Source of the DNA: Clostridiaceae bacterium
GTDB taxonomy: Bacteria > Bacillota > Clostridia > DSM-8532
Direction of reading: 5' to 3'
Length of the DNA stretch: 45,487 nt
Assembly (NCBI GenBank): GCA_012840245.1
Contig: DULR01000094.1
Span: forward strand, 1 to 45,487
A program made the position numbers and the translations under genes. A model generated the notes under the pieces. It did not search any database. It saw only the letters and a list, made by a program, of their open reading frames with translations, and had not been told where the DNA came from. The stretch's first letter is position 1; the number at the start of each line of letters is the position of its first letter. Below, one piece after another: positions 1 to 45,487 of the stretch.

Positions 1-122
1 GACCAGCTATTTTATGTCTACTTCACCTGGGTGGTCTTGTTGTCATGCCTTTTTTAGCTCATGTGTTTTTTGAAAAATTCTTTTATTTTTCAAAAAAAGC
101 TCTTGACTTTAATTAGCTGGTC
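1..122. repeat. AT-rich palindromic segment at window edge
   Basis: The 8-base arm GACCAGCT at 1-8 is repeated in inverted form as AGCTGGTC at 115-122. Between them, 66-78 and 85-97 form a perfect 13-bp T-rich/A-rich hairpin with a 6-base loop. The inner hairpin has T and A runs on both sides and could act as a terminator in either direction. The outer arms suggest a small palindromic repeat unit that may continue beyond the window. Function is inferred only. Confidence 0.35.
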
Positions 123-390
123 TTTTTAAACTTTGGACTATAAGTTATTCTGTTTGCATGAAATTGATTCCGGAAGTGCAAGTCTGAAAAACAGCAAGCA
201 AGTAACGAAGCAATTCTGTTGCTGCCAGTGAATAAAGATTGTAATTTTATTCTATTCATGAAATATTATAATTCAATAGACTGGTATTATAAAATATATT
301 CACTGCTGATTGAAAAATCGACAGATTTCTAATATGTATATAAGTTTAATCCATAATTGATCGGGCAGGAAGGAGAAAATTCCCTATAAT
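123..390. other. AT-rich intergenic region, nothing recognised
   Basis: No ORF with a convincing ribosome binding site, no RNA motif and no clear promoter pair was seen here. The sequence is strongly AT-rich compared with the flanking secA gene. Confidence 0.4.
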
Positions 391-603
391 TCAGTCTTTC
401 CTGAGGGCTTCCTCATAAATACACTTAACAGCTTCATAATCAAATGACCCGGAAGAAATAGTGTAGTATTTCCCGTCTATCATAAATACATCATACTCGT
501 CAACATAAAATGATGCAACTTCTTTATCTTTATTATAAAAGTCAAAACCCAGCATCGTTAAAAGACTAGTCGTTTTTCCTGTTTTTTCAAGCATTGAGGC
601 CAC
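391..603 (-). CDS. Small hypothetical protein (70 aa)
   Basis: This short ORF starts at GTG 603, or at an in-frame ATG at 594, and encodes a soluble, acidic protein that I do not recognise. No strong ribosome binding site precedes either start, which lowers confidence. Its C-terminal part (an ISSGSFDYEAVK stretch) resembles the tail of the ORF immediately upstream ([14 protein letters not shown]). The two may be degenerate duplicates of one small domain, or fragments of one gene. It lies downstream of secA on the same strand and could be read through from it. There is no evidence for function. Confidence 0.35.
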   Translation of the reverse strand: MASMLEKTGKTTSLLTMLGFDFYNKDKEVASFYVDEYDVFMIDGKYYTISSGSFDYEAVKCIYEEALRKD

Positions 604-769
604 TGAATTGCCCGGCCAGACTCTTTACTGTCTCATAATCATCAGTAAATAAGTTATTGCTGCTTAAAACATAACCAACACTTAAGCGCTTTAAAACACG
701 GAATTTATCTCTTTTTAATAAAATTATAATAAATTTTATTACTAAACATAAGATTATGCACCGCAACAC
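587..769 (-). CDS. Doubtful small ORF (60 aa) overlapping the secA stop
   Basis: The frame opens with a GTG inside the last codons of secA, and no ribosome binding site is visible. The first 20 residues are hydrophobic, but that stretch comes from a very AT-rich segment (about 700-750) and may not be real coding sequence. The last 25 residues resemble the tail of the adjacent 70-aa ORF, which it overlaps by 17 bases in another frame. It may be a decayed duplicate rather than an active gene. Confidence 0.18.
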
Positions 770-3480
770 TTTTTATATTTTTTACCGCTTCCGCAGGGAC
801 AGGGATCGTTACGCCCGACTTTTTCATCTTCACGTTTTTTCGGCTTTCTCACACCGTCATCTCCATGGGAGGCAATGGTCGGTTGTGCTACCTGTTCGCG
901 TTTTACCGTAATGTTTTCCTTCTTAATGCGCAAAAGCATTTTAACAGTGTCCTGCTGGATGTTGCGGATCATCTCATCGAACATATCGAAGCCTTCACGC
1001 TTGTATTCGATGACAGGATCGCGATGGCCGAACGCACGAAGACCAATGCCGTGTTTCAGTTGATCCATGGCATCGATATGACCCATCCATTTTTCATCCA
1101 CGGTCCTCAGAAGGACTCGTCTTTCCAGTTCCCTGAACAGCTCTTCGCCAAATTCGGCTTCTTTTTGCTCATATATCTCACGGGCTTTTATGATTATCAT
1201 TTCCCTGATGTCTTTTGCTGTAACGGTTTCCAGATCGATGGATCTGATGTCGATTGATCCTGCCGGCAAAATAACGCTCTCGGTATATGAAATCAGGCCT
1301 TTGAGATCCCAGTTGTCCGGGATATCACTTTCCGAACAATACATGGCAACTATATTGTCAGCCACATTGTCGATCATTTTCATGATATACTCTTTTATGT
1401 TCTCGCCGTTGAGCACCTTTGCGCGCTCAGAGTATATAATCTCGCGCTGCCTGTTCATGACATCGTCATACTGGAGCACGTTCTTACGCCTCTGGAAGTT
1501 GATTCCCTCTATCTTTTTCTGGGCACTTTCAATGGCATTGGACAAAAGTCTGGCTTCTATGGGCTGGTCTTCAGGAAGGCCCAGGGCTTCGACCATCCTC
1601 TCCATGCGCTCCGACCCGAACAGCCTCATCAGATCATCTTCCAGCGAGATATAGAATCTGGATTCGCCGGGATCTCCCTGTCTTCCTGCACGTCCTCTCA
1701 GCTGGTTGTCTATGCGTCGGGACTCATGGCGCTCGGTTCCTATTATTTTAAGTCCTCCGAGTTTTATGACCTGTTCTTTTTCCCTGTCTGTCTCGATTTT
1801 GAATTTATCATAAAGCTCCTTGAATATCTGACGGGTCTTGAGTACTATGTCATCATCGGTGTCGTCATAGCTTATGGAGGCCATTATCAGCTTTTCATCG
1901 ATGCCCATCTTCCTCATTTCCTGTCTTGCGAGAAATTCGGGATTACCTCCGAGCATGATGTCGGTACCACGGCCCGCCATATTGGTGGAGATCGTTACAG
2001 CGCCCAATTTTCCTGCCTGGGCAACTATCTCAGCTTCCTTTTCATGATATTTGGCATTGAGGACATTATGCTTTATTCCTCTTTTCCTGAGCATAGCGCT
2101 CAGCATCTCGGACGTTTCAATGGAAATGGTACCCACCAGAACCGGCTGGCCTTTTGCATGGCTTTCTTCTATTTCCCTGACGACCGCCTCAAACTTGCCT
2201 TTTTTTGTTTTGTAGACAACGTCATCATGATCGATCCTGATGACCGGAAGATTGGTTGGTATGGGAATTACATCAAGCTTGTATATTGCACGGAACTCCT
2301 GTTCCTCAGTCAGGGCGGTGCCCGTCATGCCTGCAAGCTTTCTGTACATTCTGAAATAGTTCTGGAAGGTGATGGTGGCAAGGGTCTTGCTTTCATGCTC
2401 CACCTTGACTCCTTCCTTCGCCTCGATGGCCTGGTGCAAACCGTCAGAATACCGGCGGCCATACATCAGACGGCCAGTGAATTCATCTACTATTATGATC
2501 TCTCCGTCTTTGATGACGTAATCTACATCTTTTTTCATAAGCCCATGGGCTTTGAGGGACTGATTGATATGATGTGACAAGGTCATGTTCTCGATATCAG
2601 ACAGATTCTCGACACCGAAATATTTCTCGGCTTTTTCCACTCCCCTTGCCGTCAATGTTGCGGTGTGCGCCTTTTCATCCACAATATAGTCGTAATTACC
2701 TTCCTCAAGCTGCACTTTATCGTCGGTTTCCTTTACCACAAGCCTGTTGAGCCTTCTTACGAATGCGTCAGCCTTTTGGTAAAGATCGGTGGATTTTTCA
2801 CCCTGACCAGATATTATGAGAGGAGTCCTGGCTTCGTCGATAAGGATGGAGTCCACTTCGTCCACTATCGCATAGTTGAGGCCACGCTGGACCATGTTTT
2901 CCTTGTATACCACCATGTTGTCGCGAAGGTAGTCGAACCCGAACTCGTTATTCGTTCCGTAGGTTATGTCGCATTTATATGCCGCCCTTCTCTGCTCATT
3001 GTCCATGTCGTGCAGGATCACACCTACCGACAGGCCGAGGAAGTTGTAGATCTTCCCCATGAGTTCAGACTGGTATTTGGCCAGATAATCGTTTACCGTT
3101 ACCAGATGGGCTCCTTCTCCCAGGAGTGCATTGAGATAAAGGGGCAATGTTGCCACGAGGGTTTTTCCTTCACCTGTTTTCATTTCCGCGATCCTGCCCT
3201 GGTGGAGTATGATCCCGCCTATCAGCTGGACCCTGAAATGGCGCATCCCCAAAACCCTCACAGAAGCCTCCCGTACTACTGCGAAGGCTTCAGGAAGGAT
3301 GTCATCAAGTGTTTCGCCCTTTGCGAGCCTTTCCTTAAACTCTCTGGTTTTCCCCTTCAGCTGCGCATCAGAGAGCTTTTTCATTTCAGGCTCCAGGCTT
3401 TCTATCTTATCCACTACAGGATTGATCCTTTTTAGCTCTTTTTCAGCATAACTGCCGAATATCTTCTCTAACAGACCCAT
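754..3480 (-). CDS. secA: Preprotein translocase ATPase subunit SecA
   Basis: SecA is the motor ATPase that drives secretory proteins through SecYEG at the inner face of the membrane. The 908-residue protein is full length for the family. Visible motifs are Walker A GEGKT at residues 103-107, the [15 protein letters not shown] helicase segment, the [10 protein letters not shown] motif of the second ATPase domain, and a C-terminal zinc-binding [13 protein letters not shown] tail that contacts SecB or ribosomes in other bacteria. The ATG at 3480 follows an AGGAGA site with 7-base spacing. That site lies inside the last codons of the upstream yerC gene, and the two ORFs are 2 bases apart, so they are very probably co-transcribed and translationally coupled. 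Confidence 0.98.
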
Positions 3481-3482
3481 AA

Positions 3483-3779
3483 TTATTTCTCCTCTTCGGC
3501 CAGACGCTCGAGAATGAGGCGATAACCTCCGGCTCCATAATTCAGAGACCTGTTGACCCTGCTTATTGTTGCCTCACTGGCCCCTGTTTTTTCATGTATT
3601 TCCTTGTATGTTTTCTTTTCGATCAGCATCGATGCAACAGCAAAGCGCTGTGCGAAGGCTTTTATCTCGTTTATGGTTCCCAGATCCTCGAAAAAATCAT
3701 AGCATTCTTCGATATTCTCAAGTTTCAGAATGGCATTGAACAATCTATCTGTGTATTCATCCTTAAGTTTTATGTTCAT
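3483..3779 (-). CDS. YerC/YecD family TrpR-like DNA-binding protein
   Basis: This 98-residue protein matches the YerC/YecD family, Trp-repressor-like helix-turn-helix proteins common in Bacillota. A TrpR-type fold is indicated by the helical N-terminal half and the segment [20 protein letters not shown], a typical helix-turn-helix. The regulon and any ligand are not known from the sequence. A GGAG site lies about 8 bases before ATG 3779. It is directly upstream of secA with a 2-base gap, so it probably heads that operon. Whether it regulates secA or itself cannot be told. Confidence 0.85.
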
Positions 3780-3872
3780 ATCATCATCTCCAGTTCATAT
3801 AATTCATATAAAATGATATCATCCTTTAAATTATCTCATTAGAACCGGTTAATTGCAAGGATTTGCCAGCCG

Positions 3873-4358
3873 CTACGGTACTGCTTTCCCATTATTGATC
3901 TTTATACCCTCAATGGCAAGCAGCCGCATCTTTATTTCCAGACCGCCGCCATATCCAACCAGATGACCTTTGGATCCGATGACACGGTGGCATGGAATAA
4001 TTATGGCAACCGGATTTCTGTTGTTGGCCATCCCAACGGCACGGCAGGCCTTCGCTTTCCCAATCTGGACCGCTATATCTTTATAGCTTCTTGTTTCCCC
4101 ATAGGGAATAGTTCTGAGTGCTTCCCAGACCAGTTTCTGAAATTCGGTACCTTTTGTGGAAACCGGAAGATCAAAGACTTTTCGTTTGCCTTTGAAATAT
4201 TCATCCAACTGCCGCTTAGCTTCCTTAATAATATCTGTTTCATTTATGGCAGCTTCAGGCAGCTTCGCTTCCCCGAAAAACAAATCGGTAACGGCCCCGT
4301 TTTCTTCTCCGATGCCTATTTTCCCTATCTCGGTCTCATAATAATATAGATTTTTCAA
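3873..4358 (-). CDS. ogt: Methylated-DNA--protein-cysteine methyltransferase
   Basis: This is a suicide DNA repair protein that moves the alkyl group of O6-methylguanine onto its own cysteine. The active-site motif IIPCHRVIG is present with the acceptor Cys at about residue 123. The upstream segment YGETRSYKDIA belongs to the DNA-binding helix-turn-helix. I place the start at TTG 4358, giving 161 aa, because a strong AGGAGG lies 6 bases upstream at 4365-4370. An in-frame start at 4406 would add 16 residues of no family character and has no such site. It is a stand-alone gene, without an Ada-type regulatory domain. Confidence 0.93.
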   Translation of the reverse strand: MKNLYYYETEIGKIGIGEENGAVTDLFFGEAKLPEAAINETDIIKEAKRQLDEYFKGKRKVFDLPVSTKGTEFQKLVWEALRTIPYGETRSYKDIAVQIGKAKACRAVGMANNRNPVAIIIPCHRVIGSKGHLVGYGGGLEIKMRLLAIEGIKINNGKAVP

Positions 4359-4542
4359 GAGACACCTCCTGATCTGCATTATAACAAGCATATCACATTT
4401 GATCATTATTCTTCAACCAGGGGAACAGCTCTTCCTGTCTATCTTAACAGATCCTTCTCTTCGCTCAGATGATATGTACGGGTTCCAAATGCGGGTGGAG
4501 GATTTGGAAGCAGATGGACCGTCACACTGTTTCCACCATACA

Positions 4543-4561
4543 CATTATTGCCTAAATAATG
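4543..4561. promoter_or_regulatory. Inverted repeat upstream of argJ
   Basis: CATTATT at 4543-4549 and AATAATG at 4555-4561 form a 7-bp inverted repeat with a 5-base centre, about 40 bases before the argJ start. The position suits an operator, perhaps for an ArgR-like regulator, but the match to a known ARG box is not convincing. Confidence 0.3.
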
Positions 4562-4600
4562 CAATTAAGATAAAATAAAATGAAACGGAGGGCTTAGATT

Positions 4601-5797
4601 ATGATAAAAAGCGGAGTTACGGCACCTGAGGGGTTCAGGGCATCAGGAGTGGCCTGCGGGCTTAAAAAGAACGGCAACCTGGATCTCGCCATGGTTGTAT
4701 CGGATAAAACCGCAGCAGCCGCAGGCATATTTACTGCCAATGTTGTAAAAGGTCATTCTCTTAAGTGGACCATGGAAAAAGTAAAAAGCGGAGCTGCAAG
4801 AGCAGTGGTCATCAACAGCGGCTGCGCCAATGCATGCCTGGGAGAGCGAGGCGATGCGGACGCTGCATCGATGGCTGCATATGCTTCCGGTTTTATCGGC
4901 TGCGAGCCTGATCTGGTATTGCTGGGCTCGACCGGTGTAATAGGCTTCCCTCTTGATATGAAAAAAATAAAAGCCGGCATCAGGAAGGCTTATGATTCTT
5001 TGTCTTATGAAGGAGGAAGCCTGGCCTCAAAGGCGATAATGACTACCGACACCTACCCGAAGGAAGCTGCCGGAACCTTCATGATCGGAGACAAGACAGT
5101 AACAATAGGTGGAATGGCCAAGGGCTCAGGTATGATCCATCCCAATATGGCGACCATGATTTCGGTGATCACGACCGATATCGCCATAAACCCGGAGCTT
5201 TTGAAAAAAGCCCTTAAGACCGCCGCTGACAGCTCCTTCAACAGGATCTCCGTCGACGGTGATACAAGTGTTTGTGACAAGGTCATTATCCTGGCGAACG
5301 GAATGGCCGGGAATACTGTTATAGATAAAGAGGGACCGGAATACGATGCATTCCTGTCGGTTTTGCTCGAAGTTTCGGAATCGCTCGCCAAAATGCTTGC
5401 CAAAGACGGCGAGGGGGCGACCAAGCTTGTTGAGATCCGTGTCAAAAATTGCAGCGACAGAGAATCCGCTCATCTTATCCTCAATGCGATTGCGAAATCA
5501 CCTTTGGTAAAAACAGCCATATTCGGTCAGGATGCCAATTGGGGCAGAATTTTCACTGCGGCAGGATATTCTGGTGCTAAATTCGATCCCGATAAAGTCG
5601 ATATTTTCATAGGAGATCTGTTGGTGTGCAGAAACGGCACCGGACTATGCTTTGATGAGGATAAAGCCGCTGAACTGCTGAAAAAGGATGAAGTAGTCAT
5701 AACCCTGGACTTCAAAGACGGCAGCATCGATGACAGAATATGGACATGCGACTTTTCCTATGATTATGTGAGGATAAACGGTTCATACAGGAGCTGA
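4601..5797 (+). CDS. argJ: Glutamate N-acetyltransferase / ornithine acetyltransferase ArgJ
   Basis: ArgJ recycles the acetyl group between N-acetylornithine and glutamate in arginine synthesis. Some ArgJ enzymes also use acetyl-CoA. The 398-residue length is normal. The self-cleavage site is visible in HPNMATM, where Thr185 would become the N-terminal nucleophile of the beta chain after cleavage of the Ala184-Thr185 bond. The start ATG 4601 follows a GGAGGG site. It is unusual in standing alone: no argB, argC, argD or argF is next to it, and its plus-strand neighbour is cheW, 70 bases downstream. Whether it is mono- or bifunctional cannot be decided from sequence alone. Confidence 0.95.
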   Translation: MIKSGVTAPEGFRASGVACGLKKNGNLDLAMVVSDKTAAAAGIFTANVVKGHSLKWTMEKVKSGAARAVVINSGCANACLGERGDADAASMAAYASGFIGCEPDLVLLGSTGVIGFPLDMKKIKAGIRKAYDSLSYEGGSLASKAIMTTDTYPKEAAGTFMIGDKTVTIGGMAKGSGMIHPNMATMISVITTDIAINPELLKKALKTAADSSFNRISVDGDTSVCDKVIILANGMAGNTVIDKEGPEYDAFLSVLLEVSESLAKMLAKDGEGATKLVEIRVKNCSDRESAHLILNAIAKSPLVKTAIFGQDANWGRIFTAAGYSGAKFDPDKVDIFIGDLLVCRNGTGLCFDEDKAAELLKKDEVVITLDFKDGSIDDRIWTCDFSYDYVRINGSYRS

Positions 5798-5867
5798 ACA
5801 TCAAAACCATGTTAGTTCGCTGTTTTATTGGGTAAAAATTAGTGAGATATATTTTGGAGGGATTCTC

Positions 5868-6359
5868 ATGGCTGTTCAACAACTTGTCAAGTTTCATATT
5901 GCCGATGAAGTATTCGGCATTGAAATCAAGCAGATATTCAAGATCCTGAAACCCCAGGAGATTTTCAAGGTTCCTAACACTCCGCCTTTTATCGAGGGGT
6001 TGATAAATTTAAGGGGCAAGGTCCTTACAGTGTTCAATCTCAGAAAACGCTTCAACATGCCTGAAAAGGCAAACGATGAAAACACAAAAATACTTATCGT
6101 AAACCATAATGATCTTCTGCTGGGTTTCACCGTTGACAGCGTTTCAGAGATTGTCCGCGTTCCGGACGAAGATTTCGTTGAGACTCCCCCGGAACTCAGA
6201 AGCTTTGACAGGAGATTTCTTTCGGGAGTGGCCAAGGTTGGTGAAAAGCTCATCCTTCTTTTGAATCTGGAAAAAATACTGACTCCGGATGAAGAACTGC
6301 AGGTCAAGGAATTTGTGGATGAGCACGGAGCTGAGGTTATCGAGAATATGCCCGGATAA
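5868..6359 (+). CDS. cheW: Chemotaxis coupling protein CheW
   Basis: This 163-residue single-domain protein fits the CheW family, the adaptor linking methyl-accepting receptors to the CheA kinase. Visible features are the N-terminal VKFHIADEVFGIEIKQI strand region, the central INLRGKVLTVFNLRKRF segment and the VDSVSEIVRV strand typical of the two beta-barrel subdomains. ATG 5868 follows a GGAGG site at 7-8 bases. No cheA, cheY or receptor gene is nearby, so it is an orphan copy that probably serves a complex encoded elsewhere. It converges with a diguanylate cyclase gene and shares a terminator with it. Confidence 0.92.
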   Translation: MAVQQLVKFHIADEVFGIEIKQIFKILKPQEIFKVPNTPPFIEGLINLRGKVLTVFNLRKRFNMPEKANDENTKILIVNHNDLLLGFTVDSVSEIVRVPDEDFVETPPELRSFDRRFLSGVAKVGEKLILLLNLEKILTPDEELQVKEFVDEHGAEVIENMPG

Positions 6360-6377
6360 AACCGTCAAGAAAAAAGG

Positions 6378-6423
6378 CGAGGTTTGAAAATCAATTCATG
6401 AAGGAACTGATTTTCAAACCTCG
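6378..6423. terminator. Bidirectional terminator between cheW and the GGDEF gene
   Basis: A perfect 16-bp stem is formed by 6378-6393 and 6408-6423 around a 14-base loop, with an A run on the left and a T run on the right. It can therefore terminate both convergent genes. The stem includes the last codons and stop of the minus-strand GGDEF gene. Confidence 0.85.
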
Positions 6424-8156
6424 TCATTTTTATATCCCTTTTTTTTGGCAACTCTGACCCTGTTCCTTCCCGCGTTCTTGGCTTCGTAAAGCGCATCGTC
6501 GGCCGTACTTATAAGCTCTTGCATCCTGCCTGCTGTTTCAGGATAAGTAGATACGCCGACGCTTATGGTAACAGAGGCCGAAACGACACGGTCGGTGATA
6601 TTCAGCTGTGAAATCCCGATCCTGAGATCCTCAGCCTTTTCTCTTGCCTGCTCCAGCGATGTATACGGCATCAGGATAACGAATTCCTCACCGCCGTATC
6701 GTGCAAATATATCTTCTTTCCTCAAAGTTTTCTTGATATACGCTGAAAGAGTCTTTAGAACAAGGTCTCCAAACAAATGACCATATGTGTCATTGAATTT
6801 TTTGAAATGATCTATGTCAAAAATCAGGAGCGACAGGTCATGGCCCTTGCTCTGGGCATTTTTGAACTCTTCCTGGAACCTGTCGTTGAAATACAGTCGG
6901 TTATATGCTCCGGTCAATCCGTCCAGGGTGGCCAGATCGTGCATCTGCTGGTATAACCGGGCGTTTTCTATGGCTATACTTACCTGCTGGGAAATAACCT
7001 CCAGAAGCCTCATGTTCTCGTCGTCGAAAGCATCTTTGATGCTGTGCTCTATAATAACGATCCCCAGAGTTTTGCCCTTGGCCAGAAGAGGAACGCATAT
7101 CATTGACTGTATGTTGCGGCCTTTGGTAAAGGGATAGTCCTCAGGGTTCACATTATTGTCTATCATCGAACGGCCTTCTTCGGTAGAAGGTTTAAGAGTA
7201 TCACAGTTGATGTAATCTGAAACGATGGCCAGATCCTTTTTGTCAAAGATGCTTGAAACTTGTACCTTCAGCTTGTTTTGCGGTCCGTGGCACAGGGCGA
7301 TGGTCGAATGGTATACACCCATTACTCCTATAATAACGTCATTAACGAATTTCAATAATTCATTCATGTCGAATATGGAGGTTATGGCCTGAGAAATCTG
7401 CTGAAGCGTATAAAACTCAGCCAGGCTTGAGGTAAGCTTTTTATTGGCCTCCTCCAATTGGTTGTTCGACTCGATTATTTTGTCGTATTGGTTCTGAATC
7501 TCTTTTTTTGCCTGCTCAAGCTGTACATATTTGTCACCGAGCCGGTCTATCAGTATATTGTTTTCTTCCTCGCTTCTCAGATATTCGTTATATACTCCGC
7601 CCCATACATAGCAGAACACGGTAAAAATGACATACTGCAATGTGATCATGGCTACAAAAAGCATGCCGTTGTCCATTATGCTGGATATCCCTGAATCCGC
7701 AAGCCATCTGAAGACCCCATACTGGGAGACGATCTGAAGCATCCAGCTGAAGATGATAAACGGTATGGTTTTTTCGAAACCTTTGGTGAGGCTGATGAAG
7801 GTGATGGGCAGCAAAGCGACGAAATAGAAGAAAACACTATGGTGTAATGTACTTATAAAGCAAACTGTTATAACGACTTCGGCAAGTTTTATCAAATCTG
7901 CTGCTTTGCTTCTGTTTTCTGAATTCTTTTTGAACTCCTGGGCTTTGATAATGCTTGCAGACAAGCTGAGGAAAAGCAATATTCCCTGCAATACGACGAT
8001 CTCAATGACAAAAGGCTGTTTGACGAGATAGCTTCTTACGAATAAATCCTCAAAAATCAGGCATAGAAAAATAAGCCATCCAAATTTCGTGATGTTCTTT
8101 TCATACTTTACATAATCTGAAAATGATTTATGGATGTCGTATTCGAATGTTTCCAA
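6414..8156 (-). CDS. Membrane GAF-GGDEF diguanylate cyclase
   Basis: This 580-residue protein is predicted to make cyclic di-GMP. The N-terminal 190 residues hold about five to six hydrophobic segments (for example 26-45, 48-70, 95-122, 130-147, 160-186), forming a membrane sensor region. A probable coiled coil (about 195-245) leads to a GAF domain (about 250-400) and a GGDEF domain (about 405-575). The active-site loop is intact as GGEEF at 488-492. The inhibitory site RxxD is present five residues before it (Arg479-Asp482), so product inhibition is likely. The ligand for the membrane or GAF sensor is unknown. It ends in a terminator shared with cheW, and both proteins bear on motility or surface behaviour, although a link is only inferred. 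Confidence 0.93.
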   Translation of the reverse strand: METFEYDIHKSFSDYVKYEKNITKFGWLIFLCLIFEDLFVRSYLVKQPFVIEIVVLQGILLFLSLSASIIKAQEFKKNSENRSKAADLIKLAEVVITVCFISTLHHSVFFYFVALLPITFISLTKGFEKTIPFIIFSWMLQIVSQYGVFRWLADSGISSIMDNGMLFVAMITLQYVIFTVFCYVWGGVYNEYLRSEEENNILIDRLGDKYVQLEQAKKEIQNQYDKIIESNNQLEEANKKLTSSLAEFYTLQQISQAITSIFDMNELLKFVNDVIIGVMGVYHSTIALCHGPQNKLKVQVSSIFDKKDLAIVSDYINCDTLKPSTEEGRSMIDNNVNPEDYPFTKGRNIQSMICVPLLAKGKTLGIVIIEHSIKDAFDDENMRLLEVISQQVSIAIENARLYQQMHDLATLDGLTGAYNRLYFNDRFQEEFKNAQSKGHDLSLLIFDIDHFKKFNDTYGHLFGDLVLKTLSAYIKKTLRKEDIFARYGGEEFVILMPYTSLEQAREKAEDLRIGISQLNITDRVVSASVTISVGVSTYPETAGRMQELISTADDALYEAKNAGRNRVRVAKKKGYKNDEV

Positions 8157-8186
8157 ACGCTACCTCCGCATAGCTTTCAGGATTAT

Positions 8187-10331
8187 TTATTCGCCCCAAT
8201 AAATCTCAATAATGTCTCCGGATTTTATACGGTCGGTAAAATTGGCGTCATTTCCATTGAGCTTCAGCATCAAAATCCCTTTGGGCGATGTCAGGTCAAA
8301 GTCAATATGATTAAACACATCTATGAACAAATAATCGGTTTTTTTTGGCGGCAAGTTAACAGACTTTTTATTAACAGTAACAGTAATTCCGTCTCTTATG
8401 GCAAGTTTTTGCTCTACTTCTTTAAGAAGATCCTGAATATTGGCGGGTTTTGCCGCTTCCTCAGAATCGCTTTCCCTTGAAGAATTTTCTTTTGCCTCTG
8501 CATTTGAACCTGTATTTAGACCTGTAAGGGCTCCATCATACCGGACCGGATTCTTTGCAGGTCTGCCGACTATCTGCACACCAGGTTTAAGTTCGGTATA
8601 AAGATCATATGGAGCTCCGTCAACGGTGAACTCCCAGGATGACAGGTCCATTTCGAAAAGCTTTGCGATATCAGAAAGGGTATAGCTGCTGACTATTTCT
8701 ACTTTATCTCCATTATTGACTACGGCTTCCTGAGAAACCTCCTCATCGTTTATGTACACCCTGGGCCAGATGGTCGCTGCCTGATCATCGTATTTCAGAT
8801 AGATGGGCTCCTGATCCTTCAGCAGATCCCTTACAAGAGCCTTCCCGTCTGAGCCTTTTTCAGCCGGAATGACACGGAGTCTGTCCCCTGCGGTGATATA
8901 TGCGTTAAGGCTGGACAGTTTGTCGTTGACATATATCTCGGCGGGTTTTCCGAAGCTTCCCCTTATGGTCTTATCCTTTCCGTTCAGGGTGAACTTAAGA
9001 TTTTTACCTGATTTGCATATTAACTGCTCCGGATTGAAGCCTGCAAGGATAAGCGCGTCAGAAACAAGCATTTTTCTTGAGTTATACATTCTGACCTTCT
9101 GGTCGTTGACCGTAACATAATAGAAATCCTGTCCCCTTGTCAATGCGGTCGTGACCAGTATCCCTATTGGAGTTATGCTGTCAGGTCCATCCAGTATTTT
9201 TTCATCGGTGACAACGTTTTTGGCTATTTTCCTGTCTCTTACGGCAACCCTGTCTTTTGGCAGACCCAATGCTTCAGCCAGAGCTTCACACAAACCTTCG
9301 GACTGGCTTCCTCCGCCTACCAAAAATACGGCATTTGGAGCTTTCCCGCTATTCAGCTCCAGTATCTTCTCTGAAACCGTTCTTGCAAGCTCCTCAACAA
9401 CAGGCCTTGTAACTTCCCGGACTTCTTCTGCCGTGGTTGTTACCTGATTGTCAAGTATATCAGTAAATGTTACATCTTTTTTATTTAGTGATATCTCTAT
9501 TTTTATTTTTTCAGCGGTCTCAAAATCCACCAGGTAATTCTGCGCGATTGCTTCGGTGATCTCATCCCCGGCTATCGGGACCATGGCATAGGCAATTATG
9601 GTGCCTCCTTTTGTTATGGCAATATCGGAAGTTCCTGCACCCACGTCGACAAGGGCCAGGTTCAGCAGCCGCAGATCCTTCGGAATGGCCAGATTAAGCG
9701 CTGCTATGGGTTCAAGGGTAAGAAAGCTGACTTCAAGATTTATTCTTTCCATTACCGTATACAGGCTGTCTACGACTGTCTGGGGCAGGAAAGTTGCAAG
9801 CACTTCCACACCTGCTTTATGACCTTTATGGCCCAAAAGGCTGGAGATGACATAATCATTGAGATAATAACTTACAATGCTGTATCCTACACAATAAAAC
9901 TGATTTCTTTCATTTTCGGGAGAATTCTTCTCAATTTCGAGCTGGGCTTTCTGAATGCCTTCCATTTCCAATGCGCTGACAAACTGGGCATCGATTTCCC
10001 TGCCTTCTTCCACATCCCGCTCGACTTTGACCTGACAGGTCTTAAGGACTCGTCCTGCGGCAGCTACCGATACCCTTGTCAGGGTGTAGCCAAGTCTTTT
10101 TTCCAGTGCCTTCTTAACTTTTTCTGCCCCCTGGGCGACCTTGGCTATATCATGGATCTGGCCGTCGAGCATGGCGCGGCTGTCATGCACGATCATTTCT
10201 GCGGCTTGTATAAAAAAACGGTCCTCATTTTTATATCCGACCAAACCGATTATTGTACGGGTACCGATATCAAGAGAGAATACAACATCTTCGGGCATTG
10301 CGCCTTTTGTCAGTTCCTCATTCAAAAGCAT
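8187..10331 (-). CDS. FtsA-like actin-fold cell division ATPase, long clostridial form
   Basis: This is a 714-residue actin/Hsp70-fold protein. The phosphate-1 motif is visible as LDIGTRT (about 20-26), phosphate-2 as VDVGAGTSD (228-236) and an adenosine-type motif as VFLVGGGSQ (335-343). An FtsA-like core fills the first 400 residues. The remaining 300 residues are an extension with beta-rich repeats seen in clostridial proteins annotated as FtsA domain-containing. Typical FtsA is about 420 aa and has a C-terminal amphipathic helix, which is not obvious here, so it may be a paralogue (division or pilus-type) rather than canonical FtsA. No ftsZ is adjacent. ATG 10331 follows a G-rich site. 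The GGDEF gene follows 30 bases downstream on the same strand. Confidence 0.82.
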   Translation of the reverse strand: MLLNEELTKGAMPEDVVFSLDIGTRTIIGLVGYKNEDRFFIQAAEMIVHDSRAMLDGQIHDIAKVAQGAEKVKKALEKRLGYTLTRVSVAAAGRVLKTCQVKVERDVEEGREIDAQFVSALEMEGIQKAQLEIEKNSPENERNQFYCVGYSIVSYYLNDYVISSLLGHKGHKAGVEVLATFLPQTVVDSLYTVMERINLEVSFLTLEPIAALNLAIPKDLRLLNLALVDVGAGTSDIAITKGGTIIAYAMVPIAGDEITEAIAQNYLVDFETAEKIKIEISLNKKDVTFTDILDNQVTTTAEEVREVTRPVVEELARTVSEKILELNSGKAPNAVFLVGGGSQSEGLCEALAEALGLPKDRVAVRDRKIAKNVVTDEKILDGPDSITPIGILVTTALTRGQDFYYVTVNDQKVRMYNSRKMLVSDALILAGFNPEQLICKSGKNLKFTLNGKDKTIRGSFGKPAEIYVNDKLSSLNAYITAGDRLRVIPAEKGSDGKALVRDLLKDQEPIYLKYDDQAATIWPRVYINDEEVSQEAVVNNGDKVEIVSSYTLSDIAKLFEMDLSSWEFTVDGAPYDLYTELKPGVQIVGRPAKNPVRYDGALTGLNTGSNAEAKENSSRESDSEEAAKPANIQDLLKEVEQKLAIRDGITVTVNKKSVNLPPKKTDYLFIDVFNHIDFDLTSPKGILMLKLNGNDANFTDRIKSGDIIEIYWGE

Positions 10332-10374
10332 TTACAGCCCCCAAAATTAAATTATATTGATATACCCCAGAATA

Positions 10375-11013
10375 CTATTTTATATTTTTTCTTCCATAAT
10401 CGCAATATGACATAATGCTGCATCTTTCACATTTTGGTTTCCTGGCATGACAAATTTCTCGTCCGTGATATACCAGACAGTGAGAAAATGTGGCCCATTC
10501 ACTTTTCGGAAGGATTTTCATAAGATCCCTCTCTATTATGTCCGGGTTATCAGATCGGGTCAGCCCAATACGGTTTGCCAGTCTGGAGCAGTGTGTATCT
10601 ACAATGACTCCGGGCTTTGAATAAATGGTCGATAAAATGACATTGGCTGTTTTTCTTCCCACTCCGGGCAATTTGAGAAGCTCTTCCATGGTATCGGGCA
10701 CCTTGCCGTCATAATCCCTGAGTATTTTGATGCAGCATTCTTTTATGTTTTTTGCCTTATTTCTGAAAAAGCCTGTTGATTTTATATCCTGTTCCAGTTC
10801 AGCAAGATCTGCGGCCGCATAATCTTCGGCCGTCCTGCATTTTTTGAACAGATCCCTGGTGACTATATTCACTCTCGCGTCGGTGCACTGGGCTGCCAGC
10901 TGTGTTGCTACCAACAGCTCCAGCGGAGTCGTAAAATCGAGTGAGCATCGGGCATCGGGATAAAGTTTTTTTAATTCTTCCAGAACCAGTGCAGCCTTCT
11001 CTTTCTTTCTCAA
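10375..11013 (-). CDS. nth: Endonuclease III
   Basis: This is a base-excision repair glycosylase/AP lyase for oxidised pyrimidines. The helix-hairpin-helix LPGVGRKTANVIL carries the catalytic lysine (Lys121), and the conserved Asp139 lies in VDTHCSRLANR. A C-terminal [4Fe-4S] cluster ligand set has the usual spacing C-X6-C-X2-C-X5-C in the segment from CHARKPKC to SYC. The length of 212 aa is normal. The start is a TTG at 11013 that overlaps the glgA stop by four bases (TTGA), which suggests translational coupling to the upstream glycogen synthase gene, an unrelated pathway. Confidence 0.96.
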   Translation of the reverse strand: MRKKEKAALVLEELKKLYPDARCSLDFTTPLELLVATQLAAQCTDARVNIVTRDLFKKCRTAEDYAAADLAELEQDIKSTGFFRNKAKNIKECCIKILRDYDGKVPDTMEELLKLPGVGRKTANVILSTIYSKPGVIVDTHCSRLANRIGLTRSDNPDIIERDLMKILPKSEWATFSHCLVYHGREICHARKPKCERCSIMSYCDYGRKNIK

Positions 11014-12476
11014 ATCAAGGTCTTCCTTCCTTTGCTTTTTCTTTTATTATTATTTGATTCTGCCTCATTATAAAGAGACAGATATTCATGAGCGGCCCTG
11101 TCCCATGAATGATCGCTGCTCATTGCCCTTCTGGCAAGCTCTTTCCAGGCTTCCCTGTCCTCGAACAAATCTAAAGCCCGTTTTATCGTCCGTATAAACG
11201 ATTCTCTTGAATAGCCTGAAAAGACAAACCCATTTCCGGTATCGGGTTTTTTACTGACATCAATGACAGTATCGGCCAAACCACCTGTTTTATGAACCAG
11301 CGGAATGGTTCCGTAGCGCATTGCGATCAGCTGGCTTATCCCGCAAGGCTCGTACCTTGACGGCATAAGCAGGATATCGCTTCCTGAATATATTTTGCGA
11401 GCCTTTTCAGCATTGAACTCAAGATTGACCGAAGCTGAGCCGGGATATTTTCCGGCCAGATCCATAAAGATATTTTCATAATACTTTTCTCCGCTTCCCA
11501 GAATGACCAGCTGGCAATCATTCTTCAGAATGTACCTAAAAGCAGGCTCCATCAGATCCAGGCCCTTGTTGGGCACCAGTCTTGAAACAACAGCAAACAG
11601 CGGGACATCCTTTTCATGGAGTCCCAGCTCTTTCTGCAGCATCTTTTTGTTCTGCTTCTTTATGTGAAGGCTCTCTTTATTATAATTGGAATAAATGACC
11701 TTGTCGGTTTCAGGGTCCCAGTTGATCGTGTCCAGACCATTTACGATGCCCCGGACGGCCTGTTTCCTGTTCAAAAGAACTCCTTCCAGTCCAAATCCGA
11801 ATCTGGAAGTCAGCATCTCATGGGCAGAAGTCCTGCTGACCGCATTTATGATGTCGGAATAGTTGATCCCGGCTTTCATTGGATTGAAGCAGCCATAATA
11901 CTCGACCTTGTCCACCATGAAAACCGAATCCCTGACGCCGTACAGTCTGAAAACGCTGCGGTCGCATACTCCCTGGTATTCTAAGTTGTGGATGGTATAA
12001 ACTATGGAAATATTTGAGAGCTCGGAATGCTCTCTTTCGTTTTCCCGGATCACCATGGCAAGGGGTGCCGTATGCCAGTCATTGAGATGCAAAATATCCG
12101 GGGTAAAATCAAATCGCCTGATCAATTCATAAACTGCAAGACAAAAGAAGGCAAACCGCTCAGCATCGTCCCTGTGGCCGTACACTCCCTGCCTTCCAAA
12201 GTAATGATAATTGTCAATAATATAAGTACTTACAGGCGCATTCATTATTTCCCTGACGATGCAGGTTTCAGTCCTGTTGCCCATTTCAACGGGGTAATCG
12301 CCTATATATCTTGTCGGTACATCTATGTCTTTATTCCCGGGAATGACTACCCGAACGTCTGCGCCCAGTTCGGCAAGCTTGACCGGAAGTTCTCCGGCTA
12401 CATCGCCAAGCCCGCCCACTTTGATATATGGTGAGCATTCAGCCGCTACATATAAAACCTTAGGCATTTTTCCCAT
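11010..12476 (-). CDS. glgA: Glycogen (starch) synthase, GT5 family
   Basis: GlgA extends alpha-1,4-glucan chains from ADP-glucose. The 488-residue protein has the N-terminal GT5 signature KVGGLGD (residues 19-25), which contacts the sugar nucleotide. It also has a C-terminal GT-B half with a conserved acidic motif in MPSRYEPCGISQLIAMRYGT. The start ATG 12476 has a GAGGTG site at short spacing. glgC, glgB or glgP genes are not adjacent, so other glycogen genes must lie elsewhere. A charged, lysine-rich tail ends the protein just where nth begins. Confidence 0.96.
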   Translation of the reverse strand: MGKMPKVLYVAAECSPYIKVGGLGDVAGELPVKLAELGADVRVVIPGNKDIDVPTRYIGDYPVEMGNRTETCIVREIMNAPVSTYIIDNYHYFGRQGVYGHRDDAERFAFFCLAVYELIRRFDFTPDILHLNDWHTAPLAMVIRENEREHSELSNISIVYTIHNLEYQGVCDRSVFRLYGVRDSVFMVDKVEYYGCFNPMKAGINYSDIINAVSRTSAHEMLTSRFGFGLEGVLLNRKQAVRGIVNGLDTINWDPETDKVIYSNYNKESLHIKKQNKKMLQKELGLHEKDVPLFAVVSRLVPNKGLDLMEPAFRYILKNDCQLVILGSGEKYYENIFMDLAGKYPGSASVNLEFNAEKARKIYSGSDILLMPSRYEPCGISQLIAMRYGTIPLVHKTGGLADTVIDVSKKPDTGNGFVFSGYSRESFIRTIKRALDLFEDREAWKELARRAMSSDHSWDRAAHEYLSLYNEAESNNNKRKSKGRKTLI

Positions 12477-12555
12477 ACTTCACCTCATTCTCTTAGATTT
12501 TACCATGTTAGCGGCCAAAATAAACACAAATATCTGTTATTCAACCTGCAAAAAT

Positions 12556-12814
12556 GGGCTGTCATAAAATATTAACTTCGCCATGCTGTTCAGATCTTCC
12601 AGCTGTCCTCGTCGCAGGAAGTTGTAAATGCTCAAGTTTGCTCTCGCGAGGTCGCTGGCAATCGCGCCGTCCGGGCGCGTGCCGGTTAAAATCTGCGTCC
12701 GGCAGATTTTACCTCACTCGAGCTGCACTGTTAACATTACAACATTCAGCTGCTCCTGCGGAGGCAGTTCATCTCTGAACAATATGCCTTAGAACAAGCT
12801 TTTTAAGACAGCCC
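12556..12814. repeat. Palindromic repeat, copy A (with nested palindrome)
   Basis: The element has terminal inverted repeats GGGCTGTC (12556-12563) and GACAGCCC (12807-12814), and its arms fold on each other over much of their length. The left arm shares a long similar stretch with copies B (14676) and C (28388), including GCTGTTCAGATCTTCC. Unlike copy B, the loop holds an extra 123-base palindrome (12621-12743) with its own ends GTTGTAAATG and CATTACAAC and a 10-bp inner hairpin TAAAATCTGC/GCAGATTTTA. It lies between the last importer permease gene and glgA, where it may also act as a terminator. Confidence 0.75.
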
Positions 12815-12847
12815 CTGGCAATCCTTAACGCTCGAATATGATCAGAT

Positions 12848-13702
12848 TCATCCCTTGAGAGCGCCTGCTGTAAGTCCCTTGATAAATTGCTTGCTCATAA
12901 AGATATAAAGCAGTATGACCGGCAGCGCGGACAGGCTCAATACTGCCAGGACCATGGACCAGTCGGTCTGGTATTGGCCGAACAGACGCGTCACACCTAA
13001 CAGCAGGGTTTTCTGATTCTCCTCACTGATCATAATAAGCGGGAACCACAGATCGTTCCAGAAAGGAACAAGGTTGTATATGGCCACAGTGGCCAGCGCA
13101 GGGCGCATCATGGGCATTACCACTCTGACAAGGATCTTCAGCCTGCCTGCTCCATCCACATGGGCCGCTTCCATCAATTCCTTCGGGAACTGGCGCATAT
13201 ACTCAGTAAGAACGAATACTGCTATCGGCAGCCCCATCGCTGTATAGATGGGCAAAAGCGACCAGATGGTATTTATGAGCTTTATACTCTTCATTATCCC
13301 AAGCAGTCTGATGGAGGCTATTCTTATTGGCAGCATCATTCCGGCGATAAAAATGAAATATAAAATATTAGGGATCGACCCCTTCCAGTTTGCAAGCGCA
13401 TAGGCAACCAATGAGCCCAGGACCAGCACTATGAAAATGGACAAAAATACGACCAGGAAACTGTTCCTGAAATAGACCAGATAATTCCCTTCCTTTAAAA
13501 CATTCGTATAATTTTTGAAATTCCACTTTTCCGGAAGCCAGAAGGGATTTTTATATATGCTAAGCCGGTCCTTAAAGGAGTTTATGAACATCACCCACAA
13601 CGGGAAAATCACTATGGCCGACCAGACGAACAAAATAAGGCTGGATGCGATCCCGGCTTTTTTCCCGAACAATCTCGATTTTTTTCTTCTCACAGAATCC
13701 AT
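12848..13702 (-). CDS. Carbohydrate ABC transporter permease, MalG type
   Basis: This 284-residue inner-membrane permease belongs to the CUT1 (MalG-like) class, with about six hydrophobic segments. The cytoplasmic EAA loop that docks the ATPase reads EAAHVDGAG at about 178-186. Its ribosome binding site AAGGAG lies in the last codons of the upstream permease gene, 6 bases away, so the two are translationally coupled. With the MalF-type permease and lipoprotein it forms an importer. No ATPase gene is present, which is common for clostridial CUT1 systems that share an MsmX-like ATPase. The substrate is probably an oligosaccharide or a glycan fragment. Confidence 0.93.
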   Translation of the reverse strand: MDSVRRKKSRLFGKKAGIASSLILFVWSAIVIFPLWVMFINSFKDRLSIYKNPFWLPEKWNFKNYTNVLKEGNYLVYFRNSFLVVFLSIFIVLVLGSLVAYALANWKGSIPNILYFIFIAGMMLPIRIASIRLLGIMKSIKLINTIWSLLPIYTAMGLPIAVFVLTEYMRQFPKELMEAAHVDGAGRLKILVRVVMPMMRPALATVAIYNLVPFWNDLWFPLIMISEENQKTLLLGVTRLFGQYQTDWSMVLAVLSLSALPVILLYIFMSKQFIKGLTAGALKG

Positions 13703-13708
13703 ATCGCA

Positions 13709-14626
13709 TTACTCCTTCGTCCTTGTTTTCAGCAGTACCGGAATAACGCCTGCAATGAGCATCAGGAAGGTAATGGTGGCGATCGCCGCACCTAATCCGG
13801 GGTTAGGTATCCCTATGGGATGCTGTCCCGCGATCCCGACTCTGTAGAACAGGGTCCCAAGTATGTCTGTCGAATATCCCGGAGCTCCGTTTGCCGTTTC
13901 CATTGCAAACACAACATCGAACGCGTTGAAATTGTTGACGAATGTAAGTATGGCAACTATTCCGACTACGGGCTTTATAAGTGGAAGCTGAATACGCCAG
14001 AATACCTGCCATCTGTTAGCTCCCTCAATATTTGCCGCCTCAAAGATATCCTCGCTTATATTGCGCAGCGCAGCAACGAACATCATCATGGGGATCCCTA
14101 CCCACTGCCAGCAGGATACAAGTGATACTGCGGTAAGGGCAGTGGATTCCTTGCCCAGCCATGGCTGCGCAAGTGCCGAAAGACCTATGGCATCAAGAAG
14201 ATTCTTTGACCAGACAGGATTTAGGATGAGCTTCCACAGATAACCTGTAACCAAAATAGCAAGTGTTGTAGGAATGAAGATTATAGTCTGGTAAATGCTG
14301 TTCCGCCTTTCCTTCCCTCTTTGTGTCAAAAGCACTGCAAATATGATCCCCAGTACGTTTTGAACCAGCATATGATATAAAAAGAAAACAACGGTGTTTA
14401 ATAAGGCATTGACATAACGTGTCGAGACTTCGGAATCAAAAAATATCTTCCGGAAATTTTCAAGACCCACGAATGTCATATTGCTGTATGTGCCGGAATA
14501 CATGCTAAGTCTAATTGAATCCAGAAGAGGATAAGCCATGAAAAATATGTACACCAATAGTGCAGGTATTGTATATAAAAACCAGTAAAAGCCGCGGGGC
14601 TCCAGTCTGTTGTAAGAACTATGCAT
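13709..14626 (-). CDS. Carbohydrate ABC transporter permease, MalF/UgpA type
   Basis: This 305-residue CUT1 permease pairs with the downstream MalG-type protein. The N-terminus (YWFLYTIPALLVYIFFMAYP region) is typical of MalF/UgpA homologues in Gram-positive bacteria, and the EAA loop reads EAANIEGAN. Six hydrophobic segments are apparent. The start ATG 14626 has a GAGGTGAG site about 13 bases away, somewhat distant. It is separated from the lipoprotein gene by 181 bases that contain palindromic repeat copy B, so expression of the permeases relative to the binding protein may be uneven. Confidence 0.93.
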   Translation of the reverse strand: MHSSYNRLEPRGFYWFLYTIPALLVYIFFMAYPLLDSIRLSMYSGTYSNMTFVGLENFRKIFFDSEVSTRYVNALLNTVVFFLYHMLVQNVLGIIFAVLLTQRGKERRNSIYQTIIFIPTTLAILVTGYLWKLILNPVWSKNLLDAIGLSALAQPWLGKESTALTAVSLVSCWQWVGIPMMMFVAALRNISEDIFEAANIEGANRWQVFWRIQLPLIKPVVGIVAILTFVNNFNAFDVVFAMETANGAPGYSTDILGTLFYRVGIAGQHPIGIPNPGLGAAIATITFLMLIAGVIPVLLKTRTKE

Positions 14627-14675
14627 TATATGAATCTCACCTCACTTGAAGAAAAAAAACCTTCGCAGAAAAGCA

Positions 14676-14807
14676 GGGCTGTCTCATAATACTATTATTG
14701 GCATGCTTATCAGATCTTCTTGCTGTCATCTTCGCATATCCTGCGGAAGGCTGCTCAGCTCTGATAAGCATGCCTTAGACATACCTTTAAGACATTATTT
14801 GTGAGAC
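14676..14807. repeat. Palindromic repeat, copy B, inside the sugar importer operon
   Basis: The left end GGGCTGTCTCATAAT (14676-14690) and the arm reading GCATGCTTATCAGATCTTCT match copies A and C. The right arm (about 14761-14807) reads back as its inverse (CTGATAAGCATGCC, then GTGAGAC), giving a hairpin of about 130 bases. It begins right after the stop codon of the lipoprotein gene. The transcript would carry a strong stem-loop between the binding protein and the permeases, a classic place for mRNA stabilisation and stoichiometry control. Confidence 0.75.
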
Positions 14808-16109
14808 TTACTGCCTGCTGTTATTCACGTTATCAGCAGCCTGCTGAGGTGAAATATCACCTTTTATGACACTTATGACTGCCTGATCCATTGGTGTATA
14901 CAGATCCATAAGAGCAGGCCATACAAATCTCGCATCTGTCTTCCTTCCATTGTTCAGTGCAAGGAACTCATTTGCGTGAACATCTTCAAGAGTTATCTGG
15001 AACTTGATCATTGGGAAGAATCCGGTGGGCAGGCTTGCAGAAGCTTTCTTTACGCCTTCTTCGGTGCAGAGCCATGCAAGGAAATCCATAGCTTCCTTCT
15101 TGTACTTGGATGCGTTATTATATGTGATTGCCATGTCAGGATGGAATGTGATGAGAGTTTCTTTGCCTGCTCTGGCCGGTATAGCGAAAACGCCCCAGTT
15201 AAAGTCTACATCATCATACACGCTGATGGTCCACGAACCGTCAACGAACATGGCAGCTCCCTGGGAACTGAACAGAGCCTGGCTGTCGTTATATGTAACA
15301 GCTTCGAAGCCGGAAGGCAGGTAAGGCTTTATACTTGCTATGTCAGTGTAGGCATCGACAAAATTCTGGTCGTTGAGAGCTTTGGTTCCGTTTTCATAGA
15401 GGACACGCTGGTCAGCTCCCCCAACATAATTGGGAAGCATTCCAAGGAAGAAGCATTCAAGGATATCCCACTCATCGGCAAGGCCGTTGGCCAGCGGCGT
15501 GTAGCCTTTGCTTTTCAGTGTTTCGCAGACCTGTATGAATTCTTCCCAGGTTTTCGGTATGCTCACACCGGCAGCATCAAAAATATCCTTATTGTAGTAT
15601 ACGGCATGTGAAACTGCTGCGAATGGAACTGCGAACATCTTCCCGTCGGGTGTTCTCCAGGGTGCAAGATTCGAATCGGAGAAGTTATCCAAAATGCCGG
15701 GTATATTTGTGCAATCTCCAAAATAACCGGCTTCAAAAAGCTCAAGACCTGTTGCATATGAACGGGCATACATAAGATCCGGACCTGTTCCGTTTTCAAG
15801 CTGCAGGCGCAGTGTTGCATTATAATCGGGAGGATTGGTGGGTTGGAATACGATCTCGACATTTGGCGCTACCTCTGCAGTATATTGCGCCAGAAGCTTA
15901 TCCATCTGTGCCTTGTCGTCGGCTCTCCAGGAACCCATGGTAAGTACGACCTTTTCATCGGCTTTGGGCGTATCCGGCTGGTTTGGCGCAACTGAAGTGG
16001 TATCAGGCTTGATCGTGTTCTCGCCTTGTGTCTGTGTTTGACCGCATGATGTCAAAAGAGGTACTGCAAGCAGCAAAATCAGTATCCAGGATAGCAAGCG
16101 TCTCTTCAT
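14808..16109 (-). CDS. Sugar-binding lipoprotein of CUT1 ABC importer (SBP_bac_1)
   Basis: This 433-residue extracellular solute-binding lipoprotein has a lipobox LTSC with Cys22 as the lipidated residue, followed by a flexible Gln/Thr-rich linker. The body fits the family-1 binding proteins of oligosaccharide importers (segments such as MAVPFAAVSHAVYYNKDIFD and FQPTNPPDY). It heads the minus-strand operon, with an AAGGAGG site 9 bases before ATG 16109. It is divergent from a second sugar-binding lipoprotein linked to a two-component system, which probably controls this operon. The substrate cannot be named from the sequence. Confidence 0.93.
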   Translation of the reverse strand: MKRRLLSWILILLLAVPLLTSCGQTQTQGENTIKPDTTSVAPNQPDTPKADEKVVLTMGSWRADDKAQMDKLLAQYTAEVAPNVEIVFQPTNPPDYNATLRLQLENGTGPDLMYARSYATGLELFEAGYFGDCTNIPGILDNFSDSNLAPWRTPDGKMFAVPFAAVSHAVYYNKDIFDAAGVSIPKTWEEFIQVCETLKSKGYTPLANGLADEWDILECFFLGMLPNYVGGADQRVLYENGTKALNDQNFVDAYTDIASIKPYLPSGFEAVTYNDSQALFSSQGAAMFVDGSWTISVYDDVDFNWGVFAIPARAGKETLITFHPDMAITYNNASKYKKEAMDFLAWLCTEEGVKKASASLPTGFFPMIKFQITLEDVHANEFLALNNGRKTDARFVWPALMDLYTPMDQAVISVIKGDISPQQAADNVNNSRQ

Positions 16110-16381
16110 TGAATATTTCCTCCTTGTTTTTAATTTTTTGCAAGTAAAATTCTAATAAGGAGGATCATTTTTTAGAATGAACATTCTATCGCAAACCTTG
16201 CATTTTCTTATGAAACACTTCGGAATAAGATGATATGATTTCTGATATCATTACAATGACCGGGTATATTAAATGATTTTCTTTTACAGTTACAGTAAAT
16301 ATATATTATAATATTTATAAATTGGGTATAACCGTTAAGTCCTTGTATAATGACCCAATATGAGTTTGGGAGTGAGGAATA
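16110..16381. promoter_or_regulatory. Divergent control region between importer and sensor genes
   Basis: This 272-base AT-rich region holds the ribosome binding site of the leftward lipoprotein gene and several dyads that could be operators. These are ATGATAT/ATATCAT at 16230-16236 and 16245-16251, and TTTAC/GTAAA at 16283-16287 and 16295-16299. A rightward promoter candidate is annotated separately. The AraC-type response regulator encoded downstream is a natural candidate to bind here, but no site is proven. Confidence 0.5.
16321..16359 (+). promoter_or_regulatory. Promoter candidate for the sensor operon, flanked by an inverted repeat
   Basis: A perfect -10 TATAAT at 16346-16351 is preceded at 18 bases by a weak -35 TTGGGT (16322-16327). 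The whole promoter is enclosed by the 7-bp inverted repeat ATTGGGT (16321-16327) and ACCCAAT (16353-16359). A weak -35 and a flanking dyad suggest regulation. Confidence 0.55.
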
Positions 16382-17470
16382 ATGACTGTTCGCAGGTTCC
16401 CGTTGATAGCCATATTGTTGCTCTCCGTTACGCTTGTACTTTCCGGTTGCACTTCTGCTGAAACCAACGACTTATCCGATCCTGACAACCTGACTCAGTG
16501 GGGATTTTCTGAACACTCAACAGACAAAAAAATCACCATCGGTCTTGCCCTTGGAACACTGAAGGAAGAAAGATGGGCCAATGAAAGAATGTTTTTCGAG
16601 GAAGAAGCAAAGAAAAAAGGCGCGCTGGTGATAACAGAAGATGCCAATATGGATGAGGAAAGGCAAAAAGAACAGATCAGAAGCCTGATAGAAAAGCAGG
16701 TGGATGTCCTCGTCATTGTGGCGGTAAACGAAAAAACAGCGGCCGAAAGTGTCGCCGAAGCAAAAAAAGCCGGTATCCCGGTTCTTGCTTATTCACGTAT
16801 GATACAGAATGCCGACCTGGATGCTTTTATAGGATTTGATGCAGTAAAAATAGGTGAGACTCTTGCTAAAGCAGCAACAGAAAATGTTCCGAAGGGAAAT
16901 TACATGATAATAAACGGTGCCCCCATCGATAACAATGCAAAGCAGCAGAAAATAGGATATAACAATATTCTGGGAACGCTTGCAGACAGGGGCGATATCT
17001 CCATAATATGTGAAGGCTGGTGTGAAAACTGGTCGCCTGAAAAGGCATATGAATTGACAAAGGCAGCGCTGGACGACAACGGAAGCAGGATCGATGCAAT
17101 CATCGCATCCAACGACGGAATGGCGGGAGGCGCTATACGAGCTCTTGAAGAATATGGTCTGGAAGGCAGTGTTTTCGTCACCGGTACCGACGGTGAGCTG
17201 GCTGCTCTGAGAAGGATAGCAAAAGGCACACAATCTGTGACGCTTCTTTTCCCGCAGAAGGAATTCGCCGAGGAAGGGGCACGGGCTGCCATAAGCCTTG
17301 CCAACAAAATGATCCCTGCCGACGCTACAGGGAAAACCAATAACGGATTTGGCGATATCCCCACGATATTTGCAAGATTCGTTCTGGTTACCAGGGACAA
17401 CATAGACAAAGTCATATCGGAACAGGGCCTGTACAATCGTGAAGAAATATATCAGGAACCCGGCAAATAA
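16382..17470 (+). CDS. Xylose-binding-protein-like lipoprotein, probable sugar sensor
   Basis: This 362-residue lipoprotein has a lipobox LSGC with Cys23 lipidated. It belongs to the periplasmic-binding-protein type I fold (RbsB/XylF group). Segments resembling D-xylose-binding proteins are VLAYSRMIQNADLDAFIGFD, the NGAPIDNNA stretch, IASNDGMAGGAIRAL and a TGTDGELAALRRI segment. It is followed 20 bases later by a YesM-type kinase and a YesN-type regulator rather than by transporter genes. By analogy with the XylFII-LytS-YesN type three-component systems of clostridia, it probably presents bound sugar to the kinase rather than to a permease. Ligand and mechanism are inferred. ATG 16382 follows a GTGAGG site. 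Confidence 0.9.
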   Translation: MTVRRFPLIAILLLSVTLVLSGCTSAETNDLSDPDNLTQWGFSEHSTDKKITIGLALGTLKEERWANERMFFEEEAKKKGALVITEDANMDEERQKEQIRSLIEKQVDVLVIVAVNEKTAAESVAEAKKAGIPVLAYSRMIQNADLDAFIGFDAVKIGETLAKAATENVPKGNYMIINGAPIDNNAKQQKIGYNNILGTLADRGDISIICEGWCENWSPEKAYELTKAALDDNGSRIDAIIASNDGMAGGAIRALEEYGLEGSVFVTGTDGELAALRRIAKGTQSVTLLFPQKEFAEEGARAAISLANKMIPADATGKTNNGFGDIPTIFARFVLVTRDNIDKVISEQGLYNREEIYQEPGK

Positions 17471-17490
17471 TCATTATTTCAGAGGTAATG

Positions 17491-19326
17491 ATGAAAAAAC
17501 CGACTACACCCATAAAGCAGCCATTTGAAAAAATAAAAGTCCTGATAATGAACCAGGGCATAAGATTCAGGCTTGGGCTTTTTTTTCTGCTTGTATCATT
17601 GCTCCCTCTCCTGGCTCTCGGTTTTTTCTCCTACTATAAGTCTTCCAGCACAATAAAGGAAGTCACAACCCGCTATTCGAGCGAAATAATCAATGAGATC
17701 TACAACAACCTGATGCTTAAGTTCGATAATATAAACAATATCGGAAAGGTCCTTCTCAACAGCAATACGGTCAAGGAGATACTCTCCCGGCGCGGGAGCG
17801 ATGCCGACAGTTATTTCAGCCAGGATAATGATAAGATGGAGCTTTTGCTTGAAACCATCAGAGACAGCAATGAAAACATACGAAGCACCTATATCCTATC
17901 CCATATGAACGACAATATATTTGCCGTAGGCGATATCACTGAAGAACGGGGCCTTGTTTTCCTCAATGAACAGTACCGCAGGAATTACAAGTCCTCAGCC
18001 TTATATCAGGAAACCATAGATTCGGAAAGCAATTACATCTGGTGGCCTACACAGTACGTGCTGGGCAATCCTGTTTTCATACTATCTGAAAAGCTGCGCG
18101 ACCATGACGATACTGTCCTGGGTGTACTTGTGATCCATGTTGGCGTTGAAATCATGGACGAAATATATAACAGCATCAAAACCAACCACAATTCTCTGAT
18201 GTATTTGATGGACGGCAGCGGCAGGATCCTCTTTCACCCCGATAAAAACATTATAGGCCAGCATTTCGTAAACAAGGATATTATAGAAACAATACAGATG
18301 TCTCAGGAAGGCAGCTTCATACATAAGGAAAAGGGCAAGGAAATGTTTGTCGTATTCAATACCTTTCCGGTTACCCAATGGAAGTTCATTGTGGTCACAG
18401 CCTACAATCAGCTGATATCCGATTCTGTCAGGATCCGTGATATGACTCTGCTCATTTCCGCCGCCTGCATCTTTTTTATACTGCTGGCATCGCTGGTTCT
18501 GACCAGGAGCATGGCCAAACCCCTATACAAGCTCATGGAACTGATGGAAAAAGGAGCCCGGGGAGATATCAAGGTACGATTCAATGTCAGGTACAATGAT
18601 GAAATCGGACAGTTGGGCAACTCCTTCAACATGATGATGGCAAATATAGAGCAGCTGATCCAGCTTGCAGAAACAGAGAGCAGGCAGCGGGTCGAAGCCG
18701 AGATCAAATCCATGGAAGCCCATATAAATCCGCACTTTTTATACAATACTCTGGCCTCGATATACTGGAGCGCCATGGCTAAGGGAAACCATGAGATCGG
18801 CAAAATGGCCGCTTCACTTTCGAGATTTTTCAAGCTCGGACTAAATAAGGGTAAGGAATACACAACCGTCAAAAAAGAGGTCGAGCATGTCAAGGAATAT
18901 CTGACAATTCAAAAGATGCTCTATAAAAACCTCTTTGACTATGAGATAAATGTTGATCAGGAGATCCTGAACCATAAAACCATAAAGCTTATCCTCCAGC
19001 CTTTGGCCGAAAACTCCATAGTGCACGGGTTCGGTAATATGACCGGGGACGGGTTCATCAGGGTCGATGTTTTCAGGCGGGACGATCGCATAGTGTTCAG
19101 GGTGACCGACAATGGAGCGGGAATAAAAGGCTTCGGACAGAAAAGCACTGATGACATCATAGGCTGCGGTTATGGCCTGAAAAACATTCGAGAGCGCCTG
19201 CGCCTTTATTTCAATAACGACTATACCATTGAGTGCAGCAGTTCCGATACAGAAACGACTTTCGAAGTTACCATTCCGGCGATAAAGGAGGCCGAAAAAT
19301 ATGTACAAGCTCCTGATAATAGATGA
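17491..19326 (+). CDS. YesM-type sensor histidine kinase (Cache-HAMP-His_kinase)
   Basis: This membrane kinase is about 611 residues long. A first membrane segment (about 29-50) and a second (about 320-339) enclose a 270-residue extracellular domain of the double-Cache type. A HAMP region (about 340-392) leads to the His_kinase box INPHFLYNTL (phospho-accepting His near residue 416) and a HATPase domain with LILQPLAENSIVHGF and DNGAGI motifs. This is the YesM/LytS class that pairs with AraC-type regulators. I prefer the second of two adjacent ATGs (17491), because the AGAGGT site is too close to 17488. The last 26 bases overlap the regulator gene. Confidence 0.94.
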   Translation: MKKPTTPIKQPFEKIKVLIMNQGIRFRLGLFFLLVSLLPLLALGFFSYYKSSSTIKEVTTRYSSEIINEIYNNLMLKFDNINNIGKVLLNSNTVKEILSRRGSDADSYFSQDNDKMELLLETIRDSNENIRSTYILSHMNDNIFAVGDITEERGLVFLNEQYRRNYKSSALYQETIDSESNYIWWPTQYVLGNPVFILSEKLRDHDDTVLGVLVIHVGVEIMDEIYNSIKTNHNSLMYLMDGSGRILFHPDKNIIGQHFVNKDIIETIQMSQEGSFIHKEKGKEMFVVFNTFPVTQWKFIVVTAYNQLISDSVRIRDMTLLISAACIFFILLASLVLTRSMAKPLYKLMELMEKGARGDIKVRFNVRYNDEIGQLGNSFNMMMANIEQLIQLAETESRQRVEAEIKSMEAHINPHFLYNTLASIYWSAMAKGNHEIGKMAASLSRFFKLGLNKGKEYTTVKKEVEHVKEYLTIQKMLYKNLFDYEINVDQEILNHKTIKLILQPLAENSIVHGFGNMTGDGFIRVDVFRRDDRIVFRVTDNGAGIKGFGQKSTDDIIGCGYGLKNIRERLRLYFNNDYTIECSSSDTETTFEVTIPAIKEAEKYVQAPDNR

Positions 19327-20920
19327 CGACGAGCTTATTCGCGAAGGTATAAAAAACGCCATCGAATGGGACCAGCAAGGTATTTCCGAAGTAAAAACAG
19401 CCGACAACGGAGAATCGGGCTGGCAGATTTTTCAGGAATTCGAACCAGACATAATCCTGACTGATATCAGAATGCCCGTTATGGACGGCATAGATCTGCT
19501 GAAAAGGATCAGACAAGTCCGGAAAAATGCAAAAGTAATAATCCTGAGCGGCTATGATGATTTCAGCTATGCCCAGACGGCTGTAAAAGAAGGTGCCTTC
19601 GATTACCTGCTTAAAACCGCCGATATAGATGAACTGCTCAATGTTATAAGTAAAGCGAAGGCTGAACTGGACAGAGAAAAGCATGAAGCTGAAACATACA
19701 GGAAGCTTAAGGAGCAGCTCAATATGAGCCTTCCTCTCCTGAAATACAGATATCTGAACGAACTGATATATGGCTGTACCGATATAAACCAGCTTATAAA
19801 ACGAATGGAGTTCGTTGACATACATATAAAGAGCGACTGTTTCATGGTCGCAGTACTGGTCATCGACGACTTCGATCTGCGGTTGGATGAGATAACCGAA
19901 GAGGAACGCCTGCTTTATAAACTCAAGATAATCAATATCATGGAGGAATACTCAAAGGATGACGGTATCTGCTTCGAAAGCAAAAATGAAGAATTTATTT
20001 ATCTTTACATGTGCAATAATGATCTGAGCATAAGGGAAAACAAAGAGATACTTTGCAGCAGGTGCGAGGAAATATGCCGAACACTGGGCAGGATCATGGA
20101 TTTCAAATTCAGTGTAGGCTTAAGCAATATCGGTTACGGACTGGATTCTGTGAGAAATTGCTTTTCGGAAGCGAAAAAAGCACTGGATCACAGACTCTTT
20201 TATGTTGACAGCATTGTAGACATTCAGGATATAAACCCTTACACATCTGCCAGCTTCAATCTGGACTTTGAAACTGAGAACAGGCTGATATCGGCCCTGC
20301 GGGTCGGAAACAAAAATGAAGCTCTGGGCATTATTGAGGATATATTCAGCAGGATGCGCCATAACAGAAATCTTGAAATAGGCAACTTCCATCAGGTGTG
20401 CATCGAGCTTCTGAGCATAGCATCACGAGTTTTATGCGAATTCGATGCCGGGATGGATAATGTGTTCGGCAAGGATTTCCTGTACTTTGAAGAGATAAGG
20501 AAATATAAAAGCTCTGAGGACGCCATAAAATGGATGGTCGATATCTTCAACACCCTGCTGAATTACATACTCAATACCAAAATACTCAAGGCAAAAAAAA
20601 TAGTTGAAACTGTCAAGCGGTATATCGACGAGCATTATAATGAAAACCTCTCACTTAACATGCTCGCCGACATGGTGCATATAAGCCCGAACTACTTCAG
20701 CTATCTGTTCAGCAATACTGTTGGGCAGAGCTTTATGGAGTATGTGATGACAAAAAGGATCGAAAAGGCAAAGCAATTGCTGGGGGATACCGATTCCAGG
20801 GCATGCGAAGTCGGCGAAAAGGTTGGGTATGATAACCCGAATTATTTCAGCCGCATATTCAAAAAATACACCGGTCTGTCCCCTTCACAGTATAAAGAGA
20901 GTTTAAAATCGAACGAATAG
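19301..20920 (+). CDS. YesN-type response regulator with AraC DNA-binding domain
   Basis: This 539-residue cytoplasmic regulator starts with a receiver domain, in which Asp55 in ILTDIRMP is the phosphorylation site and DDD at 8-10 supplies the acidic pocket. A central region of about 300 residues, typical of YesN proteins, follows. The protein ends in an AraC/XylS double helix-turn-helix (about 435-535), ending GYDNPNYFSRIFKKYTGLSP. An AAGGAGG site lies 9 bases before ATG 19301, inside the kinase gene, so the pair is translationally coupled. Its likely target is the divergent importer operon. A terminator follows the gene. Confidence 0.95.
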   Translation: MYKLLIIDDDELIREGIKNAIEWDQQGISEVKTADNGESGWQIFQEFEPDIILTDIRMPVMDGIDLLKRIRQVRKNAKVIILSGYDDFSYAQTAVKEGAFDYLLKTADIDELLNVISKAKAELDREKHEAETYRKLKEQLNMSLPLLKYRYLNELIYGCTDINQLIKRMEFVDIHIKSDCFMVAVLVIDDFDLRLDEITEEERLLYKLKIINIMEEYSKDDGICFESKNEEFIYLYMCNNDLSIRENKEILCSRCEEICRTLGRIMDFKFSVGLSNIGYGLDSVRNCFSEAKKALDHRLFYVDSIVDIQDINPYTSASFNLDFETENRLISALRVGNKNEALGIIEDIFSRMRHNRNLEIGNFHQVCIELLSIASRVLCEFDAGMDNVFGKDFLYFEEIRKYKSSEDAIKWMVDIFNTLLNYILNTKILKAKKIVETVKRYIDEHYNENLSLNMLADMVHISPNYFSYLFSNTVGQSFMEYVMTKRIEKAKQLLGDTDSRACEVGEKVGYDNPNYFSRIFKKYTGLSPSQYKESLKSNE

Positions 20921-20944
20921 TTGAAAAGAAAGCAAAAAGGAAAC

Positions 20945-20976
20945 CAAAAAGCCCATCTTCTCAGATGAGCTTTTTT
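20945..20976 (+). terminator. Rho-independent terminator of the sensor operon
   Basis: A hairpin of the arms around 20947-20958 and 20963-20973 (AAAGC-CATCT pairing with AGATG-AGCTTT, with one mismatch) is followed by a run of six T. It lies 25 bases after the response regulator stop. Confidence 0.75.
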
Positions 20977-21020
20977 GCAAAAACTATTATTTATTTCAGA
21001 TCAAATATCAAGCAGATTTG

Positions 21021-21125
21021 AAGATTCTTCAGTCGCTTTGCTCCCTCAGAATGACAGTGAAGGTTCGCTAAGAATATCAATGCAGCGTCGCTCAGAATGA
21101 CAATAAAAATTTGCTCAAAATGACC
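21021..21125. repeat. ATTCTGA-type interspersed repeat, degenerate half copies
   Basis: Three successive degraded copies of the half-unit GCTCAGAATGAC end at about 21055, 21101 and 21124. The first is preceded by AGATTCTTCAGTCGC. The unit matches the inverted repeats at 28295 and 36041. It sits between the convergent regulator and pnp genes. Confidence 0.65.
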
Positions 21126-21138
21126 TTAAAGGTCTTTA

Positions 21139-23241
21139 TCATGAAGGTATCTCAGCCAGGGCATCCTTTCTTGAGAGGTTTATACGGCCCTGCTTATCGA
21201 CTTCCATGACCTTGACGAGGATCTCATCTCCGACATTGACCACGTCTTCAACCTTATTCACACGTTTGGTGTCGAGCTTGGATATATGGACAAGCCCCTC
21301 TTTTCCAGGCAGGAACTCCACGAATGCACCGAACTGCATTATACGGGTGACTTTTCCAGTGAAGATCTCCCCAATCGGAATATTGCCGGTTATTCCTTCT
21401 ATTATTCTTATGGCTTTCATGCCTGCTTCTTCATCAGCAGTAGCCACGTAAACCGAACCGTCTTCCTCGATATCGATCTTGACGCCGGTTTCAGCTATGA
21501 TTTTATTTATTACTTTTCCTCCCGGGCCAATAACCTCACGGATCTTGTCAACATCAACCTTGGTCTGGAATATCTTCGGAGCATGTGGTGAAAGAGATTC
21601 TCTGGGTTTTGATATAACCGGCAGCATGCATTCGTCAAGTATCTGAATGCGGCCTTTTCTGGTTATCTCAAAGGCCTGGCGTATAATTTCATAGGTAAGC
21701 CCTTCAACTTTGATGTCAACCTGGATCGCGGTGATACCGTTCTTGGTTCCGGCTACCTTGAAGTCCATATCGCCGAAGAAATCTTCTATCCCCTGTATAT
21801 CCATAAAGGTAATGAATCTGTCGGGGTTCTCCTCATCAACAACAAGACCTGAAGAAATACCTGCAACTGGAGCTTTTATAGGCACACCTGCATCCATCAG
21901 CGCCAGGGTGCTTGCACATACGCTTCCCTGTGATGTGGAACCGTTCGACATAAGAACCTCTGAAACCAGACGTATAGCATACGGGAACTCCTCCTCACTG
22001 GGGATCACAGGCTCAAGTGCTCTTTCAGCAAGCGCACCGTGACCGATCTCTCTTCGGCCGGGCCCTCTTGAGGGTTTTGCCTCTCCGACTGAGAAGGACG
22101 GGAAATTATAGTGATGCATATAGCGTTTTTCTTCTTCCATGAGATCTACGCCATCCAACTTCTGTCCTTCACCCAGAGGACCTAAGGTAACATTTGTAAG
22201 CACCTGGGTCTGTCCGCGTTGGAACAACGCCGAACCATGTGTTCTGGGAAGAAGTGAAACCTCAGCTGATAAAGGCCTTATCTCCATCAGTGAACGGCCA
22301 TCCACACGCTTGTGCTCATTAAGCAGCATGGACCTGACGATCTTTTTCTGGAGCTTGTAGAGAGCTTCTCCTATTTTGGTTTCCTGTTCGGGGAAAGCTT
22401 CGGCAAGCTTTTCTTTGACACTCTTGCAAACCGCTTCGACATTGTTTTCTCTGGTTTCCTTATCTGCATTTGTCAGGGCAGCCTTCATATCATCCCATGC
22501 CAGATCATAAACGGCATTCCATATTTCCTCGGGCACTTCGGCCGAAACATATTTGAATTTGGGTTTTCCTACTTCCTTAACGATGTTTTCGATAAACTCT
22601 ATCAGGCGCTTGATTTCTTCATGGCCCTGCTTTATTGCATCAAGCATGACATCCTCAGGAACCTGGTTTGCGCCGGCTTCGATCATTACGATCTTCTCCT
22701 TGTCAGCCGACAGGGTCACATACATGTCGCTTTTAGCACGCTGTTCGGCAGTCGGATTTATGACTACCTCTCCGTCGACAAGGCCCAATATTACTCCTGC
22801 TATGGGTCCGTTGAACGGGATGTCGGATATGCACAGAGCGACCGCTGTTCCTATAATAGATGCAAACTCGGGAGAATTATCCTGCTCGACAGACAATACC
22901 GTATTCACTATAACCACGTCATTTCTCAGATCCTTAGGGAATCTGGGACGCATCTGCCTGTCAATGACTCTTGATACCAAAACTGCTTTTTCGGTGGGCT
23001 TCCCTTCACGCTTGATAAATCCTCCGGGGATTTTACCGACTGAATACAGTTTCTCTTCGTAATCGACGCTCAACGGGAAAAAATCAATTCCTTCCCTTGG
23101 TTCCTTGGATGCCGTAGCACTCGACAGAACGACTGTTTCACCGTAACGAACAAGTGCAGAACCATTGGCTAACTGTGCCAACTGGCCAACCTCAACCGAA
23201 AGAGGCCGGCCGGCCACTTCAGTAGTATAGACTTTTTTCAT
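21139..23241 (-). CDS. pnp: Polyribonucleotide nucleotidyltransferase (PNPase)
   Basis: PNPase degrades RNA 3' to 5' by phosphorolysis and forms a trimeric ring. The protein shows two RNase PH-like cores, with the [12 protein letters not shown] segment in the second core. These are followed by a KH domain ([17 protein letters not shown]) and an S1 domain ([27 protein letters not shown]). I place the start at ATG 23241, giving 700 aa, because the AGGAGAT site is 6-7 bases upstream and the [20 protein letters not shown]-terminus matches the family. The open frame continues upstream to 23328 without a good site. It lies downstream of rpsO, the usual bacterial order, with a long structured spacer. 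Confidence 0.97.
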
Positions 23242-23284
23242 GCTCTTATCTCCTTTTCTCTCTGCAGGCTTAGTTGTGAACATA

Positions 23285-23459
23285 TTTGAGTACGCTTCGG
23301 ACTTGTCCGGTTCGAAGCCTCCAGGCACATTTCGGGCTCTGCAAGGCTATATTCCGAACGAGTACGCTAGGCAGAGGCAAAAGGTCAGGGAACAAGCTCC
23401 AACGACTTGAAGCCTCTTCTCTGATCTTCTGCTGCCCATGACTAAGTCGCGTACTCAAA
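23285..23459. repeat. Structured palindromic element in the rpsO-pnp spacer
   Basis: Perfect 11-bp inverted ends TTTGAGTACGC (23285-23295) and GCGTACTCAAA (23449-23459) bound a 175-base element. The GAGTACGC word occurs again inside, near 23362. The element is not part of any supported gene. It could be a mobile palindromic repeat or a leader structure of the pnp mRNA, where RNase processing and autoregulation are known in other bacteria. Confidence 0.6.
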
Positions 23460-23545
23460 TTATATTTCCACTAAGACCTCGGTGTTATTCCCGGGTTTTA
23501 GCCGGTTACATTTTTCTAAATCTTATTTTGATCAGTTTGGCTCCA

Positions 23546-23571
23546 CCATATTAATAATGGAGCCGGGTGAT
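23546..23571 (-). promoter_or_regulatory. Hairpin after rpsO
   Basis: GGCTCCA and TGGAGCC form a 7-bp stem with a 12-base loop about 45 bases after the rpsO stop. There is no T run, so it is more likely an mRNA processing or stability structure than a terminator. The remaining spacer sequence shows nothing else. Confidence 0.4.
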
Positions 23572-23616
23572 AAAAAGGAGCGGAAATCCGCCCCACATAG
23601 TTTCAAATGGCTTGAA

Positions 23617-23880
23617 CTACTTTCTGATCTCAAGCTTTGTGATTATATCACGATATCTGTTGATATCTTTTCTGGCGAGATAATTAAGCAATCCCCTTCT
23701 TGCACCAACCATCTTTAAAAGACCACGGCGGGAATGATGATCATTCTTGTGGATCTTCAGATGCTCGGTCAGGTGATTGATCCTGTCGGTCAAAAGAGCG
23801 ATCTGAACCTCAGGGGATCCTGTGTCGCCTTCATGAGTTGCATAAGCAGCTATTATTTCTTGCTTGCTCATTCTTGCCAT
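23617..23880 (-). CDS. rpsO: 30S ribosomal protein S15
   Basis: The 87-residue protein is full-length S15, a primary binder of 16S rRNA in the small-subunit platform. The characteristic segments [20 protein letters not shown] and [19 protein letters not shown] are present. ATG 23880 has an AAGGAGAT site 8 bases away. It has its own promoter and a leader of about 85 bases, and is followed by pnp on the same strand. Confidence 0.98.
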
Positions 23881-23969
23881 AAAATTAATCTCCTTTCTGT
23901 TATATTGCCGAAAGCCCAGTATTTGGCCGGAGTTTCCAAAAACCGCGCTATCGGTTCATAGACCTAAAT

Positions 23970-23998
23970 ATTCTAGCATACAACATAAATAATGTAAA
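23970..23998 (-). promoter_or_regulatory. Sigma-A type promoter of rpsO
   Basis: On the minus strand TTTACA (23993-23998) and TAGAAT (23970-23975) are separated by exactly 17 bases. The following leader holds a small AACCG/CGGTT hairpin, which may be part of S15 autoregulation as known for other S15 leaders. That role is inferred. Confidence 0.75.
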
Positions 23999-24002
23999 GG
24001 GT

Positions 24003-24563
24003 TTATCTGATTACATTCACGTTTTTCACTATATAGTTTACCCCCGATATTATCGAAAGTATAACCGCCATATACATGAACGTCATTCCGACGGGAAAGC
24101 GGGTTATAAGGGATAGGGGGAAATCCCTGATTAATATGGCTTCTATTGCGATGATCTGAACGATCGTTTTTACTTTGCCCCATTTGTCGGCTGCTATAAC
24201 AACACCGCGGCCGGCGGCTATGACCCTGAAACCAGTAATGATAAACTCTCTGGCTATTATTATGAAAACAGCCCAGACAGACAGACCGTCAGTTCTGACG
24301 AATGCTATCAGAGCCGAGATCACAAGCAGTTTATCGGCAATAGGATCCAAAAACTTGCCCAGCTCAGTCACCATATTATGCTTCCTTGCGATTTTTCCGT
24401 CAACCATATCTGTAATGGCAGCCAGTAAAAACACTGCAGCCGCTGCGTACCTGCCCCACTGATCCAGCCCCAGAAACCGGCCAAACCAGCCTGGCATCAA
24501 AAAGAACAGGAATATTGGAGTCGCAAGGATCCTCGCAAATGTTATCTTATTTGCCAAATTCAT
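24003..24563 (-). CDS. pgsA: CDP-diacylglycerol--glycerol-3-phosphate 3-phosphatidyltransferase
   Basis: PgsA makes phosphatidylglycerol phosphate, the first step to phosphatidylglycerol and cardiolipin. The 186-residue membrane protein carries the complete CDP-alcohol phosphotransferase motif DG-X2-AR-X8-G-X3-D-X3-D, from Asp55 to Asp77. Several hydrophobic segments follow. The start ATG overlaps the rimO stop by one base (TAATG), so rimO and pgsA are coupled, an arrangement common in clostridia. GxxxD spacing and length agree with PgsA rather than phosphatidylserine synthase. Confidence 0.95.
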   Translation of the reverse strand: MNLANKITFARILATPIFLFFLMPGWFGRFLGLDQWGRYAAAAVFLLAAITDMVDGKIARKHNMVTELGKFLDPIADKLLVISALIAFVRTDGLSVWAVFIIIAREFIITGFRVIAAGRGVVIAADKWGKVKTIVQIIAIEAILIRDFPLSLITRFPVGMTFMYMAVILSIISGVNYIVKNVNVIR

Positions 24564-25924
24564 TATTGTTCACCGTTCCTACCGATTGTCTGAGCTTCGC
24601 CCACCAAATCATAGCCATCGGGACAAAGAATTTTTACCGGTACCAATGCACCGGTTTCCAAAGGTTCAGGAGAGGTAAAATAGATTACCGGATCTATATC
24701 AGGGGTTTCGGCATATGTTCTTCCGACATAAAAAATGCCATCCTCTGCCACTCCATCGACAATTGTATCATATATTCTGCCTGTACGTGTACTATTATAT
24801 TTTTCTACATTCTCTTTCTGAAGCTCCATCAGCTTGTTGCGGCGGGCTTCCCTGATCTTCTTCGGTATCTGGCCCTTCATTTTATATGCAGGAGTGCCTT
24901 CCTCCCTTGAATAGGCGAACACCCCCAGATGCTCGAATCTGCTTTCCTTCACAAAATCATACAATTCATTGAAGTCTTCCTCTGTTTCACCGGGAAAACC
25001 TGTTATCAGCGAAGTTCTCAGCACAACTCCGGGAATTTCGTGTCTGATTTTTTCCAGCAGCCTGATTATATATTCCCTGTTCCCGCGTCTGCCCATAGCT
25101 TTCAGGATTCTGTCGGAGATATGCTGAATGGGGATATCCAGATATTTTACAAGCTTTTCGTTGTTTTTCATCTCATTTATCAGATCGTCGTCGATCAGCT
25201 CAGGATAACAGTATAAAAGCCTTATGCGCTCGATTCCCTCAACTTTGCTCAACTCTCTTACCAGCGGGACAAGTCTTTTTTCGCCATAGATATCAGTCCC
25301 GTAGCGTGTCACATCCTGGGCTATGAGTATTATTTCCTTTTTGCCCTTATTAGCCAGCATTCCCGCTTCTCTCACGATATTTTCAACGGACCGGCTTCTG
25401 AATTCCCCCCTCAGACTGGGGATAATGCAGTATGTGCACCGATTGTCACAGCCTTCGGCAATCTTAATATATCCATAGGGTTTATTATCTGTTACATTTC
25501 TGGTCAGTTCAAGATAGTCCACAGTATTGGGTATCCGGGCATGGATCTCTTTCTGAAGACCGCTGCCGTTCAGCCTCTTGCTGAGAATATCGGGGATCTG
25601 GTCTATGCTGCCCGTTCCGACGACCACATCTACCTCGGGAATTTCCTTAAAGATTTCATCCTTATACCTTTCGGCCAGACAGCCCGTCACCATGAGGACC
25701 TTCAGACTGCCCTCATCCTTGTATCGGGCGGCTTCAAGTATGTTTATCACAGCCTCTTCCTTTGCGTCGCCAATAAAAGAACAGGTGTTGACTATAATAG
25801 CTTCCGCAGATATTAGCGTGGGTGTGACCTCAAACCCCGCATCTTCCAGGGAGCCTGCCATTATTTCGCTGTCTACAAGGTTTTTCGGGCATCCTAAAGT
25901 AATAATGCCGACCTTTTTCTTCAA
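24563..25924 (-). CDS. rimO: Ribosomal protein S12 methylthiotransferase RimO
   Basis: RimO is a radical SAM enzyme with two [4Fe-4S] clusters that adds a methylthio group to an aspartate of ribosomal protein S12. The N-terminal UPF0004 domain begins VGIITLGCPKNLVDSE. The radical SAM motif reads CDNRCTYC, and a C-terminal TRAM domain follows. I choose TTG 25924 (453 aa) as the start because an AGGAGG lies 9 bases upstream. An in-frame TTG at 25942 would contain this ribosome binding site within the coding sequence. The segment LGCPKN separates RimO from the related tRNA enzyme MiaB. Confidence 0.96.
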   Translation of the reverse strand: MKKKVGIITLGCPKNLVDSEIMAGSLEDAGFEVTPTLISAEAIIVNTCSFIGDAKEEAVINILEAARYKDEGSLKVLMVTGCLAERYKDEIFKEIPEVDVVVGTGSIDQIPDILSKRLNGSGLQKEIHARIPNTVDYLELTRNVTDNKPYGYIKIAEGCDNRCTYCIIPSLRGEFRSRSVENIVREAGMLANKGKKEIILIAQDVTRYGTDIYGEKRLVPLVRELSKVEGIERIRLLYCYPELIDDDLINEMKNNEKLVKYLDIPIQHISDRILKAMGRRGNREYIIRLLEKIRHEIPGVVLRTSLITGFPGETEEDFNELYDFVKESRFEHLGVFAYSREEGTPAYKMKGQIPKKIREARRNKLMELQKENVEKYNSTRTGRIYDTIVDGVAEDGIFYVGRTYAETPDIDPVIYFTSPEPLETGALVPVKILCPDGYDLVGEAQTIGRNGEQ

Positions 25925-26049
25925 ATCGATTGTCCTCCTCAAATGTCAAAATTGCTTATTGAATATACATAAGCTTTTAACAGCTTTTTATAAGTTGTAT
26001 TCATAATATAGCACAATCGGGCGGGCAATGCACTCCCCTGTTTATGATC

Positions 26050-26090
26050 TGACAAAAAGCGGGAGATCATAATCCCCCGCTTTTGTCATA
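26050..26090 (-). terminator. Terminator downstream of serA
   Basis: GACAAAAAGCGGG and CCCGCTTTTGTC pair around a loop of about 12 bases. The arms include T and A runs, and the hairpin lies about 55 bases after the serA stop. It separates serA from rimO. Confidence 0.8.
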
Positions 26091-26142
26091 AAAATTGATG
26101 GTTAAGAGCATTTATATTATGCCCATATTGAAACTATCTAAG

Positions 26143-27747
26143 TTAGAAGCTGAGCTTGGATACCTTAATCACGCCTTCGACAGCACGAAGCTTTTCAAGA
26201 AGCTCGGGTGATACATCGCTGTCAACGCTTACGAAAGATACGGCTTTATTTGACCTTGTGCTCCTGCTCCACTGCATTGCTGCTATGTTGATGTTGTTCT
26301 GTCCGAGAAGTGTTCCGACCTTGCCTATGATACCCGGAACGTCAATATTCTGCAGCGCGATCACATGCTTGGTGGGTTCAAAGTCAAGAGCATAGCCAAA
26401 GAAATCCACGATGCGGATGGTATCCACTGCGAATACCGTTCCTGAAACCGATATGGCATTGCTCTTCCTGTAGAACTTAACGGTAATGAGATTCGTATAT
26501 TTCTCCAACTGGCTGGATTTGCTCTCAACAAGCTCGACCCCCATTTCGGAAAGCTTGAGCTGAGCGTTTACGTAATTTACCTCATCCTCGCTGACTACCG
26601 ACATGAAACCTTTTATAACAGCCAGTGTGATTGGCTTAGTGGGCTTGTCGACCAAATCTCCGCTGTAGGTTATCTCTATCTTTTCTACTCTTTCCTGCTC
26701 AGCCTGGTAGTAGATAGCTCCCAGCTTTTCCCCGAGGCTGATATAAGGCCTCAGTTCATTCAGATCGCCTGAGATGGGAGGCATATTGACTGCAGCTACC
26801 AGTTCACCGTTCAGAACGGCTTCTACGTTCTTGGCAACTCCCAGTGAACAGTTCAGGTTAGCTTCCTTGGTGGACGCTCCCAGATGGGGAGTAAAAATCA
26901 CCTGATCCAGATCAAGAAGCGGATTCCAGAAATCCTGTTCCTCTGGCGCTTTATTGAAATTGGGCTCTACTTCCAGCACATCGAGAGCCGCTCCGGCAAC
27001 ATGTCCGGAAACAATTGCTTCATAAAGCGCTTTTTCATCTATCATGCCACCGCGGGCAACATTGACGATGCGGACTCCTTTTTTGCATAATGCGAGCTCG
27101 CGTGCTCCTATGAGATTCTTGCTCTCAGGTGTTTTCGGTATATGTATGGTGATCAGATCAGAAACCTTCAGAAGATCATCAAGAGTCTCTGCTCTCTTGA
27201 TTCCCAAGCTTTGAACGCGTTCGTCGGTAACATATGGATCGTATCCCACAACCTTCATACCAACGCCCAGAAGCTTCTTTGCTACAACAGACCCGATTTT
27301 TCCAAGTCCGATTATGCCAGCTGTTTTGCCATCAAGCTCCTCTCCGATGAACTTGTTTCTTCTGAAATCCTTGTTCTTTGCTGCGTGATATGCCTGTGGC
27401 ACATTCCTGAATACTGCGAATATCAACGCTACGGTCAATTCTGCAGCAGCCATCGTATTGCCGTCTGGAGTATTTACAACTGTTATACCTCGTCTTGTGC
27501 ATTCCTGTACGTCGATATTGTCAACACCATTTCCGGCACGACCGGCAACCTTAAGATTCTTTGCGTTTGCCAGCACTTCGCCTTTTACTTTTGTTGCGCT
27601 TCTGACAATAATCGCATCATACTGCTCAATGATTTTTGCAAGCTCCTCAGGAGAAATACCGAATGGAGTATCAACTTCGAATCCCTTGCTTTTTAAATAT
27701 TCGATTCCGTTTGATGCCATTTTGTCTGTTACAATAATCTTTGCCAT
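26143..27747 (-). CDS. serA: D-3-phosphoglycerate dehydrogenase with ACT domain
   Basis: SerA oxidises 3-phosphoglycerate to 3-phosphohydroxypyruvate, the first step of serine and hence glycine synthesis. The protein has the NAD-binding GLGKIG motif (147-152). Catalytic-region segments include ITIHIPKT, VARGGMIDEKAL and FTPHLGAST. It also has the intervening domain and a C-terminal ACT domain (IDVPGIIGKVGTLLGQNNIN) of the long SerA type. I place the start at ATG 27747 (534 aa) with a GGAGG site 7 bases away. The open frame extends 8 residues further without support. It sits behind a tandem glycine riboswitch and terminator, so its transcription is probably set by glycine. Confidence 0.97.
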   Translation of the reverse strand: MAKIIVTDKMASNGIEYLKSKGFEVDTPFGISPEELAKIIEQYDAIIVRSATKVKGEVLANAKNLKVAGRAGNGVDNIDVQECTRRGITVVNTPDGNTMAAAELTVALIFAVFRNVPQAYHAAKNKDFRRNKFIGEELDGKTAGIIGLGKIGSVVAKKLLGVGMKVVGYDPYVTDERVQSLGIKRAETLDDLLKVSDLITIHIPKTPESKNLIGARELALCKKGVRIVNVARGGMIDEKALYEAIVSGHVAGAALDVLEVEPNFNKAPEEQDFWNPLLDLDQVIFTPHLGASTKEANLNCSLGVAKNVEAVLNGELVAAVNMPPISGDLNELRPYISLGEKLGAIYYQAEQERVEKIEITYSGDLVDKPTKPITLAVIKGFMSVVSEDEVNYVNAQLKLSEMGVELVESKSSQLEKYTNLITVKFYRKSNAISVSGTVFAVDTIRIVDFFGYALDFEPTKHVIALQNIDVPGIIGKVGTLLGQNNINIAAMQWSRSTRSNKAVSFVSVDSDVSPELLEKLRAVEGVIKVSKLSF

Positions 27748-27813
27748 TGTCCAACCTCCTATATAACCCATTCAGTCCGGCATGGTATGCTCGCCTTTAA
27801 GTTTTTATTTTGT

Positions 27814-27842
27814 AAAAAAAGTCAAACATTAAGGTTTGACTT
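27814..27842 (-). terminator. Riboswitch expression-platform terminator before serA
   Basis: On the minus strand AGTCAAAC and GTTTGACT form an 8-bp stem with a 6-base loop, directly followed by seven T. It lies between the second glycine aptamer and the serA ribosome binding site, 66 bases before the start codon. It is the natural output of the riboswitch. Confidence 0.88.
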
Positions 27843-27901
27843 CTCCGGAGCTAAAAGCAGGACAACGAAACTGTTATTTGTTCCTTTGTCCGTTCATTCT
27901 T

Positions 27902-28052
27902 ACTCTGTCCTTTTGCCTGAGAGTGTCATCCGTTATGGATTTGCCCCTTCGGCGCCTTATCAAGGTCTCTCCAGAGGATCGTCCGGCTTAGGTCTTTTTT
28001 ACCTGAGAGCTTTACTCCTTCGGTGTGCTTGAAAAGCCACTCTCCCTAAGCC
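27902..28052 (-). promoter_or_regulatory. Tandem glycine riboswitch (gcvT motif) controlling serA
   Basis: Read on the minus strand, two glycine aptamers are visible in a row. The first (about 28052-27984) contains GGGAGAGT, ACCGAAGGAGTAAA and CTCTCAGGTAAAAA. The second (about 27983-27902) contains CTGGAGAGACC, CGCCGAAGGGGCAAA and the near-consensus CTCTCAGGCAAAAGGAC (27923-27907), closed by CTCTG/CAGAG. The pair is joined by a short linker, as in cooperative tandem gcvT elements. A further GGACAA/TTGTCC pairing lies between the second aptamer and the terminator and may serve as the switching helix. Control of serA rather than the usual gcv operon or glycine transporter is less common. Whether glycine turns it on or off is not decided. 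Confidence 0.93.
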
Positions 28053-28083
28053 ATCATCCGGGCGATATTCAACTGTTAAAAAC

Positions 28084-28112
28084 ATGATAACTCTTTACTA
28101 TGCTAAAGTCAA
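28084..28112 (-). promoter_or_regulatory. Sigma-A promoter of the riboswitch-serA transcript
   Basis: TTGACT (28112-28107 on the minus strand) and TATCAT (28089-28084) are separated by exactly 17 bases, some 30 bases before the first aptamer. Confidence 0.85.
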
Positions 28113-28204
28113 GAAATTTGCTCATGGTTTTGATATTTTTTTAACAGGATTGGCGGAACCATAAGTATATGTGTAACCCAGCACCAAGGGTGCACTTCAG
28201 TCCG

Positions 28205-28234
28205 ACCAAAAAAAATGAGTCAAAGTCTACGTCT
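28205..28234 (+). repeat. REP-like direct repeat, first copy
   Basis: This 30-base unit (A-rich run, TGAGTCAAAGTCTACGTCT) matches 28604-28634 in the same orientation with few differences. Similar sequences near TGAGTCAAAAGAACCGTCCCC are, from memory, common in clostridial genomes next to Y1/REP-associated transposases. That link is an inference here. Confidence 0.5.
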
Positions 28235-28294
28235 ATAAAACTCAAAACACTTTCTGGTGCCTGTAGAGTGAGTCAACTGCCCGATGACCTAAAT

Positions 28295-28371
28295 GTCATT
28301 CTGAGGAGCAAAGCGACGAAGAATCTTTATATTCAGATCCTTCGATTCCGCTGCGCTTCGCTCAGGATGAC
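28295..28371. repeat. ATTCTGA-type inverted repeat, full copy
   Basis: The unit begins GTCATTCTGAGGAGC and ends GCTTCGCTCAGGATGAC, an imperfect inverted repeat of 77 bases with AAGCGACGAAGAATCT in the left arm. Repeats of this kind are widespread and multicopy in Clostridia and some other phyla. Two further relatives lie in this window (21021-21125 and 36041-36091). Confidence 0.8.
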
Positions 28372-28387
28372 ACGGGTTTTGCGCTGA

Positions 28388-28458
28388 AGATAGCATTCAG
28401 ATCACTGACAGCAGGAAGATCTGAACAGCATGGCAACAATATTATTTTAAGACAGCCC
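28388..28458. repeat. Palindromic repeat, copy C (shortened)
   Basis: On the minus strand it starts GGGCTGTCTTAAAATA and continues through GCCATGCTGTTCAGATCTTCC, closely matching copy A. The far side keeps only a GATCTGAATGC return arm, so the hairpin is about 45 bases, and the other terminal repeat is missing. It therefore looks like a truncated member of the family. Confidence 0.7.
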
Positions 28459-28603
28459 CTTGGGAAAAGTTTGAGCGACCCGTCAGAAAAAGATCACACT
28501 TCGGGACATGACAGAGCGAAAGCGGAGGAATGTCACATCATAGAGGTAATGGATCATATTGACACAGGTGCTTAAAGGCGAACTGAGCAAGATCCTTGCA
28601 ACC

Positions 28604-28634
28604 GCCAAAAAAAAGTGAGTAAAAGTCTCCGTCC
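28604..28634 (+). repeat. REP-like direct repeat, second copy
   Basis: This is the second copy of the unit at 28205-28234, reading GCC, an A run, GTGAGTAAAAGTCTCCGTCC. The two copies bracket the other repeats of this island, 400 bases apart. Confidence 0.5.
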
Positions 28635-28669
28635 CCTAGACTGGAACAAGGGCTTCTGCTTCTTTTCTT

Positions 28670-29710
28670 CTAAAACAGTGCTTCAACGAATTCAGCCGGG
28701 TTGAACGGCTGCAAATCATCCATTTGTTCGCCAACTCCTATGAATTTAACAGGTATGTTCAGCTCAGACTTTATGGAAACAATGACACCGCCTTTGGCTG
28801 TACCGTCAAGCTTGGTCAGTATAAGGCCAGACAGTTCAGATACCTCGGAAAAGGTTTTTGCCTGTGAAACAGCATTTTGTCCTGTTGTCGCATCCAGCAC
28901 CAGAAGAGTTTCGATATCGGCTTCAGGAAGCTCTCTTCTTATGATGCGGAAAATCTTCTTCAGCTCTTCCATGAGATTCTTTTTTGTATGGAGCCTTCCT
29001 GCGGTGTCGCAGATCAATACATCCGCTCCTTTGGATTTGACATGGTTTATTGCGTCAAAAACAACAGCAGACGGATCTGAACCTTCCGAATGCTTTACGA
29101 TATCGACTCCGGCTCTCTTGGCCCATATTTCAAGCTGGTCTATAGCTGCCGCCCTGAAGGTGTCGGCAGCGGCTACAGTGACCTTTTTCCCCTTTGACCT
29201 GAGATAATGAGCGATCTTTCCTATGGAGGTGGTCTTTCCTACTCCGTTGACTCCGATTATTACAATGACCGACGGTTTCGTGTCCAGCTTCAGCGAGGTG
29301 TTTTCATCGGTAAGCTTTGACGCTATTATATCCTTTATAGCCTGGCGAACACCTTTAGGATCGATGATCTTTTCGCTTTTAACCTTTTGCCTTAATTCGT
29401 CTATTATTCTCAATGAGGTTTCCATTCCCATATCGGATGTGATCAGGATCTCCTCAAGCTCTTCGAACAGTTCCTCATCCACTTTTCCAAATGAGACTAA
29501 TACCTGATCGATCCTGTGTGTTATCGATTCTCTGGTCTTCTTCAGCCCTTCCTTCAGCCTTCCGAAGAATCCGGCCTTAGGCTTATCAGGAGCAGGTTCA
29601 GGCTGGTCGCTGATTTCTTCTGTCTCATTGTTTGCGGTTGTCTGATCCGCTTTTATATCTTCCGGTTCGGGCTCCTTTTTTTTGCCCCAGTTAAACCATC
29701 TGTTAGCCAT
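28670..29710 (-). CDS. ftsY: Signal recognition particle receptor FtsY
   Basis: FtsY is the membrane-associated GTPase that receives the SRP-ribosome complex. The protein has an acidic N-terminal A region, an N domain, and a G domain with GVNGVGKTTS (G1), DTAGRLHTKKNLM (G3) and TKLDGTAKGG (G4). I choose ATG 29710 (346 aa), because an AAAGGA site is 7 bases upstream. The longer frame to 29749 has no family character. It lies 57 bases downstream of smc in the same direction, a typical Bacillota pairing, although rnc, often the first gene of that cluster, is not next to them. Confidence 0.96.
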   Translation of the reverse strand: MANRWFNWGKKKEPEPEDIKADQTTANNETEEISDQPEPAPDKPKAGFFGRLKEGLKKTRESITHRIDQVLVSFGKVDEELFEELEEILITSDMGMETSLRIIDELRQKVKSEKIIDPKGVRQAIKDIIASKLTDENTSLKLDTKPSVIVIIGVNGVGKTTSIGKIAHYLRSKGKKVTVAAADTFRAAAIDQLEIWAKRAGVDIVKHSEGSDPSAVVFDAINHVKSKGADVLICDTAGRLHTKKNLMEELKKIFRIIRRELPEADIETLLVLDATTGQNAVSQAKTFSEVSELSGLILTKLDGTAKGGVIVSIKSELNIPVKFIGVGEQMDDLQPFNPAEFVEALF

Positions 29711-29767
29711 AACATTATCCTTTCTATGTTGATTTATAGCACTCCTCACTGGTACGGTACCTGCATA

Positions 29768-32700
29768 TCAGCCCGCGTTTTCCATGCCTTCACTCATGCG
29801 CATGGATACTACCTTGGAAACACCCTGTTCCTCCATGGTGACACCATAGAGGACATCGGCCGATTCCATGGTCCCCTTTCTGTGAGTGATCACTATAAAC
29901 TGAAGTTTGTCGGTATAACGCTTCAGGTATTCAGCGAATTTATATACGTTCGCATCATCCAGGGAGGCCTCTATTTCATCAAGTATGTAGAATGGAGCCG
30001 GACGCATTTTCAAGATCGCAAAAACAAGTGCTATAGCCACCATAGCCCTTTCACCGCCTGACAACAGCATCATGTTCTGCAGCTTTTTGCCCGGCGGCTG
30101 AACGATTATCTCGATATTGCTTTCCAATACGTTCTCGGCATCGGCAATCTGTACCTCTGCATATCCACCCTCGAACAGTTCCCTGAAGACCTGGTTGAAA
30201 TTCCTGTTTATTATTTCAAACTGCTCAACAAACTGCTTCTTCATTACACTGGTTATGTCTGCGATCACTTTTCTCAGTTTTTCTTCCGACTGGATCAGAT
30301 CATCATGCTGCGCCTTCATGAAGGTATAGCGTTCCTTCGTTTTGGAATAGTCCTCTATGGCAGCCACGTTCACCGGACCCAGTTCCCTTATCGCAGCCTT
30401 GATTTCATTTATCCGGTTCTGTACCGCCCTGGTATTGCTTATCTCGCATCTGATCTCAATGGCATTACCATAAGTAAGTCCATACTCATCCCAGAGCCTG
30501 TTCTGGTAGGTCTCGAGCTCGCTTTCCATCTTTGCTTTTTTAGCCTCGATTCGGCCCAGACCTTCCTGAAGGGTAATAATTGTGCTGTTGTGTTCTGTGA
30601 CTTTATCCAGCATGCCTGAAAGTTCTTCTTCCAGCACTCTGATTTCTTCAGATATACCTTCGGCTTTGAGCTCGCATCCTACCTTCTCTTCTTTCAGTGA
30701 AAGATTCTTTTTTACGATTCCCTGTATCTCAGCCTGCAATTCGCTGATACGTACGATATTGCGCTTTTTCTCTTCTTCACGCTTTTCAAGGCTGGCATTG
30801 ATGTTGCTCTTTTCCTGCAATAACTGATTTATCTGCTCCTCAACGCTTTGTCTGCTCTCGATGATCGAATTGACCGAGACTTTGTAGTCATTGATATCAG
30901 TATGCAGTTCATCCCTTTTAGCCTGCTCATCCTTGTTTTTCGTCTGGTGGGACAGAATCTTTTGCTTCAGAGCGGCGATCTCCTCTTCAATGGCCTTTGC
31001 ACGCAAAGCCTCTTTATCGCTTTCGCCCCTGACCTCTTCGATCTGTCTGTCTATCTCTGATTCCTGCTGCTTCATCAAATCGATCCGGGCAGTTATTTTG
31101 CGTATATTATCGAGTATGGCGGCAACATGGTTCTCATCCCGCAGTCTTACCAGCTCAAGATCTGAGAGATTCTTCTGCTCTTTTTCATACAGGGCATTGA
31201 TATCTGCCAGAGTGCCTTCAACAGCCGATATTTTTTCATTGAGGCCGCTCTGTTCCTTTCTGAGGACCTTCAACTCCTCTTCGAGCTCCTTAAGTACCCT
31301 GGTTCGCCCGATTATGCTCGATGCCTTGCTTCCTGTGCTTCCGCCTGTCATCGATCCGCCGGCATTTATCAGTTCGCCATCCAGGGTCACTATACGGAAG
31401 GAATAATCGAACTGCCTGGCCATGGCAATTCCGGAATCCATATTGTCCACGATAACAGTCCGGCCTAACAGGTTCAGCAGGATGCCGGAAAATTTGCTGT
31501 CACATTTGACCTTGTCTGAAGCGATCCCCTCAAAACCGGGCATTGTCTGGATTTTCCCGATCAGCGCAGGTTCAAGGGTACGGGGCTTGACCGCTGTTAT
31601 GGGAAGGAATGTAGCTCTGCCGAGGTTATTCTTTTTCAGGTATTCTATGGCTCGCTTTGCGGCAAACTCATCATCTGTGACGATATTCTGCAGGCTTCCT
31701 CCCAGAGATACTTCGACAGCAGTCTCATAACGTTCTTCAACGGTAATAAGCTGCGCTACCGGGCCATGTATGCCCTGCCCGAACTGCCTGTTTTCTGTGC
31801 AGGCCTGTTTGATGGCTTTGACACTGTGGCTGTAGCCCTCCATACTTGCTTCCATATCACGAAGGACTCTCTGGCGGGATTCCAGAGTATTGACCCGTCG
31901 GCTTGTTTCTTCCTGTGCTTTCCTGTATTCATGCAGGGTTTTTTGAGTTTCGTTCCTGTTGTTTTCAAGCTCATTTATTATGTTTTTGCAAGCGGTTATA
32001 TCTTCCCTGGTCTTTCTCAATGAATTATCAAGGTCTTCTTTTTTCATCCTTTCCCGGTCTATTTCAATGGTCGATTGCCGGATATCTTCCCGAAGCCTTG
32101 ATTTTAGTTGTATGTAATTCTCAGTGTCATTTTTCAGATTATTCAGGCGGATCTTTGAGTCGGATAAAGCATCCTGCTTGTCCATGACCGCTTGTTTCGC
32201 TTCTTCTACAAGCCTTTCTCCTTCGTCAAGGCGCGCAACAATAGCCGCAAGTGTTTCTTCGGCTTCTGCAAGCAGGCGGGTGAAATGCTCCCTGTCACGC
32301 TCCAACTGGATAATACGTTTTTTCTTCCTTTCGACCTCTGTTTCCAGTTCGGACATACGATTCTTTATGGACTCAATATCATTGCCGAAATTTTCATTGT
32401 TGGAAGTAAGGTGATTGATTTTCTCCTCGCACAGCCTGATTTGGCTTTCATTTTTTTCTATTCCGGTATCGAGGGCATGAATGGTGTTCCTGAGCTTTTC
32501 AAGTTCGGTCTTGAGAGACTCGAGTCGTTCATTCTTGCTTCTGTTCCTGTCTTTTATGTTCCCGATCTTCCTGTTTTCTTCGTCAATCTGGGCATTTATC
32601 TCATCTGCCTGACTGTTGGCTTCCTCGAGCTTTACCTTAAGCTTGTCGATCATGTCCAGAAAGAGGCTTACTTCTATTCCCTTGAGCTCATTGCTCAGGT

Positions 32701-33349
32701 CTATGTAACGTCTGGCGCATTCGGCCTGTCTTGCCAGAGGCTCGAGCTGGTTTTCCAGCTCAGCCAGTATATCCCCTATACGGAGCAGATTCTGACGTGT
32801 GTTCTCAAGCTTTCTTTCTGCTTCTTTTCTTCTTGCCTTATATTTCGTGATACCGGCGGCTTCTTCAAAAACCAGCCGGCGCTCCTCCGATTTGGTGCTC
32901 AGTATCTCATCGATTCGTCCCTGGCCGATTATCGAGTACCCCTCGCGCCCTACTCCGGTATTCATGAAAAGCTCCTGGATATCCTTCAGACGGCATGGAG
33001 CCTTGTTCAGAAAATATTCGCTTTCGCCCGAACGGTACATACGGCGGGTCACGGTAACCTCGGAAAAGTCGATGGGAAGCATTCGGTCGGTATTATCGAT
33101 CGTAATGGTGACCGAAGCAAACCCGACGGGCTTTCTGTGCTGTGTTCCTGCAAAAATGACATCCTCCATCTTATTGCCGCGGAGAGTCTTCGCGCTCTGT
33201 TCCCCCAGCACCCATCTGACAGCGTCGGCAATATTGCTTTTGCCGCTTCCATTGGGTCCCACGACAGAAGTCTGCCCTTTATTGAAATGTAGAACGATTC
33301 TATCGGCAAAGGACTTAAAACCTTGTATCTCCAATGATTTCAGATACAA
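29768..33349 (-). CDS. smc: Chromosome partition protein SMC
   Basis: SMC is the condensin ATPase that organises and segregates the chromosome as a ring with ScpA and ScpB. The protein has Walker A GPNGSGKS at 31-38, two long coiled-coil arms, a central hinge (IHGPVAQLITVEERYETAVE region) and a C-terminal head with the signature LLSGGERAM and Walker B FYILDEIEASLDD. I prefer TTG 33349 as start (1193 aa, giving the family-typical LYLKSLEIQGFKSF), with AGGTG 6 bases upstream. A GTG at 33358 overlaps that site. It is full length. Confidence 0.97.
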   Translation of the reverse strand: MYLKSLEIQGFKSFADRIVLHFNKGQTSVVGPNGSGKSNIADAVRWVLGEQSAKTLRGNKMEDVIFAGTQHRKPVGFASVTITIDNTDRMLPIDFSEVTVTRRMYRSGESEYFLNKAPCRLKDIQELFMNTGVGREGYSIIGQGRIDEILSTKSEERRLVFEEAAGITKYKARRKEAERKLENTRQNLLRIGDILAELENQLEPLARQAECARRYIDLSNELKGIEVSLFLDMIDKLKVKLEEANSQADEINAQIDEENRKIGNIKDRNRSKNERLESLKTELEKLRNTIHALDTGIEKNESQIRLCEEKINHLTSNNENFGNDIESIKNRMSELETEVERKKKRIIQLERDREHFTRLLAEAEETLAAIVARLDEGERLVEEAKQAVMDKQDALSDSKIRLNNLKNDTENYIQLKSRLREDIRQSTIEIDRERMKKEDLDNSLRKTREDITACKNIINELENNRNETQKTLHEYRKAQEETSRRVNTLESRQRVLRDMEASMEGYSHSVKAIKQACTENRQFGQGIHGPVAQLITVEERYETAVEVSLGGSLQNIVTDDEFAAKRAIEYLKKNNLGRATFLPITAVKPRTLEPALIGKIQTMPGFEGIASDKVKCDSKFSGILLNLLGRTVIVDNMDSGIAMARQFDYSFRIVTLDGELINAGGSMTGGSTGSKASSIIGRTRVLKELEEELKVLRKEQSGLNEKISAVEGTLADINALYEKEQKNLSDLELVRLRDENHVAAILDNIRKITARIDLMKQQESEIDRQIEEVRGESDKEALRAKAIEEEIAALKQKILSHQTKNKDEQAKRDELHTDINDYKVSVNSIIESRQSVEEQINQLLQEKSNINASLEKREEEKKRNIVRISELQAEIQGIVKKNLSLKEEKVGCELKAEGISEEIRVLEEELSGMLDKVTEHNSTIITLQEGLGRIEAKKAKMESELETYQNRLWDEYGLTYGNAIEIRCEISNTRAVQNRINEIKAAIRELGPVNVAAIEDYSKTKERYTFMKAQHDDLIQSEEKLRKVIADITSVMKKQFVEQFEIINRNFNQVFRELFEGGYAEVQIADAENVLESNIEIIVQPPGKKLQNMMLLSGGERAMVAIALVFAILKMRPAPFYILDEIEASLDDANVYKFAEYLKRYTDKLQFIVITHRKGTMESADVLYGVTMEEQGVSKVVSMRMSEGMENAG

Positions 33350-33431
33350 CTTACGCACCTCATGTCTGTATTGTCTCGCCGGAACAAAGGTCGGAACTCA
33401 GGTATCAACGCTCAACCCTGTTCGAATATGA

Positions 33432-33481
33432 ACTAAAAATCATCGGATTTTTAATTCATTGGTAACGGGTGTATTATACCA
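33432..33481 (-). promoter_or_regulatory. Extended -10 promoter and leader hairpin of smc
   Basis: On the minus strand TGGTATAAT (33481-33473) is a perfect extended -10 element. The -35 region is only T-rich. The leader then forms a TAAAAATC/GATTTTTA hairpin (about 33433-33452). The leader to the smc start is about 110 bases. Confidence 0.6.
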
Positions 33482-33502
33482 TAAAAAATAAATCTCTAAA
33501 AA

Positions 33503-35164
33503 CTAAAACTTTACGGTAGCAACACCATGTTCTTTGTTGTATAAATAGCTGCAGCCCAGATAAAGTTGATTGATTATCGCATCAATCGCCCTGTTTATGT
33601 TGAATCCTTCCGCATCCTGTATCTTCAAAGTGACCTCTTTATTCCCCTTCTGAACTTCCTCGATAACCCTGTCGATAAATTCATCCTGATTTTTCACAGC
33701 CAGATTGTTGTAAGTATAATACTCATATTTACCGGAGCTGCAGGCAGGGTAATCAGCCCTGACCCACTGGTGGTCCCTGCTTATTCTTTTATCGTCCAGA
33801 TTGAAATAGTAATATCTTATCCCGTTGTTGCCGCTATTCTGCAGAGTGTCATCCCAGGTTATATCCAGATGGTAATACTGGCCATCGAGCCTTACCAGAT
33901 TCCATGCATGGGCATAGCCTCTGGATTCCCCTGTGATGATCATCGATTCGACACCTGAACGGGTAAGAAGCAGTTGAGCCGCCTCGGCATAACCCTCACA
34001 TACCGCTATACCCAGGCACAAAGCTCCATATGCATTGAAGGACTCAGCCCTGATTTTGTTGCTGTTAAATCCATCGATATCATATTCGCAATTCATGACA
34101 AGATAGTCGTGTATGGCTTTTTCCTTCTGGTAATCCGTCATTCCCGGCTTTATTATCTCTTTGAGAATGGCATCAACCTTTTTCACGAGCTCTGACTTGT
34201 GATCCATTATAGTCTTTTTATCCTTGCTGTATTTAAAAGTCAAAAGACCGCTGCTGTTGTATGAAATCCCCGTATAGTAAAGGATTTCGGGATTCTCTCT
34301 CACGCAGGTCGAGACAATATCGGTTATCTCTTCAAATGTATCGGTATATTCGTTTCGGATCAGCCATATGCTGTCAACTGCACCAGCCAGCGCATCATAG
34401 ATCTGAAAGTAAGCCTGCTGATAGCCTGCAGGTCTTTCCGGCGGATTGTAAGTTCCTCCGTCCGGGTCAACAGATCCGGGGGCGTTGTAACTGACAATCC
34501 CCAATGCCACGGCTGTTTCCATCGATACGATACCGGTGTCTATGAAATTACAGATCAGGTCTTTCCCATTGGAGCATTCGGCGAACAAGGCAGCGTAAAC
34601 CATTCCAACAGCGTCGTCCTTGATGAGCTGTTTTTTATTGAAATAATCGATGTCTGTTTGCTTCAGTCCTGCCCTTATGCATAATGTCCGGATAGAATTG
34701 ATATAGTCCTCACGCCCGACGATAAATCCCGTCTGCCTCAGGATCATGGCCGCAAATGCCAGACCGTCAAGAGGGTCTTTCGGACCAAGGGTTGTTTCGG
34801 AGGTTCCTACTATCACCCCTGTTTTTACAGCATATGCCATATATTTTCGCGCCCAGGGCAGAATAAGGCCTCTGTCAGAATATTTTGACAATATCATCTC
34901 GATCTCGCTGCTGCTCAGCTTGTCCGCTTCAGGAGTTTTCCCAAAGAAATTCAAAAGAAGAGTGATGCCGGTCTGCCTGTCAAGTATGGCACCCAAATCA
35001 GGATTGAATCTGTCTTTCGAGGCTCCCGCAAACACACCAAGTCTGTACAGCTGCCAGGCTTCGGCTTCATATCTGTAAGCGGGAACAGCCAATGCTTGCT
35101 GCGGCACAGATGTAAAAATGCATGCAATAAGCAATATGACTATTGTGATCTTTTTACTTTCCAT
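33503..35164 (-). CDS. Secreted S-layer-homology and transglutaminase-like protein
   Basis: This exoprotein has a signal peptide, about residues 1-26, ending near QQALA. Next comes a region resembling two SLH-like repeats (about 30-170: WQLYRLGVFAGASKDRFNP, then KYMAYAVKTGVIVGTSETTLGPKDPL) that could bind the cell wall. A transglutaminase-like cysteine protease domain occupies about 300-480. The catalytic triad is visible: Cys in AVCEGYAEA, His in YAHAWNLVRLD and Asp in YHLDITWDD. The length is 553 aa from the ATG at 35164, with a GAGGG site 11 bases upstream. The open frame extends further to 35239 without support. The substrate is unknown; peptidase activity on wall-linked proteins is a guess. 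Confidence 0.85.
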   Translation of the reverse strand: MESKKITIVILLIACIFTSVPQQALAVPAYRYEAEAWQLYRLGVFAGASKDRFNPDLGAILDRQTGITLLLNFFGKTPEADKLSSSEIEMILSKYSDRGLILPWARKYMAYAVKTGVIVGTSETTLGPKDPLDGLAFAAMILRQTGFIVGREDYINSIRTLCIRAGLKQTDIDYFNKKQLIKDDAVGMVYAALFAECSNGKDLICNFIDTGIVSMETAVALGIVSYNAPGSVDPDGGTYNPPERPAGYQQAYFQIYDALAGAVDSIWLIRNEYTDTFEEITDIVSTCVRENPEILYYTGISYNSSGLLTFKYSKDKKTIMDHKSELVKKVDAILKEIIKPGMTDYQKEKAIHDYLVMNCEYDIDGFNSNKIRAESFNAYGALCLGIAVCEGYAEAAQLLLTRSGVESMIITGESRGYAHAWNLVRLDGQYYHLDITWDDTLQNSGNNGIRYYYFNLDDKRISRDHQWVRADYPACSSGKYEYYTYNNLAVKNQDEFIDRVIEEVQKGNKEVTLKIQDAEGFNINRAIDAIINQLYLGCSYLYNKEHGVATVKF

Positions 35165-35292
35165 ACATACCCGGCCCTCGATCGTTTTTTCATCATTATA
35201 CCATAGAGAAAGAGTTGCGGACGCCGGGCAGCCCAGCATAAATCATATCTTAATATAAATTTAATTTTAATGAAAATTTTGGGTCAGGATCC

Positions 35293-35970
35293 TTATGTAT
35301 TTTTTATAAGGCCTGTTATTTTATCGTTCCTTAGTATGTCTGTCAGCTGGCGGGCATCGCTGATGCTTTCGGATATGATTATGCCGCCTGCGGCAATGTC
35401 GCATGGCTGGTGGAAATCAGAACCCGACAGCATAAGAAGACGGTTTTCGAGTGCATACTCGTAGGCCTTGTCGTTATTGGAATTGTGCCGCGGATTTCCA
35501 TTGAATACTTCGACCCCGTCGATCAGTTCCGGAGGTGCGGGGATCATGAAAGGCCTGAATGGATGCGCCTGGAATATCAGGATATTTTCCTTATCGGCCA
35601 GGGACCTGAAATCTTTCAGACCCAGTCTGTAGAGTTCCCTGTTTTTCTTGAGAAAATCCTCGTTGATGCCATAGACAAGGTAATCATTCTCATTTTCCTG
35701 AAATCTGATCTCCATGCCCAGTATAACCTTCAGACCAAGATTTCTTCCTGCTTCAAGGGCATTTTTATAACCCCGGAGATAGCAGTCTATCTTTCTCTCC
35801 CAACTCAGGTCTCCCAATTCATAAAAATAATAATCATAGTAGTGATCAGTTATTACGATGCCTTCATACCCGGCATTTTTATACATCTCCACCGTTTCCT
35901 CGGCTGAAACTTTTCCGCAGCGGCTGACCTCTTTCGTGTGAACATGTGTGTCATATTTATATACTGTCAT
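35293..35970 (-). CDS. PHP domain metal-dependent phosphoesterase
   Basis: This 225-residue protein has the PHP fold used by histidinol phosphatase, polymerase PHP domains and nucleotide 3',5'-phosphatases. Metal ligands visible are H9-V-H11, the ITDHYYDYYF segment (D42, H43), AHPFRP and a C-terminal SGSDFHQP. ATG 35970 follows a GGAGG site 11 bases away. The substrate cannot be assigned. It is transcribed toward the exoprotein gene but separated from it by 128 bases. Confidence 0.85.
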   Translation of the reverse strand: MTVYKYDTHVHTKEVSRCGKVSAEETVEMYKNAGYEGIVITDHYYDYYFYELGDLSWERKIDCYLRGYKNALEAGRNLGLKVILGMEIRFQENENDYLVYGINEDFLKKNRELYRLGLKDFRSLADKENILIFQAHPFRPFMIPAPPELIDGVEVFNGNPRHNSNNDKAYEYALENRLLMLSGSDFHQPCDIAAGGIIISESISDARQLTDILRNDKITGLIKNT

Positions 35971-36040
35971 ATGGCTGATAACCTCCGGGTTTTCAACTGC
36001 TGTATTCTATCTGCCTTGCTTATGCCAATAAACAAACATT

Positions 36041-36091
36041 GTCATTCTGAAGAAGCAGCTTATTTATCGGCTCCTTTTCATTCAGAATGAC
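36041..36091. repeat. ATTCTGA-type inverted repeat, short copy
   Basis: The unit begins GTCATTCTGAAGAAGC and ends TTCATTCAGAATGAC, 51 bases, and is related to the repeats at 21021 and 28295. It lies between the citrate synthase stop and the PHP gene, and its hairpin might help end the citrate synthase transcript. Confidence 0.7.
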
Positions 36092-36128
36092 AACTGTTTA
36101 TATCAGTGATTCAAACTACATGGCCAGT

Positions 36129-37499
36129 TTATACTCTGTCCGACATTTTAACATATTCACAGCGTTTTTTGATGTTTTTATATGCCGGACGAATGATTTT
36201 CCCTCCGTTAAGATGCTCTTCTATGATATGGGCGCACCAGCCTACGATCCTGGCCACAGCAAATATTGGTGTGTTCATTTCAACAGGGATGCCAAGCATA
36301 TCATAAACAAAACCTGAATAAAAATCAATATTGGCGCACATGGGTTTGTCGATGCCCTTGATTTCCCTGAAAACCTCAGGAGCCAGTTTTTCGACCTTTT
36401 TATGGAGCTCGAACTCATCGGTCCTTCCAACCTGTTTTGCCAGCTTTTCAGCCTGCTCTTTCAAAAGAACGCATCTGGGATCCGAAAGGGTATACACCGC
36501 ATGGCCTATTCCGTAAATCAGACCGGTACGGTCAAATGCCTGCTTTTTGATGATCCTCGTCAGATAATCTCTTATCTGCTCATCGCTTCCCCAGTCCTTT
36601 ACCTCATTTTTAAGCTCATCCATCATCTCGATCACTTTATGGTTCGCACCGCCGTGCTTTGGCCCTTTCAGGCTTCCTACGGCAGCAGCGATGGACGAAT
36701 AGATATCGGTTCCGGAGGATGATACGACATGGGTCGCAAAGGTCGAGTTGTTACCGCCACCATGCTCTGCATGAAGGACGAGCGCAAGATCCAGGACCTT
36801 TGCTTCCAGATCGGTATATTCACCTGAAGGTCTCAAAAGCTTCAGGATATTCTCAGAAGAAGACAGCTCAGGATCAGGATTGTGGATATAAAGGCTCTTC
36901 CCGTCAAGATAATGTGCCTTGGCCTGATATCCGTACACCGCCATTGCAGGGAATTTTGCGATCAAATCGATACTCTGCCTGAGAAGATTTCTGACATCTG
37001 TGCTGTCGGGATTCTCATCATAGGAATACATGGTGAGGACAAGTCTCGCGATTTTGTTCATTATGTTAGAACTCGGTGCATTGAGTATATTGGCTCGGAC
37101 AAAATCCTCATGTATTTTCCTTCTGCTCCCCAGCACGCAGGTGAACTTATCAAGTTCGCTTTTCGTCGGCAGATCCCCGAATAAAAGAAGGTAGGCACAT
37201 TCCTCGAACCCGAAGCGGTTATCGGATATGAAGCCATTGACAAGATCGTACACATCGATGCCTCTGTATACCAAACGGCCCTCGACAGGAACTTTTTCTC
37301 CTTCATCGTATATGTAGGCGTGAACATCGCCGATCTCGGTAAGACCGACCAATACTCCCGATCCGTCTTCATTCCTGAGACCCCGCTTTACATTGTACTT
37401 GTCATAAACGCCCGGCATGAATCTGTTTTTCGTTTCAACTATCTCACTGGCCAGGCTGTAATAAGCATCGATCTCACACTTTGACATTTCCCTATACAA
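36129..37499 (-). CDS. Citrate synthase
   Basis: This 456-residue enzyme condenses oxaloacetate and acetyl-CoA to citrate. The active-site regions are visible as HAEHGGGNNSTFATHVV, SLKGPKHGGANHKV and GIGHAVYTLSDPR, with an Asp in CANIDFYSGFVYD. The start TTG 37499 has GGGAGG 8 bases upstream. The ATG four codons later is too far from it. A promoter, a palindrome over the -10 box and a short leader ORF lie upstream. With aconitase and isocitrate dehydrogenase on the same strand nearby, it completes the oxidative branch to 2-oxoglutarate. Confidence 0.97.
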   Translation of the reverse strand: MYREMSKCEIDAYYSLASEIVETKNRFMPGVYDKYNVKRGLRNEDGSGVLVGLTEIGDVHAYIYDEGEKVPVEGRLVYRGIDVYDLVNGFISDNRFGFEECAYLLLFGDLPTKSELDKFTCVLGSRRKIHEDFVRANILNAPSSNIMNKIARLVLTMYSYDENPDSTDVRNLLRQSIDLIAKFPAMAVYGYQAKAHYLDGKSLYIHNPDPELSSSENILKLLRPSGEYTDLEAKVLDLALVLHAEHGGGNNSTFATHVVSSSGTDIYSSIAAAVGSLKGPKHGGANHKVIEMMDELKNEVKDWGSDEQIRDYLTRIIKKQAFDRTGLIYGIGHAVYTLSDPRCVLLKEQAEKLAKQVGRTDEFELHKKVEKLAPEVFREIKGIDKPMCANIDFYSGFVYDMLGIPVEMNTPIFAVARIVGWCAHIIEEHLNGGKIIRPAYKNIKKRCEYVKMSDRV

Positions 37500-37614
37500 T
37501 GCAATGACCTCCCTTGGCTCTTCTCAACCTCTTCAATCCTGTCGGCGCATATACGCCCAATATTTCAACCTGCCTGATATCAGCAATGTATTTGGCTAAA
37601 CAAACAATTTTCAT
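37492..37614 (-). CDS. Possible 40-codon leader ORF before citrate synthase
   Basis: An ATG at 37614 opens 40 codons (MKIVCLAKYIADIRQVEI...) that end in a TAG overlapping the citrate synthase start by 8 bases. The frame begins about 20 bases after the predicted transcription start. No good ribosome binding site is seen before the ATG. The first 17 residues resemble the N-terminus of electron transfer flavoprotein beta subunits (MKIVVCVKQVPDT type), so it may be a gene remnant. Alternatively it is a coupled leader peptide, or not translated at all. Confidence 0.3.
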   Translation of the reverse strand: MKIVCLAKYIADIRQVEILGVYAPTGLKRLRRAKGGHCIV

Positions 37615-37635
37615 GGGTCTGGTTTGATTTTTACT

Positions 37636-37664
37636 ATTGTATACAATTATACGATACGAGTCAA
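37636..37664 (-). promoter_or_regulatory. Citrate synthase promoter with palindromic operator over the -10 box
   Basis: On the minus strand TTGACT (37664-37659) and TACAAT (37641-37636) are 17 bases apart. The -10 lies within the perfect 12-base palindrome ATTGTATACAAT (37636-37647). The TTGTATACAA core resembles GntR-family operators, so a repressor probably binds here. The regulator is not encoded nearby. Confidence 0.75.
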
Positions 37665-37721
37665 TATTTTTTGCAACTTCTGTTTTGCAATATTTCATTT
37701 TTGTATAAATATAAAAAATAA

Positions 37722-37748
37722 CTCCTGTTTTTCACAGAAGTTTTTATA
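37722..37748. terminator. Bidirectional terminator-like hairpin upstream of citrate synthase
   Basis: AACTCCTGT pairs with ACAGAAGTT (one wobble) around a 5-base loop. There are T runs on both sides, so it could work on either strand. Positions 37750-37880 contain a further 10-bp hairpin (CTTTCATAAA at 37849-37858 and TTTATGAAAG at 37869-37878) but no gene. Confidence 0.55.
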
Positions 37749-37881
37749 TTTCTTATATTCCTTTAACGGAGCATGTTGCACCATGGACTCCTATCCATTT
37801 GTAACAGATTGGTGATAGCAGTGATTTAGAAATTTTAGAAGATGTATTCTTTCATAAAACGTGTAATCTTTATGAAAGCAT

Positions 37882-37907
37882 AAAAAAAGAGCGCTTATTC
37901 GCGCTCT
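37882..37907 (-). terminator. Terminator of the aconitase operon
   Basis: AGAGCGC and GCGCTCT form a 7-bp stem with a 6-base loop. On the minus strand it is followed by a run of seven T, 15 bases after the stop of the secreted transglutaminase gene. Confidence 0.85.
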
Positions 37908-37921
37908 GATTTTGATTATGA

Positions 37922-38755
37922 TCAATACTCTTTTGATGCATGATATTTCTTGCTGTCCTTTTCCATCGTAAACTTTTTGTTCTTCTTCTTTAAACCTGAA
38001 TCATATGTAGTGTCGATAACCATCCATCTGTCTTCTTCGGCCAGATAGACCTCATTCCATGCATGGTAGCCATTGACCAGATCGGTATATCCTTTTATGA
38101 GCTTGGCGGGAATGTTCTGGCTTCTCAGCATCGCTGCGAAAACAGCCGCATAATCATAGCAGATCCCGCTCTTTTCTTCGTAAACCTTCTCTATATCAGG
38201 CACATAAGTCAAATCAATTTTATTTATCTTGTCATAGTCATAGCTGAAAGTATCCACAACAAAGTTGTATATTGCCGTTATCTTTTGCTTGTCGGTCTTA
38301 AGCCCTTTTGTCAGTTCGGCAGCTTTTCTGATGATCTTCATCTCAGGATCCCATTTTACAGTCTGGACTGAAGCCCTGAATACATCCAGAGGATTCTTTA
38401 TTTCAGCTTTGATATTCCTGGCTTTTACCTGGCGGTAACGGTTTCCTGTTATGTTTTCAAAGACCAAGACCTTATAATTGCCATTGCCCAGCTGAAGAGG
38501 AAAGTACTCGAAATTTTCCCTTCCGAACAGATCATAATCATATTTCAGATCAGAATTCTGAACTCTCGTTTTGACCCGTTTTTCCTCGGACGGAATATAA
38601 CGGGCTCCCACCGAACCCTGATCGACTTTTGTCGTGTCGAAATTCTCGTCGGTCTGATGATCCCCGGTTTTGGTCTGATCGGCCTTTACATATGATCCTG
38701 CGCTGAATATGAGCGCTGTTATCAAAAACAATGCTATAATCTTTGTAATTTTCAT
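37922..38755 (-). CDS. Secreted transglutaminase-like protein
   Basis: This 277-residue protein has a signal peptide (about 1-25, ending near YVKA) and a C-terminal transglutaminase-like domain. The cysteine lies in SGICYDYAAVFAAMLRS, the histidine in GYHAWNEVYL and the aspartate in WMVIDTTYDSG, so the triad is complete. It is the last gene of the acn-icd-HAD operon (39 bases after the HAD gene) and ends in a good terminator. Why a secreted protease-like protein is with TCA enzymes is unclear; it may be simple read-through. It is smaller than, and not fused like, the SLH protein at 33503. Confidence 0.88.
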   Translation of the reverse strand: MKITKIIALFLITALIFSAGSYVKADQTKTGDHQTDENFDTTKVDQGSVGARYIPSEEKRVKTRVQNSDLKYDYDLFGRENFEYFPLQLGNGNYKVLVFENITGNRYRQVKARNIKAEIKNPLDVFRASVQTVKWDPEMKIIRKAAELTKGLKTDKQKITAIYNFVVDTFSYDYDKINKIDLTYVPDIEKVYEEKSGICYDYAAVFAAMLRSQNIPAKLIKGYTDLVNGYHAWNEVYLAEEDRWMVIDTTYDSGLKKKNKKFTMEKDSKKYHASKEY

Positions 38756-38794
38756 AATATCACATCCAAATAACCTGCATGTCCTTGATTTTAA

Positions 38795-39628
38795 TTACCA
38801 ACATTTCTTCAGTTTTAAACCATGATGCAAATGTGAATCAAGGATATCCAAAACCTGGGGCATGCATGGAATATTGTGGTGATCTATTATGTAATCCGCA
38901 ACAGACTTCACCTTTGGTGTCGCATTTGAGACGGCGATACCCAGATCGGCCTGTTTCAGCATTTCATAATCGTTATCATTATCCCCGACGGCAACAAGCA
39001 GTTTCCACCTGTCTTTGTACAAATCCCTAAGCTTCTTAAGCGCGGCTCCTTTGGAAACACCCCTTGCCATGATATCAAGCAGCTCACTCTCAGAAAACAT
39101 GATATTTATATCTTTTCTTCCCAGCCTGTCCAGATCTGCCTTGATCAGTTCCAGAACCTCATGTTTGTCGGCAAACAATACCTTAAGCCAGTCCCCGGGA
39201 AGATCCTGCCATGAGCACTCGATCCCCTCAAGGCCTTCCCGCTCAAGCTGTATTCTGATTATATCATTCATGTTTACTACATAAGCCTTTCCCCGCACAT
39301 TCACTTCAACGCATGCAGTGGGATAGCGGGCGGCAATGTCCCGGAGCATGGGGACCAGCCCTTCAGGCATCAATGTGCTGAAAAGCACTTCCTTAGCCTT
39401 AACATCGAATACCAGTGCCCCATTGAAGAAAATGGAGGGACTGTTAATGGTAAGCTGCGGAAAATTTATAAGCGTCGTCCTTTCCATTCTTCCTGTAGCA
39501 ACGGCAAAACTCCCGCCCTGTGATACAAAACGGGAGATGGCATCCAGATTCTCCTTTGAGAGCTTGCGCCTGTCGTCAAGCAATGTTCCATCAAGATCGC
39601 TGTAGATAACAATTCCGTCGTATTTCAT
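38795..39628 (-). CDS. HAD superfamily phosphatase, Cof/YidA type
   Basis: The 277-residue protein has motif I DLDGTLLD (nucleophile Asp11, acid Asp13) and motif IV in VAVGDNDNDYEML, with the large C2 cap of the Cof subfamily. Such enzymes dephosphorylate sugar phosphates or flavin-type metabolites; the substrate is not predictable. It starts 11 bases after the isocitrate dehydrogenase stop with a GGGTG site, so it is co-transcribed with the TCA genes. Confidence 0.92.
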   Translation of the reverse strand: MKYDGIVIYSDLDGTLLDDRRKLSKENLDAISRFVSQGGSFAVATGRMERTTLINFPQLTINSPSIFFNGALVFDVKAKEVLFSTLMPEGLVPMLRDIAARYPTACVEVNVRGKAYVVNMNDIIRIQLEREGLEGIECSWQDLPGDWLKVLFADKHEVLELIKADLDRLGRKDINIMFSESELLDIMARGVSKGAALKKLRDLYKDRWKLLVAVGDNDNDYEMLKQADLGIAVSNATPKVKSVADYIIDHHNIPCMPQVLDILDSHLHHGLKLKKCW

Positions 39629-39639
39629 TCAGGCACCCT

Positions 39640-40851
39640 TTATTGCATCATTTCGTCCAGACGCTTCCGTATTTCAAGCAGGAAGTCCCTGGTATTGACA
39701 GCTTTCTTGTTCTCGAGTACTGAAAGCGCGATAAGATCCCTTGTCATGATTCCTGACTCAATGGTATCAAGGCACGCTTTTTCCAGCTTGCCGGCAAAGG
39801 AAACCAGATCGGGAAGCTCATCGAGCTCTCCTCTTTTTCTCAGTGCTCCAGTCCACGCAAAAATAGTAGCCACTGAGTTCGTCGAGGTCTCCTTACCCTC
39901 AAGATGGCTGTAATAATGTCGCTGAACGGTTCCATGAGCGGCTTCATACTCATAGTATCCTTCGGGAGAGACCAGGACCGAGGTCATCATGGCAAGGCTT
40001 CCGAAAGCAGAAGCTATCATATCCGACATAACATCACCGTCGTAATTCTTGCAGGCCCAGATAAAGCCTCCTTCGGAGCGTACCACTCTTGCGACAGCGT
40101 CGTCTATGAGTGTGTAGAAATATTCGATACCAGCCTCCCTGAACTTCCGGGAATATTCGGCCTCGTAGATTTCATTGAATATATCCTTGAACCTGTGGTC
40201 ATAGATTTTGGATATGGTATCCTTTGTTGCAAACCATAAATCCTGTTTCTTGTCCAGCGCATAGGTGAAGCATGCACGTGCAAAACTCCGTATGGATTTG
40301 TCTGTGTTGTGCATGCCCATAATTATGCCGTCATCAGTGAACTCATGGATGGTCTGGCGGGTTTCTTTGCCATCCTTGTCAGTGAAGACTATTTCTGCCT
40401 TACCCGCACCTTCTGTTTTCATTTCTGTATTTTTATATACATCACCATAGGCATGACGGGCAATGGATATGGGTTTTTTCCATGTCCGTACGAACGGGAT
40501 AATTCCTTTGACTAAAATTGGTTCCCTGAAAACAGTTCCATCCAGTATTGCCCTGATGGTGCCGTTAGGGCTTTTCCACATCTCCTTAAGATCATATTCG
40601 ATGACTCGTGCGGCATTAGGGGTTATGGTGGCGCACTTTACAGCTACGCCATATTTTTTTGTAGCCTCGGCAGAATCTATGGTAACCTGATCATCAGTCA
40701 GATCCCTGTTTTTTAGGCCCAAATCATAATATTCTGTGTTCAGCTCTATATATGGCTCAAGAAGGATCTCTTTTATCCATGTCCATATGACCCTTGTCAT
40801 CTCGTCTCCATCCATCTCGACCAATGGAGTTTTCATCAAAATTTTAGCCAT
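39640..40851 (-). CDS. icd: Isocitrate dehydrogenase, NADP-type (type II, eukaryote-like)
   Basis: This 403-residue enzyme oxidatively decarboxylates isocitrate to 2-oxoglutarate. The N-terminus ([15 protein letters not shown]) and the segments [22 protein letters not shown] and [11 protein letters not shown] identify the homodimeric type II group related to eukaryotic NADP enzymes, not the common E. coli type. The start ATG 40851 has an AGGAGG site 6 bases away and is 14 bases after the aconitase stop. Cofactor preference is taken from the family and not proven. Confidence 0.95.
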
Positions 40852-40865
40852 CAGCTACCTCCTGT

Positions 40866-42791
40866 TCAATTGTTGAATTTTTTCTTTATCCATGGCAGTT
40901 TCCCACCGGCTTTGAGGATTTCGGCATCCATGTCGGACAAAGTATGCTCAAGCTCGATATCTATGCCTTTTGTCCTGTTCCTCAGGATACATCTGCCCTT
41001 AAGGTCGCCTATTTCAAGTGCCAGATCATCGCCGTCATCGATACTGTCATAATCGGCAGGATTCTTGAAGGTCAGGGGCACGATCCCGAAGTTTATAAGG
41101 TTTGCGAGATGTATCCTCGCAAAACTCTTTACTATGACCGCTTTTACTCCCAGATACTTGGGAGCGAGAGCCGCATGCTCACGGCTTGAGCCCTGGCCAT
41201 AGTTCTCACCGCCTATTATAAAACCTCCGCCGTATTCTTTGGCTTTCCGGTAAAACTCAGGATCAACGGTTTCGAATACATACCTGGATATTTCCGGGAT
41301 ATTGCTCCTGAAGGGCAGCACTTTAGCTCCTGCCGGCATTATGTGGTCGGTCGTGATATTGTCTCCGACCTTGATCAGCGCTTTTCCCGAAAGTGTGTCG
41401 GGCAGCGGATCGAATACGGGCAGCGGCTTGATATTAGGTCCTCTGAATATTTCGATCTTTATGGCCTCTTCAGCGGGAAGAGGCTTTACTATCATATTAT
41501 CGTTTATGATGAACCGGTCAGGCAACTCGATCTCAGGATATTCACCCAGATCTCTGGGGTCTGTCAGATATCCGGTCAGCGCAGTTGCAGCAGCGGTCTC
41601 CGGACTTGCCAGATAAACCATGGCATCCCTGGTCCCGCTCCTTCCTTCGAAATTGCGATTGAAGGTGCGTACCGATATGCTTCCTGAGGCAGGCGCGCAT
41701 CCCATGCCGATACAGGCGCCGCAGGCGTTTTCCATGATCCTGACTCCGGCTCTTACTATGTTCACATAGTCTCCGTCTTTTATAAGGTGCTCAACCACCT
41801 GTCTCGAGCCGGGGCTCATAAATACGTGGAGCGTGTCTGAAACGGTCTTGCCTTCCAGCGCTTTTGCCACGATCTTGAGGTCTCTCAGCGATGAATTGGT
41901 ACATGAGCCTATGGCTACCTGATCGACCTTTATCTTCCCTGCTTCCCTCACCTTTTTCACATTTCCGGGGCTGTGAGGCAGAGCGACCATAGGTTCTACC
42001 TCCGACAGGTCGATGGTGATGACTTCATCGTATACTGCATCACTGTCGGGCTCCAGTCTTCTGAAATCCTTTTCCCTGCCCTGAGCCTTCAGGAACTCAA
42101 GGGTTATATCGTCACTCGGGAAGATGCTGGTCGTACAACCCGTTTCGGTGCCCATATTGGCTATAGTTGCACGGTCAGGCACGCTCAGGGTTTTCACGCC
42201 TTCACCGAAATATTCAAATACCTTTCCTACATTGCCTTTTACATCTACAAGCCTGAGCACCTCCAAAATAACATCCTTTGCAGAAACCCAGGGATTCAGC
42301 TTCCCGGTCAGCTTTATTCCGACTATTCTCGGATATCTTATCCTGAAAGGAGCTCCGGCCATGGCGCACGCCACATCAAGCCCGCCGGCTCCCATGGCGA
42401 AGCAGCCTATCCCTCCTGCCGTGGGAGTATGGCTGTCAGATCCTATCAGAGTGTTCCCGGGTATCGCGAAGCGCTCAAGAAAAAGCTGGTGACAAATGCC
42501 GTTTCCGGGCTTTGAAAAATAAAGCCCGTATCTTTTTGCCATGGTTTCGAGGAATTTGTGGTCATCGGCATTTTTGAAATCAGTCTGAAGAGTGTTATGA
42601 TCCACAAAACTAACGCTGAATTGGGTTTTTACCCTGTCTATGCCTATGGCTTCAAACTGGAGGTAAGCCATCGTTCCGGTGGCATCCTGCGTCAGGGTAT
42701 TGTCGATTTTTAGTGCGACTTCGTTTCCGGCTATAGGTTCGCCTTCGATAATATGTTCCTTCAGTATTTTTTCCGTTATTGTTCCAGCCAT
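40866..42791 (-). CDS. acn: Aconitate hydratase
   Basis: Aconitase interconverts citrate and isocitrate with a [4Fe-4S] cluster. The cluster cysteines lie in AIGSCTNSS and in GACIGMGCAP. Other family segments are GSDSHTPTAGGIGCFAMGAGG and a swivel domain with ENYGQGSSREHAAL. The 641-residue length fits the shorter, mitochondrial-like bacterial form rather than the 890-residue AcnA. I choose ATG 42791 with GGAGG 5 bases upstream; the ATG at 42803 lies before that site. It is the first gene of the operon acn-icd-HAD-transglutaminase. Confidence 0.96.
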   Translation of the reverse strand: MAGTITEKILKEHIIEGEPIAGNEVALKIDNTLTQDATGTMAYLQFEAIGIDRVKTQFSVSFVDHNTLQTDFKNADDHKFLETMAKRYGLYFSKPGNGICHQLFLERFAIPGNTLIGSDSHTPTAGGIGCFAMGAGGLDVACAMAGAPFRIRYPRIVGIKLTGKLNPWVSAKDVILEVLRLVDVKGNVGKVFEYFGEGVKTLSVPDRATIANMGTETGCTTSIFPSDDITLEFLKAQGREKDFRRLEPDSDAVYDEVITIDLSEVEPMVALPHSPGNVKKVREAGKIKVDQVAIGSCTNSSLRDLKIVAKALEGKTVSDTLHVFMSPGSRQVVEHLIKDGDYVNIVRAGVRIMENACGACIGMGCAPASGSISVRTFNRNFEGRSGTRDAMVYLASPETAAATALTGYLTDPRDLGEYPEIELPDRFIINDNMIVKPLPAEEAIKIEIFRGPNIKPLPVFDPLPDTLSGKALIKVGDNITTDHIMPAGAKVLPFRSNIPEISRYVFETVDPEFYRKAKEYGGGFIIGGENYGQGSSREHAALAPKYLGVKAVIVKSFARIHLANLINFGIVPLTFKNPADYDSIDDGDDLALEIGDLKGRCILRNRTKGIDIELEHTLSDMDAEILKAGGKLPWIKKKFNN

Positions 42792-42869
42792 ATTAACCTC
42801 CATCAGGGATTCCTGTCGTCAATTTCAACAAAAAGCAAAAGATTATTTTGGTAATTTCATTTTGTTCAG

Positions 42870-42904
42870 ATTTTATCAAATATGCCCTGCATAAGCAATA
42901 TGCA
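42870..42904 (-). promoter_or_regulatory. Aconitase operon promoter with overlapping inverted repeat
   Basis: On the minus strand TTGCTT (42898-42893) and TAAAAT (42875-42870) are 17 bases apart. The inverted repeat TGCATA-N5-TATGCA (42888-42904) covers the -35 box and is a candidate operator. It differs from the palindrome at the citrate synthase promoter, so the two transcripts may answer to different regulators. Confidence 0.7.
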
Positions 42905-42991
42905 TAAGTCACAAAAGCTTTAAAAAGATATACATTTCATAATGGATTTATAGTATACTTTTTAACAAGTAAATATGAGGAGAATATTGCC

Positions 42992-43522
42992 ATGGACATT
43001 GAAGGCCGCGAAAAAGCTGAAAACAAGGTGCTGCTTCTATATTTCATGAATCGGGTTCGTATCCCGGTCAGCAACATGCAGCTTACCAGGATAATGCTCG
43101 AAAACCGGTTCATGAATTATTTCCTTCTCCAGCAGGGGATCCACGAAATGCAGAAGGATAATCTGATAATAACAGAGACCCGTGACAATATCGACTACTA
43201 TACACCTTCGCCTGAAGGGTTGAAAATGCTGGAAATGTTTATGGATCTGATCCCTCTCGGCATCAGGACAAGACTGGATGAAAACATTGATGCCATCCGT
43301 TCGGTCATACGTCTGGAAACCTCTGTCGTGGCAGAGTATACTCTTGAAAGTGAAGATGAGTACGAAGTCAAATGCAAGATCCTGGAAGACTTCAAGCCTC
43401 TCATAGATATTCGTCTTTCTGTGGGATCACGGGAGGATGCCCGCTCCATATGCAATAACTGGAAAGCTCACGCAAAGGAGATCTATCCTGAAGTGATCGC
43501 GGTCCTGTTAGGAAAATCATAA
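42992..43522 (+). CDS. DUF4364 family protein
   Basis: This 176-residue protein matches the DUF4364 family of clostridia. The N-terminal 90 residues look like a winged helix (LLLYFMNRVRIPVSNMQLTRIML, then MQKDNLIITE and the YYTPSPEG wing). The C-terminal half is an alpha/beta domain of unknown role. It could be a transcription factor. A GAGGAG site precedes ATG 42992. It is divergent from the aconitase operon, which makes it a conceivable regulator of that operon, though nothing in the sequence proves it. A -10 TATACT lies at 42954-42959. Confidence 0.88.
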   Translation: MDIEGREKAENKVLLLYFMNRVRIPVSNMQLTRIMLENRFMNYFLLQQGIHEMQKDNLIITETRDNIDYYTPSPEGLKMLEMFMDLIPLGIRTRLDENIDAIRSVIRLETSVVAEYTLESEDEYEVKCKILEDFKPLIDIRLSVGSREDARSICNNWKAHAKEIYPEVIAVLLGKS

Positions 43523-43724
43523 GAAGCACCTGAAAAACAGAAATGTTCCCATGGACTAAGCATGTTGAGACGGTAGTATTGATGTCAAGGGTGAAAGATT
43601 GAGAGAGCTGAAACCCCTTATATATCAATGCTTTTAGCACACATGGGTATGAAACCCACCAGGCGAAAAACATGAAAATATCGCTTCGCGGAAACAAGTC
43701 CAAAAAGGCACTTTTTGATAGTCA
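43523..43724. other. Non-coding, probably insertion-sequence remnant
   Basis: No supported gene lies between the DUF4364 stop and the direct repeats. The segment may belong to the insertion-sequence remnant that follows, but I recognise no transposase fragment in it. Confidence 0.35.
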
Positions 43725-43842
43725 AGTGGTCAGGTTAGATGTTGGTGCTCGGCGAGTGGTCGGGTTAGATGTCAGCGCTCGCGAGTGGTCGATTTAGATG
43801 TTTTTTCGGAGTTTTTTGAGGTTGTGTGGTCAGGTTGGATGT
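43725..43842 (+). mobile_element. Four direct repeats resembling an IS21-type transposon end
   Basis: An 18-base unit, AGTGGTCAGGTTAGATGT with small changes, occurs at 43725, 43755, 43784 and 43825. Repeats one and two continue with related GGTGCTCGGCG and CAGCGCTCGCG stretches. Multiple GTGGTCA-type repeats at the ends are a known feature of IS21-family elements. No istA or istB gene is present, so this would be a solo end left after deletion. It touches the broken start of the ABC ATPase gene. Confidence 0.6.
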
Positions 43843-43849
43843 TTGACAA

Positions 43850-44198
43850 ACATTGCAAAGATGATAAAACGGTTATACTGTCAACTCATATAATAGAGGA
43901 TGTTTATCAGGTATGTGAAGAGCTGGCTGTTCTGAGGAAAGGCCGGCTATTCTATACCGGAACTTCTGCTGATCTCATGAACCATGTGGAAGGAAGAATA
44001 AAATTAATTAAAATTCATGATGAAAATCAGCTTATCGATATTCAAAAACAGGCTGTAGTAATTTCCACTACATATGATAGCCAAGGCCTAATTGTCCGCA
44101 TCATGGATAAAGACATGAGTTTTCCTGATGCCGAATGTGTTTCCGCAACCCTGGAGGATGCATATGTGTACTGCATGGGAGGAAAAAACTATGCGTAA
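43850..44198 (+). pseudogene. ABC transporter ATPase, 3' fragment
   Basis: Only the C-terminal part of an ABC-2-type exporter ATPase remains. It starts near DDKTVILSTHIIEDV, the region around the H-loop histidine, and runs to the end. Walker A, the signature LSGGQ and Walker B are missing. The open frame continues upstream only into the transposon-end repeats. The deletion junction is near 43845. The gene is non-functional as an ATPase. It overlaps the start of the following permease by 8 bases, as in an intact operon. Confidence 0.9.
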
Positions 44199-44951
44199 AT
44201 TGCTTTCGGTTATATATTACGAATATTTGATGCAATTGAAAAGAATCGCGACATGGGCAGTGCTGGCTGCTGCTGTTGTAATATCTTTGATTGATAGTTT
44301 TCCGTCGGCGAAAAATCTTGCCCGGTTGGAATTTCTATCTGAGCCTTCCTATTTTATATTTCGCACACTAAGCTTCGGTGCGTTGCTCACTGCTTTCGGA
44401 TTGATGTTCTTAATATCAAATCGTTTGACTATTGATCAAAAAACTGGCATGAAGCATTTGATAATGGCAAGCCCTATTACAAAATCTCAGTACATACTCG
44501 GGAAGTTAATTGGCGGATTTATTTATGCATATACTGTTTTTTCTCTTTACTTAATATTAAATACACTTGTATTTTTACATCTGTGCCGGTTGACGTTTCA
44601 TTCCAGGATTGCCTGATTCCTCTTGCTAAAGCTTTAATTATTAATGTCCTACCTGTCAGCATATTTATTAGCTTTACCTCAGTGGCACTTCCTGCTATTT
44701 TTGATGTTCGGCTTTTCTATGTGCTTGCGTCTGTTTTGTTTATATTAAATGCAGCATCACCTGACTCGTCGGATAAGATGCCATTTTACCTGATTACATC
44801 AGGGGATCTGAAGAAGCTCATTTGGCTGCATCCTAAATATCCGTATATCAATACTGATGGTATTCTGCCAAACCTGATGTTTTTATTAGTTTGTGGATTA
44901 ATATCAGCAGTTCCGTTATTCCTGAGGCGCAAGTTCTGGAGGAATGGTTAA
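44191..44951 (+). pseudogene. ABC-2 type permease, frameshifted
   Basis: A GGAGG site precedes ATG 44191, and the first frame encodes about 140 residues with four hydrophobic segments before shifting near 44580-44600 (stop at 44616). The second frame picks up at about 44583 (PVDVSFQDCLIPLAKALII) and continues to 44951 with the remaining membrane segments. Together they give one permease of about 250 residues. Its partner ATPase is also broken, so decay rather than programmed shifting is likely, unless it is a sequencing error. Confidence 0.82.
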
Positions 44952-45379
44952 TGAGACAAGTTAAAAGCGAATTAAAAATCCTCGGAATAAACCCGATACT
45001 AATTTTATCTTCTCTTGTTGTTGTTTTTACCATCCTATCTTTCTTTGCCGGTGAAATGCTCAACTTAAGCTTATTGGGCTTTGAAGTAATATTTCCATTC
45101 ATCGCAGCAATGTCGATAGGAGAGTGGGGAAAAATAAAGGCTGATGAAAACTATGATGTGATCGCAGCACAAGGCAAGTCCCTGCTTTCCTGGGTGTTAT
45201 ACAGGTCAGTTGCCATTTTTGCCACTGTTACTCTTTTTGCCATCCTGTGCATGGTTGTTGTATTTTATGTCCGGCCCGAAATGCCTTTCTGGGAAATGGT
45301 TTTTATATATATATCACCAGCATTAATTCTGTCCACACTGGCAGTTTTGTGTAATCTTATATTGTTTTTGGTACAATAA
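44951..45379 (+). pseudogene. Second ABC-2 permease, truncated
   Basis: ATG 44951 overlaps the previous stop by one base (TAATG), as in a working operon. The frame gives 142 residues with about four membrane segments and then stops at 45379, well short of a usual permease. The sequence after the stop has no continuing frame. A second rearrangement near 45380 is likely. The original operon was therefore an exporter with one ATPase and two membrane proteins, all now damaged. Confidence 0.7.
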
Positions 45380-45487
45380 AAACCGAGCGTTCCGGAACTT
45401 AAAAATCCCTGCATAAATTGGAAACTCCATTGCGGGCACCCCTGAAAAATAATACCCTTTAAGTTGTCCATACTTGAAGGGGGTAAA
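45380..45487. other. Right-edge segment with hairpin, origin unclear
   Basis: CCCTTTAAGT (45455-45464) and ACTTGAAGGG (45472-45481) form a 10-bp stem with one wobble pair. A minus-strand ORF starts at 45471 but overlaps the permease fragment and has no recognised product. The sequence might be the edge of another mobile element that continues beyond the window. Confidence 0.3.

Follow-up and report, generated by a model that had tools for sequence, protein, structure and literature searches.

A clostridial cassette that probably senses one sugar through a retired uptake protein and turns on a neighboring importer of another sugar class

In Geobacillus stearothermophilus, the AraPST system joins a sensor solute-binding protein (SBP) of the PF13407 type to a kinase and an AraC-type regulator, with the CUT2 importer araEGH as its target. 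The AraPST cluster is named in the partial text of PMC4194401, and the sensor of LytS, the kinase of the XylFII-LytS-YesN system, is a four-helix bundle (PMC9769921, partial text). Three-component sugar systems that stand beside two-permease importers without an ATPase are likewise already known, as for CuaDSR of Ruminiclostridium cellulolyticum, where the ligand ranges of the sensor SBP and the importer SBP differ; the accessible portion of that source names no domain for the outer part of the kinase CuaS (PMC10384115). ATPase-less importers served by a multitask ATPase have also been described (PMC7658222, partial text).

Here we analyze a locus of this general kind in a 45,487-nucleotide stretch from a Clostridiaceae bacterium (the whole stretch is hereafter “the window”). 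Open reading frames and domain profiles delimit a six-gene cassette, in which a sensor operon (16382-20920, plus strand) diverges from an importer operon (12848-16109, minus strand) across a shared control region of 272 bp (16110-16381):

12549-12816, no strand: MITE-like repeat at the cassette edge on the glgA side (31 matches in its own genome, itself included)
12848-13702, minus strand: CUT1 permease, MalG-like (BPD_transp_1; 56% identity to the L127 homolog)
13709-14626, minus strand: CUT1 permease, MalF-like (BPD_transp_1; 57% identity to the L127 homolog)
14808-16109, minus strand: importer family-1 (CUT1) solute-binding lipoprotein (SBP_bac_8/SBP_bac_1; starts with a lipobox-like LLTSCG)
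16382-17470, plus strand: XylF-derived sensor lipoprotein (Peripla_BP_4, placed by fold and tree; starts with a lipobox-like LVLSGC)
17488-19326, plus strand: YesM-type histidine kinase with dCache sensor (dCache_1, HAMP, His_kinase, HATPase_c; orthologs in L071, 59%, and L237, 51%)
19301-20920, plus strand: YesN-type response regulator (Response_reg receiver and AraC-type HTH)
20946-20975, no strand: terminator-like hairpin in the interval between the regulator gene and pnp, from the sequence

The sensor operon is compact, with 17 bp between the XylF and kinase genes and a 26-bp overlap of the kinase and regulator ORFs, and it unites an SBP lipoprotein gene with a kinase and a regulator, i.e., the gene content of a three-component system. 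The families and strands given in a preliminary description of this DNA were confirmed, and its proposal that one lipoprotein belongs to a sensing operon and another to an importing operon is supported by this layout. That description ran from 14808 to 20920, and both importer permeases (12848-14626) fall outside this range. The search for the same divergent layout in relatives gave a divided answer: the sensor operon, with orthologs of its genes, was found again in the locus L071 and is thus no chance pattern, but the window’s pairing of SBP and importer recurred in no other locus seen.

The cassette as a whole is an insertion. In 8 of the 11 same-genus loci fetched around glgA (L153, L154, L155, L156, L158, L159, L161 and L162), pnp directly adjoins glgA; of the other three, L157 has another ORF between the two, and L138 and L160 are cut off or unclear at the contig start. 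In L163, which belongs to another genus, a single 263-aa ORF separates pnp from glgA. A search for glgA at threshold returned no match in two same-genus genomes. Taken together with the flanks of the nearest relative, which align with the window to ~12540 and again from ~21155, and with the MITE-like repeat at the edge, the adjacency in relatives shows that the cassette was inserted between pnp and glgA. Its composition carries no sign of recent transfer (GC of 0.422-0.477, within or near the range of its neighbors), and the other 31 family genomes hold no close relative of either binding protein (best matches ≤42% for the sensor XylF and 29% for the importer SBP). XylF matches were found in 1039 of 72,556 plasmid records, none of them at ≥60%, and viral contigs gave no matches.

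The importer had been described as lacking an ATPase, and this holds for its surroundings: the window has an SBP and two permeases, with no ATPase gene beside them. The only OB_MalK ATPase match in the same genome is a 370-aa MalK/MsmX-type protein (L049:5289-6401), which makes sharing of an ATPase the straightforward interpretation, and an importer without its own adjacent ATPase gene is in itself ordinary. The importer is rare among related genomes, its SBP being matched at E 1e-50 or better in 3 of 391 class genomes (its own included). Its nearest relative, L127 (48-57% identity, 48-49% for the SBP), stands next to no three-component system, and its neighbors give no hint of the substrate. 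The more distant L128 (33-34%), which adjoins PIG-L, Gfo/Idh/MocA and GH88-like genes, was considered too remote to serve as a substrate guide.

On the sensor side, the lipoprotein is XylF proper by descent, as judged from profile, fold and tree. It scored 295.6 bits against the XylF model TIGR02634, below the cut-off of 389.55, which places it in the superfamily and outside the equivalog. Among the matches listed, its best solved relatives are XylF 4ywh (251 bits) and 3m9w (248 bits), and the closest solved fold to its predicted model is open E. coli XylF (3m9w; Z 41.5, rmsd 1.4 over 305 residues). A 52-row tree (50 XylFs and 2 outgroup rows) pairs it with the kinase-linked XylF of L071 (support 100/99) and makes the permease-linked L071 XylF the sister of that pair (100/100), while the 32 XylFs encoded after a YesN gene fall apart from those of the window and L071. 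The preliminary description had treated clustering with permease-linked XylFs only as fatal to its reading; in the tree, the lipoprotein groups with a kinase-linked XylF, and that pair has a permease-linked XylF as its sister.

The same description had also likened the system to the XylFII-LytS-YesN type, which was not borne out. The same genome carries a separate canonical locus of that type, L048, in the order SBP, LytS-like kinase, YesN, XylF, ChvE-like SBP, XylG and XylH, and such a locus is present in many relatives. The upstream SBP of L048 matches the XylFII structures 5xss, 5xsj and 5xsd (73-74 bits), none of which is among the best 60 of the 71 structure matches of the window lipoprotein; the latter is 40% identical to the XylF of L048 and 21% identical to its upstream SBP. 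By comparison with solved structures and with the L048 SBP, the window sensor therefore falls outside the XylFII lineage. Nor does the kinase carry a four-helix-bundle sensor, its outer part being a dCache_1 domain (59.0 vs. a cut-off of 45) whose model matches dCache structures. Its predicted structure is of middling quality overall (mean pLDDT 72.7, pTM 0.45) and better in the sensor part, and among solved kinases GanS (6swj/6swk) alone matches it by sequence. We rejected kinship with XylFII-LytS-YesN on the combined grounds of an SBP sister to a permease-linked XylF and a dCache sensor. That the window holds an ordinary member of that family, as the similar order of functions and the monosaccharide class of the sensor SBP could suggest, is hence very improbable: the importer beside it that bears the candidate operator described below is CUT1 rather than a CUT2 xylFGH, and this operator is absent from L048.

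What the lipoprotein binds is a separate matter from its descent. The window XylF and both L071 XylFs have Ser138 and Phe290, at positions that are Asp (47/47) and Lys (46) or Arg (1) in the 47 other XylFs of the set. Aligned to E. coli XylF, these positions correspond to an Asp and a Lys that we take to be xylose contacts. The comparison of XylF-conserved residues that the preliminary description had in mind hence goes against a plain xylose binder: two positions invariant or nearly so elsewhere are changed, which makes xylose doubtful, and the ligand is likely to be a sugar other than xylose.

The class difference that had been proposed, with a monosaccharide (CUT2-type) sensor and a CUT1 importer, is supported by the family matches. 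Of 111 loci surveyed, 66 held SBP4-kinase pairs, 69 pairs in all. CUT2 genes lie within 9 kb of 56 of these pairs; two have CUT1 permeases, namely the window and L079 (which has CUT2 as well), and the 12 others show no importer, several lying at contig ends. This CUT2-heavy base rate is biased, because the 111 loci were picked around XylF/Peripla_BP_4 matches. The count relied on a CUT1-permease profile, as an iterated SBP1 profile drifted into another SBP family and was discarded.

The genome holds 13 His_kinase matches. In a search with the window kinase across the phylum, 2 of 398 genomes reached E 1e-82 or better (its own and G748, locus L237), and a class-wide search with it gave 5 of 391 genomes (its own and four others at 31%). 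Of the 28 stretches in genome_contigs that matched the pattern, one, L071 from a Clostridia MAG, was a relative. Its XylF, kinase and regulator are 63%, 59% and 58% identical to those of the window, and its three-component operon lies downstream of a CUT2 xylF-xylG-xylH operon. L237 has an orthologous kinase (51%) and regulator (40%), after which come genes for an FAD oxidoreductase, a CUT1 SBP and two permeases. The module was found in these three loci only. Identities between the regulator HTH domains are 74 of 111 aligned positions to L071 and 62 of 103 to L237. The CUT1 importers of the window and L237 are not close (SBP 23%, permeases 27-30%), so that importers were probably exchanged more than once. 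No substrate follows from the FAD oxidoreductase, GntR-type regulator and split transketolase genes near L237.

The control region of the window contains a promoter for the sensor operon and a candidate operator facing the importer:

16149-16154, minus strand: importer promoter, candidate -10 (TAGAAT), 39 bp upstream of the ATG
16172-16177, minus strand: importer promoter, candidate weak -35 (TTCTAA), immediately following half-site 2
16178-16194, minus strand: candidate operator half-site 2 (13/17 to consensus)
16199-16215, minus strand: candidate operator half-site 1 (14/17 to consensus; 21 bp from half-site 2)
16283-16312, plus strand: sensor-operon promoter, consensus-like TTTACA-18-TATAAT (11/12 matches; no operator found there)

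The candidate operator is a direct repeat with 21-bp spacing (16178-16215) that abuts the weak -35, and AraC-type activators are known to use direct repeats of this spacing adjoining the -35. Set against L071 alone, the control region had shown no shared operator beyond chance; the site surfaced once L237 was added. The 11-mer GATATGATTTC, exact in the control region and in L071, was set aside as an operator candidate because in L071 it sits in what by eye is a terminator-like hairpin. Among ten comparisons (five upstream regions, two strands), the region upstream of the window importer and that upstream of the L237 CUT1 SBP gave a 41-bp match with a score of 19, reached by 0 of 100 shuffles. 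The full arrangement spans 67 bp with a geometry of 17-4-17-6-17-6 (a 17-bp half-site, 4 bp, a second 17-bp half-site, a hexamer at the -35 position that starts with TTC, a 17-bp spacer, and a -10 hexamer that is TATAAT or close to it) and is common to the window, L237 and two places before the CUT2 xylFGH operon of L071.

The test that we count as independent is the scan of L071 with a model built from the window and L237 sites alone. Over 15 kb, the top two matches, at 4682 (score 28.5) and 4038 (19.2), both stand upstream of xylFGH with the same 17-4-17-6-17-6 geometry, and the third reaches 11.1, against 18.9 for the best of 200 shuffled L071 sequences and 15.9 for the top score in 254 other loci, 2.27 Mb in total. 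The weaker of the two sites is only narrowly above the best shuffle. When the window was left out of the model, its site topped the 45 kb with 23.1, ahead of 8.4 for the runner-up and 15.0 for the highest of 60 shuffles, and L237, left out in turn, had its site at 35.7 (next 14.5), although both sites had been partly picked by mutual likeness. In L237 the second match, at 11303, falls where the regulator gene ends, immediately ahead of the FAD oxidoreductase gene. The preliminary description had made its reading depend on regulator sites between 16110 and 16381, and the candidate found there faces the importer and recurs before importers beside orthologous regulators in L237 and L071; for this reason the predicted link between regulator and importer is well supported. 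Model scans found no operator at the sensor-operon promoter that would point to autoregulation, and no promoter with at least 9/12 matches faces the importer within the control region. A consensus-like promoter on one side and none of that quality on the other fits a sensor operon expressed constitutively and an importer that needs an activator. The class of importer thus differs between lineages, CUT1 in the window and L237 and CUT2 in L071, and the putative switch stays.

Elsewhere in the window’s own genome, the model gave only background (≤7.7) in L048, L049, L050 and L051. These scores bear on the idea that the lipoprotein is a transport SBP still feeding a distant CUT2 permease, which the system would mainly serve, the neighboring CUT1 genes being an accident of insertion. 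The sister relation to a permease-linked XylF and the XylGH-type genes at L048, L050 and L051 would suit it, but the candidate operator stands before the CUT1 importer and is at background in those three loci, and the transporter at L048 comes with SBPs and a LytS-YesN-type pair of its own; we consider this idea improbable.

A weightier objection concerns the role of the lipoprotein, since no XylF gene was found within 40 kb around L237, which has the orthologous kinase and regulator, the operator and a CUT1 importer, so that the lipoprotein is not indispensable for the kinase-regulator pair. The true sensor might then be the dCache domain of the kinase, alone or with the importer SBP, and the XylF lipoprotein a mere tuner or leftover. 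CuaSR without CuaD still answers cellobiose, if less well, and yet the purified outer part of CuaS bound none of the sugars tried (PMC10384115, partial text). In L071 as in the window, moreover, the XylF gene has stayed at the head of the operon, and in the window it ends 17 bp before the kinase gene. We regard a dCache domain sensing in its place as unlikely, though the least so of the alternatives considered.

We favor, with reasonable confidence, a signaling chain from the XylF-type sensor through the dCache kinase and YesN-type regulator to the candidate operator, ending in activation of the CUT1 importer with a shared ATPase. The sensor operon would be made from its own consensus-like promoter, and the extracellular XylF-derived lipoprotein would bind a monosaccharide-sized ligand and dock on the dCache kinase. 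The kinase would then phosphorylate the YesN-type regulator, which may bind the 16178-16215 repeat abutting the weak -35 and activate, rather than repress, the divergent CUT1 importer. The latter presumably borrows the MalK/MsmX-type ATPase encoded at L049. Read in this way, the cassette probably senses one sugar via a retired uptake protein and turns on a neighboring importer of another sugar class. It is tempting to go further and see a portable module, in which kinase, regulator and fixed operator are kept, the importer is swapped, and a transport XylF has been duplicated into a sensor, so that cue and cargo are different sugars; we hold this extension tentatively, at somewhat less than even chances. 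If true, the window sensor would still bind the ligand of a CUT2 importer that it no longer adjoins, and would govern an unrelated CUT1 importer.

With the same putative switch and kinase-regulator pair before two unrelated importer classes, these loci offer a testable case of sugar-sensing rewiring, in which one can ask whether the sugar sensed goes with the sensor lipoprotein and the sugar imported with the permease. The operator motif may also be used to find regulons of this kinase-regulator family. For annotation, a XylF-like protein beside a YesM-YesN pair implies neither xylose sensing nor a XylFII mechanism. In the open-access literature (most subscription papers being outside our scope), we found no description of a XylF-lineage sensor on a dCache kinase, nor of a conserved operator common to CUT1 and CUT2 importers.

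As for mixed classes, the nearest precedent is reportedly GanPSR/ganEFG of Geobacillus stearothermophilus (2013), in which a monosaccharide-binding sensor lipoprotein is said to govern a CUT1 importer without its own ATPase; GanP is said to be an SBP of the glucose/galactose type, unlike the window XylF. AraP (6sw4) is also of another SBP lineage, with 17% identity to the window lipoprotein model. According to the partial texts available on it, XylFII-LytS-YesN/xylFGH of Clostridium beijerinckii resembles the window in its monosaccharide-class sensor SBP, YesM/LytS-type kinase, YesN and importer target, and differs in SBP lineage, four-helix LytS sensor and CUT2 target. XynDC/xynEFG of Geobacillus likewise has a kinase-regulator pair beside a CUT1 importer, but without a separate sensor SBP as far as the partial text goes (PMC4194401). 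Close in layout is CuaDSR/cuaABC-cbpA: its SBP-kinase-YesN operon adjoins genes for a second SBP and two permeases, the ATPase is encoded elsewhere, sensing and import fall to separate SBPs, and the sensor operon is constitutive; unlike the window’s XylF, CuaD is a 410-residue cellobiose-binding protein, CUT1-SBP-like by length alone (PMC10384115, partial text). The general design is therefore known, and the combination in the window is an unusual variant of it.

Repeats of the CGCTCAGAATGACA type are found in the window more often than expected, with 15 matches observed vs. 4.2 expected when up to three mismatches are allowed, and they are gathered in clusters at 21043-21125, 28294-28372 and 36040-36092. 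A stretch resembling these clustered repeats is also present in the empty pnp-glgA site of G004, a relative's genome with no cassette at that position. The window further includes a MITE-like element of ~260 bp (12549-12816), which has 31 matches in its own genome (itself counted), and an additional short match to this element lies at 28407-28461.

Further copies of the candidate operator arrangement were seen at two related loci. At L237, an orthologous kinase-regulator locus with a CUT1 importer and no XylF within 40 kb, a second and weaker copy (11303-11369) is located where the regulator gene ends, directly preceding a gene for an FAD oxidoreductase. The two candidate copies of L071, a Clostridia MAG locus combining xylFGH with the orthologous three-component operon, are carried on a 45-bp direct repeat (4037-4081 and 4681-4725, 76%) and lie ~640 bp apart.

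Both importer classes, CUT1 and CUT2, are held by a single cluster at another SBP-kinase locus (L079, 5397-19501), where a canonical SBP-LytS-YesN-xylFGH block runs straight into the genes for a CUT1 SBP with two permeases and for a further YesM-YesN pair. Within the window's own genome, a further SBP-kinase-regulator operon (L050, 7245-16455) is associated with a CUT2 importer having two permease genes. At the canonical SBP-LytS-YesN-XylF-type locus of the same genome (L048, 4848-14235), XylG and XylH are preceded by two transport-type SBPs, XylF and a ChvE-like protein, in addition to the sensor SBP, a pairing that is a feature of the canonical loci of this family.

Follow-up and report, generated by a model that had tools for sequence, protein, structure and literature searches.

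A tandem glycine riboswitch upstream of serA is predicted to switch serine synthesis off across an order of Clostridia

What does a tandem glycine riboswitch do in front of serA, which encodes the first enzyme of serine synthesis, and does glycine switch that gene off or on? The question is raised by a 45,487-nucleotide contig of a Clostridiaceae bacterium (DULR01000094.1, analyzed at full length and here called the window), in which the original prediction placed two gcvT-type aptamers, a perfect terminator and a promoter with a 17-base spacer ahead of serA. A cmscan search of the entire window returned two matches only, both to the glycine riboswitch model RF00504 and both on the minus strand (Table 1). 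Each scores above the RF00504 gathering cut-off of 32, with E-values of 5e-9 and 2e-9 that exclude a chance match, and aptamer 2 reaches 68.2 bits at 27984–27895 when the whole genome is searched with RF00504. The two aptamers abut at 27984–27980 and are followed by one terminator and expression platform. On covariance-model evidence the two-aptamer element before serA is a glycine riboswitch, and its aptamers would be expected to bind glycine.

The remaining parts of the predicted leader were also recovered. The promoter has the 17-base spacing foreseen, and promoters scoring 9–12 of 12 precede 26 of the 27 leaders scored, a survey that leaves out L063, L082 and L085. Downstream, the terminator stem consists of nine pairs, AAGTCAAAC/GTTTGACTT (27842–27834 / 27827–27819), with a loop at 27833–27828, a run of seven T at 27820–27814 and a folding energy of −11.9 kcal/mol including flanks. 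A consensus terminator scan of the window did not list this terminator, probably because A-T pairs lengthen the stem into the T run; an intrinsic terminator lies between aptamers and gene in nearly all homologues. The gene is serA as proposed, with a likely ATG start at 27747, one base from the predicted 27748, behind the ribosome-binding site AGGAGG at 27760–27755. The idea that this genome lacks a SerC partner was rejected, as an orthodox SerC is encoded on contig C32 (TIGR01364, 524.7 bits); the two glycine riboswitches of the genome both lie on other contigs.

Table 1. Features of the serA leader and gene in the window
Feature	Position	Strand	Details
Sigma-70-type promoter	28084..28112	-	TTGACT-17-TATCAT; scores 10/12
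Glycine aptamer 1	27980..28057	-	RF00504, 55.9 bits, E 5.4e-9 (cmscan of window)
Glycine aptamer 2	27895..27984	-	RF00504, 57.8 bits at 27979-27895, E 1.8e-9 (cmscan of window)
5′ strand of aptamer-2 P1 and following GAG	27969..27976	-	CUCUGGAG; doubles as predicted antiterminator 5′ strand
3′ strand of aptamer-2 P1	27903..27907	-	CAGAG; RF00504 alignment
Platform spacer hairpin	27860..27891	-	GGACAAAGGAAC...GUUUCGUUGUCC
Predicted antiterminator 3′ strand	27838..27850	-	CUCCGGAG-AA-GUC (CUCCGGAG = 27850-27843)
Intrinsic terminator	27814..27842	-	AAGUCAAAC-CUUAAU-GUUUGACUU then U run
serA, 3-phosphoglycerate dehydrogenase	26143..27747	-	534 aa; TIGR01327, 610 bits

Comparison of homologous leaders together with folding models makes it likely that at high glycine this tandem riboswitch shuts serA down by ending transcription prematurely. 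In the proposed mechanism, aptamer-2 P1 would be weak without glycine, having five pairs, and its 5′ strand (CUCUGGAG in the window, GACCUCUG in most homologues) would join a strand that ends in the terminator 5′ arm (CUCCGGAG-AA-GUC in the window, CAGAGGUC in most homologues), forming an antiterminator that would let RNA polymerase continue into serA. With glycine bound, P1 would close with its own 3′ strand, CAGAG, and free the terminator arm, whereupon the terminator would fold and serA would be off. Both the sign of control in living cells and the kinetic race between the two folds are inferred.

The proposed antiterminator recurs among relatives. The recurring CAGAGGUC complements GACCUCUG, which comprises the aptamer-2 P1 5′ strand and linker, and it contains the GUC of the terminator arm; in most homologues CAGAG-GUC stands directly before and runs into the terminator 5′ arm. 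Terminators were located from the conserved GUCAAA arm, with L063 left out; this replaced automatic terminator picking, which chose spacer hairpins in many leaders. Across 36 leaders the pairing averages −11.7 kcal/mol, where dinucleotide-shuffled controls give −7.7 and the remaining sites −5.0, and in 25 of them it beats every other platform site tested for the P1 5′ strand. The mean weakens modestly, from −11.7 to −10.8, when strands are exchanged across species, and two-sided covariation is scarce because the P1 5′ strand is nearly invariant. The pairing is weak in L040, L041 and L065 and absent from five Thermoclostridium-type leaders (L043, L044, L046, L047 and L048), in which local hairpins adjoining the terminator arm may serve instead.

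These helices point to one sign of regulation. The antiterminator and P1 are mutually exclusive, and in most leaders the antiterminator also takes GUC from the terminator, whereas P1 and the terminator are compatible, and structures forced to contain P1 retain the terminator; a P1 stabilized by glycine should therefore favor termination, giving a predicted OFF switch. In the window, whose platform extends for about 60 bases after aptamer 2, the antiterminator duplex reaches −14.3 kcal/mol and ranks first among 111 background sites of that platform. It consists of eight pairs with 27976–27969, an internal loop whose terminator side carries AA, and three further pairs, GAC 27983–27981 with GUC 27840–27838. 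The eight-pair helix ends just before the nine-pair terminator stem, such that this antiterminator excludes P1 fully and overlaps the terminator by the three GAC:GUC pairs only.

To represent ligand binding in ensemble folding, we placed an energy bonus of assumed size on P1. In transcripts folded before the terminator 3′ arm is made, P1 lies below 0.1 and the antiterminator above 0.8 in 30 of 36 leaders, and in the window a bonus of 6 kcal/mol turns 0.99 antiterminator into 0.97 P1. For complete leaders, a 10 kcal/mol bonus raised the terminator probability in 17, lowered it in 1 (L047) and left it the same in 18. The full-length window leader gives a terminator probability of 1.00 with or without the bonus, and control would thus depend on a race during transcription. 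The mutually exclusive helices expected to tie the terminator to the second aptamer hold for most homologues and only partly for the window itself. Given the small overlap and the terminator value of 1.00, control there may be leaky or purely kinetic, and leakiness has to be reckoned with in this genome.

The same genome provides an internal comparison. On contig C50 (L096) it carries another tandem glycine riboswitch, placed ahead of gcvT-gcvH-gcvPA-gcvPB, where gcvH is a 126-aa open reading frame between gcvT and gcvPA assigned by position only. Both leaders combine tandem RF00504 aptamers with an intrinsic terminator, but in the gcv leader the P1 3′ strand, CAGGGU, forms the base of the terminator stem, which weakens from −17.1 to −9.3 kcal/mol when that strand is left out; under the ligand bonus the terminator base drops from 0.97 to 0.11. 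This sharing of the P1 3′ strand with the terminator makes the gcv leader a predicted ON switch, opposite in sign to serA. High glycine would then switch glycine breakdown on and serine synthesis from 3-phosphoglycerate off, a sensible form of reciprocal control since glycine cleavage and serine hydroxymethyltransferase convert glycine to serine. Taking two proposals jointly, we think it probable that the serA antiterminator strand duplicates the P1 3′ strand and vies with it for the P1 5′ strand, and that in this genome, and probably in the whole order, tandem glycine riboswitches of opposite sign form a reciprocal pair. Two switches of predicted opposite sign for one ligand within one genome offer a handy natural experiment on the wiring of a single aptamer type to ON or OFF control.

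Could glycine instead raise serA expression? On gcv operons, glycine riboswitches act as ON switches (PMC11477304), and the original prediction entertained a role for glycine as a one-carbon signal that prevents termination; L047, one leader of 36, loses terminator probability under the bonus. Yet a terminator built as an ON-type extension of P1, considered as a candidate, is not present in serA leaders: the P1 3′ strand lies 34–147 bases upstream of the terminator, hence at least 34 bases away and outside its stem, and the terminator persists when P1 is forced. The genome's own gcv leader contains exactly the ON-type overlap that the serA leader lacks. Activation by glycine is therefore improbable, and of the two directions originally proposed the comparison favors feedback, with almost nothing found for the other.

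A different reading takes the window terminator as nearly independent of the aptamers, the mark of a leaky or decaying switch that ends a fixed share of transcripts. The unchanging value of 1.00 in the full leader and the three-pair overlap would fit this, as would a C at 27977 that breaks a pair kept with U in the sister leader L034, whose antiterminator pairs two bases more, and the loss of the riboswitch from the same-genus locus L085, which keeps the promoter and a stub. Against it, both window aptamers retain high scores and the conserved core, the antiterminator dominates before the terminator is complete and is flipped by P1 stabilization, and an identical type of platform recurs in its near relatives L034 and L035; we consider such independence unlikely. 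It is most improbable that another sensor works alongside the aptamers here, in the way that a serine T box is combined with the glycine riboswitch reported upstream of serC-serA-serS (PMC9481103): scanned with Rfam at gathering threshold, neither the window nor the related serA loci gave a T box or any additional riboswitch. Glycine-induced termination remains our preferred account of the serA leader.

How widespread is this arrangement? The window's genome falls in the order of Thermoclostridium caenicola, a placement inferred from its nearest named relative, L047, and from its kinship to other genomes, and we surveyed 33 genomes of this order. Coordinate comparison put RF00504 immediately upstream of serA in 30 of the 32 serA genes found (one in each of 32 genomes). 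The two exceptions are G003 (the genome of L085), where the element is lost, and G016, whose serA is cut at a contig end. The aptamers are tandem in the serA leaders read; L052 has a single aptamer above threshold before serA (4843–4919), and its aptamer 2 looks truncated just before the ribosome site. At L085 (4481–5030) the riboswitch was lost by deletion, and the promoter and aptamer-1 stub run straight into the ribosome-binding site. In more distant Clostridia (L064–L067, L077, L081, L086 and L092, from Ruminiclostridium, Anaerobacterium and others) the element precedes a class V aminotransferase gene followed by serA. Two of these aminotransferases match BhcA/PhnW-type models below cut-off, and neither of the two tested (L064 3578–4980 and L066 3559–4953) reaches SerC models; the L064 and L066 enzymes differ from each other, at about 35% identity, and may act as phosphoserine or glyoxylate aminotransferases of non-orthologous origin. 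An exact-pattern census of the CAGAGGTC platform in 391 genomes of the class gave 5 hits only and was not used, because platform length and sequence vary and such a search misses most platforms.

Much of this system has precedent. Glycine riboswitches that turn transporter genes off or gcv operons on are well established (PMC11477304); the OFF-type examples cited there, on AGCS transporters of Vibrio cholerae and Streptococcus pyogenes, likewise lower expression with glycine, with a transporter rather than a biosynthetic gene as target. A close relative is the device before serC, serA and serS (PMC9481103), which like the serA leader has two full glycine aptamers before serine genes, is predicted to be OFF and follows the same metabolic logic of drawing serine from excess glycine. 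In contrast to that device, the serA leader has no T box, controls serA alone, occurs order-wide and has a platform derived by comparison. Glycine riboswitches have also been reported before serC in metagenomes (PMC2211319), and serC and serA belong to the glycine riboswitch regulons of a single Clostridium, described as rare (PMC3766115). The riboswitch class and pathway are the same, but what was rare in those reports is found at 30 of the 32 serA genes of one order and in the aminotransferase–serA arrangement of Ruminiclostridium-type genomes. The choice of gene, singled out as notable at the outset, is thus rarer than gcv without being new. Class, target pathway and predicted sign are all precedented, and the known riboswitch class is unchanged; what is new is the lineage-wide distribution and the comparative platform model. 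The comparison settles the expected direction of a glycine riboswitch on serine synthesis and shows that a pairing with serA, so far recorded as a rarity, is the norm within one order of Clostridia.

Other glycine riboswitches and a repeat family were seen along the way. In another Clostridia family, L008 (1501–2099) has a glycine riboswitch before an open reading frame that by eye resembles homoserine dehydrogenase, an unusual target, and in L007, L011 and L013 of that family glycine riboswitches precede a gene whose translation, also judged by eye, resembles a sodium:alanine/glycine symporter. Upstream of the serA promoter, at 28280–28375 of the window, lies a palindromic intergenic repeat (GTCATYCTGAGCGAAGC...) with 128 genome matches at one mismatch or fewer, against 0 for the reversed control. 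Similar-looking copies occur inside the serA platforms of L036 and L082, where they stretch the platform to about 130–150 bases.
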